Positions 1 through 64,000 of a stretch of 64,000 bases of DNA are shown here, piece by piece. Below the pieces are notes generated by a model. The model did no database searches. It was not told the origin of the DNA and worked only from the letters and a program-made list of their open reading frames with translations. Numbering within the stretch: the stretch's first letter is position 1; each line of letters opens with the position of its first letter. Both the position numbers and the translations under genes were made by a program. Origin of the DNA: Caulifigura coniformis (GTDB taxonomy: Bacteria > Planctomycetota > Planctomycetia > Planctomycetales > Planctomycetaceae); contig NZ_CP036271.1 in the NCBI RefSeq assembly GCF_007745175.1, positions 5,530,314 through 5,594,313 of the forward strand. Direction: 5' to 3'.

Positions 1-1
1 G

Positions 2-583
2 GAAGAGATGCAGAAGTGGGTTGAGAAACGACTGTCGCGCGATGGGGCCGTGTTCGTCGAGCCATTCGTGGAGTCGGTCGAGGAAGCGGGGGTCCAATGG
101 GAGATTCCGCCTGACGGTGGGGAGCCCGATCTGGTTGGAGTCGTGCCGTTGCTCTCTGACGACCGGGGGCAGTACCGGGGGAGCGTGATTCCTTCCACGG
201 CGGATGTACCCGGTCAGTGGCAGACCGTCATTGAGTTTTCGCGACGAGCCGCCCTGCGAGCGCAGAGCCTGGGCTACTTCGGCCCGCTCGGCATCGATGC
301 GATGCGGTATCGCGACGCCGACGGCGAACTGCGCGAACGCCCCCTGCAGGACATCAATGCCCGCTGGACGATGGGCCGGCTGGCCCTGGGATGGCGGGGT
401 GAGATTCCCGCTTCGGGGATGACCGTCCTTCGCGCCGGTTCGGAGAACGACTGGGCCGCGACAGCCGACATGCGTTCGCAATGCCTTCGGATCTCGCCAC
501 ATGCGTTGAATTCCGAGTCGGTCCGGCACGTCTTCTGGCTGGAAACGGGTCGCGAACGGCCAGTCTCAGCCGCGGAAAAATGA
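2..583 (+). CDS. ATP-grasp family protein, C-terminal part (5' end outside window)
   Basis: The frame is open to the left edge of the window, so only the C-terminal 193 or so residues are present and the first internal ATG (position 8) is probably not the start. The segment LGYFGPLGIDAMRYRD followed by QDINARWTMG resembles the end of an ATP-grasp fold, where a D/E-x-N-x-R motif holds the metal ions that bind ATP. Such enzymes ligate a carboxylate to an amine or thiol through an acyl-phosphate; the substrate cannot be read from this fragment. The last 60 residues show no motif I recognise. The family call is inferred from the motif alone. Confidence 0.5.
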   Translation, partial: EEMQKWVEKRLSRDGAVFVEPFVESVEEAGVQWEIPPDGGEPDLVGVVPLLSDDRGQYRGSVIPSTADVPGQWQTVIEFSRRAALRAQSLGYFGPLGIDAMRYRDADGELRERPLQDINARWTMGRLALGWRGEIPASGMTVLRAGSENDWAATADMRSQCLRISPHALNSESVRHVFWLETGRERPVSAAEK

Positions 584-701
584 GCCCGCGGAGTCGAATT
601 CCAGTTGGAGAACGGGAGAGGCGTCGTTGAAATGAGGGGTGGCCAGGTGCTGTCGCGTCGCAACGGACGCGGCGGCTGGAGGGCCACGAGGACTCAATGC
701 C

Positions 702-1136
702 ATGCAAACGAACCGGGTGGCGACCTGCATCGAGCAGGTCCGGGACGGACATCAGCAGGTTGAGCAGGCGGTGCATGAGCTCCGCAGCTGGTGGGAGCAG
801 TGCGGAGGCGAAATGACTCCGCCGTTTCAGGAACTCTGCCGCCGTCTCATCGATCTCAGGCCGCTGCTGAAAGCTCACTTCCAGGATGAGGAATCGGCCG
901 ACCACACCTTCGGGCTGGATGATCTCCCTTCCCCTTCGAACTGCAGGGCGGTGCTGCTGGCCGACCTCGACCAGCTGATCGCGCGGCTGCAGGTGTGCCA
1001 TCCGGGGACGGATTGCTGGGCCGATGCGGAGTTCGCTCTCAACCGTTTTCTCACGCAGCTGGGCGCGCATGAGGCCCGTGAGCTGGCGACGCTCCCCGAC
1101 GCGGCGGTGGCCGAAGATCTGCCGATCAACTGGTAG
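702..1136 (+). CDS. Small helical protein, hemerythrin-HHE-like (hypothetical)
   Basis: This is a 144-residue soluble protein with no signal peptide. I chose the ATG at 702 rather than the in-frame ATG at 639: the extra 21 residues are Arg/Ala/Gly-rich and look untranslated, and a GAGGA lies upstream of 702. The sequence reads as amphipathic helices with His near the start (DGHQQVEQ), an HFQDEE segment in the middle and GAHEARE near the end, a spacing reminiscent of HHE cation-binding four-helix bundles. The match is loose and several canonical ligands are not obvious, so iron binding is only a suggestion. It lies 119 bases after the ATP-grasp gene on the same strand. Confidence 0.5.
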   Translation: MQTNRVATCIEQVRDGHQQVEQAVHELRSWWEQCGGEMTPPFQELCRRLIDLRPLLKAHFQDEESADHTFGLDDLPSPSNCRAVLLADLDQLIARLQVCHPGTDCWADAEFALNRFLTQLGAHEARELATLPDAAVAEDLPINW

Positions 1137-1210
1137 CGGTTCAAAACGACGAAGGCGCTGGCGTTCGCGCACGGCCGAGACGGCCGTGGCACGCCCAGGC
1201 AGGGCGTCGA

Positions 1211-1549
1211 TCAGGCTTCGGCCGATTGCGGCGTGGTGATCGATTTGAGCCCCTGCTCGATGTCGTTCCGTTCGGGCCGGGCCGATTGCTGCAAGACCTT
1301 TCCGTCGCGCAGGAAAACGAGTGTCGGCCAGAGCGTCACGCGGAACGATCGGCCGAGCGGGCGTCCGGAACCATCTTCCACCTTGAGATGGTGCACTTGC
1401 GGATGCTGTGCAAGCAAACGGTCGACGATCGGGGCCACCGCACGGCAGTAACCGCACCACCCGGTGCCGAACTCGAGCAGCACCGGCCCTTCAAACGCGT
1501 CGACTTCCTCGCGAGTGGGAGCTTGATCGGGGAGAAGGTAGGCGGGCAT
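1211..1549 (-). CDS. Thioredoxin-fold protein
   Basis: This 112-residue protein has the thioredoxin core: a beta strand (PVLLEFGTG) leading into the redox motif WCGYC at residues 31-35, with Cys32 and Cys35 as the predicted dithiol pair, and the cis-proline segment LWPTLVFLRDGK. The usual CGPC is CGYC here; the middle residues tune the redox potential. No signal peptide or transmembrane segment is visible, so it is probably cytoplasmic. It is divergent to the zinc-ribbon protein gene downstream on the map and convergent with the HHE-like gene. The likely role is thiol-disulfide exchange; the partner is unknown. Confidence 0.82.
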   Translation of the reverse strand: MPAYLLPDQAPTREEVDAFEGPVLLEFGTGWCGYCRAVAPIVDRLLAQHPQVHHLKVEDGSGRPLGRSFRVTLWPTLVFLRDGKVLQQSARPERNDIEQGLKSITTPQSAEA

Positions 1550-1757
1550 CGTCGCCTCCGGCAGTCATCGGGACACAGGGACTTTTCCCCCAGCAGACTG
1601 CATTCCTGCGCCGGTGCAACCCCCTGAACCAACTACGGAAGAGAAGGGCGGGCGGGGGAGAGACACGTCATCCGGTCCACGGATGGTTTCATCTGCGGGA
1701 CGTGACCGCGTATGTTGGTGGTATCCGGCATTCCCTTGCGGCCAATACAATTCAATT

Positions 1758-3917
1758 ATGGCGACGACCGGCGCGCGCGTGCGCTGCCCGCATTGCGGCA
1801 AGAGCTTCAAGATCCCTGATCGCTCCCTCCTGGGGCGAACAGGGAAATGTTCTGCGTGCGCTCAACGGTTCACGCTGACTGAAGACGGCGCTGATGCCGC
1901 CGCTCCGCCGGTCGCGGCAGCGGCGACGCCCGCGCCGGAACCGAAGGTCGCCGCTCCCGCTGCGAAACCGGTTGTGAGGCCTCCAGCGGCCCCGGTTGCG
2001 GAAAAACCGGCGACACGAACGCCGCCTGCTGCCGCGCCCAGTCCTGTGACGCCTCCTGCAGAGCGCGTGGATCCGGCTCCTGCCAGGCCTGCGAAGAAGC
2101 CGGTTGCGGCACCGCCCGTGGAGCCGGTCGCCAAGGCTGCCGCTCCCAAGGTCGTCCGGGCGACCGAAGTCGAACCGCCATTCGGTCTCAATGCCATCTG
2201 GGTCCCGGACGAGGTTCCGGTCTCCGCGGCGCCGAGTGTGGCGGCGGATCCGGACAACCCTTTCGCTGTTTCGGACGACGGCCCATTTGGCTCGGCGGCC
2301 AACGTTTCAGCGCCGGGGCTGAAGATGTCTGCGGCGAGTTCCGGTTCACCCGCGGAGGGACGCGTTCGCTCGAATCGGCGGCGCAACGGATTGATCGGGG
2401 CTGCGGCCGCAGTGGTCGTGGTGGGAGGCGGCCTGGCGGCCGTTGCGCTCTCGCGAGGCCCTGCGGCCGATCCTGCAGCGCCGATGGGTGCCGGCGGCGT
2501 CACGGCGGTCGATCCTGCGGTGGTCGCTCCCGCTGTCTATTCGCGCGAGATGCTGAAAGGGAACCTGGCGCTGCTGGAAGAGTTCAGGCCGACGCACGGC
2601 CAGCCGATCGGAATGCTGTACGTTCCGAACGGAGTCAACCTCGTGGTTCACCTGCGGCCGGCGGAGTTGTGGAGCAGCGACCGCGGGGCGGCAGAGCTGC
2701 GGGCCAGCCTGACCGAAGGGGTGACGTCGTGGCTCGATGCGAAAATCAAGGAACTCTGTCGTCGCGAACCATCCCGCGTCTCGGAAGCGACTTTTGCGCT
2801 GGTGCTCGGCGCGTTCGGGACGCAGCCGACCTCTTCGCAGGTTGTGCGGCTGGCGGAGCCGGACAAGATGTCAGTCCTGCTCGATGAGTTTCGCGGGCAA
2901 CCGCTGAAAGAGAATCTCAAGCCAGCGGTGACGGTGTCAGCGCCGCATGCGTACGTCATCGTCGACTCCAGCACGTTCTCGATTTCGCCTTCGGAAACAG
3001 CGGACGAACTCGAAGAGTCGCTGACGGTTCCCAACAGCTACGTCTCGAGGAACGTCGCCGAACTGCTCAAGCAGACTGACCGGGACCGGTTGATTACGGT
3101 GGTCGCCGAGATGCAGGATTTGCGGCGGCACGTCGATACGCTGTTTCCCGAATCGGCCCGCCCGACGATGCATGCCGTGATCGACTGGCTGGGGGATGAT
3201 GTCGACGCGATCGCGTGGAGCCTCCACATGCGGCCGGCGCTCTATTCGGAACTGGTGCTTCGGCCGCGGTCCGGCGTGTCGCCACGGGTTCTCGAGGCGG
3301 CTTTCCAGAAGAAGCTCGACGAACTGCCGGAGACGATCATGGCGATCGTGAAAGGGACGCGACCGGCGGCAAAGGGTTTTCGCGAGATCATCGGCCGTTA
3401 TCCGGCCATGCTGGAAGCGGTCTGCCAGTCGACCATCCTGCGGCCCGGGACGAAAGACGTGCATGCGGTGACGGTGCTGCCGGCGAAGGCGGCCACGAAC
3501 CTGGCGCTCGGGACGCTTTTGACCTGGGATGAACTGCGCCGCTCGCCGGGCAGCGCGCCGGGCGCGGCTGTGGCAAGCGCGGGACAATCGACCGAAAAGG
3601 TGGCCGACCGACTGAAGAAGGAGATCCTGGCCGAGTTCAGCATGCCACTCGAGCAGGCGGTGAAGTACATCGGCGAAGAAACGGGAGTCGATTTCACGGT
3701 CGACGGCGAGGCGCTGCGGATGACGGGCTACACGAGGAACATGCCGCAGAAGGTAAGCCTGGGGAAGGTTCCCGCCACGCGCGCTCTCAAGGAGATCCTG
3801 TCGGTCCCGAACCAGAAGGACCTGGCGGTGTTCGTCGACGAAGCGGCCGGGAAGGCGGTGATGTCGACGCGTCCTTACCTGATGCAGCAGGGGAAGGCTG
3901 AGTTCAAGGTCGATTGA
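1758..3917 (+). CDS. Zinc-ribbon membrane protein with C-terminal STN-like segment (hypothetical)
   Basis: The start was set at the ATG at 1758 because the protein then begins with an MJ0042-type zinc ribbon (Cys10, Cys13, Cys31, Cys34); an in-frame upstream extension to 1614 has no such features. The 719 residues read as zinc ribbon, a Pro/Ala-rich linker (about 45-170), a single membrane helix (about 215-235, rich in Ala/Val/Gly), a large unrecognised extracytoplasmic region, and a final 100 residues (MPLEQAVKYIGEETGVDFTV...) resembling the short N-terminal domain of secretins and TonB receptors. Function is unknown. A shorter protein with the same start and helix is at 36,782. Seen: motifs and layout. 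Inferred: cytoplasmic ribbon with the rest outside. Confidence 0.72.
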   Translation: MATTGARVRCPHCGKSFKIPDRSLLGRTGKCSACAQRFTLTEDGADAAAPPVAAAATPAPEPKVAAPAAKPVVRPPAAPVAEKPATRTPPAAAPSPVTPPAERVDPAPARPAKKPVAAPPVEPVAKAAAPKVVRATEVEPPFGLNAIWVPDEVPVSAAPSVAADPDNPFAVSDDGPFGSAANVSAPGLKMSAASSGSPAEGRVRSNRRRNGLIGAAAAVVVVGGGLAAVALSRGPAADPAAPMGAGGVTAVDPAVVAPAVYSREMLKGNLALLEEFRPTHGQPIGMLYVPNGVNLVVHLRPAELWSSDRGAAELRASLTEGVTSWLDAKIKELCRREPSRVSEATFALVLGAFGTQPTSSQVVRLAEPDKMSVLLDEFRGQPLKENLKPAVTVSAPHAYVIVDSSTFSISPSETADELEESLTVPNSYVSRNVAELLKQTDRDRLITVVAEMQDLRRHVDTLFPESARPTMHAVIDWLGDDVDAIAWSLHMRPALYSELVLRPRSGVSPRVLEAAFQKKLDELPETIMAIVKGTRPAAKGFREIIGRYPAMLEAVCQSTILRPGTKDVHAVTVLPAKAATNLALGTLLTWDELRRSPGSAPGAAVASAGQSTEKVADRLKKEILAEFSMPLEQAVKYIGEETGVDFTVDGEALRMTGYTRNMPQKVSLGKVPATRALKEILSVPNQKDLAVFVDEAAGKAVMSTRPYLMQQGKAEFKVD

Positions 3918-3948
3918 GTGCTGCGTTCGGGGAGAGAAGCATTTCTTA

Positions 3949-4815
3949 TCAGCCCCCGTGGGCGGCGTAGCGGTTCACGCCGCGGTTGTAAGCCAGCCGA
4001 TTCAGCGCGAAGAGGCCGAGCACCCAGGCCGACTGCACGATCAGTTCGTTCACCAGTTCGGCGTGCGAATAGCGGCCGAGCATGACCGTGGCGGGGAAGT
4101 AGGCGAGGTATTTGAACGGCAGGAACTTGACGATCGCGAGCAACCAGCTGGGAAACATGTCGAGCGGGAGCATGTGCCCGGAGAGGAAGTAGTTGAACAT
4201 CATGTAGATGAACAGGAGGGAGTTCACCTCCATGAACCAGAAGGCGATCAGCCCGATCAGGCTCTCCAGCAGGAAGCCGATCAGGAATGACATGGCCAGG
4301 GACACGATGAACACGCCGATGGTGAACGCATCCGGCCAACCTGGGAAATAGCTGCGGCACAGCCAGAAGACGAGCGTGAAGGGGAAGATCGCGACGGCGT
4401 AGTACACCAGCTTGTGGGCGACGCGGTGCCAGAAGAGGTAGCCGAGCATGTCGACCGGCTGGGTCAGGTACTTCTTCATGGTGCCGTCTCGCACCTCGCG
4501 GGCGATGCCGCTGGCGAGCCCCGGCATGCTGGAGAAAGCGCGGGCGACCATTGTCAGCAGGTAGTAGGCGACCATGTCGCCGTAGCTGAAGCCCTGGATC
4601 TCCTTGCGGACGGCGTCCGTGCCGACTCCGAAGATCGCCCCCCAGAGGAAAATCTGGGTGACGATCGGGAGAAACCTCAGAAGCGTCCCCAGCATGAAGT
4701 CGCCGCGATAGACGAGACGCTCTTCGATGCAGGTCCGCAGGATGACCCAGTGGACCCGCAACCTTGCGGCGAACTCCGAGCGGGGCGACGTGGAGGCGAG
4801 TGAGGCGGTCGACAT
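3949..4815 (-). CDS. ABC-2 type transporter permease
   Basis: This 288-residue integral membrane protein has about six hydrophobic helices and resembles the ABC-2 permeases of COG4587. The early segment [20 protein letters not shown] precedes the first helix, and [17 protein letters not shown] in the loop is typical of this family, where that region contacts the ATPase. Such permeases pair with an ATP-binding subunit to export drugs, lipids or polysaccharide. No ATPase gene lies next to it in this window, so the partner must be encoded elsewhere. It converges with the zinc-ribbon gene, 31 bases away. Confidence 0.82.
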
Positions 4816-4923
4816 ACGGCCGGAATGTTAGACGGCAACAGGCAGTTGACGAAATCGGAGGCGCGTCAGGCCGGCGGAATCGTCGATCCCGCCAGCGGTT
4901 CGGGCGAACTGTTCGTCAGGGCG

Positions 4924-6414
4924 CTACTGGAAGTTGCGGGCCAGCTCGATCAGCGTCCGCGTGTAGGCGCCTGTGGCCCCTCCTTCACGATGCGGCCGGT
5001 TCGATTCCATGAACGCCGGTCCCGCGATATCGAGATGGACCCAGGGAGTCTCCGCGACGAACTTCTCCAGGAACTTTGCGGCCGTAATCGCGCCGCCCCA
5101 GCGGGTTCCCACGTTCTTGACGTCCGCGACGTCGCACTTCAGCTGGTCGGCGTAGAAGTCGAACATCGGGAGCTGCCAGATGTCTTCGCCCGCGGCCCGC
5201 GACGCCGCGGCGACAGCGTCGTACCAGGGCTGCTGATTCGTGAACCCGCCGGCGACCTCTTCCCCCAGCGCCACGACGCAGGCGCCTGTGAGCGTCGCGA
5301 GGTCGACGATCTTCGCGACCTTCTGGTCGACCGCGTAGGACAGGACGTCCGCGAGCACGAGCCGGCCTTCGGCATCGGTGTTCATCACTTCGATCGTGAT
5401 TCCGTTCCTGGCGGTGAGGACGTCGCCCAGCTTGAAGGAACTGCCGCTGGGCATGTTTTCGACGAGGCCGACGAGGCCCATGACGTTCACGGGGAGTTTG
5501 AGACGCGCGATGGCGACCATCGCGCCGAGGACGGTGGCGCCGCCGGCCATGTCGCATTTCATCGTCTTCATACCGTCGTTGGGCTTCAACGAGAGCCCGC
5601 CGCTGTCGAACGTGACGCCCTTGCCGACGAGCGCCAGCATCGGGCCGTCTGCAGCCCCTCCGCGATGCGTGAGGACGACCATCCGCGGCGGTTTGACGCT
5701 TCCTTTTCCGACGGCCAGCAGGGCTCCCATCCGCTCTTCGGTGAGGCGTCGCTCGTCGAGGATGTCGCAGTCGAGGCCGGTTTCGACGGCCAGTTGGGAG
5801 GCCCGGTCGGCGAAGGCCTCGGGGTAGATGTCGTCGGGCTGCCGATTGACCAGCTCGCGCGTCAGGTTGACCGACTCACCGAGGATTTCGCCTTCCGCGA
5901 CGGCCCGCGCGATGCCTTCGCTCACGGGCTGTCCAGCGACGACCACACTGGCTTTGGCGAATCGAAAGCGGTCCGGCTTTGACTTGTAGAGTCCCTGGCC
6001 GACAGGGCCGACCACCAGCGACATGGCCGCGATGCGGGCGGCGAGTTCCGGTTCAACCGCCGACCCGGGGAGCTGCGGAAGAAGGACGGCCGCGTGGTCG
6101 ACCTGCTTCGTGGAGATCCTGCGGATGGCCGTCATCAGCGCATTCTCGTAGCGCACGGCGGTCAGTTTCTCCGCCTCACCGAGTCCGACGAGGAGGACGC
6201 GTCGCGTGGGGTGGTCCCCCAGTTCGCGCAGTTCGGCCATCTCGGCGTGTCCGCCGGTCAGGTCTCCCGCTTCCCGCAATCGGGCCAGACGGCCTTCGAG
6301 TGCCACATCAACGGCGGCGATCGTGCGGTCATACTCCGCATTCTCAATGATCGGAACGATCAGCCAGTCGCAGGGGACGGGGCCGTGGGCAAGGGAAGCG
6401 GTTGCAAGCGGCAT
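4924..6414 (-). CDS. pepA: Leucyl aminopeptidase (M17 family, cytosol aminopeptidase)
   Basis: With the start at 6414 the protein has 496 residues, the normal size of bacterial PepA; an in-frame upstream extension to 6555 adds 47 residues without family similarity. The N-terminal macro-like domain is followed by the catalytic domain, where VGKGVTFDSGGLSLKP and the M17 signature NTDAEGRLVLADVL supply the two-metal site residues. The enzyme is a hexameric, usually Zn/Mn-dependent peptidase that removes N-terminal residues from peptides in the cytoplasm. It is divergent from the lipoprotein gene at 6678. In some bacteria PepA also binds DNA; nothing here tests that. Confidence 0.93.
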   Translation of the reverse strand: MPLATASLAHGPVPCDWLIVPIIENAEYDRTIAAVDVALEGRLARLREAGDLTGGHAEMAELRELGDHPTRRVLLVGLGEAEKLTAVRYENALMTAIRRISTKQVDHAAVLLPQLPGSAVEPELAARIAAMSLVVGPVGQGLYKSKPDRFRFAKASVVVAGQPVSEGIARAVAEGEILGESVNLTRELVNRQPDDIYPEAFADRASQLAVETGLDCDILDERRLTEERMGALLAVGKGSVKPPRMVVLTHRGGAADGPMLALVGKGVTFDSGGLSLKPNDGMKTMKCDMAGGATVLGAMVAIARLKLPVNVMGLVGLVENMPSGSSFKLGDVLTARNGITIEVMNTDAEGRLVLADVLSYAVDQKVAKIVDLATLTGACVVALGEEVAGGFTNQQPWYDAVAAASRAAGEDIWQLPMFDFYADQLKCDVADVKNVGTRWGGAITAAKFLEKFVAETPWVHLDIAGPAFMESNRPHREGGATGAYTRTLIELARNFQ

Positions 6415-6677
6415 CAGGAAACCGTGAACGGGAAATTGGTCAAACGAGGGAAGCGGCCGTGTACGGTCGCGGAACGGGACGGCTATAATAGGGGGGTGAA
6501 GTGCACGAAGGCATGCCTCGCCGTATCTGGCGTCGCAAAATGATGTTGCGGGCACTCACTCTTTTCCCGCCCGCGGTTGTTTTGCGGATGGAGCCGGTTT
6601 CCGGCGTCCTGTTTCCGTCACAACTGCGCCCCTCCCTCCCGCCAGTCGTTCCGCCTCGTTGTAAGGACCCTTTTCCC

Positions 6678-7760
6678 ATGCGCCGCAGGATGTCCGGCCT
6701 CGGACGTATCGTCCTGATTGTTCTTGCGGCCGGACTGTTCGGCTGTTCCGATCCCGATCCGATCCGGCAGTACACCGTCGCCAAGCAGACGCCGGCCGAC
6801 ACGTTCACCCCGAGCCCCGGCGCCCCCGCATCGCGCGAGCCGCGTCAGGTGGCTTGGTTCTTCAAGATGCTCGGTCCGGAAGCGGCCGTGGCCAACCAGG
6901 TGGAGCCATTCGCCAAGCTCGTCCGCTCTGTCCAATTTGACCAGGCCGGCAAGCCCCGATGGACTCTGCCGGAAGGCTGGACGGAACGTCAGGAGTCGGG
7001 GCTGCGGCTTGCGACCATCGAGGTGCCCGGCGATCCGAAGCTCGAAATCAGCGTCATGGCGCTTCCTTCAGAAGACCCGAAGTCGGCCGAATACCTGCTG
7101 AGCAATTTCAACCGCTGGCGGAGTCAGCTGGGGCTTGAGGACGTGGATGGAGCAGCCGGGCTGCAGGAATCCCGTGATCGGGGGGAAGTGCAGCAGATGG
7201 AATCGGGCGATCAAACGCTGTCGCTGTTCAACCTGTCGGGGAAGACTGCCGAGAGCGGTGATTCACGGATGCTGGCGGCGATGATCGTGAACGGTTCCAC
7301 GCCAGCCATGACGGCGTCGACTCCGCCGGCCGTTGCGTCATCGCCCGCTGCTCCGGCGCGCGAAAAGCCGTTCACACTGACGGTTCCTGAGGGGTGGAAA
7401 GAAGCTCCGCTGCGAACCTTCCAGGAAGCCGCGTTCACGGCGGGCGAAGGGGAGAAGCCGCTTTCCATCAGCATTGCCACTGCGGGAGGCGAACTGACCG
7501 CGAACGTCAATCGCTGGCGGGGCCAGGCGGCCCTTCCGGAGATGACCACGCAGGAGATCAACGAGTCGGCGAAGTCGATTCCGGTCGACGGGATCGACGC
7601 GAAGTACTTCGTGATTGACGGCGAAGAACGGTCGATCCTGGGTGTCATCGCGCCTCGAAACGGGACGCAGTGGTTCATCAAGGCGGACGGACCGAAGGCA
7701 CTTGCCCAGCAGGAACGCGATAAGTTTGAAGCGTTCGTGAAATCCATCCGGTTCAAGTAA
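6678..7760 (+). CDS. Lipoprotein with two similar halves (hypothetical)
   Basis: I placed the start at 6678: it has AAGGA ten bases upstream and gives a lipoprotein signal with lipobox LFGC (Cys23), whereas an in-frame extension to 6501 would bury it. The 360-residue product is therefore predicted to be a membrane-anchored exported lipoprotein. Two segments look like copies of one domain: one around residues 85-155 (LPEGWTERQ ... NFNRWRSQLGL) and one around 230-300 (VPEGWKEAP ... NVNRWRGQAALPEM), both ending near the pattern F-V-K-S-I-R-F. No family is recognised. The gene sits 124 bases upstream of the cytochrome c assembly fusion on the same strand. Confidence 0.75.
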   Translation: MRRRMSGLGRIVLIVLAAGLFGCSDPDPIRQYTVAKQTPADTFTPSPGAPASREPRQVAWFFKMLGPEAAVANQVEPFAKLVRSVQFDQAGKPRWTLPEGWTERQESGLRLATIEVPGDPKLEISVMALPSEDPKSAEYLLSNFNRWRSQLGLEDVDGAAGLQESRDRGEVQQMESGDQTLSLFNLSGKTAESGDSRMLAAMIVNGSTPAMTASTPPAVASSPAAPAREKPFTLTVPEGWKEAPLRTFQEAAFTAGEGEKPLSISIATAGGELTANVNRWRGQAALPEMTTQEINESAKSIPVDGIDAKYFVIDGEERSILGVIAPRNGTQWFIKADGPKALAQQERDKFEAFVKSIRFK

Positions 7761-7884
7761 CCGCATTTTCAGCAGGCGAGCGGGAGGCCTCCGCCGATGG
7801 GGGCCTCGTCCTCTCGAGACGCGAGATCCAGGAACGGATCTGTTGGAACTGACTCGACTCAAATCGCCGCGGCCCATCTGACCC

Positions 7885-10800
7885 ATGTCTGACATCGAAA
7901 CACCGACCGCCGATCGCAGCCCGATGATGAGCAGGATTGCTCGCGGGCTTGGTCCTCTGGCTTCGCTGAAGCTGACCGTCGTCCTGTTTGCCCTGGCGAT
8001 CGTGATCGTCCTGGCGGGAACTCTCGCCCAGGTGAATGCGGACGTCTGGGACGTGGTCGATGAGTACTTCCGCGTCCATCCGAGTCAGCTTTCGGATGGA
8101 GGGCTGGGGGCGCTGAAGGCGTTCTTCGTCTGGATTCCCGGGCAGATTTTCCTGCCGGGCGCCTTCTTTCCGAATGCTCCGCAGCTGCCGGAATGGGCCG
8201 GCTTCTGGTTCCCGAAGGGCTGGGTGATCGGCGGCTTCATGCTGCTGAACCTGCTGTCGGCACACCTGATCCGGTTCAAGATCCAGGCCCGCGGCACGCG
8301 GCTGGTTGTGGGGCTGTGGCTCCTGGCGATGGGCGTGCTTGTCACGTGGCTGGTGGTCGCCAGCGGATCCAACAACGAGGGCTTCCAGACCGAAACCCTG
8401 ATTTCCTATCGCCGGCTGTGGGATGTGCTGCTGTTCGGGCTGTTCGGCCTGGCGGCCGGCAGCTGCTGGCTTGGACTGCAGACGGGCAGGGAGCACAGGC
8501 TGGAGCGACGGATGGCGTTCGGCGCCGCGGCTGCCCTGGGGGCGATGTTCGCCTGGCTGTTTCTTGGCAACATCGACCTGTGGAAGAGCGATTCCTCGAT
8601 GCGAATCCTCTACCAGCTCGTGAAGGGAACGGTGGCCGGCGTGGTGCTTCTGGCTGGCTGCCAGGCCCTGTTCAAGAAGCGGGCCGGCATTGTGCTGCTG
8701 CACGGCGGCGTGGCGCTGCTGATGATGAGCGAGGTTCTGGTCGGCCTGAAGGCGGTTGAAACCAAGATGAACCTGGGCGAAGGCGAGACGCGGAACTTCG
8801 TTTTCGATACGCGGCATCCCGAAATCGCGGTGATCGATTCGTCCAACGAGAAGACGGACACGGTGACCGTTGTTCCGCTGTCGAAGCTCGCGACGCCAGG
8901 CGCGCAAGTGTCGAGCGACCTTCTGCCGTTCGATATCGAGTCGGTGCAGCTGCTGCGGAACTCGATGGTTCCGCCCGCGCTCCCGCCGGACAAGGACAAC
9001 CCGGCCACCGCAGGCAACGGAAAGACGCGCCAGCTGCGCGAGATTCCCGCGTCGACGGGAGTCAGCAACGACAGCGCCGTGGACCTGCCGGGCCTGTACG
9101 TGAAGCTGACTGACAAGAAGACCGGAGCCGACCTCGGAACGTGGATGACGCACGTGTTTGAGGATCCGCAGACCGTCACCGTCGACGGCAAGCCGTATGA
9201 GCTGCAGCTGCGGTTCGGGCAGACGTACCTGCCGTTCTCGATCAAGCTGAACAACGTGTCGAAGGACGACTACCTTGGCACGAAGATGACCCGCAATTAC
9301 TCCTCGGAAATCGTGCTGACCGATCCCGAGAAGAAGACGGAAGAACAACTGACGATCTGGATGAACAATCCGCTGCGTTACCGCGGGCTGACGTTCTACC
9401 AGAGCGGATACCATCGTGATGAACAGAGCGGCCGCGAATTCACGACACTGCAGGTTGTGAGCAACACCGGATGGATGATCCCCTACGTGTCGTGCATGAT
9501 CGTGGGCGTCGGAATGGCGTACCAGTTCGTGCTGACGCTGCTGCGATTCCTGAATCGGTCCAGCCGGAGTCCCGTGACGACGGCGGCGGCTGCTCCCGTG
9601 GTGACGCCGAGGTCCGGCGATGCACGTACTGCCGCCGGTAGCGCGGGGGGATGGTCGCGCTGGCTGCCGCTCGCGATCTGCCTCATCGCCGCGCTGTATA
9701 TCGGCAGCAAGGCCCGGCCATCCACGTCGCGACCGACCGAACTCGACATCGCCGCGTTCGCCAGGCTGCCGCTGGCGTATGAAGGGCGCGTCAAACCGTT
9801 CGATTCGCTCGCCCGCAATTCGCTCCTGATTCTTTCAGGCAAGCAGGAATACCGCGATGCCGAAAATCGCAAACAGCCGGCCATCCGCTGGTTGCTGGAC
9901 GTGATTTCGGGGCGGCCTGAAGCCCGGGATTCGCGAGTTTTCCGGATCACGAACCTCGAACTGCTCCGCATTCTCAAGCTCGAGCCGCGGGAAGGGTTTG
10001 TTTACTCCGTCAACGATTTCGCGGGGCAGATGAACGCGTTCGTGGAGGCGCTGCAGGCCAGCGAGAACGTGCCCAAGGAAAGCCTCACCGTCTACCAGCG
10101 CAGCGTCCGCGACCTCGGCCAGGACATCATGCTGTACCGGACGCTGATGGAAGCGTTCGATCCACCGATTCCGGACCTGCCGACGGAAGAGGACCGCGCG
10201 AAGGATCCCGAGGGGGCCAAACGCCAGTTCATGCAGGCGATGATGTCCTCGATGGAAGAGGCGAGACGGATCGACGAATCCCAGGTTCCGCTGGCGATTC
10301 CGATTCCGGACGCCGAGGACTCGGCTGAGACGAAGACAACCGGCCAGTGGCAGCCGTTTGCGACGTCCGCCGCCCGGGCCTTTCTGCTGATGCAGTTGCC
10401 TCCCGAGATGCGGAAGGGGCTTCCCTCCGAGGCGCCGAAGCAGACCATTCTCATGCAGCGGATGCTTTCGGCCTACCGGCAGAACAACGTGTCCGAGTTC
10501 AACGACTCGGTTCGCGAATACACCGGCTGGCTGAAGTCGAACAAGTTCGAGCAGCTGAGCCTGACCAAGGTTCGTTTCGAGGTGTTCTTCAACCAGTTTG
10601 CTCCGTTCTACTGGAGCATGGTCCTCTGCCTGTTCGTGTTCCTGTTGTCGATTGTCGGCTGGCTGGGACTGACGGAACCGCTGCGCCGCAGCGCGTTCTG
10701 GCTGATGGCGCTCACGTTCATTGTCCACACGTTCGCCCTTGTCGCCCGTATCTATATCTCCGGGCGACCACCGGTGACGAACCTGTACTCCACCGGCATT

Positions 10801-11487
10801 TTTGTCGGCTGGGCCGTCGTGCTGTTCGGCCTGGCGTGTGAATGGTTTTACCGGCTGGGGGTGGGGAACGCGGTGGCGTCGATCGCCGGGTTCATCACGC
10901 TCGGGATCTCGCACTTCCTCGCGGAAGGGGGTGACACGTTCACCGTTCTCGAAGCGGTGCTCGACACGCAGTTCTGGCTGGCCACGCACGTGGTGACGAT
11001 CAATCTCGGCTACGCGGCGACCGCGGCCGCCGGCCTCTTCGGCGTGTACCACATCATTTACAGCTTTGTGCCGAACGCCCAGCCGGAAGTCGGCCGGGCG
11101 GTGACGCGAATGACGTACGGCAGCCTGTGCTTTGCGATCCTGTTCAGTTTCATCGGGACGGTGCTCGGCGGCCTGTGGGCCGACGACTCGTGGGGGCGAT
11201 TCTGGGGATGGGATCCGAAAGAAAACGGGGCCCTCATCATCGTGCTCTGGAACTGCCTGGTGCTGCACGCCAAGTGGGACGGAATGGTGAAAGACCGCGG
11301 CCTGGCCGTGCTGTCGACGCTTGGCCTGATCGCTGTCAGCTGGTCGTGGTTTGGAACCAACCAGCTGGGGGCCGGCCTGCATGCCTACGGCTTCACCAAC
11401 GCGGCCCGGATCGGGCTGTTCGTGACGTGGGCGATCTCGCTGGTCATCGCCGGCGTGGGCTGCCTGGGTCGGAAATCGCAAATCTGA
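7885..11487 (+). CDS. ccsBA: Cytochrome c biogenesis protein, ResB-CcsA fusion
   Basis: This 1200-residue polytopic protein joins the two membrane subunits of system II cytochrome c maturation. The N-terminal half is ResB-like: helix LKLTVVLFALAIVIVLAGTL near residues 28-50, more helices to about 290, a large extracytoplasmic region (about 300-530), then another helix. The C-terminal part from about 905 is CcsA-like with at least seven helices and the tryptophan-rich heme-handling motif WGRFWGWDPKEN near residue 1105, which identifies the family. The complex exports heme and attaches it to apocytochrome c CXXCH sites outside the membrane. Between the halves lies about 260 residues of extra soluble sequence (about 610-870) that I cannot assign. 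Confidence 0.92.
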   Translation: MSDIETPTADRSPMMSRIARGLGPLASLKLTVVLFALAIVIVLAGTLAQVNADVWDVVDEYFRVHPSQLSDGGLGALKAFFVWIPGQIFLPGAFFPNAPQLPEWAGFWFPKGWVIGGFMLLNLLSAHLIRFKIQARGTRLVVGLWLLAMGVLVTWLVVASGSNNEGFQTETLISYRRLWDVLLFGLFGLAAGSCWLGLQTGREHRLERRMAFGAAAALGAMFAWLFLGNIDLWKSDSSMRILYQLVKGTVAGVVLLAGCQALFKKRAGIVLLHGGVALLMMSEVLVGLKAVETKMNLGEGETRNFVFDTRHPEIAVIDSSNEKTDTVTVVPLSKLATPGAQVSSDLLPFDIESVQLLRNSMVPPALPPDKDNPATAGNGKTRQLREIPASTGVSNDSAVDLPGLYVKLTDKKTGADLGTWMTHVFEDPQTVTVDGKPYELQLRFGQTYLPFSIKLNNVSKDDYLGTKMTRNYSSEIVLTDPEKKTEEQLTIWMNNPLRYRGLTFYQSGYHRDEQSGREFTTLQVVSNTGWMIPYVSCMIVGVGMAYQFVLTLLRFLNRSSRSPVTTAAAAPVVTPRSGDARTAAGSAGGWSRWLPLAICLIAALYIGSKARPSTSRPTELDIAAFARLPLAYEGRVKPFDSLARNSLLILSGKQEYRDAENRKQPAIRWLLDVISGRPEARDSRVFRITNLELLRILKLEPREGFVYSVNDFAGQMNAFVEALQASENVPKESLTVYQRSVRDLGQDIMLYRTLMEAFDPPIPDLPTEEDRAKDPEGAKRQFMQAMMSSMEEARRIDESQVPLAIPIPDAEDSAETKTTGQWQPFATSAARAFLLMQLPPEMRKGLPSEAPKQTILMQRMLSAYRQNNVSEFNDSVREYTGWLKSNKFEQLSLTKVRFEVFFNQFAPFYWSMVLCLFVFLLSIVGWLGLTEPLRRSAFWLMALTFIVHTFALVARIYISGRPPVTNLYSTGIFVGWAVVLFGLACEWFYRLGVGNAVASIAGFITLGISHFLAEGGDTFTVLEAVLDTQFWLATHVVTINLGYAATAAAGLFGVYHIIYSFVPNAQPEVGRAVTRMTYGSLCFAILFSFIGTVLGGLWADDSWGRFWGWDPKENGALIIVLWNCLVLHAKWDGMVKDRGLAVLSTLGLIAVSWSWFGTNQLGAGLHAYGFTNAARIGLFVTWAISLVIAGVGCLGRKSQI

Positions 11488-11705
11488 CCATCGTCCGCGC
11501 GTCGGTCGGAATGAACGCACTCCCGGCGACGAGCCCGACGTCGGGAGCGAGGGAGCGTACTCTTCGATCAACCAACATCCGCTGCTGCCCGAGGGGATGG
11601 GGCGCGTTCCTGCGCCGAAGCGAAAGAATGATCGCCCCGGATTGGCCAGTTGTTATGCTATCGGTCTGACGGCTTTTCCTTCGCAGCTGCGAACAGGATT
11701 CCCTC

Positions 11706-13160
11706 ATGCCGCTGACTTCGTTCGTCCCGGGCCATGACGACTCCGTCTCCCGCCGGCATTGGCTGGCGCAGGCAGGCGGCGGGTTCGGGAGTCTGGCCCT
11801 CGCAGCCATGCTGCACGACGAGGCCAGGGCGGGGAAGTCGCTGCCCGAGTCGCCGTTCGCCCCGAAGCAGCCGCATCACCCCCCGCGCGCCCAACGGGTG
11901 ATCTCGCTGTTCATGCATGGCGGGCCGAGCCACGTCGACCTGTTCGATCCCAAGCCCGATCTGGCCCGATACGCCGGTCAGCCGATTCCAGACAGCTATG
12001 GCGAGGTGATGACGCGGCGGAAGGTGGCGAAGAATCCGCTTCTGGGGCCGGTGAAGCCGTTTCGGCCGCGCGGCGAATCGGGACTGGAGATCAGTGATTT
12101 CCTGCCCCACATGGCGACGATGGCGGACGACCTGTGCGTGGTTCGCAGCTGCCACGGCGACAGCGTGAACCATCCGCAGTCGGTCTATCAGATGAACACC
12201 GGAAGCATCCTGATGGGCCGGCCGAGCCTGGGGAGCTGGGTCGCCTATGGCCTCGGGAGCGAGAACCAGAACCTGCCGGCGTTCCTGGTGCTGCCTGATC
12301 CCTCGGGGGGCATCAAGGGAGGTCCGCCGGCATGGGGCAGCGGCTATCTGCCGGCGACATATCAGGGTACGACGCTGCGCCCCGGGCCGTCACCCCTCCT
12401 GCACCTGCAGCCGCCGGAGAACGTCGGTCCGGCCCGTCAGCGAAAGGCGCTTGATCTCGTGCGGCGGATGAACGCTGATCACTTCGCGGATCGCTCCGAA
12501 GACAGCGAACTGGCGGCCCGCATCAACTCCTATGAGCTGGCGTTCCGCATGCAGACGGCGGCCCCGGAACTGGTCGATCTGGCAGGCGAGACGGCGGCCA
12601 CGCTGGAGATGTACGGCATCAACGACCGGCAGACGCGGCAGTTCGGTACCCGCTGCCTGCTGGCCCGCAGGCTCATCGAGCGGGGCGTCCGGTTCGTCCA
12701 GCTCTATTCGGGCGACACCAACGGCTGGGACGCGCACAAGGATGTCATGGAGAACCACACCATGATGTGCGGGCGGACCGACAAGCCGGTGACCGCCCTG
12801 ATGACCGACCTGAAGCAGCGCGGGCTGATGGACGACACGCTCGTGATCTGGGGGGGCGAGTTCGGCCGGATGCCGATGAGCGAGCAGGGGACCGGTCGCG
12901 ATCACAATCCCTGGGGCTTCACGACGGTGTTCGCGGGAGCGGGCGTCAAAGGCGGCTACGCGTACGGAGCGACGGACCCCATCGGCCTGCGGGCGGAGAC
13001 CAACCCCGTCCACATCCACGACCTGCACGCCACGATCCTGTGGATCCTCGGCATGGATCACGAGCAGCTGACGTTTTTCCACAACGGGCGGGATGAGCGT
13101 CTCACCGATGTGTCCGGGCATGTGGTGCACGACATCCTGGGGTCACAAGTGTCGTCTTGA
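11706..13160 (+). CDS. DUF1501 family protein (Tat-exported)
   Basis: This 484-residue protein belongs to the DUF1501 family, distantly related to the alkaline phosphatase/sulfatase fold. The N-terminus has a twin-arginine segment, SRRHWLAQAGGGFGSLAL, consistent with export of a folded protein by Tat. Family hallmarks are the FMHGGPSHVDLFDPKP strand, SCHGDSVNHPQS, a GGEFGRMP segment and the HIHDLHATILWILG end. In planctomycetes DUF1501 genes usually follow a DUF1549/DUF1553 cytochrome-like gene; none is adjacent here. Substrate unknown. A diverged paralogue is at 34,268. Confidence 0.9.
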   Translation: MPLTSFVPGHDDSVSRRHWLAQAGGGFGSLALAAMLHDEARAGKSLPESPFAPKQPHHPPRAQRVISLFMHGGPSHVDLFDPKPDLARYAGQPIPDSYGEVMTRRKVAKNPLLGPVKPFRPRGESGLEISDFLPHMATMADDLCVVRSCHGDSVNHPQSVYQMNTGSILMGRPSLGSWVAYGLGSENQNLPAFLVLPDPSGGIKGGPPAWGSGYLPATYQGTTLRPGPSPLLHLQPPENVGPARQRKALDLVRRMNADHFADRSEDSELAARINSYELAFRMQTAAPELVDLAGETAATLEMYGINDRQTRQFGTRCLLARRLIERGVRFVQLYSGDTNGWDAHKDVMENHTMMCGRTDKPVTALMTDLKQRGLMDDTLVIWGGEFGRMPMSEQGTGRDHNPWGFTTVFAGAGVKGGYAYGATDPIGLRAETNPVHIHDLHATILWILGMDHEQLTFFHNGRDERLTDVSGHVVHDILGSQVSS

Positions 13161-13229
13161 AGAGGCCTCTAAACGAGGATCTCATTCTCCCGTCGACTCG
13201 TGGTGGACAAGTCGATCTCTGCCTGAACG

Positions 13230-13282
13230 CCCTTCCTTATCCTTCTGTTCGAAAAAAGAATGGAACAGAAGGCCAGGAAGGG
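13230..13282. terminator. Long hairpin between convergent genes (possible bidirectional terminator)
   Basis: CCCTTCCT-TAT-CCTTCTGTTC pairs with GAACAGAAGG-CC-AGGAAGGG: ten plus eight base pairs with a small internal loop and a 12-base A-rich loop. It sits between the DUF1501 stop at 13,160 and the convergent stop at 13,304. There is no clean T-run on either side, so termination is inferred from position only. Confidence 0.55.
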
Positions 13283-13303
13283 AACGAAGATGGCGTGGTG
13301 GTG

Positions 13304-13789
13304 TCAGTCCGTCTCTGACCAGAGGAGGACCCTCCTGCCCGTTTCGCACTCGACGAACGAGTGAAAGTCGACGCACAGACGTCCCTCGAGGTAGACGAAC
13401 AGAACGCCGTCAGTGAACCAGAGGCGGGTGATCTCACGTCCAATGATTCGATGAGAGATGGCCGCCCGGTCCCAGGTCCAGACCTGACCGTTGCACTCCA
13501 CTTCCGCGGGCGACAACTCCGTGTTCGTTCCCGGTCGAAGAGTTGCCGTCCGTTGGACTTCGACGACGGGGCCGGGTGGGCCGGCCTGCACGGTCATCGT
13601 GTCGCCGGATCTCAGCTGAAAGGTAACCCGCTCATCGTCCCAGGAGAGCCCGATGACGGCCTGCCCGATCACCGCTGCCTGGTCGACGCTCTCGCACCAG
13701 ACGGCGTTCTGTTCTTTGGCGGACTGAATCGCGCTGTGCGCAGTCGAGTGGCCCTGGATCGGCGGCGGAGCAACGCGGAGGCGATTCAT
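13304..13789 (-). CDS. Hypothetical protein
   Basis: I do not recognise this 161-residue protein. It has no signal peptide or membrane segment. After an unstructured-looking start of about 50 residues, the remainder alternates short hydrophobic and charged stretches suggesting a beta-rich fold (VTFQLRSGDTMTV, QVWTWDRAAI, RLWFTDGVLFVYLEG, LCVDFHSFV). The start is uncertain because there is no good ribosome binding site before 13,789, and an internal start would shorten the low-complexity lead. Codon pattern supports the minus frame over the overlapping plus frame. It lies 38 bases downstream of the adenylate-kinase-like gene on the opposite side of the map but same strand. Confidence 0.5.
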   Translation of the reverse strand: MNRLRVAPPPIQGHSTAHSAIQSAKEQNAVWCESVDQAAVIGQAVIGLSWDDERVTFQLRSGDTMTVQAGPPGPVVEVQRTATLRPGTNTELSPAEVECNGQVWTWDRAAISHRIIGREITRLWFTDGVLFVYLEGRLCVDFHSFVECETGRRVLLWSETD

Positions 13790-13827
13790 TGGCGTTGAGT
13801 CAGGACTTGCTCACGCGGCGATTCATT

Positions 13828-14523
13828 TCAATCCGCCCGCCAGCCATCCAGTGTTTTTGGCAGCGGCGGCAGCGGATAGTCCTTCACTCGCCGGCCCTGT
13901 TCATCGCGCGGGAAGTTCTCGAGCAGCACCGGAACCAGGTGCTTCAGGCATTCCAGCAGCACGTGTGAGTGAATGCCGGTGGATTCGATGTCTTTGATGA
14001 GAGACTTCGGATAGTAGTTGAGAACCGGCAGCGACTCCTGGCGGTAGACCTCGAAGCGCCGGCGCGTCACCGATTCGCTGGCGTCGTCCGGCCTGTTCTC
14101 CAGCACGGCCCGCCGCCGGATGCGGTCGATCATGGCTTCTTCGTCATCGCACATCAGGTGGATGACGAGTTTCACATCGCAGATCTGCTTCAGCATCTCG
14201 CACTGGGCGAGGTTGCGGGGGATGCCGTCGAGAAGCAGGAGATGTTCCCGGGGGCGGAAGCGTTCGGCCGCGCGCTGGCCTTCCAGCCAGTTCTTGAAGA
14301 TCCGCATGGTCACTTCGTCGGGCGCCAGTTCGCCGCGGGCGCTGTATTCCCGCACGATGCGCCCTTCTTCCGATTTTGCGTCGAGCTTCCGGAAGATGAC
14401 GCCGCTGGAGAGGTGGAAGAACCCGGGGATCCGCGACAGGATTTCGCCCTGGGTTCCTTTGCCGGCGCCGGGGACGCCAAAGACGAGGGCTGCGGGATAG
14501 GGCTTCAGTGATGTTTTCGACAT
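13828..14523 (-). CDS. Adenylate kinase family nucleoside monophosphate kinase
   Basis: The 231-residue protein starts at the ATG at 14,523 and carries the P-loop GVPGAGKGT at residues 16-24, the NMP-binding segment around LSSGVIFRKL and the strand LLLLDGIPRN that matches the adenylate kinase signature D-G-[FI]-P-R. A RRR-containing segment follows where the LID begins, but the canonical long LID with its zinc or hydrogen-bonded finger is shortened or changed (AVLENRPDDASESVTRRRFEVY). It transfers phosphate between ATP and an NMP, probably AMP. Because planctomycetes usually have a second, canonical adk, I leave the symbol blank. It follows the rpsD terminator. Confidence 0.8.
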   Translation of the reverse strand: MSKTSLKPYPAALVFGVPGAGKGTQGEILSRIPGFFHLSSGVIFRKLDAKSEEGRIVREYSARGELAPDEVTMRIFKNWLEGQRAAERFRPREHLLLLDGIPRNLAQCEMLKQICDVKLVIHLMCDDEEAMIDRIRRRAVLENRPDDASESVTRRRFEVYRQESLPVLNYYPKSLIKDIESTGIHSHVLLECLKHLVPVLLENFPRDEQGRRVKDYPLPPLPKTLDGWRAD

Positions 14524-14620
14524 GATGCACTTCCGGTCGACTCGCACGCGTCGCGCTGGAGTCTATCGCTGACGGCTCCGCCGGGCCTCGCTGTCCCGCA
14601 ATCAGCGGGTCGCCACCAAT

Positions 14621-14644
14621 AAAAACAGCCGCACAAGGCGGCTG
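14621..14644 (-). terminator. Intrinsic terminator of the rng-rplU-rpsD unit
   Basis: Read on the minus strand, CAGCCGC pairs with GCGGCTG (7 bp, 5-base loop) and is followed at once by TTTTTATT. It lies 70 bases past the rpsD stop and before the adenylate-kinase-like gene, so it separates the two units. Confidence 0.8.
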
Positions 14645-14714
14645 CAGGTCTTTCGATGATTCATGCCGGGGAGGCCGGCGTGATCTGTCGCAGTTGGCCG
14701 CAATCTGACAGGCG

Positions 14715-15323
14715 TTACCGCGACATGAATGCCACGACGGAACCGACGTCGACGCGGAGGCTGACGTCGTCGTTCGTGGGGAGGGTTGTGACGATGGCCT
14801 TCATTTCGTCGGCGTCGACCGAAACCCAGCTGACGTCTTCGCCAGCCTTGTTGGTCATCCGCTCGCGGTAAATCTCCTTGAGATTCGGGCGATTGCGGAG
14901 GGTGATGACGTCGCCGGGGCGGACGGAGTACGACGGACGGGTGACCGTCTTGCCGTTGACCTGGAAGTGGGCGTGCACAACGCCCTGGCGGGCCTGAGGA
15001 CGGGTCTGGGCAAAGCCGGCGCGGCGGATGACGTTATCCAGCCGCCGCTCGCAGAGGATCATCAGGTTGGCCGAGGTGTTTCCCTTGGTCCGCTTGGCGA
15101 TGCCGAAGTACCGCCGCAGCTGCGTCTCGCGCAGGCCGTAGAAGTACTTAATCTTCTGTTTCTCGGTGAGGGCGAGGCCGTAGTTCGACACCTTCCGCCG
15201 CCGCTGCGACATGCCGGGCGGATATTCCTTCTTCTCCGCCGCGCGAATGGCACCGGCGTTTTCGAAGACCATGAAACCGAGGCGGCGATTGACTCGGGCC
15301 TTGGGACCGGTGTAACGACCCAT
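14715..15323 (-). CDS. rpsD: 30S ribosomal protein S4 (zinc-free form)
   Basis: The 202-residue product begins MGRYTGPKARVNRRLG, as S4 does, and has the S4 RNA-binding domain in its second half (RRLDNVIRRAGFA ... QGVVHAHFQVNGKTVTRPSYSV). S4 nucleates 30S assembly by binding the 5' domain of 16S rRNA and often represses its own operon. The N-terminal cysteine cluster of the zinc-binding form is absent, so this is the C-minus type. It is the last gene of a minus-strand unit after rng and rplU, 94 bases from rplU, which is not its usual alpha-operon location; the terminator at 14,621 follows. Confidence 0.96.
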   Translation of the reverse strand: MGRYTGPKARVNRRLGFMVFENAGAIRAAEKKEYPPGMSQRRRKVSNYGLALTEKQKIKYFYGLRETQLRRYFGIAKRTKGNTSANLMILCERRLDNVIRRAGFAQTRPQARQGVVHAHFQVNGKTVTRPSYSVRPGDVITLRNRPNLKEIYRERMTNKAGEDVSWVSVDADEMKAIVTTLPTNDDVSLRVDVGSVVAFMSR

Positions 15324-15417
15324 TCCTCACTGTCCTTCTGAAGGCGCCGCTTGAATCGTGCGGCGTCAAACTCACGATTGTTCGATGGAACGCGCCGGCT
15401 CCAACGCCGGCGGCCGA

Positions 15418-15798
15418 TTACTTCGCGGCCTTCTCGGCAGCGGGCTCTTTGGTCTCGACGATCTTCAGACCCGGGACGGAGATCCCGGTCACTTCGACGA
15501 CGGTGTGCTTCTGCCGGTGACCAGTGTGACGCCGCGAGTTGTGGCGGCGGCGAATCTTCTGGATTTCCAGTTTCGGTCCCTTGAAGATCGCTTCAACGAC
15601 CTTGGCCGACACGGTCGCGCCGGAGATCGCCGGAACACCCAGGATGCTGTCGCCGCCTCCGTTGGCCAACAGCACCTTGTCGAAGGTCAGTGCATCGCCA
15701 GCATTCACGCCTTCGCGCAAATCGATCTGCACCTTGTCGCCTTGGGCAACGCGGTACTGGCGGCCGCCATCTTCCAGAATTGCAAACACGCTCGACAC
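15418..15798 (-). CDS. rplU: 50S ribosomal protein L21
   Basis: The 126-residue protein begins FAILEDGGRQYRVAQGD, the standard L21 opening (YAVIxxGGKQYRV), and contains the RRRHNSRRHTGHRQKHTVVEV segment that matches the L21 KYRRRKxxRKxxGHRQ signature. L21 binds 23S rRNA and contacts L20. A charged Ala/Glu/Lys tail of about 20 residues extends the C-terminus beyond the common length of about 103. It is 118 bases downstream of rng and 94 bases upstream of rpsD. The usual partner rpmA (L27) is not next to it. Confidence 0.96.
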   Translation of the reverse strand: MSSVFAILEDGGRQYRVAQGDKVQIDLREGVNAGDALTFDKVLLANGGGDSILGVPAISGATVSAKVVEAIFKGPKLEIQKIRRRHNSRRHTGHRQKHTVVEVTGISVPGLKIVETKEPAAEKAAK

Positions 15799-15916
15799 GA
15801 CGCCTTACCTCGATGAACACCGACTCTGGGAACGCCGACAGCCCGTCGACGAAACGAGATTCCAGCCAGTCTCAATATCCGGCCGGACAGAAAACGGAAC
15901 GCGAAAATCTAACGAC

Positions 15917-17488
15917 TCAACGTCGGGAATACGAGTCTCCAGTCGGCAGAATCGCGACTTCCCCGCCGATTTCGTTCAAACATTTCACGCTCAGATGCTC
16001 CGGACTGACGTGCAGCCCCATCTGGATCGTGACGGTGACGTTGTATTCTTCTTCTAACTTCGTGATGGCACGGCGTTTACGGTTGATGAGGTAGTCAGCG
16101 ACCCGCTGCTCGACTTCCAGGATCACCCGCCGGACATCCGGATGGCTGGCATTGGTCATCAGCGTCCGCATGACCTCAATCGCCATGCTTTCTGCCGTTT
16201 TCACCTGTCCGACGCCCCGGCAGCAAGGGCAATCTTCATAAACGCTGCGGCGGAGCGACGGCCGGATGCGCTGGCGCGTCATCTCGATCAGGCCGAACGG
16301 GCTGATCCGCAGAACCTTCGTCCGGGCGCGGTCGCGTTCGACGCACTCACGCAGACGCCGCTCGACGCCCCGGCGATGCCGTTCGTCGCGCATGTCGATG
16401 AAGTCGTTGACGATCACGCCGCCGAGGTCGCGGAGGCGGATCTGTCGGGCGATTTCCTCGGCCGCGTTGAGGTTAACCTTGTAGGCGTTGACCTCGGCGT
16501 TGTCGTCCATGCGGAAGCTGCCGCTGTTCACGTCGATCGCGACGAGGGCTTCCGTCTGGTCGATCACCAGCGAGCCGCCTCCTTCGAGCGGAACGCGCCG
16601 GCTGTGGATCTTCTCGATTTCCTTTTCGATGTTGTACTTGTGGAAGATCGGTTCCTTGCCGTCGTACAGCCGAATGCGTTCGACGGCCTTGGGCAGGACG
16701 GCCTGCATGAAGTCGCGGGCGCGTTCGAGGGCTTCCGGTTCATCGATCCAGATGGTTTCGATGTCGGACGTATAGATGTCCCGGATGGTCCGGGTGATCA
16801 TGTCCGTTTCTTTGTAGATGTCGACGGGCGACTGGGTCTTCTTGATGCGGGCGACCAGGTTGCCCCACAGGCGGACGAGGAAGCTCAGGTCGCGCTGCAG
16901 GTCTTCGGGGGTGCGGTCGACGCCGGCGGTCCGGACGATGAATCCGAGGCCTTCGGGGGGCTGGATGTCGCGCAGGGCGCGACGGAGCTTCCGGCGGACG
17001 TCGTCGTCTTCAATCTTGCGACTCACGCCGACCCGCTGGAGGCCGGGCATGAGCACCAGGTAGCGTCCCGGAATGCTGATATAGGTCGAGAGCGTCGGTC
17101 CTTTGGTGCCGATGCCCTCTTTGATCACCTGCACCAGCACCTCGCTGCCGCGCTGGAAGATGTCCTGGATCTGCGGCTTGTTGCGGGCGCTGCGCTCGTT
17201 GAATTTCGGGTTGTTGCGCATCTGGGCCTCGTCGTCGGGCACGAGATGCTTGTAGTACTGGTACTCCACGTCGCTGACGTGGAGAAAGCCGTTGCGCCCG
17301 ACGCCGAAATCGACGAACACCGCCTGAATCGACGGCTCGATATTGACGACCCGGCCCTTGTAGATGTTGCCGACCAGGTTCTCGGCGCTTGTGCGTTCGA
17401 CGTAAAGCTCTTCGAGGACTCCATCCTCAACAATCGCGATGCGGCTCTCTTCGGGCTGCAGCACGTTGATCAGCATTTCCTTCTTCAT
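15917..17488 (-). CDS. rng: Ribonuclease G/E family protein
   Basis: Starting at 17,488 the protein has 523 residues, close to RNase G (about 490) and without the long disordered scaffold of RNase E. An S1-like RNA-binding domain (about 35-125, NIYKGRVVNIEPSIQAVFVD) precedes the catalytic domain with the metal-binding aspartates in VNDFIDMRDERH and IDVNSGS, and the zinc-link CPCC near residue 430 for dimerisation. These endonucleases cut single-stranded AU-rich RNA in rRNA maturation and mRNA decay. It heads the unit with rplU and rpsD, as rng-rplU neighbours do in many bacteria. Confidence 0.93.
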   Translation of the reverse strand: MKKEMLINVLQPEESRIAIVEDGVLEELYVERTSAENLVGNIYKGRVVNIEPSIQAVFVDFGVGRNGFLHVSDVEYQYYKHLVPDDEAQMRNNPKFNERSARNKPQIQDIFQRGSEVLVQVIKEGIGTKGPTLSTYISIPGRYLVLMPGLQRVGVSRKIEDDDVRRKLRRALRDIQPPEGLGFIVRTAGVDRTPEDLQRDLSFLVRLWGNLVARIKKTQSPVDIYKETDMITRTIRDIYTSDIETIWIDEPEALERARDFMQAVLPKAVERIRLYDGKEPIFHKYNIEKEIEKIHSRRVPLEGGGSLVIDQTEALVAIDVNSGSFRMDDNAEVNAYKVNLNAAEEIARQIRLRDLGGVIVNDFIDMRDERHRRGVERRLRECVERDRARTKVLRISPFGLIEMTRQRIRPSLRRSVYEDCPCCRGVGQVKTAESMAIEVMRTLMTNASHPDVRRVILEVEQRVADYLINRKRRAITKLEEEYNVTVTIQMGLHVSPEHLSVKCLNEIGGEVAILPTGDSYSRR

Positions 17489-17949
17489 TGTTCGCCTTTG
17501 AAGGGTTGAAGTGGCGAACAAAGTGACTGCCGTTCCCGTTCAGCGCCTGTGTGGACCGCGAGCTGCGGGCCGTGAAGGGCGATTCCGGAATGTCGTACCG
17601 AGACGGAGCCGCAGGTTCGCGGAACCCCGGGAAATTGACGGTGGATGATCGGTCGCCGCCGCTGCTCAATCGCCGCTCCAACGCCGCACGTGCGGCGCGA
17701 GACTGGACGAAACATTCAGAGACCATGTTGCTGCCGGCTGGAGAAGCGGCGGCAGCGGGTCGGGAGTCAGTCGGCAGGTGCGCATCATCACCGTCGGCGG
17801 CCAGGAAGGCCGTGTGCTCTCGGACGGTCGTGGAAAGCAGAAGCACTCTGTTCTCAAATGGAACGTGTTTTCGGTCTGTTGGAGTTCAGGCTTCAGCCTG
17901 CGACGGGCAGCCTGAAGGCTGAACTCCAACGGGCCCGCCCCGACGGTTT
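17489..17949. other. Intergenic region upstream of rng
   Basis: There are 461 bases between the rng start and the ptsI stop. Apart from the palindrome at 17,878-17,930 I see no gene; the frames present have no plausible start site or family resemblance. The rng promoter is expected in the left part, but no convincing -35/-10 pair stood out. Confidence 0.6.
17878..17930. repeat. REP-like palindrome
   Basis: GTTGGAGTTCAG and its complement CTGAACTCCAAC bound a 53-base near-perfect palindrome with a 7-base loop (CGACGGG); inside each arm the same CTTCAGCCTG-type block recurs with two compensating mismatches. It lies between the ptsI stop and rng start, just beyond ptsI. Such short palindromes are often dispersed in genomes as REP elements; only one copy is in this window. 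Confidence 0.7.
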
Positions 17950-19698
17950 TTATCCCGCGGAATCCGGGCTTAACTTCTTCAATTCGCCTCTCAGGTACGA
18001 CTCGATGTCGCGTGCGATCTCAAAATCGGCGACCCGCTTCGCAATCTCTTCCGCCTGACCGATCGTCATGTTGCGAACGAGGTCCTTGAGCACCGGGACT
18101 GCCTGCGGGGTCACGCTGAGGTGCCGGAGGCCCATCCCGATCAGCAAGGGAACAAACTTAATATCCGAACTCATCTGTCCGCAGACAGTGACCGGAATGC
18201 GGGCGTCTGCCGCGGCCGTCACCACCATGCGGATCAGTTTCAGGATCGCCGGATCCGCCGTGTTGTAATACTTCGCCACTGCCGGGTCCGAGCGATCGGC
18301 CGCGAGAGTGTACTGGATCAGGTCGTTCGTGCCGATGGAAAAGAAGTCGACTTCCCGGGCGAATTCTTCGGCCCGGATCGCGGCTGACGGGACTTCCACC
18401 ATCATTCCGACCGGGACATCCCGCCGAAACGGAATTCCCTGATCCTCGAGGTCTTCCACGACGTCCCGGAGCAGCATCCGCGCCTGCCGGAGTTCCGTCA
18501 GAGACGCCACAAGCGGGAACATGATCCGCACGTCCCCTTCCACGGCCGCGCGGAGAATTGCCCGCAATTGCGTGCGAAACAGCTTCAGGTCAGCCAGGCA
18601 GACCCGGATGCTCCGCAGGCCGAGCTCGGGGTTGGTGGCGTCGGAAAAGACGTCCTTCATCATCCCGGGGACCTTGTCGGCCCCGAGGTCGAGCGTGCGG
18701 ATGACGACCGGCCGTTCGCCCATCGTGCGAACGACCTGGCAGTACGCCTGGAAGTGCTCTTCTTCCGTGCGATGCGCGTTGGATTCCATGTACAGGAACT
18801 CGGTCCGGTACAGGCCGATGCCGTCCGCCCCCAGTTCCACGCAGTGCTCGGCCTCGTCGGGAAACTCGATGTTGCCTGAGATGTGGATCCGGACGCCGTC
18901 CTTGGTGATCGCTTCTCCGGCTCCCTGGGAGCGAAGTTTGGCCCGCTTGGTCGTCGCTTCCTTTTCGGCCTCGCGATACTCGATGAGCGTCGCTTCGTCA
19001 GGCTCGATGATGACCTCGCCCTGGTGGCCATCGATGATCACCGTTTCGCCGCCGGAGATCTCATTCAGGAACGACCCGATTCCGACGATCGCCGGGATTT
19101 CGAGCGCGCCCGCCAGAATCGCCGTATGGCTTGTGTGGCCACCGACTTCCGTTGCGAATCCGTGGACGAAGTTGCGATTCAGGTTGGCTGTTTCGCTCGG
19201 CGTGAGATTGTGAGCCAGCACGATGACGGGCTGATTGATGTGCTCGAGTTCTCCGCGACGCTCGCCCAGGAGGTGCCGAGTCAGGTTGCGTTCGAGATCG
19301 AGAAGATCGTGGACCCGCTCGGCCAGATACTTGTTGCCCAGGTTCTGCAGCTGGCGGGCGTGTCGCTTCAGCACGAAGCTCGACGCATACTCGGGCGAAT
19401 AGTGGCGATTGCTGACGAGCCCTTCAATTTCGCCGACGAGCTTGGGATCGCGAAGAAGCTGCAGATGAGCGGCGAAGATGCCGCTGTACTGTTCGCCGAG
19501 ATGCTCCCGGGCGAGCTGTTCGTTGTGCTCGATTTCGTGGCACGCCGCGTTGAGCGCGACGCGCAGTCGATCGAGTTCCGAATCGACGGCATCGACGCTG
19601 ACGAACCGCTGCGGGATGCGAAACACGTCCGCCCCGAGGATCAGCGCCGGGCCGATCGCGATTCCCGGCGCTACGGCGATGCCTCGTTTGACAAGCAT
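17950..19698 (-). CDS. ptsI: Phosphoenolpyruvate-protein phosphotransferase (PTS enzyme I)
   Basis: The 582-residue protein has the full enzyme I layout: N-terminal HPr-binding and phosphohistidine domains with GGHTSHTAILAG (active His191), then the PEP-binding TIM-barrel domain with YRTEFLYM, TLDLGADK, NPELGLRSIR, SIGTNDLIQYTLA and the catalytic cysteine in VTVCGQMSSD. It takes phosphate from PEP and passes it to HPr in the cytoplasm. It is downstream of ptsH with a 43-base gap, and ptsN and hpf precede on the same strand. No EIIB or EIIC is nearby, which points to a regulatory rather than a transport role, an inference from context. Confidence 0.95.
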   Translation of the reverse strand: MLVKRGIAVAPGIAIGPALILGADVFRIPQRFVSVDAVDSELDRLRVALNAACHEIEHNEQLAREHLGEQYSGIFAAHLQLLRDPKLVGEIEGLVSNRHYSPEYASSFVLKRHARQLQNLGNKYLAERVHDLLDLERNLTRHLLGERRGELEHINQPVIVLAHNLTPSETANLNRNFVHGFATEVGGHTSHTAILAGALEIPAIVGIGSFLNEISGGETVIIDGHQGEVIIEPDEATLIEYREAEKEATTKRAKLRSQGAGEAITKDGVRIHISGNIEFPDEAEHCVELGADGIGLYRTEFLYMESNAHRTEEEHFQAYCQVVRTMGERPVVIRTLDLGADKVPGMMKDVFSDATNPELGLRSIRVCLADLKLFRTQLRAILRAAVEGDVRIMFPLVASLTELRQARMLLRDVVEDLEDQGIPFRRDVPVGMMVEVPSAAIRAEEFAREVDFFSIGTNDLIQYTLAADRSDPAVAKYYNTADPAILKLIRMVVTAAADARIPVTVCGQMSSDIKFVPLLIGMGLRHLSVTPQAVPVLKDLVRNMTIGQAEEIAKRVADFEIARDIESYLRGELKKLSPDSAG

Positions 19699-19741
19699 GG
19701 CAGGCGGCTGAAGTGAACGTCCGGTAACGGAGGGCGTGGGG

Positions 19742-20020
19742 CTACCGCTCCGGCTCCTGGGCGATCAATCGCTCCATTCCTTCAATCAGGCTCTCTGCCT
19801 GCCGGCCGCGGACTTCCAGGACGAGCATCGTCCCGTGCGTTGCATTTAACTGCAACAGGTCGAGCATCGATTTCGCGTCGGCGATGAATTCATCCCGCAC
19901 GATTGTGACGGGGCCGTCAAATGCGCAGGCCAGACGGTTGATCTGTGAAAGGGGACTCATATGGAGTCCATCTTTCAGCTGAACCGTGACCTCTCGGCGA
20001 ATGACGACTTCATCGCTCAT
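19742..20020 (-). CDS. ptsH: HPr family phosphocarrier protein with atypical active site
   Basis: I chose the ATG at 20,020, giving 92 residues, the usual HPr size. The active site reads GLHMSP with His20 as phospho-acceptor; in canonical HPr the motif is GLHARP, and the arginine that stabilises phosphohistidine is Ser22 here. The regulatory-serine segment is kept as AKSMLDLLQL (Ser51). The protein should carry phosphate from enzyme I to the EIIA encoded just upstream. Family known from motifs; the effect of the Arg-to-Ser change is inference. It lies 179 bases after ptsN and 43 before ptsI. Confidence 0.9.
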   Translation of the reverse strand: MSDEVVIRREVTVQLKDGLHMSPLSQINRLACAFDGPVTIVRDEFIADAKSMLDLLQLNATHGTMLVLEVRGRQAESLIEGMERLIAQEPER

Positions 20021-20199
20021 GGAAAGATTTGGAATGCACTCTACTGGGACCAAGGCGAGTTAGCGCAACGCCAATGCGTCCTTCGCTTTCCGGCTGGCTG
20101 TCTACCCACCGACGCGCCGACCGCACTGAGGTGGACGCCCCGGTGCGCGACTGCACGACCGACGGGTGGCTTCTCCGCAGGAGGCTGGAGAAGCGACGA

Positions 20200-20667
20200 T
20201 CAGGCGTGCGAGTCGACTTCCTTCAGCAAATCCACGATGGCTTCGCGAGTTCGCGACTGGCGCAGGAAGCGACAGAAATCGTCGCTCTTCAGGTGCCGGG
20301 TGATGGTCTCCAGGCCGCGAAGGTGGTCGCCGGGGCGATCGGGCGGAGAGACGAGGAGGAACAGGATGTAGACGTCTTCGCCGTCCAGGCTCGAGAAGTC
20401 GAGGCCGTTCGCCGAAATCGCGACGGTGGCGATGAGCGAGCCGACGGACGCGTGCTTGGTGTGGGGAACGGCAACGCCGCGGCCGATGCCGGTCGACCCG
20501 AGCTCTTCGCGCTTCATGATGGCGCCGACGATCGTCGGCTCATGCTCGGTGGAGACATGCCCGGTCTTCACCAGGCTGGCCACCATTTCGCGAATCGCTT
20601 CTTCCTTGGTGCTTGCCTTGAGCTCCGGGATCACCGCGTCCGCAACAATAAAATCGCTCAGCTTCAT
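20200..20667 (-). CDS. ptsN: PTS EIIA component, fructose/nitrogen-regulatory type
   Basis: The 155-residue protein is a single EIIA type-2 domain. The phospho-acceptor histidine is His69 in [10 protein letters not shown], and the C-terminal [18 protein letters not shown] helix is typical. Stand-alone EIIA of this type with enzyme I and HPr forms the nitrogen-type phosphorelay, in which the phosphorylation state controls other proteins rather than sugar uptake. The gene is between hpf (225 bases upstream) and ptsH on the same strand, the classical hpf-ptsN-ptsH grouping known from the rpoN region of proteobacteria; rpoN itself is not in this window. Confidence 0.92.
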
Positions 20668-20892
20668 TCCTCACTCCCAGGAAAGCGGCCGCCATTGAAT
20701 CGGGGGCCTGCCGCTTGGAAACAGTTCGGCGGTGATCCAGCCAGTTCAGGACCGCGCGAAGTGTCTGTTGAAAAACGTTGAATGGTAAGGCGGCTCGCGG
20801 GGGTGACGCAACCAGCGAACACCCCCATTGGGGGAACCCCGTCATCGCCTGCATGCCCGGATGCTACAACCGCTTCCTCGGGCAACGGCTTG

Positions 20893-21234
20893 TCAATCTG
20901 ACGGCTCGGCCTCGCCAGCGAGCTGGCCGAGGGGCCGGTCGCGGCGATGATCCTGCACCTTCTCCTTGTATCGCTTGACCTGCTGCTCCATCCGGTGCAG
21001 CGCCTGGTCGAATGACGTCTGTCCGTCCGGGCCTTCGCCGTGGGCAACGAAATTGTGCTTGTGCTCGGCGTCGACCAGGATCTCGCACTTCACCAGGTCG
21101 GCGGCGAGATCGAACGCAAGGTTGATGGCAGTAACCCGTTCAAAGTAGGTCAGGAGTTTCTCGGCCTTTCGGACGACCGCTTCCTGAACGTCGGGCCGAA
21201 GACTTCCATGTCGACAAGCGATCTGAACTTGCAC
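20893..21234 (-). CDS. hpf: Ribosome hibernation promoting factor, short form
   Basis: The start is a GTG at 21,234: it follows GGAAGGGG at good spacing and gives VQVQIACRHGSL, matching the first strand of HPF/RaiA; an in-frame ATG at 21,273 adds 13 unrelated residues. The 113-residue protein is the beta-alpha-beta-beta-beta-alpha S30AE domain (KAEKLLTYFERVTAINLAFD ... CEILVDAEHKHNFVAH ... SFDQALHRMEQQVKRYK) without the dimerising C-terminal domain of long HPF. It binds the 30S decoding centre and silences ribosomes in stationary phase. It is the first gene of the hpf-ptsN-ptsH-ptsI group. Confidence 0.9.
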   Translation of the reverse strand: MQVQIACRHGSLRPDVQEAVVRKAEKLLTYFERVTAINLAFDLAADLVKCEILVDAEHKHNFVAHGEGPDGQTSFDQALHRMEQQVKRYKEKVQDHRRDRPLGQLAGEAEPSD

Positions 21235-21377
21235 TGAACCCCTTCCCGGATGTGCGACGCAAAACTCGTGCAAAGGCGAATCGGCGATTCTAGCTGGACG
21301 GAATCGAGGGTCAATTCCGTCGAGGCCGGCGAAGTTCGGCGGGCTTCACTGCGTTTCAGTCTGGCGGCGACGTTCGT

Positions 21378-21605
21378 TCAGCCCTCAAGCCACTGCATCG
21401 AACTCAGGACCAGCAGGCCTGAGCAGCCGATCGCGAGGGCGAAGATGCTTGGGATGATCGCCCCCTGGGCGAAGCCGTATCCCGATGAAACGCCGGCTCC
21501 CAGACAGAACAGGGCGACGGCCTTGAGCCACCCGCGTTCGGCTTCCGGCTGCGTGTGCGGAGCCTCCTGCGTCGTGCTCCTGTGCCAGTCTCGATGCGGA
21601 GTCAT
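21378..21605 (-). CDS. Small membrane protein (hypothetical)
   Basis: From the ATG at 21,605 this is a 75-residue protein with a polar N-terminus and two hydrophobic helices: about 28-45 (LKAVALFCLGAGVSSGYGF) and about 48-70 (IIPSIFALAIGCSGLLVLSS). I do not recognise a family. It lies 144 bases upstream of the hpf start on the same strand and could be co-transcribed with hpf, but the spacing is not tight. An in-frame start at 21,662 would add 19 residues; I see no reason to prefer it. Confidence 0.55.
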   Translation of the reverse strand: MTPHRDWHRSTTQEAPHTQPEAERGWLKAVALFCLGAGVSSGYGFAQGAIIPSIFALAIGCSGLLVLSSMQWLEG

Positions 21606-21701
21606 GTGACGTATAACGGTACGCCGGCCCGCCTGGATCATCCCTTCGGGGCCGCGGGGCAAAAGACCGCCCCGGCCGGGCGCGCATGGCTCGCCAGCGG
21701 C

Positions 21702-22412
21702 TCAATGTTTCGCCGGGAATTCGAAGAAGGACTTCGGCGGGTGAAGATTGTCGTAGCCGATGAAGATCTGCTTCGGCCGTTCCTTGTTGCCGATCTTCAG
21801 GTCGAACGTGAGGCTGGCGTCCTTCCCCTTGATGGTGAAGTCGAAACCATCTGGTTTGTCGCCGGTGTGCATCGTGAACTTCAGCGTCGTGCGTTCCGGG
21901 TTGAGCAACCAGGAATCGGGGTGAGCGCCTTTGGCTTCCAGGGCAATCGGGCGAATCTTCTCGAACGTGCCGTTGATTGCTGTGATTTCGCCCTGGAAGC
22001 CTGCGAAGTAGCCGCTCTTGCAGGCCGACCGGATGTGCCAGCCATCGGGGTCCGACCACACGTAGTAGCGCGACGAGACATCCAGTTCCTTCCCCAGCGG
22101 CCGCCCGACGTGCTTGATGTCGAGCTTGACGGGTACTCGCTCGACCTCTTTTTTCTCGGCCGGTTTCTCCGCTGCCTCCTTCGGAGCCGCGGGCTTGCTG
22201 CCCGGCGCCGCATAGGGGCCTGCCGGAGCGTTGCCCCCTGCAGGGTTCCCGCCAGGCGCGCCATACGGACTTGCGGGATTTCCGCCAGCAGGATTGCCGC
22301 CCGGCGCCACCGCCGGAGGCTTCTGGGCCGCACGACCAGACTGGCCGAGCGCAACGGTGAGGAGTGTCAGAACCAGCAACTGCCGGCGATGGGACTGCCG
22401 AAGAGGAAACAT
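21702..22412 (-). CDS. Secreted protein with Pro/Gly/Asn-rich linker (hypothetical)
   Basis: With the start at 22,412 the 236-residue protein begins with a basic run and hydrophobic core (RRQLLVLTLLTVALGQSGRA), a good signal peptide. Next come imperfect repeats of the type PGGNPAGGN/APY (about 33-75), a Lys/Glu/Ala stretch, and a folded region of about 150 residues (VPVKLDIKHVGRPLG ... FFEFPAKH) with alternating strands. Function unknown; I would guess an extracytoplasmic beta-sandwich. The start is favoured over an in-frame ATG at 22,556, which would place 48 charged residues before the signal. No clear ribosome binding site was seen. Confidence 0.65.
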   Translation of the reverse strand: MFPLRQSHRRQLLVLTLLTVALGQSGRAAQKPPAVAPGGNPAGGNPASPYGAPGGNPAGGNAPAGPYAAPGSKPAAPKEAAEKPAEKKEVERVPVKLDIKHVGRPLGKELDVSSRYYVWSDPDGWHIRSACKSGYFAGFQGEITAINGTFEKIRPIALEAKGAHPDSWLLNPERTTLKFTMHTGDKPDGFDFTIKGKDASLTFDLKIGNKERPKQIFIGYDNLHPPKSFFEFPAKH

Positions 22413-22865
22413 GGAGATTCGGCCCTGTCCAGGAATAGAGATGCAATACTGACTCTCATCGTCACCTGTCCGTTCGGATGAGTCAAGATTTTGTGTCAGC
22501 AGGAAGCCATCGGGGCGGGCCTCGGATGGGGGCGCTTCGTTCCTTGCTTTGGGCATCTCCTGACGCCGAAGTCATCACGCGGTTTGTGCGCGTGAACCTG
22601 TCGGCCACGTCTCCTGTCTGAACTTCGCTTCAACGGGTCAAGGACCGGCTTGCAGGGAAGCGGCGATGGCCTGATACTCCCGACGTGCCTGGCCCACAGG
22701 TCTGAGTCAGGGGGCGCCTTCGCAAGTTTTCGCAGCGGCGGCCTCAGTCGCGGAGTCACCAATCCGGCAGCCAGGCACGATCCCAAGGCAGGAAGCGATG
22801 TGTTGACGGGACGGTATCCTCTCCGCGAGGCGATCCGTGCTGTCGAGCACGAAGGTTCCCAATCT
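22413..22865. other. Intergenic region upstream of tRNA-Val
   Basis: These 453 bases lie between the divergent secreted-protein gene and the tRNA. Open frames run across it, one continuing through the tRNA, but none has a credible start or family, so I see no gene. It should hold promoters for both neighbours; a TTGACG at 22,803 is a possible -35 element without an obvious -10 partner. Confidence 0.55.
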
Positions 22866-22939
22866 GGCCCCGTAGCTCAGCTGGTTAGAGCGTCTGTCTT
22901 ACACACAGAAGGCCGTCTGTTCGAATCAGACCGGGGCCA
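22866..22939 (+). tRNA. tRNA-Val (anticodon TAC)
   Basis: The acceptor stem GGCCCCG pairs with CGGGGCC, followed by discriminator A. The D arm is GCTC-AGCTGGTTA-GAGC, the anticodon arm TCTGT-CTTACAC-ACAGA places TAC at positions 34-36, and the T arm is GTCTG-TTCGAAT-CAGAC. All arms pair fully. The 3' CCA is not encoded, so it is added after transcription. The gene stands alone, 133 bases before cysE. Confidence 0.97.
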
Positions 22940-23072
22940 CTTCCCGACGCCGGTGTGAACCGCCCATTTCTTTTTGTAGGTTCCGCGCAGAAACAATCCA
23001 ACTGGCGTCGTCGAGATGGCAACATGAGCCTCGACGTTCTTCGGTGCCTCCCAGTTCCGGCCACTCATCCCC

Positions 23073-24026
23073 ATGCCTCTCCCGACGCGTCCCGCCGACA
23101 GTTCTTCAGAAGTCCTTTACGACTGGCGACTGGACGAGATCGTCGTGTCCCTGCGGCAACTGCGGGACGCCTCCCTGGCCGCCCGCAAACGCCTCGGATG
23201 CCCTGCGAAACTGCCGTCGCGCCGGACACTCACCAGCATTGTGGACCAGGTGTGCGCGGCGCTGTTTCCGAACCGCCTGAGCGCGCGAGAGCTCAAAGAC
23301 GAGAGCGTCGATTTCTATGTCGGCCATACGCTCGATCAGGCGCTTCGCGAACTGGTGGAACAGGTCGTCCAGGAGTATCGATTCGTTCATTCCGACGGGA
23401 ACGGGCTCGAGGAGGCCCGGCAGAAGGCGATTGAACTCGTCCGGAATTTCGCGGCCGACCTGCCGTCAATTCGGGCCGTGCTCGATACCGACATTCGTGC
23501 CGCCTACGAATCGGATCCTGCGGCCCGAAGCGTCGATGAAGTGCTTGCCTGCTATCCCGGGGTCAGGGCTGTCATGCACCACCGGATCGCGCACGCCCTG
23601 CATCGACGGGGGGCTTGCCTGATCGCTCGCATGATTTCGGAGATCGCCCATTCGCTCACCGGGGTCGAGATCCACCCCGGGGCGACGATCGGCGAGAGCT
23701 TCTTCATCGACCACGGGACGGGCGTCGTGATCGGCGAGACGTCGATCATCGGCGATCGCGTCCATCTGTATCACGGAGTCACGCTGGGAGCGCGAAGCCG
23801 GTCGCTGCAGGAACGTCACGACGCTGACCACGTCACGTCCCGCCATCCGATCGTCGAAGACGACGTCACGATTTACTCAGGGGCGACCCTGCTTGGCCCG
23901 ATCCGGGTCGGCCGCGGATCGGTGATCGGCGGGAATGTCTGGCTGACCACGAGCGTGCAGGCCGGCAGCAATATTTCGCAGGCGGCCCTGCGGTCGGAAG
24001 CGTTCGACGAGGGGCTTGGAATCTGA
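23073..24026 (+). CDS. cysE: Serine O-acetyltransferase
   Basis: The 317-residue protein has an N-terminal helical region (about 1-170) and a C-terminal left-handed beta-helix of hexapeptide repeats. Catalytic and binding features of SAT are present: ALHRRG, EIHPGATIGESFFIDHGTGVVIGE with the active His-Asp-His type residues, and YHGVTLGA. The enzyme acetylates L-serine with acetyl-CoA, the first step of cysteine synthesis. The length and the extended N-terminal part resemble the EpsC/SrpH-type enzymes rather than the 273-residue E. coli CysE. No cysK is adjacent. No strong ribosome binding site precedes 23,073, so the exact start could be a little off. Confidence 0.9.
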   Translation: MPLPTRPADSSSEVLYDWRLDEIVVSLRQLRDASLAARKRLGCPAKLPSRRTLTSIVDQVCAALFPNRLSARELKDESVDFYVGHTLDQALRELVEQVVQEYRFVHSDGNGLEEARQKAIELVRNFAADLPSIRAVLDTDIRAAYESDPAARSVDEVLACYPGVRAVMHHRIAHALHRRGACLIARMISEIAHSLTGVEIHPGATIGESFFIDHGTGVVIGETSIIGDRVHLYHGVTLGARSRSLQERHDADHVTSRHPIVEDDVTIYSGATLLGPIRVGRGSVIGGNVWLTTSVQAGSNISQAALRSEAFDEGLGI

Positions 24027-24138
24027 CGCGGCGGCCTGATCCGGGCGGTGACACTTCGGCTCCACTGCGGAAAAGACCACCGGTGCGAACATCCGGCTGG
24101 GCCGCGGCGAGGTCGCCTGGGCAATGATCGCCAGGTCT

Positions 24139-24567
24139 TCACTTGGATGTCAGTTCGAAGTCGATCGTGTTTCCCCCTTTGGCCACCCTGGCGACGAGGG
24201 CTCCCGGCTTTTTGTACTTCTTCGGAATGGCGACAAAACTCGGCGGGGCGGACATTCCCTGGGCGACGAGTTCCTTCGCTTCCGCGGCCGAGACCTTCGT
24301 CGTCTCGATCTGCACGATGTGATCGCCGACCAGCGCGCCCGACTTTGAGTTCGTGAACATCAGCGTGTAGCGGCCATCGTCGTCCGTGCCGCCGTAAGAA
24401 GGCGAGCCTCCGTCCGCCTGGGAAACGAACGTGAGGACCGCTCCGGGAATGGGCTTGCCATCGAGCGTCACCCGACCGGTCACGGCGCCGAGCGGAGGAC
24501 CATCGGATCCGCATCCGGACAACACGGGAACGAGAGTGACCGACAGCAGGAGAATGTGCTTGAGCAT
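24139..24567 (-). CDS. Lipoprotein with carboxypeptidase-regulatory-like fold
   Basis: The 142-residue protein starts MLKHILLLSVTLVPVLSGC, a lipoprotein signal with the lipid-carrying Cys at residue 19. The mature part reads as a small beta-sandwich: VTGRVTLDGKPIPGAVLTFV, then GGTDDDGRYTLMF and a GDHIVQIET strand, the pattern of transthyretin-like/carboxypeptidase-regulatory domains. In planctomycetes small lipoproteins of this kind commonly follow DUF1559 genes, as here. It is behind the terminator at 24,588, so it is probably expressed at a lower level than the upstream gene. Confidence 0.85.
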   Translation of the reverse strand: MLKHILLLSVTLVPVLSGCGSDGPPLGAVTGRVTLDGKPIPGAVLTFVSQADGGSPSYGGTDDDGRYTLMFTNSKSGALVGDHIVQIETTKVSAAEAKELVAQGMSAPPSFVAIPKKYKKPGALVARVAKGGNTIDFELTSK

Positions 24568-24587
24568 GGAAGGGATTCACATCTGAG

Positions 24588-24628
24588 AAAAAAAGACCGG
24601 GCCGCAGGAGTGAAGATGCGGCCCGGTC
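24588..24628 (-). terminator. Intrinsic terminator between DUF1559 gene and lipoprotein gene
   Basis: On the minus strand GACCGGGCCGCA pairs perfectly with TGCGGCCCGGTC (12 bp, 10-base loop) and is followed by seven T. It sits 40 bases after the DUF1559 stop and only about 20 bases before the lipoprotein start. Confidence 0.9.
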
Positions 24629-24668
24629 CTTCTCCACGGGAAACAGGACGGAGAGAACAGGACCCGAG

Positions 24669-25700
24669 TCAGTATTCGCCGAGAACCTGGCCATCGTTGA
24701 TGGCGGCCAGGCGCTGATAGCTGCCGTAAGGTCCATTGAGGTTGGCGTCGGAGCCGCCGATATTTGTGTTGGTGTGGTCGATGTTCTCGCTGATGAACCG
24801 GACCGATCCGTCCGTCAGGAGAAAATGAGCACCGCCGACGTGCAGGCTGTGGAAGGCGCGGTGGACGTCTCCGCCGATCAGCGGGCCATTCAGCTTCTTG
24901 CGTGCGGACCGCAGATGGTTGAAGGGGCCGTTGGTCGCTGGGCCGACCTGGTTGCAGTTGGGGCCACCGGCCGTCGTGATGTTTCCGAACTGGTAGTTGC
25001 GCTCCGAGCCGTAGTTTGTGGAGCCGATGGTGATCTGCGGCTGCCAGTAGACTTCGCCGATCGCAATGGCGTTGGACGTGCCGTCGGTCACCTCGGCAAT
25101 GCGGCGGGTTTTGTTGACGACGAGAAGGCCATTGTTGCGGGCCGGCACCGTCACGAAGACGGCAGTGTTCACGCAGGGATCGCCGTCGAAAGCGCCGAGG
25201 TTTCCGACGTAGCTGGTGGTGGCGAGAGCGCTGGTTCCGTTGGCGTTGTTCTGATTGACGGGCCGGGTGTCGGGCTTCACGTCAGACGGGCACTTGAAGC
25301 CCGGGAGCGAGGTGGCGACGCCACGAACATTGTTTCCGGCCGGATCCGCGCCGGTACCGAACGGGTGGTAGTGGAAGTTGAAGGTGTTGTAGAGCGGCGC
25401 CTGATCGAGGTAGGGGAGGAGGTAGGAATCCCAGGCCCAGCCGCCATCCCGGGCTGCGGTGTTCGTGCTGAGCACATCGAGGAATCCGATGGGGAAGACG
25501 CGGGCGGTGCTTTCGTAGTTGTGGAGGGCCAGTCCGAGCTGCTTGAGGTTGTTCTTGCACTGGGTCCTGCGGGCGGCTTCGCGTGCCTGCTGGACGGCGG
25601 GGAGGAGCAGGGCGATGAGGATCGCGATGATGGCGATCACGACCAGCAGCTCGATGAGGGTGAAGCCTGGGCGACGAATGTGGCGGCGTGCAGTGTTCAT
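24669..25700 (-). CDS. DUF1559 family protein with prepilin-type N-terminus
   Basis: The true start is the ATG at 25,700 (343 residues); the prepilin signal then follows a short basic leader: [20 protein letters not shown], cleaved after the Gly before Phe and methylated by a prepilin peptidase. The helix continues into [14 protein letters not shown] and [15 protein letters not shown], hallmarks of DUF1559, and the C-terminal HVGGAHFLLTDGSVRFISENID is the conserved end. These pseudopilin-like proteins are expanded in Planctomycetes, and their function is not established. A terminator and a lipoprotein gene follow on the same strand. Confidence 0.95.
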   Translation of the reverse strand: MNTARRHIRRPGFTLIELLVVIAIIAILIALLLPAVQQAREAARRTQCKNNLKQLGLALHNYESTARVFPIGFLDVLSTNTAARDGGWAWDSYLLPYLDQAPLYNTFNFHYHPFGTGADPAGNNVRGVATSLPGFKCPSDVKPDTRPVNQNNANGTSALATTSYVGNLGAFDGDPCVNTAVFVTVPARNNGLLVVNKTRRIAEVTDGTSNAIAIGEVYWQPQITIGSTNYGSERNYQFGNITTAGGPNCNQVGPATNGPFNHLRSARKKLNGPLIGGDVHRAFHSLHVGGAHFLLTDGSVRFISENIDHTNTNIGGSDANLNGPYGSYQRLAAINDGQVLGEY

Positions 25701-25954
25701 GAGACGTGTCCGAGGAAAATAAGTAACACTTTGATGGTGATATAATTGTCGGACACAAACAACAACTGAATTGATCGGAAATTCCGTCAGAAACCGCGAT
25801 TCCGCGCCAGGTGTGAGCACGGTTGACTGTGTTGAATTGCTGTAATCTGTTTTTGTGTATGTGGTTGCGTCTCGTTATCTGTCTTGTGGTTTTTCTTTCT
25901 CCGCGCGTCGATGGCGGTCCTGACACGTTGGGCTGAGACCACTCGGAGGAGCGA

Positions 25955-26641
25955 TTGAGGCGTCGTTCTGAACCGCTTTTTCAAACTCCGGGGGATCGAT
26001 GCGGGCTGCCTGAACCGCTAGATTCCCGATTCGTTTCTACTCTCAGCAGCTCGTCAGCCAAGTTCTTCCGAAATGTGACTGTGCGGCGTGCCCGGACAAC
26101 CTGGCTTACGGCGGCGGCTTGTCTGGCCACGCTGCTCACAACGTGCCTGGTCGTGATCCGACATCGGCACGCCGGTGACCTAGTCCATTCTCACGCAGGC
26201 CAGCATCGAGCTGCCCACAGCCACAGCCACAGCCACTCGCACTCGCACGGCCATTCCCATCCTCACAGGCACGCGCATGTCGAGCACGGGGCCGTCCCGG
26301 AAAAGCGGCACGATGGCTGGCATGTCCACATTCTGATCCTGGGGTGGGAGATCACCCTCTGGGAGCGCGGCGTTGAAGTCGCTTCGGCGTCATCTGCGGA
26401 AACGGGCGGCGCGGCCGAGACTCCGCACGGCACGAGCGTCCTCTCGGGGTTACAGCTGGTGACCTCCGGCGGAGTCAGTTGGTGTCTGCTGGGGCTCATG
26501 CTCCCCTTGCTCGGTCGCCCTGCCTTTCGGCGCTCGCGCCCTCTGGACCTTCTTTCCGTTGCGCTCCGGGAGACCGCGTTTCCCGGCTCTCGGCGCCGCG
26601 ACAGGCCGCCCGTTCCTCCACCGAGGTGGATGGCAGCGTGA
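25955..26641 (+). CDS. Histidine-rich membrane protein (hypothetical)
   Basis: The product has 228 residues if translation begins at the TTG at 25,955, which has GGAGGA four bases upstream; a later GTG is the alternative. A first membrane helix (about 49-68, [17 protein letters not shown]) is followed by a His cluster (about 70-112) with alternating His-Ser pairs and a [10 protein letters not shown] end, which could bind zinc, copper or nickel. A second hydrophobic stretch is at about 165-188 and the tail is Arg/Pro-rich. No family recognised; metal binding is inferred from composition. It precedes a DUF1559 gene by 157 bases. Confidence 0.55.
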
Positions 26642-26798
26642 CGTTTCGTTGCTGAAGGTTCTCTTCAACTCTCCCAGCACGGCACGCGGCACAGTGAAGG
26701 TGCGCGCCGCTCCGGGCGTCGGCCAAGGGCCCCGTTCCGGATGGCGTCGACGCTTTCGTCGTCGTTTGCACGGTCGTGCTTTCTCATGGAATACATCG

Positions 26799-27857
26799 AT
26801 GTCTGATTTACGCCCCCGTTTCTCGAGACCCCGTCCCGGTCCGCCGTTCAACCACCACCGTCCGTTCACCCGGCGACTCTCTGCATTCACGCTCATTGAG
26901 CTGCTCGTGGTGATCGCCATCATCGCGATTCTCGTGGCGCTGCTCCTTCCGGCCGTGCAGCAGGCCCGAGAGGCGGCCCGGCGAATGAGCTGCCGCAACA
27001 ACCTGAAGCAGCTTGGACTGGCGCTTCACAACTATCACGATTCTCTCGGCACACTTCCGTTCGGCTATCTGGTTGCTCCCTGGCCCGGTGATCCCGTCGG
27101 AGTGCCCGCTGCTCACTATCGCTGGTCCGTTCTCGCGCACCTCACTCCCTATCTCGACCAGTCGAACATCTACAACTCGATCGACTTCTCATATCCGATG
27201 ATCGGTGGGCCCGGTTACAACCCGCCCTATTCCGTCTTTCCGGTCAACCGTGCGGCCGTGGCGACAGTCGTCCCACTGTTTCTTTGTCCCAGCGACCATG
27301 GCCGCAAGTTGCTCGAGGCCTGGGCTCCGACGAACTACGTCTCGTCGACCGGATCGGGATCAAACGGGGGATACGCGGACAACTCGGACGGCGCCTTTTT
27401 CGTGAACTCGCAGGTCCGGTTCCGTGACTTCACCGACGGTCTCAGCAATACCGCCGTCATGTCCGAAAGCACTCTCGGCGAGGGAACTGCGAATCCAACG
27501 AGTGGGCCGGTGAATCCGCAGCGGGTCTACATCAGCATTCCGACCGGCACGGAGCTTTCGGACGCGGCGTGCAACAATGCCACCGCCACGGCGTTCAGCA
27601 CGACCCGGGGCCGCGCCTGGGCGGACGGAGCGATTCCGTACGGGCTGTACAACCACTACTACGGCCCCAACGACGCGCGACCCGACTGTATCCGGCATAG
27701 TAATCCCGGCTGGAAGGCCGCTCGCAGCATGCACGCCGGAGGGGCGAACGTCCTGCTGGGTGACGGCTCCTGCCGCTTTGTCAGCAATTCTGTCGACCTT
27801 TCGCTGTGGCGAGGGCTGTCGACGCGGTCGGGCAATGAGGTGATTGGAGAGTTCTGA
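26799..27857 (+). CDS. DUF1559 family protein with prepilin-type N-terminus
   Basis: From the ATG at 26,799 the protein has 352 residues. A 28-residue basic leader precedes [20 protein letters not shown], the prepilin-type segment, here with Ala rather than Gly before the Phe, which prepilin peptidases tolerate less well. AAGLS-type DUF1559 hallmarks follow: [39 protein letters not shown] and the end [18 protein letters not shown]. An in-frame extension to 26,559 would bury the leader and is rejected. It may be expressed with the His-rich gene upstream. It resembles the protein at 24,669 in plan but differs clearly in sequence. Confidence 0.93.
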
Positions 27858-28053
27858 GATCGCGGCGATCAAACGTGAGAGCCTGTTCCGGTGAGGCGGC
27901 CGCTCCGGGACTGGCTTTCACGCCTTCGATCAATGGCGACGGACGGAGACACGAATTCTGCTTCGCCTGCGCCGATCGCTCTCGAAATGGCTAGGATGCG
28001 ATTCGGCGAGCAATCGCCGGTTCTGTTCCGGGCCGACATGAAAGACAGGTGTC

Positions 28054-28374
28054 GTGCGACAGCCACAACCGCTTCTGGCATTTCAGCCCCAGTTCCCGGT
28101 CTACCTGCTCGGCAGAAACGGGCGGCCCCTTGTTTCCATGCACGCCGACGGCAAGGCGGCCATTGGCTATTCGAGCCGCGAGCTCGCCTGCGAGGCGGGA
28201 GAACTGCTGCTACAGGAGGGGGCGACTCAAATCGGTGTCCTCAGCGTCTCCACGGCGGACCGCTTCCAGCAGGTCATTGCCCAGCTCGCCCGCCACGACG
28301 TCCGGTATCTCCTGTGGGACCATGTCGGCGAGGAAGCCGGGAGCAGGGTGATTGACCTCAAACCGCCCGAATGA
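28054..28374 (+). CDS. Hypothetical small protein
   Basis: This 106-residue frame starts at a GTG (28,054). It has an alternating hydrophobic pattern suggesting a small alpha/beta fold: FPVYLLGRNGRPLVSMHADGK, then a helix SRELACEAGELLLQEGA, then QIGVLSVSTADRFQQVIAQLARHDVRYLLWD. I do not recognise a family. It ends two bases before the stop of the convergent DUF188 gene, which is typical packing for a real gene, and base usage by codon position fits coding. The start is weakly supported. Confidence 0.55.
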   Translation: MRQPQPLLAFQPQFPVYLLGRNGRPLVSMHADGKAAIGYSSRELACEAGELLLQEGATQIGVLSVSTADRFQQVIAQLARHDVRYLLWDHVGEEAGSRVIDLKPPE

Positions 28375-28376
28375 AG

Positions 28377-28838
28377 TCACGCGCCGCGCGACTTCCTGCT
28401 CGCCGCCAGCCAGCGATCGAGCTGATTCGCAAACGCCTGGCGATCCCGCGGAGTGAAGTTGGACGGCCCACGGACGATCTGTCCGGCGCCCCGCATCTCG
28501 TCCATGAGGTTGCGCATGGCGAGCCGTTCCCCCATATTCGCTTCCGTGTAGAGCGTTCCCCGCGGATCAATCACAGTCGCTCCTTTGGCGACGGCATCGG
28601 CTGCGAGAGGAATGTCGGCCGTAATCACGAGATCTCCGGCCGACAGCAGTTCGACGATCCGCCGATCCGCCACGTTCATGCCGCCCGGCACGAGGAGGCT
28701 GTCGAGCCAGGGAGAGTTGGGGACGCGCTGAATCTGGTTCGCGACGAAGGTCGTCCGCGTCTCGGTTCGAACGGCGGCCTTCAGAAGAAGTTCCCTGACT
28801 GCGGCCGGACATGCGTCCGCATCGACCCAGATCTGCAC
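28377..28838 (-). CDS. YaiI/YqxD family protein (DUF188)
   Basis: The 153-residue protein matches the UPF0178 family: it opens IWVDADACPAAVRE, with the invariant DADACP motif, and has VITADIPLAADAVAKGATVIDPRG and MRNLMDEMRGAGQ. The fold is related to PIN-like nucleases and the conserved acidic residues suggest metal binding, but no biochemical role is firmly established for the family. It is convergent with the small gene at 28,054, with only two bases between the stops. Confidence 0.92.
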   Translation of the reverse strand: MQIWVDADACPAAVRELLLKAAVRTETRTTFVANQIQRVPNSPWLDSLLVPGGMNVADRRIVELLSAGDLVITADIPLAADAVAKGATVIDPRGTLYTEANMGERLAMRNLMDEMRGAGQIVRGPSNFTPRDRQAFANQLDRWLAASRKSRGA

Positions 28839-29077
28839 GTTGGCTCCTGTCGGTTTGACGAGGGAGTGTAGTCACGGTCGAGGCCGTGTGCGTCTTTTCC
28901 GCGTTGAGGAATTGAGTCGGCGCCGAACTCGTTCTTTGCGCAGCGTCTGCATTTTCTTCACAACCGGATCACAGACTTGATGAGGATGGCGAACCCTTTT
29001 CCGGTGACTTGGGCTGGTGGTGGGGCGGTGGGTATAGTCGGGCCGTCGTTGCCCGATGGCTTGAGGAGGACGATTCG

Positions 29078-29995
29078 ATGCGATGTCGCTTACTGGTGTC
29101 AGGGCTACTGGGCTGTTTTCTCAGCCTGCCGCTCGTCGCCGCGGAACCCGATGCTGCCGCACTGGCGAAGATCGTCGCCGAATCTGTCGACCACTTCGGC
29201 AAGGCGGTCGAGAAGGGCAACCCTGCGGCGGTCGGCGCACTTTTCACCAAAGAGGCGGAGTACGTCGACAGCGACGGAGTCGTCTTCCACGGTCGCGCGG
29301 CCATTGAGGCAGAGTTCGCGGCGCACTTCGCGGCAAGGCCCCGGGGAAAGGTGGCGGTCGAAGTCATTTCCATTCGCCCTATCGCCGACTCCGTGCTTGT
29401 CGAGGAAGGAGTGTCGACGTTCACTCCTGAGACCGCCGGGGCGGTGACGCATACGAGGTACGTCGCCACTCACGCCCGGCAGGCCGATGGCAGCTGGCAA
29501 ATGGCCAGCATTCGTGAGATCGCTTCCGGAATCGCATCTCCGCACGAACGGTTGAAAACGCTGGCGTGGCTGGTCGGCCGGTGGCGTCAGGAATCGGATG
29601 GTTCGATCGTCGATACCGAGTGGGAGTGGTCCGAGGATGGCAACTTCCTCGTCAGCCAGTTTTCGTCGACGCAGTCGACCGGAGAAGTTTTGAAGGGGAG
29701 CCATCGCATCGGCTGGGATGCTGAGCGCGGCCAGTTCCGTTCCTGGGTCTTCAGCGCCGATGGAGGGGCGGCCGACGGCTGGTGGACGATTGATGCCGAC
29801 AGGTCTTCGGTAGGGCTGAATGGAGTCACCGGCGACGGCGCCCGGATGGCGGTCACCGTGAGTTACCAGCTGGACGGCAAGGACGCGATGGTCGTTTCGC
29901 AGGTCAATCGCACAGCCGGCGGGGTGGCGCTGCCGGGCTTTACCAATCGCGTGGTGCGGCAGCCTCCTGCGCCGAAACGAGTCACCACGCGTTGA
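29078..29995 (+). CDS. Secreted NTF2-like (SnoaL/DUF4440-type) protein
   Basis: Starting at the ATG at 29,078, which has GAGGAGGA 8 bases upstream, the product has 305 residues with a clear signal peptide (CRLLVSGLLGCFLSLPLVAA). Residues about 25-150 form an NTF2-like domain of the SnoaL/DUF4440 type (VDHFGKAVEKGNPAAVGALFTKEAEYVD is a helix followed by the F-T-xx-A/G-x-Y pattern). Residues about 165-290 (LVGRWRQES ... GWDAERGQFRSWVF) look like a second, lipocalin-like beta domain. Both are small-molecule binding or catalytic folds; the ligand is unknown. Nothing in the surroundings helps. Confidence 0.8.
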   Translation: MRCRLLVSGLLGCFLSLPLVAAEPDAAALAKIVAESVDHFGKAVEKGNPAAVGALFTKEAEYVDSDGVVFHGRAAIEAEFAAHFAARPRGKVAVEVISIRPIADSVLVEEGVSTFTPETAGAVTHTRYVATHARQADGSWQMASIREIASGIASPHERLKTLAWLVGRWRQESDGSIVDTEWEWSEDGNFLVSQFSSTQSTGEVLKGSHRIGWDAERGQFRSWVFSADGGAADGWWTIDADRSSVGLNGVTGDGARMAVTVSYQLDGKDAMVVSQVNRTAGGVALPGFTNRVVRQPPAPKRVTTR

Positions 29996-30050
29996 TCTGA
30001 AGCGGCCCGCGTCGCTGTTCCTGCACACACTTCAATTCCGAGGTCTCACC

Positions 30051-32252
30051 ATGAGACGCGCCCTGCTTCACGCCGCACTCGTCGGAGTGCTTTCCTCACA
30101 ACTTCTCGTTGGCCCAGCCTTCGGCCGCGGGTTCGGTGGAGGGGGCTTTGGCGGAGGCGGAGGCGGAGGCGGCGGCTTCCGCGGCGGCGGAGGAGGCTTC
30201 GGCGGTGGGGGAGGTTTCGGCGGGGGCGGTTTCCATGGCGGCGGTGGCATGTCGGGCGGCGGGTTTCGACCGTCTCCCTCGCCGGTCGCACGACCTTCAA
30301 TGCCGAGCGGCGGCGGTGGGGGCATCAATCGCCCGGGGGGCGGCTTCGGCGGCGGGAGCCAATTGGGCGGCGGAGGCCGTGGAGGGCTTGGCGGCGGCGG
30401 GCTTGGAGGCGGCGGAATCCGGCCCAATGCCGTGCACATGCCGGGAGAAGGCGGAGGCGGCCTGCAGATTGGCGGTCGGCCGCAGATTCAGCCGGGTGGC
30501 GGAATCACGCGGCCTGACCTGAGACCCGGCGGCGGCCTTGGACCTGGCGGCCTTGGATCGGGCGGCGGCGGAGAGCGTCTTCGTCCCAACCTGCCGGGGC
30601 AGACCGCTGGAATCGGCGGCAACCGTCCAGAGAACCTTCCCGGGATCGCAAACCGGTTGCCCGGTGCGGGGGGAGGAGCGGCGACCCTTCCGGGACTTGG
30701 GCCCGCGCGGCCCGGCAGCGGTGGAGCGGGGGAACGCCTGACGCCGGGGACACGCCCAGGGGCGGGTGGCGCCGGTGAGCGGTTCCAGCCGGGCAACAGG
30801 CCGGGGGCGGGGGGGAGCGGCACGCAGTGGACTCCTGGTCAGCGCGGGTCGATTCCTGAACGAACGAACGATCTGTCGAGTCGCTTCGATGACCATTGGG
30901 GCGACAGCGGCTGGCATCACCAGCAGTGGGAAGGTCCCAATGGCGGCGACATCAATCATGTCGGCTTCTGGGGCCCGAACGGATATTGGGGGCACACCGG
31001 AGCATGGGGGCCGAATGGCGGTCACTGGGGACATTCCACCGGTATCGGGCCGAATGGCGCCTTCGGACACACGATCGGCTGGGGCCCCAACGGCAACGTG
31101 TGGGGACATGGCGGCGCCATCGGACCCAACGGCGCCTTTGGATGGGCCGGATACGCCGGCCCGGCAGGGCATTGGTCCCGGAACTGGGGAGGCTGGTACA
31201 ACGGCTACGCACCGACCTGGGGCAATGGCCGCTGGAACTATCTGTGGGATACCTATCCCGTCGCGATGGCCTTCGGAGCGACGATGTGGGGCATCAACAC
31301 AATCAACTGGATGTTCGGCGTCGGAAGCTACTACAACCCGTACTACAGCGGAGGGGGGGCCGTCTCCTATTCGCAGCCGATCGCCGGCGACCCGACCTAT
31401 GTGGAAGCTCCGGCCGATGCGTCCGCCGATCCGAACGCGACCGCGACCAGCGACTCCGCGCCGCCTGATCCTCTGACCCAGGCGTTCGACCAGGCCCGGA
31501 CGGCGTTCTACAACGAGCAGTTTGATCAGGCGCTCACGTTGACGAACCAGGCGCTGACCAAAGCGCCCCGCGACGCGGCAATCAACGAGTTCCGGGCACT
31601 CTGCCTGTTCGCGCTGGGACAGTTCAAGGATGCCGCGGCGACGATCCACGCCGTCCTGGCTGCCGGGCCCGGAATGGACTGGACCACCATGATCAGCCTC
31701 TATTCCAACCCGGACACCTACACCACGCAGCTCCGGGCGCTGGAAGATGCCGTTCGGGAGAATCCGAACGCGGCCGACGTCCGGTTCCTGCTCGCCTATC
31801 ACTACATCACCGCCGGCCACAAGGATGATGCGGTGGCGCTGCTCGAGGAAGTCGTGAAGCTGCAGCCCCGGGATGAGCTCTCGGCCGACCTCGTGAAGAT
31901 GTATTCCCCGCCCTCCGACTCCGCGGCGCCCAAGCCGGCGGCGGACGATTCGGCCGACCAGGTGAAAGAACCTGCCTGGCCGATGGAGAAACTGGAAGGC
32001 AACTGGACGGCGCGGAATGACAGCGGCGAGTTTGCCCTCACCCTCAACAAGGACGAGAGCTTCAGCTGGACGTTCACGCGCGATGGCAAGCCGCAGGCGA
32101 TCAGCGGGGCGTATGTCGTCCGCGGCGACAACCTGGTGATGCAGCCTGATTCCGGCGGCGTCATGCTCAGCCAGATCACGCTGAAGGATGACCGCACGCT
32201 GCAGTTCGCGCCTCTCGAAGAGGGGCAGAAGCTGACATTCAAGAAATCGTGA
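30051..32252 (+). CDS. Secreted Gly-rich protein with GPNG repeats, TPRs and lipocalin-like end
   Basis: The 733-residue protein has a signal peptide (LLHAALVGVLSSQLLVGPAFG) and then about 250 residues of Gly-rich low-complexity sequence with Pro/Arg/Phe. Around residues 295-365 lie six GPNG units spaced about 10-14 residues apart, mixed with WGH/FGH. A hydrophobic segment with WNYLWDTYPVAMAFGATMWG follows. Residues about 475-615 contain tetratricopeptide-type helices (FDQALTLTNQALTKAPRD), and 640-733 a lipocalin-like strand set beginning MEKLEGNWTARNDSG. Function unknown; probably a surface or periplasmic scaffold. A strong terminator follows at 32,334. Confidence 0.75.
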   Translation: MRRALLHAALVGVLSSQLLVGPAFGRGFGGGGFGGGGGGGGGFRGGGGGFGGGGGFGGGGFHGGGGMSGGGFRPSPSPVARPSMPSGGGGGINRPGGGFGGGSQLGGGGRGGLGGGGLGGGGIRPNAVHMPGEGGGGLQIGGRPQIQPGGGITRPDLRPGGGLGPGGLGSGGGGERLRPNLPGQTAGIGGNRPENLPGIANRLPGAGGGAATLPGLGPARPGSGGAGERLTPGTRPGAGGAGERFQPGNRPGAGGSGTQWTPGQRGSIPERTNDLSSRFDDHWGDSGWHHQQWEGPNGGDINHVGFWGPNGYWGHTGAWGPNGGHWGHSTGIGPNGAFGHTIGWGPNGNVWGHGGAIGPNGAFGWAGYAGPAGHWSRNWGGWYNGYAPTWGNGRWNYLWDTYPVAMAFGATMWGINTINWMFGVGSYYNPYYSGGGAVSYSQPIAGDPTYVEAPADASADPNATATSDSAPPDPLTQAFDQARTAFYNEQFDQALTLTNQALTKAPRDAAINEFRALCLFALGQFKDAAATIHAVLAAGPGMDWTTMISLYSNPDTYTTQLRALEDAVRENPNAADVRFLLAYHYITAGHKDDAVALLEEVVKLQPRDELSADLVKMYSPPSDSAAPKPAADDSADQVKEPAWPMEKLEGNWTARNDSGEFALTLNKDESFSWTFTRDGKPQAISGAYVVRGDNLVMQPDSGGVMLSQITLKDDRTLQFAPLEEGQKLTFKKS

Positions 32253-32333
32253 ACGCGTTCGGACTCGTCCTCCGTACGCCGCAGGTGCGAGTGAAGGTCT
32301 TCCCGTTGAACCGAGCGTGTTTTCAAAGGCTCG

Positions 32334-32365
32334 CGCCCGGCCCGAGATCCGGGCCGGGCGTCTTT
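32334..32365 (+). terminator. Intrinsic terminator after the Gly-rich gene
   Basis: CGCCCGGCCCG pairs with CGGGCCGGGCG over 11 bp with a 5-base loop (AGATC), followed by TCTTTCGT. It lies about 80 bases past the stop at 32,252. Confidence 0.8.
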
Positions 32366-32532
32366 CGTGTCGGAATCGCACGAGTTCTCCCTCCGGGGAA
32401 GAATCCGATTCACTCTCTGCTCGATCGTCGGCACTGGGCAAGACGATTTCGCACGCGTTTCATGTGACCGCCGCGCCTTGTTGGAAAGACCGGCCCAGTT
32501 CCGGTCGTTAACGTTTCAGGCCGGACGGCGGT

Positions 32533-34260
32533 TTGCAGTCCGAGCCTGGGGGAGCCCGCTCGCCGGTGCGGCAGGGCCCCAGGGGGCCGGGGACAGACCT
32601 CCCGGGGGATTCACGATTGGAAACGCGGTCGGACGAGCAGCTGGCGTTGATCTTCGAGGGACTGACTGCGCGCCTGCGGTCGGGAGAACGCGTGTCGCTG
32701 GAACAGGCGGTCGCGCAGTTCCCGGACTACTCCGACGACTTGCGCGAACTCTGGACGACCCTGCTGCTGACCGAGGACCTTGCCAACGATCTCGCCAGTG
32801 TGGAGACCGTCTGTGAGGAGCCTCCGTTCGTTCGTTCGGAACTTCCGAAACGCATCGGCGACTACGAGCTTGGCCGGGAAATCGGGCGCGGAGGAATGGG
32901 GGTGGTCTTCGAGGCCCGGCAGGTCAGCCTGAACCGGCCTGTCGCCCTGAAGATGATTCTGCGGGGCGAGTTTGCCACGCCGGCGGAACGCGCCCGATTC
33001 CGAGCGGAAGCCGAATCGGCCGCCCGGCTCGAACATCCCCATATCGTGGCCGTCTACGAAGTCGGTGAGCACCAGGACCAGCCCTATTTCAGCATGCAGC
33101 TCGTGCCGGGAGCGACTCTCGCCCGCCGAATCGCCGATGGCCCGCTGCCTCCTCGCGAAGCGGCCGAACTGATGCTTCCCGTCTGCCGCGCCGTCGCACA
33201 TGCCCACCACCGCGGCATCCTGCATCGCGACCTCAAGCCGTCGAACATCCTGATCGACGCCGGCAATCGCCCGCTGGTGACCGACTTCGGTCTCGCGAAA
33301 CGTCTTGTTGCGGCCGACGAACGCGCGACGTCGCCCGCCGGTCCGATCACCCGGTCGGGGGATCTGCTGGGGACCCCCGGCTACATGGCGCCGGAGCAGG
33401 CCGCCGGCAATCGCGGAGAAGTTTCGAGGGCGACGGACGTCTACGCGCTGGGGGCGATCCTGTACGCCACGATGACCGGGCGGCCGCCGTTCCAGGCGGC
33501 GTCGCCAGTCGACACGCTGATGCTTGTTCTCGAACAGGATCCGCCTCTGCCGCGCGTGGTGAACCAGTCGGCCGATCCCGACCTGGAACTGATCGCCCTC
33601 AAGGCGCTTCAGAAGCCGGCCGATCTTCGCTACGCCACGGCCGATGCCATGGCCGACGACCTCCAGGCGTATCTGAACCACGAGGCGATTTCAGCGCGGT
33701 CCTCGCATTTTTCCCAGATCCTGTCCCGCGCGTTCCGGCCGACGCATCACGTCGCCGTTCTCGAGCACTGGGGATTGCTCTGGATGTGGCATGCGACGGT
33801 CGTCTTCGTCCTGTGCATTCTGACGAACGTCCTGCAGGTCCGCGGCGTGGAAGCCCGCTGGCCCTACGCGAGCCTGTGGACGGTCGGATTGGGGACGTGG
33901 GCTCTGATTTTCTGGAACCTTCGCCGACGGTCCGGGCCAGTGACGTTCGTGGAGCGGCAGATTGCCCACATCTGGGCGGCGAGCATGGCCGCCTCGACGA
34001 TGCTGTTCGCCGTCGAGATGCTGCTGGGGCTTCCCGTCCTCAAACTGTCGCCTGTGCTGGCGCTCATCGCCGGCAGCGTGTTCATCGCCAAGGCAGGCAT
34101 CCTGACCGGCGAGTTCTATTTCCCGGCAGCGCTGCTCTTCGCCGCCTCAGTTCCGATGGCGCTCTGGCCGAAGTACGGGCTGACCATCTTCGGCTTTGTC
34201 AGCTGGCTGACGTTCTTCTTCCCGGGCTGGAAGTTTCACCGCCAGAAACGAAGGCGTTAG
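32533..34260 (+). CDS. Membrane serine/threonine protein kinase
   Basis: The 575-residue reading starts at a TTG; later TTG or GTG codons are possible, so the N-terminus is uncertain. The kinase domain spans about 110-390: Gly loop IGRGGMGVVFEA, Lys140 in VALK, HRDLKPSN (Asp233), DFG (251-253) and APEQ. About 55 residues before it (LTARLRSGERVSLEQAVAQFPDYSDDLRELW) form the short helical lead common in planctomycete kinases. The C-terminal 160 residues have about five hydrophobic helices, so the domain is tethered by a polytopic membrane end rather than a single helix. No partner gene is adjacent except the convergent DUF1501 gene. Confidence 0.9.
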   Translation: MQSEPGGARSPVRQGPRGPGTDLPGDSRLETRSDEQLALIFEGLTARLRSGERVSLEQAVAQFPDYSDDLRELWTTLLLTEDLANDLASVETVCEEPPFVRSELPKRIGDYELGREIGRGGMGVVFEARQVSLNRPVALKMILRGEFATPAERARFRAEAESAARLEHPHIVAVYEVGEHQDQPYFSMQLVPGATLARRIADGPLPPREAAELMLPVCRAVAHAHHRGILHRDLKPSNILIDAGNRPLVTDFGLAKRLVAADERATSPAGPITRSGDLLGTPGYMAPEQAAGNRGEVSRATDVYALGAILYATMTGRPPFQAASPVDTLMLVLEQDPPLPRVVNQSADPDLELIALKALQKPADLRYATADAMADDLQAYLNHEAISARSSHFSQILSRAFRPTHHVAVLEHWGLLWMWHATVVFVLCILTNVLQVRGVEARWPYASLWTVGLGTWALIFWNLRRRSGPVTFVERQIAHIWAASMAASTMLFAVEMLLGLPVLKLSPVLALIAGSVFIAKAGILTGEFYFPAALLFAASVPMALWPKYGLTIFGFVSWLTFFFPGWKFHRQKRRR

Positions 34261-34267
34261 CGCGCCG

Positions 34268-35746
34268 TCAGGCGATCAGGTCTTCGATGACCCTGGCGGG
34301 CTCGACGCCGGTCAGCTTCTGGTCGAGCCCCTGGTGCTTGTACGTGAATCGCTCGTGGTCGAAGCCCAGGAGACGCAGCGTCGTCGCGTGGAAGTCGTGA
34401 ATGTGGACCGGATCCTTCACGATGTTGTACGAGAAATCGTCGGTCTCTCCGTAAATCTTGCCGGCGTTCGTTCCGCCGCCGGCCATCCACATCGTGAAGC
34501 AGCGTGGATGGTGATCACGGCCGTAGTTCTCTTTCGAGAGCCCCCCCTGCGAGTAGATCGTCCGGCCGAACTCGCCCCCCCAGATGATGAGCGTATCGTC
34601 GAACAGGCCGCGCTGCTTGAGGTCCTGAATCAGGGCCCAGCAGGGCTGGTCGACGTCGCGGCACTGGTCGGGCAGGCGGCCCGAGACGTTCGCGTGGGTG
34701 TCCCAGTTGTTGTGATAGACCTGGATGAAGCGGACCCCCCGTTCCACCATGCGGCGTGCGAGCAGCATCGTCTGTGCGAAGCTCCCGGGCTTCTTTGCCT
34801 CGTCACCATACAGCTGGTAGGTGGATGCCGGTTCCGAAGCGAGGTCGGTCAGCTCGGGGACGCTGCTCTGCATCCGGAAGGCAAGTTCGAACTGCTCGAT
34901 GCGGGTCTGGGTTTCGGGATCGCCGTACCGCTGGTGGGTCATTTCGTTCAGCGACTTCAGCCCGTCCAGCGTCGTCCGCCGCACGGCGGCATCGACTCCC
35001 GGCGGATTGTTGATGAACAGGATCGGGTCTCCGCCGGACCGGAACGAAACGCCGGAGTGCTTCCCCGGCAGATAACCCGACTGCCACAACCGGGCCGAGA
35101 TCGCCTGCACCTGTTCGGTGTTCGTCGGCTTGGCGACGAGCACTACGAACGTTGGCAGATTCTCGTTCATCGAGCCCAGTCCGTAAGAGGCCCAGGCTCC
35201 CAGGCAGGGGCGACCGGTAATCTGGTTGCCGGTCTGCATGTTGGTGATGGCCGGCTCGTGGTTGATCGCCTCCGTGTGCATCGAGCGGATGAACACGAGG
35301 TCGTCGACCATCTTCGAGGTGTAGGGGAGCAGTTCACTCACCCACATCCCGTTCTGGCCATGCTGGGCGAACTTGAACTTCGACGGCGCAATCGGGAACC
35401 GCTTCTGCCCCGAGGTCATCGTTGTCAGCCGCTGCCCCATCCGCACGGAATCGGGCAGGTCCTTGTCGTACCACTCCTGCATGACCGGCTTGTAGTCGTA
35501 CAGGTCGAGCTGCGACGGGCCGCCGACCATGTGCAGGTAGATGACGTGCTTTGCCTTCGGGGCGAAGTGCGGGGCGAACGGGCCGTCAACGCCGCCGGAG
35601 AGCAGGTCGGGGGCTCCGGCCGGAGTGGCGCCGAGCGAGTTCGTCCCGAGCAGCGAACTGAGTGCGGCGAAGCCGAGCGCGTTCTTGCCCTGGGTAAGGA
35701 AATAGCGGCGGGTCTGCTGCTGGAATGGGGAGGAAAACAGCGACAC
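34268..35746 (-). CDS. DUF1501 family protein
   Basis: I prefer the GTG at 35,746, which has GGAG eight bases upstream, over the in-frame ATG at 35,803; the product is then 492 residues. [17 protein letters not shown] is a twin-arginine-like segment suggesting Tat export. Family marks are [41 protein letters not shown] and [15 protein letters not shown]. It is a diverged paralogue of the protein at 11,706. It converges with the kinase gene, seven bases away. The DUF1549/DUF1553 partner seen in many planctomycetes is missing; instead, the region upstream holds duplicated non-coding DNA. Confidence 0.88.
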
Positions 35747-35855
35747 AGCCAAACTCCAGGAAGGGTGGGGCAGAGTGACCTGGAAAGGAGGGAGTCTTTC
35801 CAATGTATGCGGCGCGTCGAGAAATCGCCACGGCGGGGCGAGGGAACCCAGGACC

Positions 35856-36075
35856 GGTCACTTTTTCAGGATGGGCCAATTCGTCGTTGGGTTGCGCCGT
35901 TGCCGCAAAATGACTTGCGGTAACGAAAGTCGACCGACCGTGAAAAAGTGACTCGCCCCGCCCCAATCCCCACCTGCCCAAGCACTTCCGAGTACCGAGT
36001 ACCGAGTACCGAGTACCGAGTACCGGGCCCCCACCCGCGCAACCGCCCCCGACATGAGGGAGGATCCTATGAACA
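35856..36075. repeat. Duplicated element, copy A (with conserved hairpin)
   Basis: The first 102 bases (35,856-35,957) align without gaps to 36,291-36,392; by hand count about 82 of 102 bases match. Inside, CGTTGCCGCA at 35,898 pairs with TGCGGTAACG ending at 35,925, ten pairs including one G-T. After a variable part with the 7-base tandem repeat, similarity returns at CCCGCGCAACC and a purine-rich box before ATGAACAC (36,069). See the finding for interpretation. Confidence 0.8.
35989..36023. repeat. Tandem repeat of CGAGTAC, five copies
   Basis: Five exact head-to-tail copies of a 7-base unit occur inside the variable part of copy A. Copy B has no counterpart, so this accounts for much of the length difference between the two. 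Copy number is likely to vary between strains (inference). Confidence 0.95.
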
Positions 36076-36290
36076 CAACCACCGTCAACCTGTCGTCACA
36101 CACCCCGGCCTGGCCGGCTCCATGTCCGCATCACCCACGCTCTTCCGATCCCTCCGCGAAACTTCCTCAGGAAAAGAGGGCGAGGAGTACAGTACCACCC
36201 ACACAACGCGCCCTCCTTGCCCCCCTCGGCCTCAAACGCCTCCGCACTGTTCCCGATCCCTGCCCGTGCCTGCGACTTCCGCGCACGGCT

Positions 36291-36492
36291 GGTCACGTTT
36301 TCAAGATGGGCCAGTTCGTCGTTGGCGTTCGTCGTTGCCGCAACATGATCTGCGGTGACGACCGACGGCCTGTTGTGAAAAAGGGACTCGCCCTGCGAGG
36401 GAACGCCGCCCGTTGCGGAGTTTCGGAGCGAAAGGACCGGGGCCGCAGTCCCGCGCGCAACCCCTCACGAAACTGTGGAGGGACCATGAACA
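36291..36492. repeat. Duplicated element, copy B (with conserved hairpin)
   Basis: This copy lies about 435 bases from copy A in the same orientation. CGTTGCCGCA at 36,333 pairs with TGCGGTGACG ending at 36,360, ten pairs including two G-T, so the pairing survives a base change relative to copy A. It ends with GGAGGGACC before ATGAACACG at 36,486, a very short frame of eight codons. Confidence 0.8.
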
Positions 36493-36781
36493 CGATGACA
36501 GGAATTTCGTGACAGACCGAAAAACTACAGCCGGGCGTTCGGAAGCCATTGGTTTCGGCCCGTTCCCACCGTGCCACCGATGGGGGAAAGGGGGAATAGG
36601 GGCCAGAAAAACGCTCTCCTCGTCAACGTGCCCGTCTTGGTCTCTCACCCGCTGCCACCCCGGAAGGACGCGGTGCACCGGCGGGTGTGGCCGAAGTTCG
36701 GCGTGCAATGGGCCTCCTTTTGCGGTAATTTCAACGCACGGAGTGAACTCCGCGCTGGGGGGCTAGGTTCAGAGGGCCGGG

Positions 36782-38428
36782 ATGATGACGCCGTTCAAAA
36801 TTGCATGTCCGGATTGCGCGGCCGCGCTGCGGATCTCGGATCCGGCGCATCTGGGGAAGTCGGTGAAGTGCCCGCGCTGCAGTTCCCGCATGCTGGTCCC
36901 GACCGCCGAGGAGGCCGGAATCGAGGTGGAGGCGCCGGTTCGTCCACGTCCGCCGTCCCGTCCCGCATCGCGTCCTTCAGCGCTGCCCGCCAGCGCGCCC
37001 CGCCGGTCGAAGCCGGCCGATGACGATTTTCTGACTGGCTTTGACAGCGACGAGTTTGAAGACCTTCCCGTCGAGCCGGAGCCCCGTCCGAAGCCCGTTA
37101 AGAAGAAGCCGAAGAAGAAAAAGTCTTCACGATCCCGGCCCTTCGATACCTCGCTCGCCTGGAAGGGGGGCATCGCGGCCGCCGTCGTGGTCTGCGTGCT
37201 CGTGGGATGGAAGTTTGCCGCGCCGTTCGTCGACGTCAGCAAGTTGTTGGCGATGTTTGGCGGCGGGGGGACGAGCCCGGATCTCACGTGGCTTCCCGAT
37301 GGAATCGATGCCGTGGGCGAAGTCCGGGTGTCCGAACTGGTGCAGGCTCCGGTCGTGAACACGGCCCTGCAGTCGCCCCAGGCAGCGGCCGGCCTGGCGA
37401 TGATGAAGGGGATGCTCGACATCAACTTGCAGGATGTGGAATCGGTGCGATTTGGCATCTTCGCCAGTCCCAGTCCGATGTCCCCGCCCCGGGTCTCCGG
37501 CGTCGTGATTCTCTCCAAACCAGGACGCATCGGGGCCGTCCTGGAAGGGACGACTTTCGCCACGCCGCCCGGCGCGAACAAGGTCGGCCACGGGAGCCGC
37601 TTCCTCTACACGCTGACGGCGATGCCGACGATGACGCTGTGCTGCCTCGATGACCGCACGCTCCTCTTTGGCGGAATGAACGAATTGAAGGCGGTCCTCG
37701 ACAAGGAAGGGCGGCCCGAATCGACCTCCCGGTTCGGGTTTCTCGACAAGCGCCGCCAGTTCTCGCTGGTGATCGCACCGCCAGACATGAGTACCGCCAG
37801 CGGCTTCCTGGGGGCCTCGTCGTTTGCGATGTTCAAAGCGACACCGGTGACGGGCCTGTCCTTCGCGGCCGATGTCGATTCGGCACTGCGTGTCGCCTTG
37901 TCCGTGAACACGAAGTCGTCGAAAGATGCCGCGGATGCGAAGGTCCAGTTCGACCAGGGTTTGTCGAAGATGCTGGCGGTGTCCCCCCTTGCAGCGGGGG
38001 CGGACCCGTCGGTCAAGCAGGCGCTGCAGTCCGCGAAGGCGACGGTCTCCGGACGGACGGTGGCGGTGACCTTGGACCTGCCGGTCGAATCGATGGCGTC
38101 GGCCCTGGCCGCGGGGCCCTCCCCGTTCGGCCTGCCATCCAGTCGATTCTCGACTCCGCAGCCGGGGTTTAAACCGCTGATCAGCCCCACGATTCCCAAG
38201 GCGCCGGTGTATGATACGACCCCGCCGTCGTTCATCACCGAGCCGTCCACGACGGCAGAGGTGGGGCCGACCGAAATGCCTGCCGGCATTCCTGGATTCG
38301 GAACACCTGCTTCGCCGATGCCCCAGCCTTCAGCGCCGGCTGAGTCGACCCCGCCGGCCCAGTCGGCGTCCCCATTCCGGCCCGTGACGCAGCCGCAGAA
38401 CCCGGCGCGTCGTCCGTCGGGATTCTGA
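36782..38428 (+). CDS. Zinc-ribbon membrane protein (hypothetical, paralogue-like)
   Basis: The 548-residue protein begins with an MJ0042-type zinc ribbon (Cys9, Cys12, Cys30, Cys33), then a Pro/Ser/Arg-rich linker, a very basic stretch (KPVKKKPKKKKSSRSR) and a single helix around 120-140 (GGIAAAVVVCVLVGWKFAAPF). The extracytoplasmic part begins with WLPDGIDAVGEVRVSEL and continues through an alternating region to a Pro/Ser-rich tail of about 100 residues. It shares plan with the protein at 1758, but lacks the STN-like end. Its stop codon touches the stop of the convergent methyltransferase gene, forming TGATCA. The role is unknown. Confidence 0.72.
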   Translation: MMTPFKIACPDCAAALRISDPAHLGKSVKCPRCSSRMLVPTAEEAGIEVEAPVRPRPPSRPASRPSALPASAPRRSKPADDDFLTGFDSDEFEDLPVEPEPRPKPVKKKPKKKKSSRSRPFDTSLAWKGGIAAAVVVCVLVGWKFAAPFVDVSKLLAMFGGGGTSPDLTWLPDGIDAVGEVRVSELVQAPVVNTALQSPQAAAGLAMMKGMLDINLQDVESVRFGIFASPSPMSPPRVSGVVILSKPGRIGAVLEGTTFATPPGANKVGHGSRFLYTLTAMPTMTLCCLDDRTLLFGGMNELKAVLDKEGRPESTSRFGFLDKRRQFSLVIAPPDMSTASGFLGASSFAMFKATPVTGLSFAADVDSALRVALSVNTKSSKDAADAKVQFDQGLSKMLAVSPLAAGADPSVKQALQSAKATVSGRTVAVTLDLPVESMASALAAGPSPFGLPSSRFSTPQPGFKPLISPTIPKAPVYDTTPPSFITEPSTTAEVGPTEMPAGIPGFGTPASPMPQPSAPAESTPPAQSASPFRPVTQPQNPARRPSGF

Positions 38429-39076
38429 TCAGCCTTCAACGGGTCGTTGGAGGTGCTGGACCCAGGCGGGCGGAACATTGATGAAGATCCAGTCCCGCCG
38501 GACTCTCTGCGCCTGAAACCTCGTCTGCATGATCCGTTCGATGGCGGCGAGGCGCTCCTTCTCGGGGCCCCGAGTCACGGACACCCGGATCGGCCGGATG
38601 AACATGTACTCGAACAGCGAAAACGTTCCCCCCGGCTTGAGGAGGCTCAGGCACCGGTCGACGAGACTTTCCACAAGCTCCGCCGGGAAATTGTTGAACG
38701 GCAGGCCCGAGATGATGACGTCGTACAGGCCGTCGGCCGCGAAATCCTGCAGTGGGCAGACATGAACGTTCGACACCGGCGCGGCCGGTAGATAGTTCGG
38801 ATCGGACTGGAAGCGATCCTGCAGCAGCCGCGCGAAGTCCTGGTTGATTTCCACCAGGTCGAACCGGTCCTCGGGCTTCACTTCCCGCACAATGTGCCCC
38901 GTCACCGCGCCAGTTCCGGGGCCCACTTCCAGGATCCGCCGCGGACCTGAGCACCGCGCCAGCGGGCGAGTCATCGCCCGGGCCAGAAACCGGCTGCTGG
39001 GCAGAACGGCTCCCGTGGTTTCGAACCGCTGTCGAAACTGGCGGAAAAACAGGATCTGGTCGCGAAGCGAAGTCAT
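38429..39076 (-). CDS. SAM-dependent methyltransferase, PmtA/KsgA-like
   Basis: From the ATG at 39,076 the protein has 215 residues. It has the SAM-binding motif LEVGPGTGAVT (about 49-59), an acidic residue at the end of strand 2 (DLVEIN), and an SGLPFNNFP segment at the position of the catalytic loop, which is like the motif in phosphatidylethanolamine N-methyltransferase PmtA and related to the N-P-P-F loop of rRNA adenine dimethylases. The substrate is therefore likely a lipid head group or an amine, not settled. It follows the aminotransferase gene by 16 bases on the same strand, which suggests one transcript. Confidence 0.82.
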   Translation of the reverse strand: MTSLRDQILFFRQFRQRFETTGAVLPSSRFLARAMTRPLARCSGPRRILEVGPGTGAVTGHIVREVKPEDRFDLVEINQDFARLLQDRFQSDPNYLPAAPVSNVHVCPLQDFAADGLYDVIISGLPFNNFPAELVESLVDRCLSLLKPGGTFSLFEYMFIRPIRVSVTRGPEKERLAAIERIMQTRFQAQRVRRDWIFINVPPAWVQHLQRPVEG

Positions 39077-39092
39077 GCCGCTCGATGTGCTT

Positions 39093-40037
39093 TCAGGACG
39101 AACTCTGGAGGCTGGCCTGCGAAACAATGTCGACTCCGACCTGCGTCGACCAGGCCGCAATCAATTGGCGCCACCGCATTCCGGGGCGACCCGATCCGAT
39201 CGGTACGCCGTCGACCTGCGTGACGGGAACGAGGCAGGCCGAAGTGCTCGAAAGCAGGACCTCATCGGCCTGGGCCAGTTGCGACGGCGTGATGTTTCGT
39301 CGCTCGACGCGCAGTCCGAGCGACGGGCACAACTCGAATACGACACGCTGGCTGATCCCGCCGAGCGTTGTCAGTTCGGAAGGAGTCGTCAGTGTCTCGC
39401 CGAACAGAGCGAAGATGTTGCCGCGCGCCGTTTCCGTGACGAAACCGTCGAGATCCAGCAGCAGCGCTTCAGCCTCCGGTCGAGACCTGCGGACTTCGTG
39501 GTCGGCCAAAAACCAGTGCAGCCGGCTGCGGTACTTGATGCGCGGATCGATGATCGACGCCGGGATCTGCCGGACCGCCGGGATCGCCAGCGACAATCCT
39601 TCGCGATAGTGAAGGGCCGCAGCCCTGGTCTCGAGCGGTCGCGTCGTGATGCAGACGGTCGGACGTCCCGGGTTCACGGCCATCCCCGCCGAAAAGGCCT
39701 CGCTCTCCCCGGCCGTGACGAACAGGTTGATCACTAGGTCCGCCCGATCGTCCATGGCGGCCGCATTGAACTTTGTCAGCTCAATGACGAGATGCCGGAT
39801 CTGGTCGAGCGACTCCCTTGGCGTCACGTCGATCGAACGCAGTGAAAACGCGAGTCGTTCGAGGTGGTCGTCGAGCCGGAATGGCGTGTGGCCGAATGTC
39901 CGGAGGGCTTCGGTGACCGTGACCGCCTGCACGACTCCGAAATCCCAGACCGGCAATCGCGCCGCGCGCAGAGGAACAAACTCGCCGTTCAGGTAGGCAA
40001 GCGGCTCATGCGGGGGGGAGCCCGAAGGCAGGTCCAT
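39093..40037 (-). CDS. Class IV PLP-dependent aminotransferase
   Basis: The 314-residue protein is a fold-type IV aminotransferase. Lys168 in IIDPRIKYRSRL should form the Schiff base with pyridoxal phosphate, and Glu202 in GFVTETARGNIF is the conserved glutamate of the family; the beginning YLNGEFVPLRAARLPVWDFG is also typical. The family includes branched-chain and D-amino acid aminotransferases and aminodeoxychorismate lyase; nothing visible separates these. The methyltransferase gene follows 16 bases downstream. Confidence 0.9.
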   Translation of the reverse strand: MDLPSGSPPHEPLAYLNGEFVPLRAARLPVWDFGVVQAVTVTEALRTFGHTPFRLDDHLERLAFSLRSIDVTPRESLDQIRHLVIELTKFNAAAMDDRADLVINLFVTAGESEAFSAGMAVNPGRPTVCITTRPLETRAAALHYREGLSLAIPAVRQIPASIIDPRIKYRSRLHWFLADHEVRRSRPEAEALLLDLDGFVTETARGNIFALFGETLTTPSELTTLGGISQRVVFELCPSLGLRVERRNITPSQLAQADEVLLSSTSACLVPVTQVDGVPIGSGRPGMRWRQLIAAWSTQVGVDIVSQASLQSSS

Positions 40038-40184
40038 GCGGGCAGTCGTGTGCGCCGAGTCGATGGGGCTTCAATGCCGACGCATCGTGACGGGTCGTCA
40101 CGCCTTTGAGAACCGTTCCCGGCAGCGGGACGCGAAGCCGCACCGATTCGCCGGACCGGGTGAGGGCAGCGCCGCGTTCATTGA

Positions 40185-40616
40185 TTACTGCTTGATCAGA
40201 GAAACACGGCCGGAGGGCTGGCCCCCGTTGACGGGCCCCTCGAGTTGCAGCAAGTCGGGCGTCTTTTCCAGGATCTTCCACTGGAGACGCCAGTTCAGTC
40301 CGGATTCGGAAGGCTCGTCGAGATCCGGACGGTGTCTGGAGACCAGGGTCACTTCCAGTTCGTCGCCGCTGCATTTCCAGACCGCCGCGTAGGGCGACTC
40401 CTGGAACTCCGTCAGCAGTGCGGAGCCGTCGCGCTGGAGTTCCAGCCGGCCTCCCCTGGGGAAGCTCGTCGAATCTTTGACCCGCCACGTTCCGACCAGA
40501 CATTCGTCGCGTGAAGGAGCGAAGAACGTCCCGAGCGCCAGTCCAGTCGCAAGCAGCGCGACCGCCCCGATGGCGGCCGTGCGGCGGGAAACGGAAAAAT
40601 GCGATTCGTCAGCCAT
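40185..40616 (-). CDS. Membrane-anchored lipocalin-like protein (hypothetical)
   Basis: Starting at 40,616, the protein has 143 residues. An N-terminal hydrophobic helix (TAAIGAVALLATGLALGTF) follows a short cytoplasmic lead. The rest begins LVGTWRVKDSTSF and continues with strands such as GRLELQRDGSALLTEF and WKCSGDELEVTLVS, like the small beta-barrel domains annotated as lipocalin-like or DUF in planctomycetes, and resembles the C-terminal part of the Gly-rich protein at 30,051. An in-frame ATG at 40,694 would place the helix internally. No known function. It lies 147 bases downstream of the aminotransferase gene's start but on the same strand, as a separate unit. Confidence 0.65.
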   Translation of the reverse strand: MADESHFSVSRRTAAIGAVALLATGLALGTFFAPSRDECLVGTWRVKDSTSFPRGGRLELQRDGSALLTEFQESPYAAVWKCSGDELEVTLVSRHRPDLDEPSESGLNWRLQWKILEKTPDLLQLEGPVNGGQPSGRVSLIKQ

Positions 40617-41176
40617 CGTGAAGATCGTGAAGGTGGCCGTGCGGGCGACGAGCGACGCCGGACATGAGGAGCCGTTGACCGCAGAGAATAACACCGTTCA
40701 CCCAACCCCGGGGCCGACCATTCGTCGGATTTTCTGCCCTCGAAGTTCAAGTGGTCATCCGGAGGCCTCTGCTGATTGGCAGGGGGGCGTGCGTGCCATT
40801 CGCCGCAGGCGGACACCCCTCTCCCATGGTCGGAGCGATTTTTCAAGAGTTCATCGATGGCGGCGCCGTTCTGAATGCGCTCCGCGCCGCATCTCTTCCC
40901 CGAACGCTTATCGACGACGAGGCCGCCCGCGGGGCTTCGGAATCGTAAGACTCGGCGAGGCGCGATGAGTCGTGCGATCGAACAGTGGGTGGAGTGACTG
41001 CGCCTGTCGTCGGGACGATAACAGGATGGGGCCGGCGGAATCTGCCGGAGTTCGTTCGCGACTGGGAAATCGCTTGCGAAATGCGAGTCAATCGGATTCG
41101 GCACGCGGGTCGCAATTGCGATGGTCAACGCCAAACGGCGTCGAAAACGACAACTCCATCACTCAGGGAAGATGCC
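40617..41176. other. Intergenic region without recognised gene
   Basis: These 560 bases separate two divergent genes. Frames on both strands cross it but overlap each other and have no family resemblance or good start. I see no repeat or clear promoter. Confidence 0.5.
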
Positions 41177-41575
41177 ATGAAGACCACATTGCTTGCCGCG
41201 TTCTCCGCTCTCGCCCTTGGATTTGGTGTGACTGCTGAGGCCCAGATGCCCTGCAATACGGGCTATGGCTGGGGGAACTCGACGATCTACTCCCCGACGA
41301 CCAGTTACTACCCGACGACGACCTCCGCGTATTCGACGAACTATGGGTACGTCGTGTCGCAGCCCTATGGGGGATACATCACCGCACCGCAGTACAACTC
41401 GTCGCTCTATGGTTCGGGGTACTACGGCTCGACCTGGAACAACACGTCGACCTACCGCGCTCCGACCTATACCTACGACCCGGTGCATGGCGACTTCCAT
41501 CGGAACGCCAGCTTTTCGACGAATCGCTGGAACAACGGCTTTGGTCACTCGAACCCGCGCCACCGGAACTGGTAA
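41177..41575 (+). CDS. Small secreted Tyr/Asn/Gly-rich protein (hypothetical)
   Basis: From the ATG at 41,177, preceded by AGGGAAG, this 132-residue protein has a clear signal peptide (LLAAFSALALGFGVTAEAQ). The mature part is rich in Tyr, Ser, Thr, Asn and Gly (YYPTTTSAYSTNYGYVVS type), with two Cys at most, suggesting a disordered or fibrous surface protein. No family is recognised. A strong terminator with a T-run follows at 41,636. It is the only gene in its transcription unit. Confidence 0.72.
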   Translation: MKTTLLAAFSALALGFGVTAEAQMPCNTGYGWGNSTIYSPTTSYYPTTTSAYSTNYGYVVSQPYGGYITAPQYNSSLYGSGYYGSTWNNTSTYRAPTYTYDPVHGDFHRNASFSTNRWNNGFGHSNPRHRNW

Positions 41576-41635
41576 CGGATCAACAATGCCCGATCGAGGA
41601 GGAACTTCCATTGCGAATCGTGTCTGAACGAGGCC

Positions 41636-41697
41636 GGCTGTGGAGCGGGGTGAACGGGGTGAGCCCGTGACCGCATCCACAGCCGATCCGTTTTTCT
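41636..41697 (+). terminator. Intrinsic terminator after the small secreted-protein gene
   Basis: CGGCTGTGGA pairs with TCCACAGCCG, continued by GCGG/CCGC and an inner ACGGG/CCCGT hairpin, and the structure is followed by GTTTTTC. It lies 60 bases past the stop and just before the convergent lipoprotein stop at 41,717, and may stop both transcripts. Confidence 0.85.
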
Positions 41698-41716
41698 CGG
41701 CGGTCATGACGGCGGG

Positions 41717-42259
41717 TTACTTGTGGCTGTGGTCATGGTCATGATGGTGTTCGACCTTGCTGGTGAACTGCTTTCCGGCAATCGTCACCACCAGTTTGGC
41801 GTTTGAGTTTTCATCGTCGAGATGGCGGGCAAGTTCCGCGCTCACCACGTGGAATTTCGAGCTCTTTCCCGCGCCATCGGAATCTTGAGGAGCAGCGGGC
41901 AGATGAAACTGATCGGGCTTTCCGTCGTGGGCCAGATTCAGTACGACCTCGGTCGATTCAATAGGCACCACGTTCCTGGCCGAACCGTCGAGGATGTAGA
42001 CGGTGATGGATCCTTCGGCGCCGTGAACGATCTCTGCGTGGTACTCCTCGTTTCCCAACTCGACGAGGTCGCCGTGATGCGGCCCTTCCGAGGGGTGGTC
42101 GTGGTCATGACCCGCTTCCGCAGCGGTGGAAGAGGCCGGAGTGCTGGTCGTCTTCTGCGGGGCTGCCCCGCCGCATCCGGGGAGCGCCAGCGAAGCCCCA
42201 ACGATGGCCAGACAGGCCCAGGGGGCGGAATGGCCGGAAAAATTCATTGCCTGTCGCAT
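41717..42259 (-). CDS. His-rich lipoprotein of the metal-efflux cluster
   Basis: The 180-residue protein starts at 42,259 with AAGGAGG eight bases upstream. The signal ends in ALPGC (Cys29), so it should be lipid-anchored outside the membrane. His/Asp-rich pairs flank the folded core: AGHDHDHPSEGPHHGD near the N-terminus and EHHHDHDHSHK at the end, strong candidates for divalent metal binding. The core (VELGNEEYHAEIVHGAEGSITVYILDG) reads as a beta-sandwich. It is the last gene of the efflux cluster, 48 bases after the pump gene. Metal capture or buffering outside the cell is inferred. Confidence 0.8.
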   Translation of the reverse strand: MRQAMNFSGHSAPWACLAIVGASLALPGCGGAAPQKTTSTPASSTAAEAGHDHDHPSEGPHHGDLVELGNEEYHAEIVHGAEGSITVYILDGSARNVVPIESTEVVLNLAHDGKPDQFHLPAAPQDSDGAGKSSKFHVVSAELARHLDDENSNAKLVVTIAGKQFTSKVEHHHDHDHSHK

Positions 42260-42307
42260 GCTTCGAACCTCCTTGTGGGACTAGGAATCGTTTTCGTTAC
42301 AATGGCG

Positions 42308-45300
42308 TCAGTGACCTGGATCGGCCGCGGGTGTGGACTCGGCGGAGTTGCCGGCGGCCTGTCCTGAGTGGAGGGCTTCTTCTTCGCGTGGCTCGATAAG
42401 TACAACCTCCTGTTCGGCCTCGCTGATCACCCGCTGGGCGGCCTTCAGGCCGAAGAGCCAGAACAGGGCGGGGTGGACGAAGAAATCGAGAAGGGTCGAG
42501 CTGACGACGCCGCCGAGGATGACGGTGGCGACCGGATAGAGGATTTCCTTTCCCGGTTCTCCCGAGGCCAGTACGAGGGGGACGAGTCCGATTCCGGCAG
42601 TCAGGGCGGTCATCAGGACCGGTGCAAGCCGCTCCAGCCCGGCCCTGATGATCATGTGATGCGTCCAGCCCTCGCCTTCGTACTTCACGAGGTGCAGATA
42701 ATGGTTCAGGAGGAGGATGCCGTTTCGGGATGCGATGCCGGCGAGTGAGATGAAGCCGACGATGCTGGCGATCGTCAGCGTCTGGCCTGTCAGGACGAGG
42801 GCGAACACGGAGCCAATGAAGGCCATGGGCAACGCGGCCATCACCTGCAGTGAAAGATTGGTCGAGCGGAACATCGTGAAGAGGACGAGGAACACGCCGA
42901 TCATTGCGACGACGAAGAGCGCGCCGAGGATTCGGCTCGCCGCCTGCTGGCTCTGGAACTGGCCGCCGTACTCGACGAAATAGCCCGACGGCAATGACGC
43001 GGTGATTCCGGCGACGCGAGTCTGGATGTCCTTCACGACGTCGACTACGCCGCGGTCGGCGACGTTGCATTGCAGAACAATCCGCCGGCGGACGTTCTCG
43101 CGATTGATCGTGTTTGGCCCGCCGGATTCGTAGATGTTGGCGACGGCCTCGAGCGGAATCTTCCGGCCCTCGGGCGTATCGATGGTCAGCCGGCGGAGCC
43201 CTTCGAGATCCTCCCGGTACTGGTTCTTGAAGCGGACGAGCAAGTCGAAGGTGCGCTGGCCGTCGAGCACTTCCGAGACGACTTCACCGTTGAGGGCTGT
43301 CTGGATGAACTCGTTGACGTATTTCGCAGACAGGCCATTCAGGAGGAGCTTGTCGCGTCTGAGTTCGATCCGGAGCTGCGGGATGAGGACCTGAGGTTCG
43401 AGGATGACGTCCTTGACGCCCGGGATTGCTTTGAGAACCGTCTCCATCTCCTCGCCTTTACGGCGGAGAAGGTCGAGGTCATCGCCGTAGATCTTGATGC
43501 CGATCTGCGCCTTCACGCCGGAGAGCATGTGGGAGATCAGGTGCGAGATCGGTTGTTCGACGGCCGATACGATTCCCGGGATGTCCGCAACGGCCTCGCG
43601 AATCTCATTGATCTGCTCTTCGCGGGACCGATGCGAGTCTGGATCGAGGTCGATGAAGAATTCGCTGGTGTTGACCCCTTCCGCGTGTTCATCGAGTTCC
43701 GCGCGACCGGTGCGTCGTCCCACTCGAATGACGTCCGGAACGGAAAGGAGTCGCCTGTCGACGGTCTGGGCGATGGCGTTCGAGACGGCCAGTGAAGTCC
43801 CCGGCGGCATCAGCACGTTCAACTGCACAGTGCCTTCGTTGAAGGGGGGGAGGAAGTCCCGCTCCAGATTGGCGACGAATACGCCGGAGATCGCGACCGC
43901 AATCAGGACGACCGTCAGGTTCAGCCGGGGCCAGGCGAGGCTGAAGCGGATGACGAGTTCGGCGATGCGCTTCAGGAACCGTAGAACAAATCCGTCTCCT
44001 CCATGCCCGCCTGTCTTTCCCGAGCCGAGCAGCCAGTACGAGAGGACTGGCGTGACGGTCAGCGAGACCAGCAGCGACGCCAGAATCGAGACGATGTAGG
44101 CGACCGCCAGGGGGGTGAAGAGCCGTCCTTCCATCCCGCTGAGGGCAAACAACGGGATAAACACGAGGCAGACGATCATCGTGCTGAAGACGATCGAGTT
44201 GCGGATCTCGGTGCTGGCCTGGAACACCACAAGGAGCGGAGACTTGGGATGGGTGGCGTGCCGATTCTCGTTCAGGCGCCGGAAGATGTTTTCGACGTCG
44301 ACGATGGCATCATCGACGAGTTCTCCGAGAGCGACCGCCAGGCCGCCGAGAGTCATGGTGTTGATCGACATCCCGGTAGCGGCGAACACCAGGGCCGTGA
44401 TGACGAGCGACAACGGGATGGCCGTCAACGTGATGAACGTCGTACGGATGTTCATCAGGAAGAGAATCAGGATGATGACGACGAGAATGACGCCATCGCG
44501 CAGGGCCTCGATCACGTTCTCGATCGCGCGGTCGATGAACGATTTCTGGGAGTAAAGCGGAACGATCCGAATGTCTTTCGGCAGTGACGGCAACAGTTCG
44601 AGGATTGCCTTCTCGACATGATCGGTGACCAGACGCGTGTCGGCCCCGGGCTGTTTGTTGATCGTGAGGACGACCGCGGGCCCGCCCGACCAGGAAGGCT
44701 GCTCGCCGGTGGAGGGCAACGCGCCGCCGCTGGCGGATTCCATGCTGGCCTTCGCGAGCGGATCGTCCGACGTGATGTCCGAGCGGGTATAAGCCGAGCT
44801 GTCGCCCCGCTTGACCTGAGGGCCTTCGACAACATCGGCCACTTCGGCGAGCGATACCGGCCGTCCTTCGCGGATCGTGACAACGACCTGCCTTAAATCG
44901 TCGAGCGACTGAATTCTTCCGATGGCTCGAACCAGCAGTTCGTTGGGGCCCTGCTGGTCGAGGTATCCGCCGGTTGCGTTCTCATTGCTTTCGACGACAG
45001 CCTTTTTGACCTCCTCGAGATTCACTCCGAAGCGGAGCATCGCATCGGGATCAACCAGCACCTGAAACTGCTTGCGCCCTCCGCCCATCGTGAAGACCTG
45101 GGCGACGCCGGGAATTGTCAGCAGACGCTGGCGGACGGCCCAGTCGGCGAGCGTTCGCAGCTCCAGGGCATTGGTCCTGTCACCGTCGCTCCACATGCCG
45201 AGCATCAGGATCTGGCCCATCACCGACGAGATGGGAGACAGCTGCGGCCGGACGCCATCGGGCAGCCGGTCCTGAACCAGCTGCAGCCGTTCCGTCACGA

Positions 45301-45625
45301 TCTGCCGGTCGTTGTAAATATCGGTGCCGAATCCGAACTCGACATAGATAATCGAGATGCCGACGCCAGACGAACTTCGCACTGCCTCGACGCCGTTCGC
45401 GCCGTTGAGAGTCGTCTCAATGGGGAAGGTGATGAGCGCTTCGACTTCCTCCGGCGCCATGCCGGGCGCCTCCGTCATCACCACCACACGGGGGCGATTG
45501 AGGTCCGGAAAGACGTCAATCGGCGTGTTGAGCGCGACGTACGTGCCGTATCCGGTGAGGAAGAGCGCCAGTGCGATGACCAGCATGCGCTGGTGAAGGG
45601 CAAAACGAATGACGGCGTTCAACAT
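42308..45625 (-). CDS. Heavy-metal efflux RND pump (CusA/CzcA family)
   Basis: The 1105-residue protein has the RND layout: a first helix at 10-32, a large porter domain, helices 2-7, a second porter domain, and helices 8-12. In helix 4 the motif ALGELVDDAIVDVEN carries the paired aspartates of the HME family for proton coupling; this D-D pattern is one of the HME subgroups whose metal is not settled, so I do not name Co/Zn/Cd or Cu/Ag. The protein pumps metal out using the proton gradient, as a trimer with a periplasmic adaptor and normally an outer-membrane channel. The start follows the 81-residue gene by 42 bases. Confidence 0.95.
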   Translation of the reverse strand: MLNAVIRFALHQRMLVIALALFLTGYGTYVALNTPIDVFPDLNRPRVVVMTEAPGMAPEEVEALITFPIETTLNGANGVEAVRSSSGVGISIIYVEFGFGTDIYNDRQIVTERLQLVQDRLPDGVRPQLSPISSVMGQILMLGMWSDGDRTNALELRTLADWAVRQRLLTIPGVAQVFTMGGGRKQFQVLVDPDAMLRFGVNLEEVKKAVVESNENATGGYLDQQGPNELLVRAIGRIQSLDDLRQVVVTIREGRPVSLAEVADVVEGPQVKRGDSSAYTRSDITSDDPLAKASMESASGGALPSTGEQPSWSGGPAVVLTINKQPGADTRLVTDHVEKAILELLPSLPKDIRIVPLYSQKSFIDRAIENVIEALRDGVILVVIILILFLMNIRTTFITLTAIPLSLVITALVFAATGMSINTMTLGGLAVALGELVDDAIVDVENIFRRLNENRHATHPKSPLLVVFQASTEIRNSIVFSTMIVCLVFIPLFALSGMEGRLFTPLAVAYIVSILASLLVSLTVTPVLSYWLLGSGKTGGHGGDGFVLRFLKRIAELVIRFSLAWPRLNLTVVLIAVAISGVFVANLERDFLPPFNEGTVQLNVLMPPGTSLAVSNAIAQTVDRRLLSVPDVIRVGRRTGRAELDEHAEGVNTSEFFIDLDPDSHRSREEQINEIREAVADIPGIVSAVEQPISHLISHMLSGVKAQIGIKIYGDDLDLLRRKGEEMETVLKAIPGVKDVILEPQVLIPQLRIELRRDKLLLNGLSAKYVNEFIQTALNGEVVSEVLDGQRTFDLLVRFKNQYREDLEGLRRLTIDTPEGRKIPLEAVANIYESGGPNTINRENVRRRIVLQCNVADRGVVDVVKDIQTRVAGITASLPSGYFVEYGGQFQSQQAASRILGALFVVAMIGVFLVLFTMFRSTNLSLQVMAALPMAFIGSVFALVLTGQTLTIASIVGFISLAGIASRNGILLLNHYLHLVKYEGEGWTHHMIIRAGLERLAPVLMTALTAGIGLVPLVLASGEPGKEILYPVATVILGGVVSSTLLDFFVHPALFWLFGLKAAQRVISEAEQEVVLIEPREEEALHSGQAAGNSAESTPAADPGH

Positions 45626-45667
45626 GATGTGTCAGGCAGAAGGAGTCGGCGCGAACAGGGGCTTGAA

Positions 45668-45913
45668 TCAATGAACACGATCGACAGTGCAGCTTCGAGC
45701 GGCGGCCTGGCAGAGCCGGCAGATCGAACAGGGGCGCGGCGTGTGGTCGGCCGCATCATTTCGATGAATAGTGCGGTCACAACTTCGAACGAACTGTGTC
45801 GAGCAGGGGGGGCCTGTTCCTGGTTCGAAGTTCAAAAGCTTCCAGACCATTGCGACCTGAAAGACTCCGATGACCGTGAGGATTCCGTAGACTTTCAATG
45901 ACTTCGCTGACAT
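45668..45913 (-). CDS. Small membrane protein with Cys cluster, between adaptor and pump genes
   Basis: This 81-residue gene is easily missed because a longer in-frame reading extends upstream into the adaptor gene. The ATG at 45,913 has GGAG seven bases upstream. The product has a helix (about 9-26, YGILTVIGVFQVAMVWKL) then a Cys/His-rich tail with CSICRLCQ (CXXCXXC) and three further Cys, a possible metal or disulfide site. It lies 28 bases after the adaptor stop and 42 before the pump start, so it is very probably co-transcribed. Function unknown; metal handling is inferred from context and composition. Confidence 0.65.
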   Translation of the reverse strand: MSAKSLKVYGILTVIGVFQVAMVWKLLNFEPGTGPPCSTQFVRSCDRTIHRNDAADHTPRPCSICRLCQAAARSCTVDRVH

Positions 45914-45941
45914 GGGCTGTCTCCGAAAGGCGTAAGCCGGC

Positions 45942-47435
45942 CTAGTGGTTGTGTCCGGCATGTGGATCGACCCCGCCACCCGCCTTGTTCTTGAGAGCCA
46001 TCTGCATCTGATGGGCTCCGCGCAGTGCAACGACGTCGCCGGGGAAGAGTGAGCCATCGTTGGCGACAACGACTGACCGCGAGTCGCGATGCTCCACCTT
46101 GACCGGCACCCGGTCAAAATGATCGCCGTTCTGCTGGAAGACGAAGGAGTCGGCTCCGTCACGTGCCACGGCGGCGACCGGCAGGACGAGACGCTCCGGC
46201 CATTCCTCGACAGGTACCAGCAGTTGCAGCCGCTGCCCGAGTCGGTAACGCCACTCGACGAAACGTTGCTGTGTATCTGGCCGGGATTGGCCGGCGATCT
46301 CATTCGGCAGGCGCACGAAGAAGGGGAGCGTTCTTGAATCGGCATGAATGGCGCTGGCCGGGTAGAGCAGTTCCAGTCCCGGCATCTGCTGAGGCTGACT
46401 TCCGGCTTCATCGAAGATTGCGGTCACTCTCCAGCCATGACTGGCCGCCTGGCGGAGGGACGGAAGATCCTGCTCGAAGGCCTGACCTTCGATGTACAGT
46501 TCGGAGAAGTCCGCGAGGACGGCAAGCGTCTCGCCGGCCGCGATGGTCTGGCCTTTGTGAACATTGACCTGTTGCAGGAGCAGCGGATACGGCTGGCCTG
46601 GTGCGGATGTTGTCTTCGGGGTTGTCTCGGGATCCTGGAACGCGACTGGTCGGACGGGCTGATCGGTAGGCTTGAAGTCCTCGTGGGAATGGTCGTCAGG
46701 GAATGGAGCGACGATCTGAAGATCCCGCAACAATCTGCGCTGCCCGGTGATGTCATCGATCTGCCGTTCCGAGAGGCCGAGCAAACGCAGCGACTCCCTG
46801 TAGGCGCCGAGCATGACCTCCAGTTTGTCCTTGGCATACTGACGTTCCAGCAGGGTTTTCTGCGGGATGGCGCCGCCTTCCGTCGCCTTCGTGAGTCTCG
46901 CGATTTCGCGTTTTTCGACATCAATTTCGCCGACGGTCTTGAGCAACTCGGTCTGTGTCGAAACCAGTGCCTCAGCCGTGATGCGAATCTCGAACAGGAG
47001 CGTCCCCGGCTCGACGGCTTCACCCTGGACTGCGTGGACATGCGTGATCACTCCGGCCACGGGAGTAGAGACCTGGACGAGAGTCCGCCCCGGCCGCTCC
47101 GTGATGATCCCTGGAACCGTGATCGTCCGCTGAAACGTCTGCAGGGCCAGCGGCTTGAGGTACTCCGCGGTCAGGCCGATGTTGCCCAAGGCCTGTGGCG
47201 AAAGCTCCAGCGTGGCAGCGTCGTCGTGAACGTGTTCGTGTCCCTGGTGGGCGTGGCTGTCGTCCCCGTTATCGTGGCTGTCGAGCGAAGACCTCGACTG
47301 ATGGCCGGCGATCGTCGACGAAACGAGTTCCTGGGCGGCCGGCCACCAGCGTGCCCAGGTGGCCGCGCCGACTCCGAGAGTGCCGATAGCAATGAGAATC
47401 CAGGCCCATCCCCAGGGGACGCGCGATATGTGCAT
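45942..47435 (-). CDS. RND efflux periplasmic adaptor (CusB/CzcB-type)
   Basis: The 497-residue membrane-fusion protein has an N-terminal helix (WAWILIAIGTLGVGAATW), a His-rich lead with HAHQGHEHVHDD (about 61-72), then the CusB-type beta-barrel and lipoyl parts: TVPGIITERPGRTLVQVSTPVAGVI, a helical hairpin (STQTELLKTVGEIDVEKREIARLTKA) and the second lipoyl half. It ends with GGGVDPHAGHNH, another metal-binding-like tail. Such adaptors link the pump to an outer-membrane channel and can hand metal to it. Three His clusters at both ends suggest it binds metal itself. It lies 135 bases after the Cys/His-rich gene. Confidence 0.93.
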   Translation of the reverse strand: MHISRVPWGWAWILIAIGTLGVGAATWARWWPAAQELVSSTIAGHQSRSSLDSHDNGDDSHAHQGHEHVHDDAATLELSPQALGNIGLTAEYLKPLALQTFQRTITVPGIITERPGRTLVQVSTPVAGVITHVHAVQGEAVEPGTLLFEIRITAEALVSTQTELLKTVGEIDVEKREIARLTKATEGGAIPQKTLLERQYAKDKLEVMLGAYRESLRLLGLSERQIDDITGQRRLLRDLQIVAPFPDDHSHEDFKPTDQPVRPVAFQDPETTPKTTSAPGQPYPLLLQQVNVHKGQTIAAGETLAVLADFSELYIEGQAFEQDLPSLRQAASHGWRVTAIFDEAGSQPQQMPGLELLYPASAIHADSRTLPFFVRLPNEIAGQSRPDTQQRFVEWRYRLGQRLQLLVPVEEWPERLVLPVAAVARDGADSFVFQQNGDHFDRVPVKVEHRDSRSVVVANDGSLFPGDVVALRGAHQMQMALKNKAGGGVDPHAGHNH

Positions 47436-47570
47436 GAGATGCCCCGGCCGCGCGGGCGGCCCACTTGAGAGGCGATAGAAGCGGAGAAACCGACGCTCTT
47501 CAGAGCATCGACAAGGGCGAGCCTGAGCCAGAAGGCCAGGCGAGTCGCGCAGCGGTGAGTTTCCGGCCGG

Positions 47571-48017
47571 CTAGACCGTCCACACCTGCAGCCAGGCGCG
47601 CAATTCCTGCGCAGCGAGGCGTGGCAGGGAGAAGTCCCGCAGAAATTCGAGTCTCTCGCCGAGGCTGGCGGAGGGCTGAACCAACGGGGTGGGCAACACC
47701 ACCGTGTTCCATTCCACCACGTTCAGAAATGAGCCGCCCTCGTCGGCCACAACGTAGACGCAGCCGATTTCGCTGCAACATTCGTGCGAATGGCGGCCCG
47801 GTTCTGGAGACGCAGGCGAGCTTTCATCGTCAAGGGGTGTCGATTCCCGGCCGGAGCCGACGGTTTCGGCGCGCTGGCCCGAATGACACGTGCAGCAGGT
47901 GGAATGAGTGCTGCGCGGCTCCGCCTTGGCCTCATGGTCGTGATGCCAGCAGCAACCGAGAACGCTGTGGAGCAGCGTCGCGGCGAGTGTCAGCGTGGTA
48001 ACCAGTTGGGGAAACAT
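47571..48017 (-). CDS. Cys/His-rich secreted protein (hypothetical), first gene of efflux cluster
   Basis: This 148-residue protein has a signal peptide (LVTTLTLAATLLHSVLG) and then Cys/His groups: CCWHHDHE at about 22-29, STCCTCHSG at about 40-48 and HSHECCSEIGC at about 76-86. These look like metal-binding or disulfide-forming clusters. The C-terminal half (VYVVADEGGSFLNVVEWNTVVLP ... AWLQVWTV) lacks them. I do not recognise a family. It leads the minus-strand cluster with the adaptor, small protein, pump and lipoprotein. A role in metal sensing or buffering outside the membrane is inferred. Confidence 0.65.
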   Translation of the reverse strand: MFPQLVTTLTLAATLLHSVLGCCWHHDHEAKAEPRSTHSTCCTCHSGQRAETVGSGRESTPLDDESSPASPEPGRHSHECCSEIGCVYVVADEGGSFLNVVEWNTVVLPTPLVQPSASLGERLEFLRDFSLPRLAAQELRAWLQVWTV

Positions 48018-48715
48018 TGCAGGCGCAGAATGGGAGGCAGTGCGACGGCATCATTCGCGACGGCGCGTCGCAGCGTCAAGGCCAATCGACGGAACAGGTC
48101 ACTGAGCGCGACTCCGTTCCGGACTCGCCAAGGGCAGGTCGAAGTCGCATCGATGGCCCAATCTGGATTGGATGCATGATGGATCACTGCCGTGTCACAA
48201 CTTCTGGCAGCAAACGATTGCGACATTTGCTTTTTGAGTGGGGCAAATCGGGACAGTGTTGGTGACGGATCGTCAGTTCCTGACACGTTGATCGGCACTT
48301 TGCGCCCATTGCGATGTCGGTTCATCGCAACACTGCGAATGTGTCCCGTGCGTGAGACTGGACAACGTCGATCGGCCTTTGTTCCAATCAATCTGGACTG
48401 ACATGAATCAGATCCGGAAGGTCGAATTCGCCATAAAGGCGCGATCAAGACCAAACGAAGTTGGGGCGAATTCCTGCTGGCGTCTCGCGACAACACGCCG
48501 GCGCATCAGGACGCCGCCGTCGCACTGCTTGAGAATGTCAAACCCTGACAAAGGGGGACGTGGTGCTCAGAGCGATCGATCCAGGATAACGCCAACGCAC
48601 TGGCATTCTCGTCGGGCGACGGCAAGAAACTGACGTTTCCGAGTCTTAGCACTGGAACTGTATTTCGACACGGTTCTGGTAACCTGCAAGTCTCTTTCAC
48701 TGGCCGGAGGCAATG
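48018..48715. other. Intergenic region between efflux cluster and sulfatase genes
   Basis: About 700 bases separate divergent genes. Base composition by codon position does not favour the few open frames. An 8-bp hairpin (TTGCGATG/CATCGCAA at 48,309-48,330) and an ATTTGC/GCAAAT pair near 48,230 are present. A metal-responsive operator would be expected here, but no known MerR or ArsR box stood out. Confidence 0.5.
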
Positions 48716-50452
48716 ATGACGCTGAATCATGTCCGATTTCTATCGTTTGGAATAGTGCTGCTCTACACGACGATCGTGCGAGCCGAGAACGTGCAGGATC
48801 GAGCGCCGTCGAACGGCTCACGGGTCCTCAGACGAAGTGATGGCCTGCAACGCTCCCGAATCAACGAGCCCACAGTTCTGCGATCGCAAAGAATCGTCGA
48901 TCAGCGGGCAGCATCGTTGATGCGGCTCGCAGCCGCCTCCCAGAAATCCGGCACGGCGAAGAAGCCGAACATCCTCGTCATCTTCGGCGACGACATCGGC
49001 ATTCCGCAGATCAGCGCATACACGATGGGGATGATGGGCTATCGCACGCCCAACATCGATCGCATCGCAAAGGAAGGAGCGATCTTCACCGACTCCTACG
49101 GCCAGCAGAGCTGCACGGCCGGTCGGGCGTCGTTCATCCTCGGCCAGGAACCGTTCCGCACCGGATTGCTCACGATCGGCATGCCGGGCGATCCACACGG
49201 CATCCAGAAATGGATGCCCACGATTGCCGACGTCATGAAGACCCAGGGCTACGCGACGGGCCAGTTCGGAAAGAATCACCTCGGCGATCGCGATGAACAC
49301 CTCCCGACGAACCACGGCTTCGATGAGTTCTTCGGCAACCTGTATCACCTCAACGCCGAAGAGGAGCCGGAAGGCTACTTCTATCCCAAGGATCCCGAGT
49401 TCAAAAAGAAGTACGGCCCGCGCGGCGTCATCAAGTCGACGGCCGACGGCAAGATCGACGACACCGGCCCGCTCAACACCAAGCGCATGCCGACCGTCGA
49501 CGAGGAATTCCTCGCCGCCGCGAAGGATTTCATCGACCGGCAGCACAAGGCCGACAAGCCGTTCTTCTGCTGGTTCAACTCCACACGGATGCACGTCTTC
49601 ACCCACCTGAAGAAGGAATCGCTGGGGAAGACGGGCATGGGCATTCATGCCGATGGCATGGTCGAACACGATGGCATGGTCGGCGAACTGCTCAAGCAGC
49701 TCGATGACCTCAAGATCGCAGACGACACGATCGTCGTGTACACGACCGACAACGGCGCCGAAATCGCCCTCTGGCCGGACGGCGCCATGACCCCCTTCCG
49801 CAGCGAGAAGGGAACGACCTGGGAAGGCGGCATGCGGATTCCGATGATGGTCCGCTGGCCGGGCGTCGTGAAACCCGGAACGGTCTACAACGATCCCATC
49901 TCCCTCATCGACTGGTTCCCCACCCTCTCCGCGGCGGCCGGCGTCGCCGACATCAAGGAGCAGATGAAGAAGGGCTTCGCGGGCGTCGGTGGAAAGGAAT
50001 TCAAGGTCCATCTCGACGGCTACAACTTCATGCCTTACTTCGAAGGGAAGGAGAAGAAGGGACCGCGCGACACCGTCTACTACTTCGACCAGGGAGGCAA
50101 CCTGAACGCCCTGCGTTGGAACGACTGGAAACTGAGCTTCGCCTCCTCCAAGGGCAACATCGCAACGGGCACTCGCGAGGTCACCGCCTGGGCGATGATC
50201 ACCAACCTGAGGATGGACCCGTACGAGCGAGGGCTCGAAGAAGGTGGCGAGGCGATCAAGTTCCTCGCCCAGAACATGTGGCTGCTCGTTCCGATCCAGG
50301 GAAAGGTCAAGGAGTTCTTTGCCGATTTCGACCAGTACCCGTATCAGACCGGCAGCACGCTGAACCCGGCAGGCATCAACTACGGCATGCTGCGCCAGCA
50401 GGATGCGATGAAACGGCTCAAGGAACTCGAGACCATGAAGCCGTCTCGGTAA
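48716..50452 (+). CDS. Secreted sulfatase (arylsulfatase family)
   Basis: I prefer the second of two consecutive ATG codons (48,716; five bases after GGAGG at 48,706). The roughly 578-residue protein has a signal-like helix (LSFGIVLLYTTIVRAE) and then about 60 residues of charged linker before KPNILVIFGDDIG, the first metal-binding strand. The sulfatase signature SCTAGRASF provides the Cys that is converted to formylglycine (CXAXR form). The rest (YATGQFGKNHLGD, VVYTTDNGAE) is standard. It hydrolyses sulfate esters, here probably of polysaccharide or a small aryl ester; the substrate is unknown. Seen: family motifs. A close paralogue follows at 50,572. Confidence 0.93.
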   Translation: MTLNHVRFLSFGIVLLYTTIVRAENVQDRAPSNGSRVLRRSDGLQRSRINEPTVLRSQRIVDQRAASLMRLAAASQKSGTAKKPNILVIFGDDIGIPQISAYTMGMMGYRTPNIDRIAKEGAIFTDSYGQQSCTAGRASFILGQEPFRTGLLTIGMPGDPHGIQKWMPTIADVMKTQGYATGQFGKNHLGDRDEHLPTNHGFDEFFGNLYHLNAEEEPEGYFYPKDPEFKKKYGPRGVIKSTADGKIDDTGPLNTKRMPTVDEEFLAAAKDFIDRQHKADKPFFCWFNSTRMHVFTHLKKESLGKTGMGIHADGMVEHDGMVGELLKQLDDLKIADDTIVVYTTDNGAEIALWPDGAMTPFRSEKGTTWEGGMRIPMMVRWPGVVKPGTVYNDPISLIDWFPTLSAAAGVADIKEQMKKGFAGVGGKEFKVHLDGYNFMPYFEGKEKKGPRDTVYYFDQGGNLNALRWNDWKLSFASSKGNIATGTREVTAWAMITNLRMDPYERGLEEGGEAIKFLAQNMWLLVPIQGKVKEFFADFDQYPYQTGSTLNPAGINYGMLRQQDAMKRLKELETMKPSR

Positions 50453-50464
50453 CCCCGGAGATCC

Positions 50465-50499
50465 GGCGCGACCAGCCCGTCACGCGGGTTGGTCGCGCC
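50465..50499 (+). terminator. Hairpin after first sulfatase gene
   Basis: GGCGCGACCA pairs with TGGTCGCGCC (10 bp), with an inner CCCG/CGGG stem and loop TCACG. It starts 13 bases past the stop and is followed by TGTTGTTG, only a weak T-rich tail. A terminator or mRNA-stabilising hairpin is likely. Confidence 0.65.
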
Positions 50500-50571
50500 T
50501 GTTGTTGAGATCACACGTCGCAGGTGCGGGCGCGACGTTGAGTTTGCAATCTCCACTGTCAGGAGAGTGTC

Positions 50572-52119
50572 ATGACGTACTGTCGGTTGCTGTTGTTGCT
50601 GCTCGCGGCAGGTTCAACGCAGGCTGGTTCTGCGTGGGCCGCGGAGAAACCGAACATCCTCGTCATCATGGGCGATGACATCGGGTGGTTTAACCCCAGC
50701 TGCTACAACAGCGGAATCATGGGCTACCGCACGCCCAACATCGATCGCATCGCGGCCGAAGGGGCGCGGTTTACAGACTGGTACGGCCAGCAGAGCTGCA
50801 CGGCCGGCCGCGCGGCCTTCATCACCGGCCAGTCGCCGATCCGCACCGGCCTGACCAAGGTTGGCCTGCCCGGTGCCGACATCGGGCTCCAGAAGGAAGA
50901 CCCCTGCGTAGCCGAGTTCCTCAAGCAGTTTGGCTATGCGACGGGCCAGTTCGGAAAGAACCACCTGGGCGACAAGGACGAGTTCCTGCCGACGAACCAC
51001 GGCTTCGACGAGTTCTTCGGAAACCTGTACCACCTGAACGCCGAAGAGGAGCCCGAGAACCCGGACTACCCCAGGTCACCGGAGTTCCGGAAGAAGTTCG
51101 GACCGCGCGGAGTACTGAAATGCACGGCCGACGGAAAGATCAACGATACCGGGCCGCTCACCCGCAAGCGGATGGAAACCATCGACGAAGAGTTTCTCGC
51201 GGCGTCGCTCGATTTCATCGACCGCCAGCATGAGGCCGGCAAGCCGTTCTTCTGCTACTTCAACAGCACACGGATGCACATCTTCACCCACCTGAAGAAG
51301 GAGAGTGAAGGCAAGACGGGACTGGGAGTCTACCCGGACGGAATGGTCGAGCATGATGGCATGGTCGGCCAGCTGTTGAAGAAGCTGGACGACCTCGGGA
51401 TCGCCGAGAACACCATCGTTGTCTACACGACCGACAACGGCGCCGAAGTCTTCACCTGGCCGGACGGTGGCACGACTCCGTTTCGCGGTGAGAAGGCGAC
51501 GAATTGGGAAGGCGGGTTCCGGGTCCCGATGTGCATCCGCTGGCCCGGTGTGATCAAACCCGGCACCCTCGTGAACGACATGGGCGCTCACGAAGACCTC
51601 ATTCCGACGTTTGCCGCCGCGGCCGGAGAACCTGATCTCGTCGCCAAGGTGAAGAAAGGATACTCGGCCGACGGGAAGAACTTCCGCGTTCACCTCGATG
51701 GCTACAACCTTCTTCCGTTCCTCAAGGGGGATGTGAAGGAATCGCCGCGAAAGGAGTTCCTCTACTGGTCCGATGACGGCGACCTGATGGCCATCCGCAG
51801 CAACCAGTGGAAGGTGTCGTTCATGGAACAGAATCATGAAATGGGCCCGAAGTATCCGGCTGGGCCCTGGCAAGGGCAATTCGATCGGCTCCGCGCGCCG
51901 ACGATCTACAACCTGCGAACCGACCCATTCGAACGGGGCACGACATCAATTGAGTACGGCAAGTGGATGGCCGAGCGCATGTTCCTCATCGTTCCGGCCC
52001 AGGCGCAGGCCATTCAGTGGCTTTCAACATTCAAGGAGTTTCCTCCGCGACAGAAACCCGCAAGCTTCAATCTCGATGAAGTCATGCAGAAACTGACGAC
52101 TCCTGCAAAAAAGAACTGA
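50572..52119 (+). CDS. Secreted sulfatase (paralogue)
   Basis: The 515-residue protein has a clean signal peptide (RLLLLLLAAGSTQAGSAWA) directly before KPNILVIMGDDIG. It carries SCTAGRAAF with Cys76 for formylglycine, QFGKNHLGD and VVYTTDNGAE. It is strikingly similar to the upstream protein across the catalytic part (GFDEFFGNLYHLNAEEEPE is identical for a long stretch), so the pair arose by tandem duplication. It has no charged N-terminal insertion. The ribosome binding site is GGAGAG eight bases before the ATG. A hairpin follows at 52,134. Confidence 0.95.
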   Translation: MTYCRLLLLLLAAGSTQAGSAWAAEKPNILVIMGDDIGWFNPSCYNSGIMGYRTPNIDRIAAEGARFTDWYGQQSCTAGRAAFITGQSPIRTGLTKVGLPGADIGLQKEDPCVAEFLKQFGYATGQFGKNHLGDKDEFLPTNHGFDEFFGNLYHLNAEEEPENPDYPRSPEFRKKFGPRGVLKCTADGKINDTGPLTRKRMETIDEEFLAASLDFIDRQHEAGKPFFCYFNSTRMHIFTHLKKESEGKTGLGVYPDGMVEHDGMVGQLLKKLDDLGIAENTIVVYTTDNGAEVFTWPDGGTTPFRGEKATNWEGGFRVPMCIRWPGVIKPGTLVNDMGAHEDLIPTFAAAAGEPDLVAKVKKGYSADGKNFRVHLDGYNLLPFLKGDVKESPRKEFLYWSDDGDLMAIRSNQWKVSFMEQNHEMGPKYPAGPWQGQFDRLRAPTIYNLRTDPFERGTTSIEYGKWMAERMFLIVPAQAQAIQWLSTFKEFPPRQKPASFNLDEVMQKLTTPAKKN

Positions 52120-52133
52120 CCCGCGGCGATCGC

Positions 52134-52161
52134 GATCCGGGCCGAGTTTTCGGCCTGGATC
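52134..52161 (+). terminator. Hairpin after second sulfatase gene
   Basis: A 12-bp stem (GATCCGGGCCGA with TCGGCCTGGATC, one G-T pair) closes a four-base loop. It lies 15 bases past the sulfatase stop and 49 before the MoxR start. There is no T-run, so the call rests on position and stem strength. Confidence 0.6.
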
Positions 52162-52209
52162 CGCTTCCTCGACAGGCAAATCGGCACCCTTGAACGTGAG
52201 ACCAGGCGT

Positions 52210-53181
52210 ATGACGCCGCGTGAATCGATTCTCGAACTCCAGAAGCGGATGGGGCAATCGATCATCGGCCAGGAAGCCGTGATCGAGCGCCTGCTGCTCG
52301 CACTCCTCTGTGGCGGCAACGTCCTCCTCGAAGGCCTTCCAGGTCTCGCGAAAACCAGGGCCGTCAAAAGCCTGGCGAAGAACCTGGAATGCGATTACCG
52401 CCGCATCCAGTTCACTCCCGACCTGCTCCCGGCCGACGTGACGGGAAGCGAGATCTACTACGACAAAGGGGGGCAGGGAGAGTTCGTGTTCCAGCCGGGG
52501 CCGGTGTTCGGCAACCTGATCCTGGCCGACGAAATTAACCGCGCTCCCGCGAAGGTGCAGTCGTCGCTCCTGGAAGCGATGGAAGAACACCATGTCACGG
52601 TGGCCGGGAAGACTCACAAGCTGCCGGAACTGTTCATGGTGCTGGCGACGCAGAACCCGATCGAGCAGGAGGGAACCTACCCGCTTCCCGAAGCCCAGCG
52701 GGACCGCTTCCTGATCCATGTCATGGTGCGGTACTCGTCGGACGAAGATGAGCGCAAGATCATGCAGCTCGTCCGCAGCGAAGATGGATCAGGCGGTAGT
52801 TCCGGCACTCCGCCCGCCGTCATTCCGCAGCAGGCCGTGTTCGACGCCCGCAAGGAGATCCATGCCGTGGCAGTCGCGGAATCCGTCGAGAAGTACATGG
52901 TCGCGATCATCGCCGCGACACGGCGGCCGGAAGGCTTCGGAAAGGATCTGGCGCGCTGGATCACCGTGGGGGCCAGCCCGCGTGGCACACTGGCGCTCGA
53001 CCGCATGAGCCGCGCGCTCGCCTGGTTTCGCGGCAAGGACCATGTCACCCCCGACGACGTCCGGGCCGTCGCGCTCGATTGCCTGCGGCACCGCGTGCTG
53101 TTGAGCTACGAAGCTCAGGCCGATGCAAAATCGGCCGATGACGTGCTGTCGCAGCTGATCAAGCAGGTGGCCGTCGCCTGA
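52210..53181 (+). CDS. MoxR-family AAA+ ATPase
   Basis: The 323-residue protein has the Walker A motif EGLPGLAKT (about 41-49), Walker B LILADEINRAP and the sensor segment ATQNPIEQEGTYPLPEAQ, which are MoxR hallmarks. A C-terminal helical lid ends with DVRAVALDCLRHRVLLSYEA. MoxR proteins act as chaperone-like ATPases that activate VWA-domain partners by inserting or removing metal or cofactors. It is the first gene of a six-gene operon with DUF58 and VWA partners just downstream, so its clients are probably those products. Confidence 0.95.
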   Translation: MTPRESILELQKRMGQSIIGQEAVIERLLLALLCGGNVLLEGLPGLAKTRAVKSLAKNLECDYRRIQFTPDLLPADVTGSEIYYDKGGQGEFVFQPGPVFGNLILADEINRAPAKVQSSLLEAMEEHHVTVAGKTHKLPELFMVLATQNPIEQEGTYPLPEAQRDRFLIHVMVRYSSDEDERKIMQLVRSEDGSGGSSGTPPAVIPQQAVFDARKEIHAVAVAESVEKYMVAIIAATRRPEGFGKDLARWITVGASPRGTLALDRMSRALAWFRGKDHVTPDDVRAVALDCLRHRVLLSYEAQADAKSADDVLSQLIKQVAVA

Positions 53182-53194
53182 GGAGAACGAGCCG

Positions 53195-54136
53195 ATGCCC
53201 GAAGCTCCCTCCTCCGGTGTGAGGATCAATATCGATGACCTCGTTCGCCTAAAGGCCAGCGCGCAGGGCTATTCCCTGCTGCCTCGGCAGCCGGTCCATT
53301 CCATTCTCGCGGGAACTCACGCCTCTCGACTCCGCGGCCGCGGACTCAGCTTCGAGGAGTTGCGGCGCTACTTCCCGGGTGACGACGTGCGAACGATCGA
53401 CTGGCACGTCACCGCGCGGACGCGCAAGCCGCATGTGCGCGTTTACTCCGAAGAGCGCGATCGACCACTCCTGCTGATCGTTGACCAGCGGCCGACGATG
53501 TTTTTCGGCAGCCGCCGTGCGATGAAGTCGGTCGCGGCCGCTGAGGTCGCAGCCCTTTCGGCCTGGCGGGCGCTCGCTGTCGGCGACCGGGTGGGAGGCC
53601 TCGTTTTCGATGGACAGGAGCTTTCCGAGATCGAGCCCCATCGCAGTGAATCCCGCGTGCTCGCGCTGTTCCACGCCATCGTGCGAATGAACCAGCGACT
53701 GGCTCCCGATTCTCCCGCGGGCACGATCACGCTGAACCAGGTGCTCGAACGGGCGGCCACCGTCGCCCGGCATGATTCGCTCGTCTGCGTCATCAGTGAC
53801 CTCTCGGGGGCCGATCAGGAGACCGTGCGACTGATGACACGGATCCAGGCCCACAACGATGCGCTGCTCATCTTCATTCACGACCCCCTCGAAGCCGAGC
53901 TGCCGCAGGCCGGACGTCTGGTCATGGCCCAGGGCGAACGCCGGCTCGAAGTCGACACGTCCACGCGAAAGTTCCGCGACGACTATGCGCAGGAATTTGA
54001 GAACCGCGTCACGCGGCTGAAGTCGCTGTCGCTGAAGCGCGCGGTTCCGCTTCTCGAGATCAGCACGGCCGAAGACGTCACCAGCCAGGTGCGAAGGGCC
54101 CTGGGGGGCGCCATGCAGAATCGCAGGCGGCACTGA
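53195..54136 (+). CDS. DUF58 domain protein (VWA-like)
   Basis: This 313-residue protein carries the DUF58 signature segment GRGLSFEELRRYFPGDDVRTIDW (residues about 48-70) followed by the charged THRTRKP-like region and an alpha/beta VWA-like domain (LLIVDQRPTMFFGS ... VCVISDLSGADQ). The partner of MoxR proteins, it is soluble here with no membrane helix. It is 13 bases after moxR. The metal-site DXSXS sequence of VWA proteins is only partly kept (DQRPTMF). Role in envelope assembly or stress is inferred from operon. Confidence 0.93.
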   Translation: MPEAPSSGVRINIDDLVRLKASAQGYSLLPRQPVHSILAGTHASRLRGRGLSFEELRRYFPGDDVRTIDWHVTARTRKPHVRVYSEERDRPLLLIVDQRPTMFFGSRRAMKSVAAAEVAALSAWRALAVGDRVGGLVFDGQELSEIEPHRSESRVLALFHAIVRMNQRLAPDSPAGTITLNQVLERAATVARHDSLVCVISDLSGADQETVRLMTRIQAHNDALLIFIHDPLEAELPQAGRLVMAQGERRLEVDTSTRKFRDDYAQEFENRVTRLKSLSLKRAVPLLEISTAEDVTSQVRRALGGAMQNRRRH

Positions 54137-54139
54137 ACA

Positions 54140-54640
54140 ATGTCCGAGATCGATCCCACCAGCCTCGACTCCCTCGTCGATATCGTCGTGCCGCCACCGG
54201 CCGGCTGGTGGCCATTGGCTCCCGGCTGGCTCCTGGTGCTGCTGGCAATCGGGCTCGCGGGCCTCGTGCGACTCGCCATCCTGCTGAGAGACTGGAGACG
54301 CAACGCCTATCGACGCGACGCCCTCCGCGAGCTCGACCGGATCGCCGGTTCGGACGGTCGGACAACGTGGACCAAAGTCCCCGAGCTGCTCAAGCGGACG
54401 GCCCTTGCCGCCTGGCCGCGAGCCGACGTCGCCGGGTTGAGTGGGACGGCCTGGGTCGAATTCCTGAACCACACGGGCCGCACGCCGGGCTTCGGAGGGA
54501 ACATCGGGGAACGTTTGCTGGCGCTCTCCTATGAGCCGGGTGCGGTTGAGCGATTCAGCACCACGGATTTTCAGCAGGTCGTCGAAGCCAGTCGCGACTG
54601 GATCCGTCACCACGCACGGCCGGAGGCGGCCCCATGCTGA
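54140..54640 (+). CDS. DUF4381-like protein of Bat operon
   Basis: The 166-residue protein has one membrane helix (about 29-49, WLLVLLAIGLAGLVRLAILL), preceded by a short Pro/Asp-rich stretch (VPPPAGWWPLAPG) and followed by RDWRRNAYRRDALRELDRI, the layout of DUF4381 proteins found between DUF58 and VWA genes. The remainder (ELLKRTALAAWPRADVAGLSGTAW) is soluble and cytoplasmic or periplasmic. It starts three bases after DUF58 and overlaps the next gene by seven bases, so translation is probably coupled. Function unknown apart from its operon. Confidence 0.85.
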   Translation: MSEIDPTSLDSLVDIVVPPPAGWWPLAPGWLLVLLAIGLAGLVRLAILLRDWRRNAYRRDALRELDRIAGSDGRTTWTKVPELLKRTALAAWPRADVAGLSGTAWVEFLNHTGRTPGFGGNIGERLLALSYEPGAVERFSTTDFQQVVEASRDWIRHHARPEAAPC

Positions 54641-56652
54641 CGCTCGCCGCCCCCTGGTGGCTGATCCTCATCCCGCTGCCGCTGATCCTCGCACGATTGC
54701 TTCCCGGATTTCGCCCGGCCCAGTCGGGAGTCACAGTTCCGTTCTTCGACCTCGTCGCCCGGCTGACAGGACTCACACCGACAACCGGGCCGGCCGTCGA
54801 CCATCCGCCGTTGATCCAGCAATGCGTTCTCTGGATGTGCTGGATCCTGACCACGCTGGCGCTGGCCCGTCCGCAATGGCTCGAGCCCCCCATCACGCGG
54901 ACGGTCCCCACACGCGACCTGCTGCTCGCCGTCGATCTTTCGGGATCGATGGAGACGAAGGATTTCACGAACGAAAAGGGAGAGAAGGTCGACCGTCTTA
55001 CCGCCGTGAAAGGCGTCCTCGACGACTTCCTCCAGCATCGCAAAGGGGATCGCGTCGGATTGATCCTGTTCGGGTCGATTGCGTTCGTCCAGACGCCCTT
55101 CACCCAGGACGCCGAGGCCTGCCGGACGCTGCTTGATGAGGCCCAGGTCCGCATGGCCGGCCCGAAAACGGCGCTCGGCGACGCAATCGGGCTCGCGATC
55201 ACCGTGTTCGAGCACGATTCCAAGGTCGAGGACCGCGTTCTGATCGCACTGACGGATGGCAACGATACCGGAAGCGAGGTCCCGCCCGATCGAGCGGCCC
55301 ACATCGCAAAGGATCAAAAGATCACGATCCACACCGTCGCCGTCGGCGATCCCCGCGCGGCCGGCGAAGAGAAGCTCGATGAGCAGTCGCTCCGTGACAT
55401 CGCCACCACGACCGGCGGCCTGTACTCCCATGCCGCCGATCGCAACTCTCTGAAGCAGATCTACGCCAGGCTCGATGCGATCCGCGCGCGACCCGTGGAA
55501 ACCGTCTCCCACCGCCCCCGTCGCGAGCTGTTCTACTGGCCGCTCGCCGCGGCCATGCTCGTCACGCTGGCGTACCACATCCTCCTCGCATGGAGATCGG
55601 CGACACCCGTTGGCTCGGCCTCTGCGGCCGCACGCGCGGCGGCGGTCCTTGTGGTCGGAGCTCTCTCGTTCGGCGCCCTTGGCAACTTCCATTTCCTGAG
55701 GCCTTGGGCCCTGCTGCTCCTCGTTCCCGTCGCCGCGGTCCTGGTGGTGATCGCACGGCAGACGCAGTCGCTGCGAGGCTGGCGATCGCTGATTGATCCC
55801 GAACTTCTCGCCGCGCTGCAGGTCGGTCGAAACGAGATTCGGCTCTGGCGGCCGCTCACCGCGCTCGCGGTCGTTTCAGCGGTGGCGTCTGTCGCCATCG
55901 CAGGGCCGACCTGGCGCCGGGAGGCCTCGCCATTCTCCGATGACGAGTCGGTCCTCGTCATCTGCCTGAAGACGACTCCCAGCATGCTCGCCAAGGACGT
56001 CCAGCCGACGCGGCTGACCCGGGCCAGCCAGAAGATCGGGGATTTGCTCGCGCTCCGGCCGGGAACACGAACGGCACTGATCGCCTACGCCGGCAGCGCG
56101 CATGTCGTCCTGCCGCTGACCCGCGATGCCCCGTTGATCACGCAGTTCGCATCGGACCTGACTCCCGCAGTCATGCCGAAAGAAGGAGACCGCCTCGATG
56201 AGGCGCTGACGCTCGCCCAGGAGCAGATCGTGCGCTCGGACGCTCCGGGCTCGATCGTCGTCATTGCCGATGATATTCCGGAAAGCCTCTCCCCGGCGCT
56301 GCGCAAGTTTCGTGACGACGGCGGCGTCCCGGTCCAGGTCCTCGGAATGGCGGGCGAACCCGGTGCGCCTGTGCCGCCCGATAGTCCGCCGGCGCCGCCG
56401 CTCAACATCGCTAACCTGCGGCAGCGCGCGGGCGATCTGGGAGGGTCGGTCGTCACCGTCACACCCGATGATTCGGATGTCCATTCCCTCGCCTCAGGCA
56501 CCGTATCGCGGCTCGTCGAAACGAGTGCAGCCCAAACGGGCCAGTCCTGGCACGATTCCGGTTACCCCCTCGTCTTCGTCGTTGCGCTGCTGATGCTGTC
56601 GTGGTTTCGACCGGGATGGTTCATCCGCTGGCCGGGAGGTGCCTCCGCATGA
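54634..56652 (+). CDS. BatA-BatB fusion with two VWA domains
   Basis: The 672-residue protein contains two copies of the Bat unit. The first has helices near 5-25 and 60-80 and a VWA domain with a complete MIDAS start, AVDLSGSM (Asp101, Ser103, Ser105). Then helices (FYWPLAAAMLVTLAYHILL, around 300) lead into a second unit with helices around 330-370 and a second VWA in which the same site reads CLKTTPSM, with Asp replaced by Lys. A last helix is near 635-655. In other bacteria BatA and BatB are separate proteins. It overlaps its neighbours by ATGA-type junctions. Confidence 0.9.
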   Translation: MLTLAAPWWLILIPLPLILARLLPGFRPAQSGVTVPFFDLVARLTGLTPTTGPAVDHPPLIQQCVLWMCWILTTLALARPQWLEPPITRTVPTRDLLLAVDLSGSMETKDFTNEKGEKVDRLTAVKGVLDDFLQHRKGDRVGLILFGSIAFVQTPFTQDAEACRTLLDEAQVRMAGPKTALGDAIGLAITVFEHDSKVEDRVLIALTDGNDTGSEVPPDRAAHIAKDQKITIHTVAVGDPRAAGEEKLDEQSLRDIATTTGGLYSHAADRNSLKQIYARLDAIRARPVETVSHRPRRELFYWPLAAAMLVTLAYHILLAWRSATPVGSASAAARAAAVLVVGALSFGALGNFHFLRPWALLLLVPVAAVLVVIARQTQSLRGWRSLIDPELLAALQVGRNEIRLWRPLTALAVVSAVASVAIAGPTWRREASPFSDDESVLVICLKTTPSMLAKDVQPTRLTRASQKIGDLLALRPGTRTALIAYAGSAHVVLPLTRDAPLITQFASDLTPAVMPKEGDRLDEALTLAQEQIVRSDAPGSIVVIADDIPESLSPALRKFRDDGGVPVQVLGMAGEPGAPVPPDSPPAPPLNIANLRQRAGDLGGSVVTVTPDDSDVHSLASGTVSRLVETSAAQTGQSWHDSGYPLVFVVALLMLSWFRPGWFIRWPGGASA

Positions 56653-57311
56653 TCGCCCGCTCTCGAAGGAACATGGTGTTCGCGGCGCTTCTGATCGGGC
56701 TGTCAGTGGTCGTCGGAATGTGGGCCTGGCGCGCGGCCGGAAAGTCGTTCGCTGGCCTGTGGCGCACGCCGGTCCAGCAGGGGGATCGGGCGCTCCGGCG
56801 GCACGACTATCAGGCTGCCGCCAAACTCTACGCCGACCCCTTTCATCGAGGCGTGGCCCTCTACCGCGAAGGCGACTTCAAGCAGGCCGCGGCCGAGTTC
56901 GGGCGCGATGCCTCCGCGGAATCGTGGTTCAATCGCGGCAACGCCCTCGTGATGGCAGGCAAGTACGAAGATGCGATCACCAGCTACGGCGAGGCCCTGA
57001 AGCAACGCGCCGACTGGTCCGCCGCGACGCAGAACCTCGCCATCGCAAAGGCCCGATTGCTGAAGCTGCATCCCCCCAACGACGGCTCCGAGGGAACCGA
57101 TGGCCAGCTCAAGGCGGACGAGATCGTCTTCGACAACAAGCCGAAGAATACGCCGGGCGCGAAAGAGACCGAGACCGTCGCCGGCGAACCGCTCTCGGAT
57201 GCCGACATCCAGTCGCTCTGGTTGCGCAACGTCAAAACCAGCCCCGCCGATTTCCTGAAAGCAAAGTTCGCCTATCAGCTCAGCCGGCAATCAGCCCAGG
57301 AGAAACCATGA
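56649..57311 (+). CDS. BatC-like tetratricopeptide protein
   Basis: The start at 56,649 overlaps the upstream stop as ATGA; an in-frame start at 56,601 is inside the previous gene. The 220-residue protein has an N-terminal membrane helix (FAALLIGLSVVVGMWAW) then TPR-like helices (about 40-150: GDRALRRHDYQAAAKLYAD ... WFNRGNALVMAGKYEDAITSYGEALK) and a charged C-terminus. The TPRs should bind a partner protein from the Bat operon on the outside of the membrane. The final stop overlaps the BatD start by four bases. Confidence 0.88.
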   Translation: MIARSRRNMVFAALLIGLSVVVGMWAWRAAGKSFAGLWRTPVQQGDRALRRHDYQAAAKLYADPFHRGVALYREGDFKQAAAEFGRDASAESWFNRGNALVMAGKYEDAITSYGEALKQRADWSAATQNLAIAKARLLKLHPPNDGSEGTDGQLKADEIVFDNKPKNTPGAKETETVAGEPLSDADIQSLWLRNVKTSPADFLKAKFAYQLSRQSAQEKP

Positions 57312-58582
57312 CTTCTCCGCTGACGAAAGCCCTGGGTGGCCTCGCCGTCTGGCTCGCGTTGTCGTCGCTCGTGCACTCGGCTGAGCCAGTCCTGTTGAAG
57401 CTGAAGCCGCCAGAGGAGCCGGTCTACGCGGGGCAGAACGTCGGCTTTACCGTGCAGCTGCTCACGACCACCAACTTCGCCAGTGTTCCGGTGTTCCAGT
57501 TACCCCGGCTGTCGGGGTGTCTCGTACTTCCACCGGCCGACCGTCCCCTCATCGGGACCGAGACCGTCGACGACACCGACTACGCCTCGCAGATACACGA
57601 GTTGCGGTTCATCGCGATCCGTCCCGGCAGGTATCAGATCCCGGCCTTCGATGTTCGATTCGAGTCGCCCCCCGAATTCGCCAAGCCGGCAATCGAGCGA
57701 CGGCTCCGAACGACTCCGATGACGATCGAGGCGAAGTCGCCGCCAGGAGCCGAGAAATACCGCAGCATCCTCTGCTCGCGCGGGCTCAAGCTGACGGAAA
57801 CCTGGGAGCCGGAGCTTCCGAAGACCGCCAGCGTGGGTGACACGTTCACGCGAACGGTCACGCTGGAGGCCGGCGACATGCCCGCCATGCTGCTCCCCCC
57901 CATCCCGCTCACGGCGCCCACCGGAATGAAAGTCTACGACGACCCGCCGGACGTGGCGGATCACACGGAGCGCGGAGTGACCACCAGCCATCGCAGGGAA
58001 CGGGTCACCTATGTCTGCGAGTCGGGCGGAAGCTTTGAACTCCCCGGGATCGTCCTCCCGTGGTGGAACCTGGATTCATCGACTCTGGAGCAAGCAACCC
58101 TGCCGGGGGCAAAGTTCACAGTCGATGCGGTTGTCGCTCCTCAAGACGCCGCATCGCGAGGTCTCGACCGAAAGTCACAGCATAGATGGTGGTCGGTCGT
58201 GGTGCTTGCATTCCTCGGCTGCGCTGTCGTTGTCGCTTCGTCGTTGTTCATCCGGAGGCAACGTGGTCGGGCCGATGATGCACATGTCCGGTTTCGGTTG
58301 CTGATGGAATGCTGCCGGCAAAGCGATGCACCGGCCGCGCTCACGGCTTTGTATGGATGGCTTGATCTGGTCGGTCCGAAGAATCAGCTGTCAACGTTGT
58401 CGGTGACGTCCGCTGATCCGGATCTGCGGCAACTCGTCGACGAGATGGAAACGGCCGCAGTGCTTGGAAGTCCCTGGGATGGTTCTCCACTCGCACGGCG
58501 TCTTCGGTTGTTGCCTGACACTTTGGCGAATACGAGCTCTTCAGGGACTCACTTGCTGCCGGAACTCAACCCAACGGCCTAG
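57308..58582 (+). CDS. BatD-like protein
   Basis: The start at 57,308 overlaps the BatC stop as ATGA; a longer in-frame reading from 56,639 runs through BatC and is rejected. The 424-residue protein has a signal peptide (ALGGLAVWLALSSLVHSAE), two or more beta-sandwich modules (about 30-270), a membrane helix near 300-320 (SVVVLAFLGCAVVVASSLFI) and a cytoplasmic tail of about 100 residues. This is the BatD layout. Together with MoxR, DUF58, DUF4381, BatA/B and BatC it completes the operon, whose exact function in planctomycetes is unknown. Confidence 0.88.
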   Translation: MTSPLTKALGGLAVWLALSSLVHSAEPVLLKLKPPEEPVYAGQNVGFTVQLLTTTNFASVPVFQLPRLSGCLVLPPADRPLIGTETVDDTDYASQIHELRFIAIRPGRYQIPAFDVRFESPPEFAKPAIERRLRTTPMTIEAKSPPGAEKYRSILCSRGLKLTETWEPELPKTASVGDTFTRTVTLEAGDMPAMLLPPIPLTAPTGMKVYDDPPDVADHTERGVTTSHRRERVTYVCESGGSFELPGIVLPWWNLDSSTLEQATLPGAKFTVDAVVAPQDAASRGLDRKSQHRWWSVVVLAFLGCAVVVASSLFIRRQRGRADDAHVRFRLLMECCRQSDAPAALTALYGWLDLVGPKNQLSTLSVTSADPDLRQLVDEMETAAVLGSPWDGSPLARRLRLLPDTLANTSSSGTHLLPELNPTA

Positions 58583-58626
58583 GAAGCTGCTCAGCAACCG
58601 ACACTCATCGAAGCGGGCCACTCTGA

Positions 58627-59874
58627 ATGAATGATCATCTCTCGATGATGACGAGGCTGGCGATCGGGCTGGCGATGGTTCTCTGGCTGCCGCGTCTCAT
58701 GGAACGATTCCGCGTCCCGGGGATTCTCGGCTTCATACTCGCAGGCGTCATCCTCGGGCCAGGACTGACTGGCGTTCTGCGCTCCGACAGCGAGAGCATC
58801 ACGTTGTGGGCGGAGCTTGGCAAGCTGCTGTTCATGTTCTTCGTCGGGTTCGAAATCGATCTCGACAAGTTCAATCAGGCTCGGTCGAAATCCGCTTACT
58901 TCGGCGCGTTGACCTTTGCCCTCCCGTTCGCCGCAGCCATCTTCCTGGGGTGGGCCCTGGGCTATGGTTGGATTGCCAGCGTGGTCATTGGATCGATCAT
59001 CGCGTCGCATACCCTGCTCGCACATCCGATCCTTGCCAGACTCGGGCTTCTCGAGCGTGAGTCGGTTCTGGTGGCGATCAGTGGAACAATCTTCACCGAC
59101 ATTGCGTCGATGCTCGTCCTGGCAATGGCCGTCTCTGTCCATGAAACTGGTTTCAGCTGGCCGTTTCTGATCACCCAACTTGTGGAGCTTGCTGTTTACG
59201 TCCCGCTCGTCCTGTTCGGCCTGAGCAAGCTCGCCCGCAAGCTGATCATTCATTTCGGTGACACAGCGGAATCGCGAGTCTGCATTCTCCTGCTGCTCAT
59301 CGCCATGGCGGCCGAGATGGCCCGCATGATTCATCTGGAGGGAATCGTGGGAGCCTTCCTCGTCGGCATCGCGGTGAAGCGGGCGATGCGTGGAAAGTTT
59401 GCGATCGAGCAACTGGAAGTCCTGGCGAAGGCACTTTTCATCCCGACGTTTTTTCTCGCCACTGGCTTCCTGATCGATTTGCCGTTGCTGGGACGTACGC
59501 TGATTTCGCGGCCGGGCGTCGTCGTGGGACTGGTCGGCGCACTGGCGGTTGGCAAGTACTCGGCCGCCTGGCTGGCGAGTCGCCGCTGGGGCTATCCCGC
59601 AATCGAATCGCGGCTGATGTTCAGCATTACGATTCCGCAGATGGCCGCGACGCTCGCGAGCGCCGTCGTCGGACATCAGGCGAAAGATGCAAGTGGAACA
59701 CGACTGCTGGAGCAGGACTTCGTAAACGCCGTGCTCGTTCTGGTGGTCATCACGTGCGTCGTCGGCCCGGTCCTCACGGAAAGATGGGGAGGACTTCTTG
59801 CAAGTGATGCCAACCGATCGCAGACAACGATCGCAGGCTGCTCGAGTGTCGCGACGGACATTGAGCAGACCTGA
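58627..59874 (+). CDS. Cation:proton antiporter, CPA2/KefB-like
   Basis: This 415-residue protein has about 12 helices and the CPA2 antiporter features: an early helix with PGILGFILAGVILGPG, a FMFFVGFEIDLDK segment at the first core helix, and GTIFTDIASMLVLAMAV at the discontinuous helix that carries ion-binding Asp. There is no C-terminal TrkA-N domain. It exchanges Na or K for protons. It lies 44 bases after the BatD stop, so it may be read with the Bat operon, but this is not assured. Confidence 0.9.
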   Translation: MNDHLSMMTRLAIGLAMVLWLPRLMERFRVPGILGFILAGVILGPGLTGVLRSDSESITLWAELGKLLFMFFVGFEIDLDKFNQARSKSAYFGALTFALPFAAAIFLGWALGYGWIASVVIGSIIASHTLLAHPILARLGLLERESVLVAISGTIFTDIASMLVLAMAVSVHETGFSWPFLITQLVELAVYVPLVLFGLSKLARKLIIHFGDTAESRVCILLLLIAMAAEMARMIHLEGIVGAFLVGIAVKRAMRGKFAIEQLEVLAKALFIPTFFLATGFLIDLPLLGRTLISRPGVVVGLVGALAVGKYSAAWLASRRWGYPAIESRLMFSITIPQMAATLASAVVGHQAKDASGTRLLEQDFVNAVLVLVVITCVVGPVLTERWGGLLASDANRSQTTIAGCSSVATDIEQT

Positions 59875-60285
59875 CGATCCCGAATGAAGCGGGAGCAGCG
59901 GCGCACGTCATTCGAGAAAGCTGGTACTGGCTGTCGGAGTGCCTGTTCTCCTGACAGGGCGTTCGATGATCGTGATCACGGACCGATTTCCCGGCAGTCG
60001 ACAACGGCCCTCGTGCTGTCTCTGTTCCGCGAATCACTCTGAGGCGACAGCACCTCGCTCTCACACTTCGTGGCTCGTGCACACTTGAGTTATGCACCAG
60101 TGAGGGCTGTACTAGATACACACGCGACAGCCGCTGTCCGACACCGACATTCGGGGAAACTGAATACTGATCGAGATTGGTCCGAAGTGCGACGGCTCTG
60201 CATCACCTGATGTCTGATCCATTTCGCTTTCTGCCAAGTCTCGAGGTTTCCGCCAAGGTCCACCATCTCGATCCAGCCCGCTCAT
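59875..60285. other. Intergenic region upstream of the ECF sigma gene
   Basis: There are 411 bases before the sigma factor gene. A weak candidate promoter, TTGAGT at 60,085 and TGTACT at 60,108 (17-base spacing), could drive the sigma-kinase pair. No gene is seen here. Confidence 0.45.
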
Positions 60286-60900
60286 ATGTCACTCACTAAG
60301 TTGGACGATTCCGTCACAGAGTGGGTTGACCGTTTGCGGCATGGAGACCGAAACGCCGGCGATCTGCTGGACTTGCGCTACCGTGACGCCCTGTTGCGAA
60401 TGACTCGTAAGAAGTTCGCCAACGTCATCTCCGCAGCAGCGGACGAAGACGATCTCGTTCAGAGCGTTTTTTACGCCATCTGGAGTGCTGCTTCACGGGG
60501 TTCGCTTGCGGAGGTGGCCAACCGGGACTCGTTCTGGGGGCTGCTCCTGACAATCACCCGTAACAAGGCGATCTCGAGACGTCGGGCGATCATCTCGCGA
60601 GAACGCATCGGCGGAACGGCAGCACAGTTCAGCCAGATTGGCGACGGGCAGATTACCTCGACACTTTCCGCTGATCACACGTCGACCGAGGTCGTCGAAT
60701 ATCTGCTCGAAGAACAGGAGCGGTTGCTTCTCGGACTCCATGACGAGTCAGAGCGTCGCGTCGCGACGTATAAGCTTCAAGGGCTCAGTCATCCAGAGAT
60801 CGCCGCCGAAATGCGGGTCAGCGTTCGGACGGTCGAACGAAAGTTGGCGCTCATTCGCATCCGATGGACGGAGATCAGGGACTCGTTTGAGAAGGGCTAA
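60286..60900 (+). CDS. ECF-family RNA polymerase sigma factor
   Basis: The 204-residue protein has the two conserved sigma regions: region 2 (about 20-95: DLLDLRYRDALLRMTRKKFAN ... EDDLVQSVFYAIWSAA ... NRDSFWGLLLTITRNKAISRRRAI) and region 4 (about 145-200: HDESERRVATYKLQGLSHPEIAAEMRVSVRTVERKL) with a helix-turn-helix for -35 recognition. It is of the planctomycete sigma-70 ECF type that is found with kinases instead of anti-sigma factors. The kinase gene begins six bases after its stop, so the two are probably one transcript and the kinase may control the sigma. Confidence 0.93.
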   Translation: MSLTKLDDSVTEWVDRLRHGDRNAGDLLDLRYRDALLRMTRKKFANVISAAADEDDLVQSVFYAIWSAASRGSLAEVANRDSFWGLLLTITRNKAISRRRAIISRERIGGTAAQFSQIGDGQITSTLSADHTSTEVVEYLLEEQERLLLGLHDESERRVATYKLQGLSHPEIAAEMRVSVRTVERKLALIRIRWTEIRDSFEKG

Positions 60901-60905
60901 CACTC

Positions 60906-63122
60906 ATGCTGGAAAAGATCGTTGATGAAATCTGCGACGAATTCGAGAGCAGTCTCCAGCGAGGTGATCAGCCCTCGATTGAAGAACTGTTAGCAACTGC
61001 TGGCGACGATCTTCGAGCGGAGTTGCTCGAACCACTCATGGCGCTGGAACTGGAGTATCAGGTTCGACGGGGAGGCAGTTGCTACATCGACGAATGGCAG
61101 ATTCGCTTTTCCGGAGACCGAGAGACGGTCCTCAACACCTTCCGCTCCTTTCTGTGGGAAGGATCCGACTCCGCGATCGAGCACCGGTGCACCGATGACC
61201 TGATGCTCCGGCACTTCCGATTGAAAGCCCTGATCGGACGAGGGGCATTTGGCACGGTCTGGCTCGCATTCGACAGCCGCCTTGAGCGCGACGTCGCGAT
61301 TAAGACACCGCACTGTTACGTAAGGCCTGGGCATGATGGCGTGATTTCGGCGCCGAAAGAAGCGGCGACGGCGGCACGGCTAAGACATGCCCATATCCTC
61401 GCTGTCCACGACGTGTCGGAAATCCATGGTCACTGGTTCATGGTCACCGATTTCGTCACGGGCGGGACTCTGGCAGAGCATCTTAAGACCCACTCATTCT
61501 CCTGCCATGACGCCGCTGTGATGGCCAGTCAGATCGCCGACGGGGTGGCCCATGCGCACTCGCAAGGCGTGGTTCATCGCGACCTAAAACCGTCCAATGT
61601 CCTGCTGGATGATCGCGGAAACCTGCTGCTGGCCGACTTTGGGCTGGCGGTCTCGCCGGGCGGTCCTATCCCCAACGACGGGTTCGTTTGCGGTTCACGG
61701 GCCTACATGTCCCCCGAACAGGAACGCGGAATCTACGGAGGGCCTCGAGCCGATCTCTACTCGCTGGGCAAAATCATTGATGACCTGCTCGAAGCTGCCA
61801 CGGCCAACGATTCGGTTTCGACTGCGACGGTCCGCCCATCATCGAAAGCCCCCGCCGGAAACGCGTGGACGACGCGTTGGCTCGGCCGGATTCGGGAAAG
61901 GTGCTGTCAGTGTGATCCCGAACTTCGCTATGGCTCCGCCGATGAAGTCTTCGCCGACTTGGCACAGGTGGTCGCCGGACGTCCTCCGAGGACAGCTTGC
62001 GGACCGCGCTCAGAACGCCTTGCCTGGAATGCGAGGCGAATGCTCATACCGGGCTCTCTTGGTTTGCTGCTCCTGGTGATGGCAATCGCCATTGCTGCCC
62101 GCCATTCGGTGAGTCCGCCACCTCATCCCGATGCCCGACTGGTCCGAATCACGACAGATCCGCCGGGCTGTGAGTTGACCATCGTTCCGCTTGATCCCGT
62201 CACGGACGATCCCATTCCGGAGCGACTGGAAAAACTGTCGGGGAAAACACCGATCGAAACTCACCTGCTTCCGGGTGACTACTTGATGGTGGCGGTCCTG
62301 GATGAAACGCACTGGCTGGAGGTGACGAGGCATATTCCGGCGCGTCATGAGGTGATGGGGTACGGCTCATCGAGCCGGCGTTGGCGGATCCGCGATGGCG
62401 TCATCGTATTGCACGACATCAGTATCCGATCGCCGCTGGCATCGATCCCTATGGTGGTCGTGCCTGACTCGAAGGGATTGCTCGTCAGCTCACCGGGAAT
62501 CGATCCCAATCTTGCCGAACGAGTCGACGTTCCTGCCTTTTATGTCTCGACGACAACGATGAATCGAGAATCGCTTTTGAAACGCAGGGGAGTCCAGGAA
62601 GGATCTCCCGCCGCAGGGAACGTGTTTTTGAATCTGGCGCGAGTGATCGAAAGGACGGAATTCGACGGCTGCCGGTTGGCCTCCGCCGCAGAGTATGCAG
62701 CGATGGTCGCACATGCCAAATTCCTGTCGAAGGCCGGTGTTCGTGGAGTGGACGACGACGTCCTGGAGTGGACATCCAGTCGCCCGGGGGCTCGCGGAGC
62801 GGGGATCCGTCCAAGAATTCCGGTCAGGGAACGGCCTCAATGCCTGGTGATGGGTGCGGGCGGCGTCATCCTTCGTAATTGCGAAGGTGCACCCGTGCTG
62901 CAGCCCACATGCGAGGATCGCGACCAGGATCGTCAGTACCGCGAACTCGACTTCCGATATGTTCGAAGCATTCGGCCGCGGACGACTCCCGGCGACTTCG
63001 TGAAGTCGCAGCGGGAACTCGCCTGCGGGACCGCTCGTCCAATGATCAGGGAGAAGTCGCCAGATCCGAAGCGCGAACCGGAGTCTGCGTTGCCACGGGA
63101 TACCGCCGGCCGCGATAAGTGA
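60906..63122 (+). CDS. Membrane Ser/Thr kinase with PEGA and degenerate FGE-like sensor
   Basis: The 738-residue protein has an N-terminal helical region (1-100), a kinase domain (about 104-365: Gly loop IGRGAFGTVW, Lys133 in VAIK, HRDLKPSN with Asp226, DFG at 244-246, MSPEQ), one membrane helix (about 378-400), a PEGA-like stretch (RITTDPPGCELTIVPLD, ending THWLEVTRHIP) and a C-terminal domain. That domain has fragments of the formylglycine-generating enzyme fold: VDVPAFYVSTTTMN, RLASAAEYAAM, VLEWTSS, VMGAGG and FRYVRSIRP. The two catalytic Cys of active FGE are not at the expected spacing, so it probably senses rather than catalyses. It follows the ECF gene by five bases. Confidence 0.85.
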   Translation: MLEKIVDEICDEFESSLQRGDQPSIEELLATAGDDLRAELLEPLMALELEYQVRRGGSCYIDEWQIRFSGDRETVLNTFRSFLWEGSDSAIEHRCTDDLMLRHFRLKALIGRGAFGTVWLAFDSRLERDVAIKTPHCYVRPGHDGVISAPKEAATAARLRHAHILAVHDVSEIHGHWFMVTDFVTGGTLAEHLKTHSFSCHDAAVMASQIADGVAHAHSQGVVHRDLKPSNVLLDDRGNLLLADFGLAVSPGGPIPNDGFVCGSRAYMSPEQERGIYGGPRADLYSLGKIIDDLLEAATANDSVSTATVRPSSKAPAGNAWTTRWLGRIRERCCQCDPELRYGSADEVFADLAQVVAGRPPRTACGPRSERLAWNARRMLIPGSLGLLLLVMAIAIAARHSVSPPPHPDARLVRITTDPPGCELTIVPLDPVTDDPIPERLEKLSGKTPIETHLLPGDYLMVAVLDETHWLEVTRHIPARHEVMGYGSSSRRWRIRDGVIVLHDISIRSPLASIPMVVVPDSKGLLVSSPGIDPNLAERVDVPAFYVSTTTMNRESLLKRRGVQEGSPAAGNVFLNLARVIERTEFDGCRLASAAEYAAMVAHAKFLSKAGVRGVDDDVLEWTSSRPGARGAGIRPRIPVRERPQCLVMGAGGVILRNCEGAPVLQPTCEDRDQDRQYRELDFRYVRSIRPRTTPGDFVKSQRELACGTARPMIREKSPDPKREPESALPRDTAGRDK

Positions 63123-63705
63123 CCGCCAGCTTGTAATCGTCCGATTCGCTCATTGTCGCCAGGAATGGCTGGATTCCAGCCTGCACCGGTCGGGCCGATT
63201 CCAGGCCGAACCTTGCGAGCCGACTGCGTCCCTTCGTATCTGTGAACGCCATCTCGAACAGCCGCACGCTGATGGTCGGTCCTCCGGAACCTGGCCGAAC
63301 CTGAATGTCGTGTGCGGTCACTTGGCGAATCTGCGGCTGAATCGAAAGCATTCGCCCGTTCGTGGCGGACACGGACCGGGGCAAATAGTCGGCCAGCGAC
63401 TGGTTCACGCGAATCTTGTTCGACAGTGGGCGGCTAATTGCCGCCGTGTTACGGCTGGGCGCGTAGCAATCAGGACAGTACTGCGGCCAGTTCACGGAGT
63501 TGACATCGAGGAGTACGGTGTCGCCGATGCAGTTAAAGCAGTCCGCAGACCCGCCACTGACTGGACAGAACTCCACCACGAACAAAGCCTCTCCGTTCTC
63601 ATCCGGTTCTTCCAGCGGATATTGAACGCACATCGCTTCGTCCGCAAACGCCAGTGACGACGAAATCACCAGCCCAGCCAGTCCAAGAACTGTTACGCGC
63701 AGCAT
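63046..63705 (-). CDS. Secreted Cys-containing protein (hypothetical)
   Basis: I chose the ATG at 63,705 with AAGGAG six bases upstream; a GTG at 63,720 is the alternative. The 219-residue protein has a signal peptide (LRVTVLGLAGLVISSSLAFA). The mature part has several Cys near its start (CVQYP, FCPVSGGSADCFNCIGD, YCPDCYAP), possibly disulfides or a metal site, then an unrecognised beta-rich region (SVRLFEMAFTDTKGRSRLARFG). Its last 77 bases overlap the 3' end of the kinase gene on the other strand. Both reading frames look coding, as judged by family or signal features. Function unknown. Confidence 0.7.
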   Translation of the reverse strand: MLRVTVLGLAGLVISSSLAFADEAMCVQYPLEEPDENGEALFVVEFCPVSGGSADCFNCIGDTVLLDVNSVNWPQYCPDCYAPSRNTAAISRPLSNKIRVNQSLADYLPRSVSATNGRMLSIQPQIRQVTAHDIQVRPGSGGPTISVRLFEMAFTDTKGRSRLARFGLESARPVQAGIQPFLATMSESDDYKLAVTYRGRRYPVATQTPVRASDLATSP

Positions 63706-64000
63706 CGGACACTCCTTCACTCAGAAATGGCCCAAACGCAGAGAACTCCCGGCCGGTTAGCCATCCGGCGGCAGTGATACGCCGGTTAAGAGAACAGCTG
63801 TGCCTGTCCTACCAGGCTTCAGTAAGACACTGGTCAGACCGACAGGCCCGTTTCTTCAGCAATTGAAGATCGGAATGATCCGTAAGCGATTGAACCGAAC
63901 CATCCGCAACGAGAACGTTGACATGTCCCGGATGGGACGACTTCAAGGGACGGTTCGGTGTGCTCGAGAAGCAACCCGGCGCGAGGTTGACTTGCTTGAC
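63706..64000. other. Region at right edge without recognised gene
   Basis: I see no gene in the last 295 bases; it should include the promoter of the secreted-protein gene. ACCGAACCATCC at 63,894 and GGACGGTTCGGT at 63,948 form an imperfect inverted repeat (one mismatch) with a 42-base spacer. Confidence 0.4.

Follow-up and report, generated by a model that had tools for sequence, protein, structure and literature searches.

A dispersed element of Caulifigura coniformis with ISAs1-type ends, probably a composite of two miniature transposable elements

Previous studies described several short mobile elements with which the element reported here can be compared. Among known systems in which a pair of miniature elements mobilises a core, TIME-COMP of Pseudomonas comes closest (consulted sections of PMC4133298): its two elements surround the core, move jointly with it and produce target duplications, and the direct orientation found in our element occurs in TIME-COMP2. 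However, TIME-COMP has Tn3-type ends, 5-bp duplications and gene-bearing cores (2.5 and 3.9 kb including the ends), and its transposition was demonstrated with trap plasmids, whereas we infer it for the present element. Of the intergenic MITEs that contain a tandem array, the one nearest to our element is, going by the available part of PMC4596501, BrickBuilt of Porphyromonas gingivalis (19 copies in one strain), which together with MITE464/PgRS shares with our element the intergenic position, a narrow host range and an internal tandem array; these differ, however, in having IS5-type ends, repeat units of 23 or 41 nt and no constant duplication length, and in sharing their genome with insertion sequences whose ends match theirs, and that part of the paper describes no composite of two direct-repeat modules for them. 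MITEPye1 of Paracoccus yeei (PMC11578231, excerpts) is likewise short and non-autonomous, with inverted and direct repeats, a preferentially intergenic position and a long stem-loop, but has IS1182-type ends and 1 to 3 copies per chromosome. According to excerpts of two further papers, insertion sequences of the ISAs1 family have a terminal inverted repeat starting with CAGGG and 10-bp direct repeats, DR (PMC11946415; one tabulated element has ends CAGGGCTGATGC... and a 10-bp DR, PMC6305408), which resembles our element, but they are about 1.25-1.3 kb long and carry a transposase (PMC11946415, PMC6305408), whereas the present element has none.

No ISAs1-type MITE is described in the consulted portions of PMC4133298, PMC11578231, PMC3542288 and PMC9208149, the terms 'ISAs1', 'Planctomyc' and 'CAGGG' are absent from the main text of a 2024 review of prokaryotic MITEs (PMC10969869), and no title or abstract among the papers retrieved for planctomycete MITEs or intergenic repeats deals with the present element. 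The element is ordinary in kind; what is unusual is that it is built from two smaller elements, is amplified as a composite and has ISAs1-type ends. It gives this genome a mobile-element family of its own and adds an ISAs1-type case to the composites made of two miniature elements.

We analysed a stretch of 64,000 nucleotides of the C. coniformis chromosome (NZ_CP036271.1, positions 5,530,314 to 5,594,313; hereafter the window), in which one insertion of a dispersed, protein-less transposable element of 547 bp was found (Table 1). A first-pass annotation had marked positions 35856-36492 as two diverged copies of a non-coding element with a conserved hairpin; the element boundaries are instead 35849-36395, and the annotation had not recognised the copies as opposite ends of a single mobile unit flanked by target duplications. 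Its local description was accurate: on recount, the two same-direction copies about 435 bases apart agree at 82 of 102 positions from 35856, both hairpins lie where it had placed them, the stem pair T-A of copy A is T-G in copy B, and MGQFVVG(L/V)RRCR can be read in both copies. The two copies, which we call modules A and B, lie on the same strand with a start-to-start distance of 435 and match over 113 nt at 79% (88 of 112 positions over the full module length by recount). The second match that it had noted before ATGAACAC is also real, but it belongs to a separate older repeat with one copy inside the element and another outside it, the latter past the right target duplication and 50 bp beyond the element. 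On one side of the window copy lies a minus-strand DUF1501 gene (34268-35803), on the other a plus-strand frame that begins at 36782; a scan of 35700-36900 found no sigma-70-type promoter and two terminator-like sites (1.5 in shuffles).

Table 1. Positions of the element, its parts and the adjoining repeats in the window
Feature	Positions	Strand	Remarks
Target-site duplication, left	35839..35848	.	CGAGGGAACC; 9/10 identical to the right one
Whole element, 547 bp	35849..36395	+	505-605 bp in 24/26 two-ended copies, window copy among them
End module A, 112 bp	35849..35960	+	inverted-repeat ends and inner hairpin
Terminal inverted repeat, left	35849..35868	+	window copy CAGGACCGGTCACTTTTTCA; majority CAGGGCTGGTCACTTTTTCA
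Inner hairpin, module A	35898..35925	+	10-bp stem, 8-base loop
CCGAGTA tandem array	35988..36025	+	5.4 units in window copy
Captured copy of genome motif GCGCAACC...GGAGG...ATGAACAC	36037..36076	+	
Captured repeat, second block (AGGGCGAGGAGTAC...ACGCGCCCTCCT)	36175..36217	+	present also at element-free loci
End module B, 112 bp	36284..36395	+	outer (right) end retains CCCTG
Inner hairpin, module B	36333..36360	+	10-bp stem, 8-base loop
Terminal inverted repeat, right	36376..36395	+	...GACTCGCCCTG
Target-site duplication, right	36396..36405	.	CGAGGGAACG
Older intergenic repeat copy, not part of the element	36455..36493	+	resembles 36037-36076

When the own genome (6.76 Mb, single contig) was searched with window positions 35840-36060, at least 51 matching pieces were obtained with the best 40 of 90 candidates scored (best match 1.2e-111, the window itself; next 8e-70), and with positions 36280-36500 at least 41 pieces with the best 40 of 134 candidates scored. 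We fetched 32 regions of this genome and compared them with the window. End modules are present at no fewer than 33 loci, 32 with module A (window included) and one with B only, and both modules are present at 26 of these. A search with the interior (best 40 of 83 candidates scored, so that copy numbers are lower bounds) added three loci at which the interior is present and complete end modules are absent. The right-end pattern gave 78 own-genome matches at up to 3 mismatches versus 0 for the reversed control; checked by eye, all 78 lie in these loci, and no solo 112-bp module was found among them. The two two-ended copies outside the usual length range measure 1106 bp and 2178 bp, and in the latter (L024) the heptamer array is split by an insertion sequence that has the ends CTCGACTGTCTCACG and contains a frame of 483 aa; we take this insertion sequence to be IS701-like. 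As judged from these comparisons, the genome carries a protein-less element at more than 30 places, mostly non-coding.

Flanking direct repeats of 10 bp agree at 7 or more of 10 positions in 20 of the 26 two-ended copies and at 9 or more in 16, versus 4 of 650 pairings reaching 7 or more when flanks were cross-paired between copies; at the 10-bp offset the duplication is absent from six of the 26. Module B is missing from six additional copies. Two of these repeat their ten upstream bases exactly after the interior, which would be consistent with a later loss of B or with a different right end, and in the other four the best match of the left flank is 6-8 of 10, like that of swapped flanks. 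In L023, which has no B, the left flank GAGTTCCGCG is repeated exactly after the interior and resembles the sequence preceding B in other copies; this may be coincidental, or it may be a relic of the place at which the composite was formed.

Both modules, which are direct repeats of each other, have inverted-repeat ends and an inner hairpin. Over the 20-position ends of all 59 modules, 82.1% of the cells are paired, and the arms of module A in the window copy are 19 nt long and 84% complementary. The outer ends are better preserved than the inner ones: CAGGG stands at the left end of 20 of the 32 A modules and 1 of the 27 B modules, and CCCTG at the right end of 24 of the 27 B modules and 6 of the 32 A modules. 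An enzyme acting at the outer ends would give this distribution of the terminal letters, and so would inheritance from one master copy. The element has the terminal inverted repeats, the duplication of constant length (10 bp) and the multiple copies without a transposase gene that are expected of a MITE, and, as in composite MITEs, two miniature elements surround a core while their outer ends define the insertion. The unit size and the 10-bp duplications would point elsewhere than to REP/BIME palindromes with a RAYT partner.

Mean identity is 0.863 among the 32 A modules and 0.872 among the 27 B modules, and A-B identity is 0.827 within one locus (26 pairs) versus 0.830 across different loci (838 pairs), from which it follows that A and B had diverged before the element spread and that the pair does not result from local duplication. 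Across 24 two-ended copies, congruence between the distances of A and those of B was sought and not found (r = 0.08; 412 of 2000 permutations as high), and the distances of the interior behave similarly (r = 0.09 with B, 303 of 2000 as high; r = 0.18 with A, 37 of 2000 as high). With the distances of A, B and interior so poorly correlated, these data do not establish that the unit descended as a whole; a star-like burst, or the exchange of parts between copies by gene conversion, would fit this result. An identical 13-base deletion between CGTCGTT repeats was also observed in A_L027, A_L038 and 15 of the 27 B modules; occurring in both A and B, it indicates repeated origin or exchange.

Insertion points also score as non-coding by codon usage. 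After the two flanks were joined, the median score at the insertion points was -0.6 versus 13.1 for coding windows of the 64,000-nt stretch; 500 bases away it reached 12 on the left side and 14 on the right. Only 3 of the 26 insertion points lie above the level exceeded by 90% of the coding windows. Of the 322 windows put in the non-coding class, 60% exceed this threshold as well; the class is impure, since masking was limited to long frames. A stop-free-stretch test of gene breakage by the insertions gave no discrimination, and the codon-usage score was used instead.

Sequence comparison shows that the element combines dispersal, defined ends, target duplications, a composite build and a mostly non-coding placement, and has no sign of RNA constraint. 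We consider, with a probability of roughly 0.87, that it is a composite, non-autonomous DNA transposon of the MITE type, made of two miniature elements of about 112 bp and mobilised in trans by an ISAs1-type transposase. A and B presumably began as solo elements. In the course of events that we propose, the diverged miniature elements A and B, with CAGGG...CCCTG ends, would have come to enclose, in direct orientation, about 290 bp of non-coding DNA, in which the heptamer array is found together with a decayed version of an older intergenic repeat of the host. An ISAs1-type transposase would then have acted in trans on the two outward-facing ends, the left one of A and the right one of B, whereupon the whole unit of about 515 bp would have been inserted with a 10-bp target duplication. 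The unit would have reached more than 30 places, the majority of them non-coding, before decaying.

The first-pass annotation had offered a short peptide gene, a structured RNA or a dispersed repeat, with a recent local duplication as the fallback, and it is the dispersed repeat that proved correct. Selection on the hairpin of a structured non-coding RNA, present once or as a tandem pair, could account for modules that fold better than shuffles (z -4.3 and -3.7) and for a stem paired at 92.0% across 59 modules, but shuffles give the same mean pairing (92.2%), none of the 10 stem pairs is changed on both sides in these 59 modules, and the opposite strand folds too (z -5.3 and -2.9), as palindromes do. 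Moreover, only a tRNA exceeds the Rfam gathering scores in the window, Rfam gives nothing at E 1 in 12 more loci (one of them a fetched element copy), and 58 relatives have no DNA match; we therefore regard an RNA under selection as extremely unlikely. The dispersed element explains a repeated intergenic pattern that might be mistaken for an RNA gene, and it serves as a caution: where copies are mobile, the preservation of a stem in two of them does not count as evidence for selection on an RNA. Very unlikely, too, is a short peptide gene, read either from the 26-codon frame MGQFVVG(L/V)RRCR... or from ATGAACAC. Most A modules preserve the full length of the 26-codon frame, ATGAACAC has a GGAGG box in front of it, and pN/pS of the 26-codon frame is 0.52 in 28 gap-free A modules (28 of 32 usable; 10 of 200 column permutations as low, mean 0.93), which may be a hint of constraint, weak at most; yet the other five frames over the same span range from 0.54 to 1.25 with an antisense frame at 0.54, 15 of 27 B modules and 2 of 32 A modules lose the 26-codon frame through the 13-base deletion, the ATGAACAC frame varies between copies in length and frame, and the 152-aa frame in the window has no Pfam match. 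As for a recent local duplication without mobility, the two diverged copies 435 bp apart are what it would leave, but the A-interior-B layout recurs at 26 loci, A-B identity is equal within and between loci, and most flanks carry duplications; together these refute it, and we leave it next to no chance.

The identity of the mobilising enzyme is a further point on which readings may differ. PF13808, the ISAs1 domain, has 0 matches in the own genome, whereas 3 of 14 control genomes were positive; with no detectable ISAs1 transposase of its own, the genome gives the mobiliser only by inference. The likeness between the ends of the element and those of ISAs1 stops after six to eight letters, and no match to one particular ISAs1 element was found past the first eight letters among the ends from relatives' loci and in the consulted part of PMC6305408. 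PF13808 is matched in 58 of 120 genomes of the family. When 30 PF13808 loci of relatives were searched with the end sequence unrestricted, three had an exact duplication with an inverted repeat; in two cases the ends are CAGGG and the duplication has 10 bp, while the third is a non-CAGGG case that looks like chance. A search restricted to CAG...CTG ends at 57 loci (46 separate places by count) found 16 with CAGGG at both ends, which are 1251-1296 bp apart, four of them being copies of one G064 element. Thirteen of these places could be scored: an exact 10-bp duplication is present in 4, and 9 have 4/10 or less, one of the nine with a duplication offset by one base. Some ISAs1 elements of related genera thus have CAGGGC ends and exact 10-bp duplications, the G064 copies likewise, and the one G064 protein scanned is NF033564, an ISAs1 transposase. 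The same kind of element could instead have been mobilised by another transposase family, for example the IS4-like one of this genome, in which seven PF01609 matches were found, three of them near-identical copies of one element whose protein (one copy scanned) is nearest to NF033592, the IS4 family, at 109.9 bits against a cut-off of 115; two of the seven proteins have no NCBIfam match. Within the IS4 family, target duplications near 10 bp are found too. We nevertheless hold this to be unlikely, given that the ends of the IS4-like element (GGGTGCCATGCAACGCC..., the one transposase for which ends were compared) are unlike CAGGGCTGGTCAC, and that CAGGG with 10 bp is the pattern published for ISAs1 (PMC11946415, excerpt), which the outer ends and direct repeats of our element share. 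The published pattern, the loci of relatives and the absence of PF13808 from the own genome together make an ISAs1-type enzyme, gone or too diverged to detect, the likeliest mobiliser of the composite element; presumably it was lost later.

The first-pass annotation had proposed to search the genome and related planctomycetes for the core, and the outcome was divided: the own genome holds many copies, and 58 relatives, including one from its own genus, yielded no DNA match at E 0.001. In a genome collection, which may omit the own genome, the exact element-core pattern had 0 matches, and the exact end pattern had 3 (Oligoflexus, Sumerlaeota and Sporosarcina records). A covariance model built from the 59 modules and searched over 150 genomes of the family matched the own genome and gave four weak matches elsewhere. 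One of these, in a genome of another genus that has PF13808 matches (G016), is a solo relative of 135 bp with CAGGGC...GCCCTG ends and a duplication GAGTGGGAGG/GAGTGTGAGG (9/10), which shares the 15 bases TTTTTCAAGATGGGC exactly with the consensus left end. Its existence supports the view that A and B derive from a miniature element that stood alone. At L212:703-985, two 53-nt inverted-repeat arms, 81% complementary to each other, enclose this relative. Two other matches belong to a different palindrome family with GGGGTCGGGC ends, and the third was rejected because it has no CAGGG ends. The palindromes with GGGGTCGGGC ends, in L210 and L211 (G130, G030), are about 100 bp long, and L210 has two copies 419-421 bp apart.

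Further, the interior of the element is related to other repeats of this genome. The CCGAGTA-type heptamer array has 0-13 exact units across the 32 copies with A, and the blocks at 36037-36076 and 36175-36217 are common to an older intergenic repeat at element-free places. The pattern of the 5' block gave 111 own-genome matches at up to 3 mismatches versus 2 for the reversed control, a count that includes element-internal copies and a second repeat family with the same 15-base start; in relatives it gave 9 versus 0 in G013, 4 versus 0 in G067 and 4 versus 0 in G047, where the matches look like chance. The repeat can be written as the degenerate motif GCGCAACC-N-CTCACG-N6-TGGAGG-N4-ATG(A/C)ACA, which is intergenic and in many cases followed downstream by a GGGC...ACCACCCAC...GCGCCCTCCTCG block; example sites are L052, L054, L055, L066-L069, L076, L082, L084, L089 and window positions 36455-36493. 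A scan of 864 kb found 20 motif sites of at least 20 bits versus 1 in the control, which on reading comprise 5 element copies, 4 second-family members and 11 that are neither, the last of which would extrapolate to several dozen such motifs genome-wide. By a rough gene call, 30 of 31 rows lie outside genes (one place is counted twice, and element and second-family copies are included), and in 22 of the 31 the next gene is on the same strand, many 280-490 bases on, an orientation that is uninformative in divergent spacers. It is conceivable, though we think it quite improbable, that this interior class (the GCGCAACC motif followed by a GGGC...GCCCTCCTCG block) is a working leader or RNA, in which case the MITE would spread a ready-made translation-start or leader cassette before genes.

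A second dispersed intergenic repeat was also observed, which starts with GCGCAACCCCTCCCGTCAGGGTGGAGAGTTCGTTCTTTGGCAACGCAAACA and continues with short repeats of the TCACACATGTCACAGG type. It is present at L064, L070, L071, L073, L074, L077-L081, L085-L088, L090 and L091, among which L081 and L091 are more diverged members of the GCGCAACCCCTCCCGTCAGGGTGGAGAGTTCGTTCTTTGGCAACGCAAACA family.
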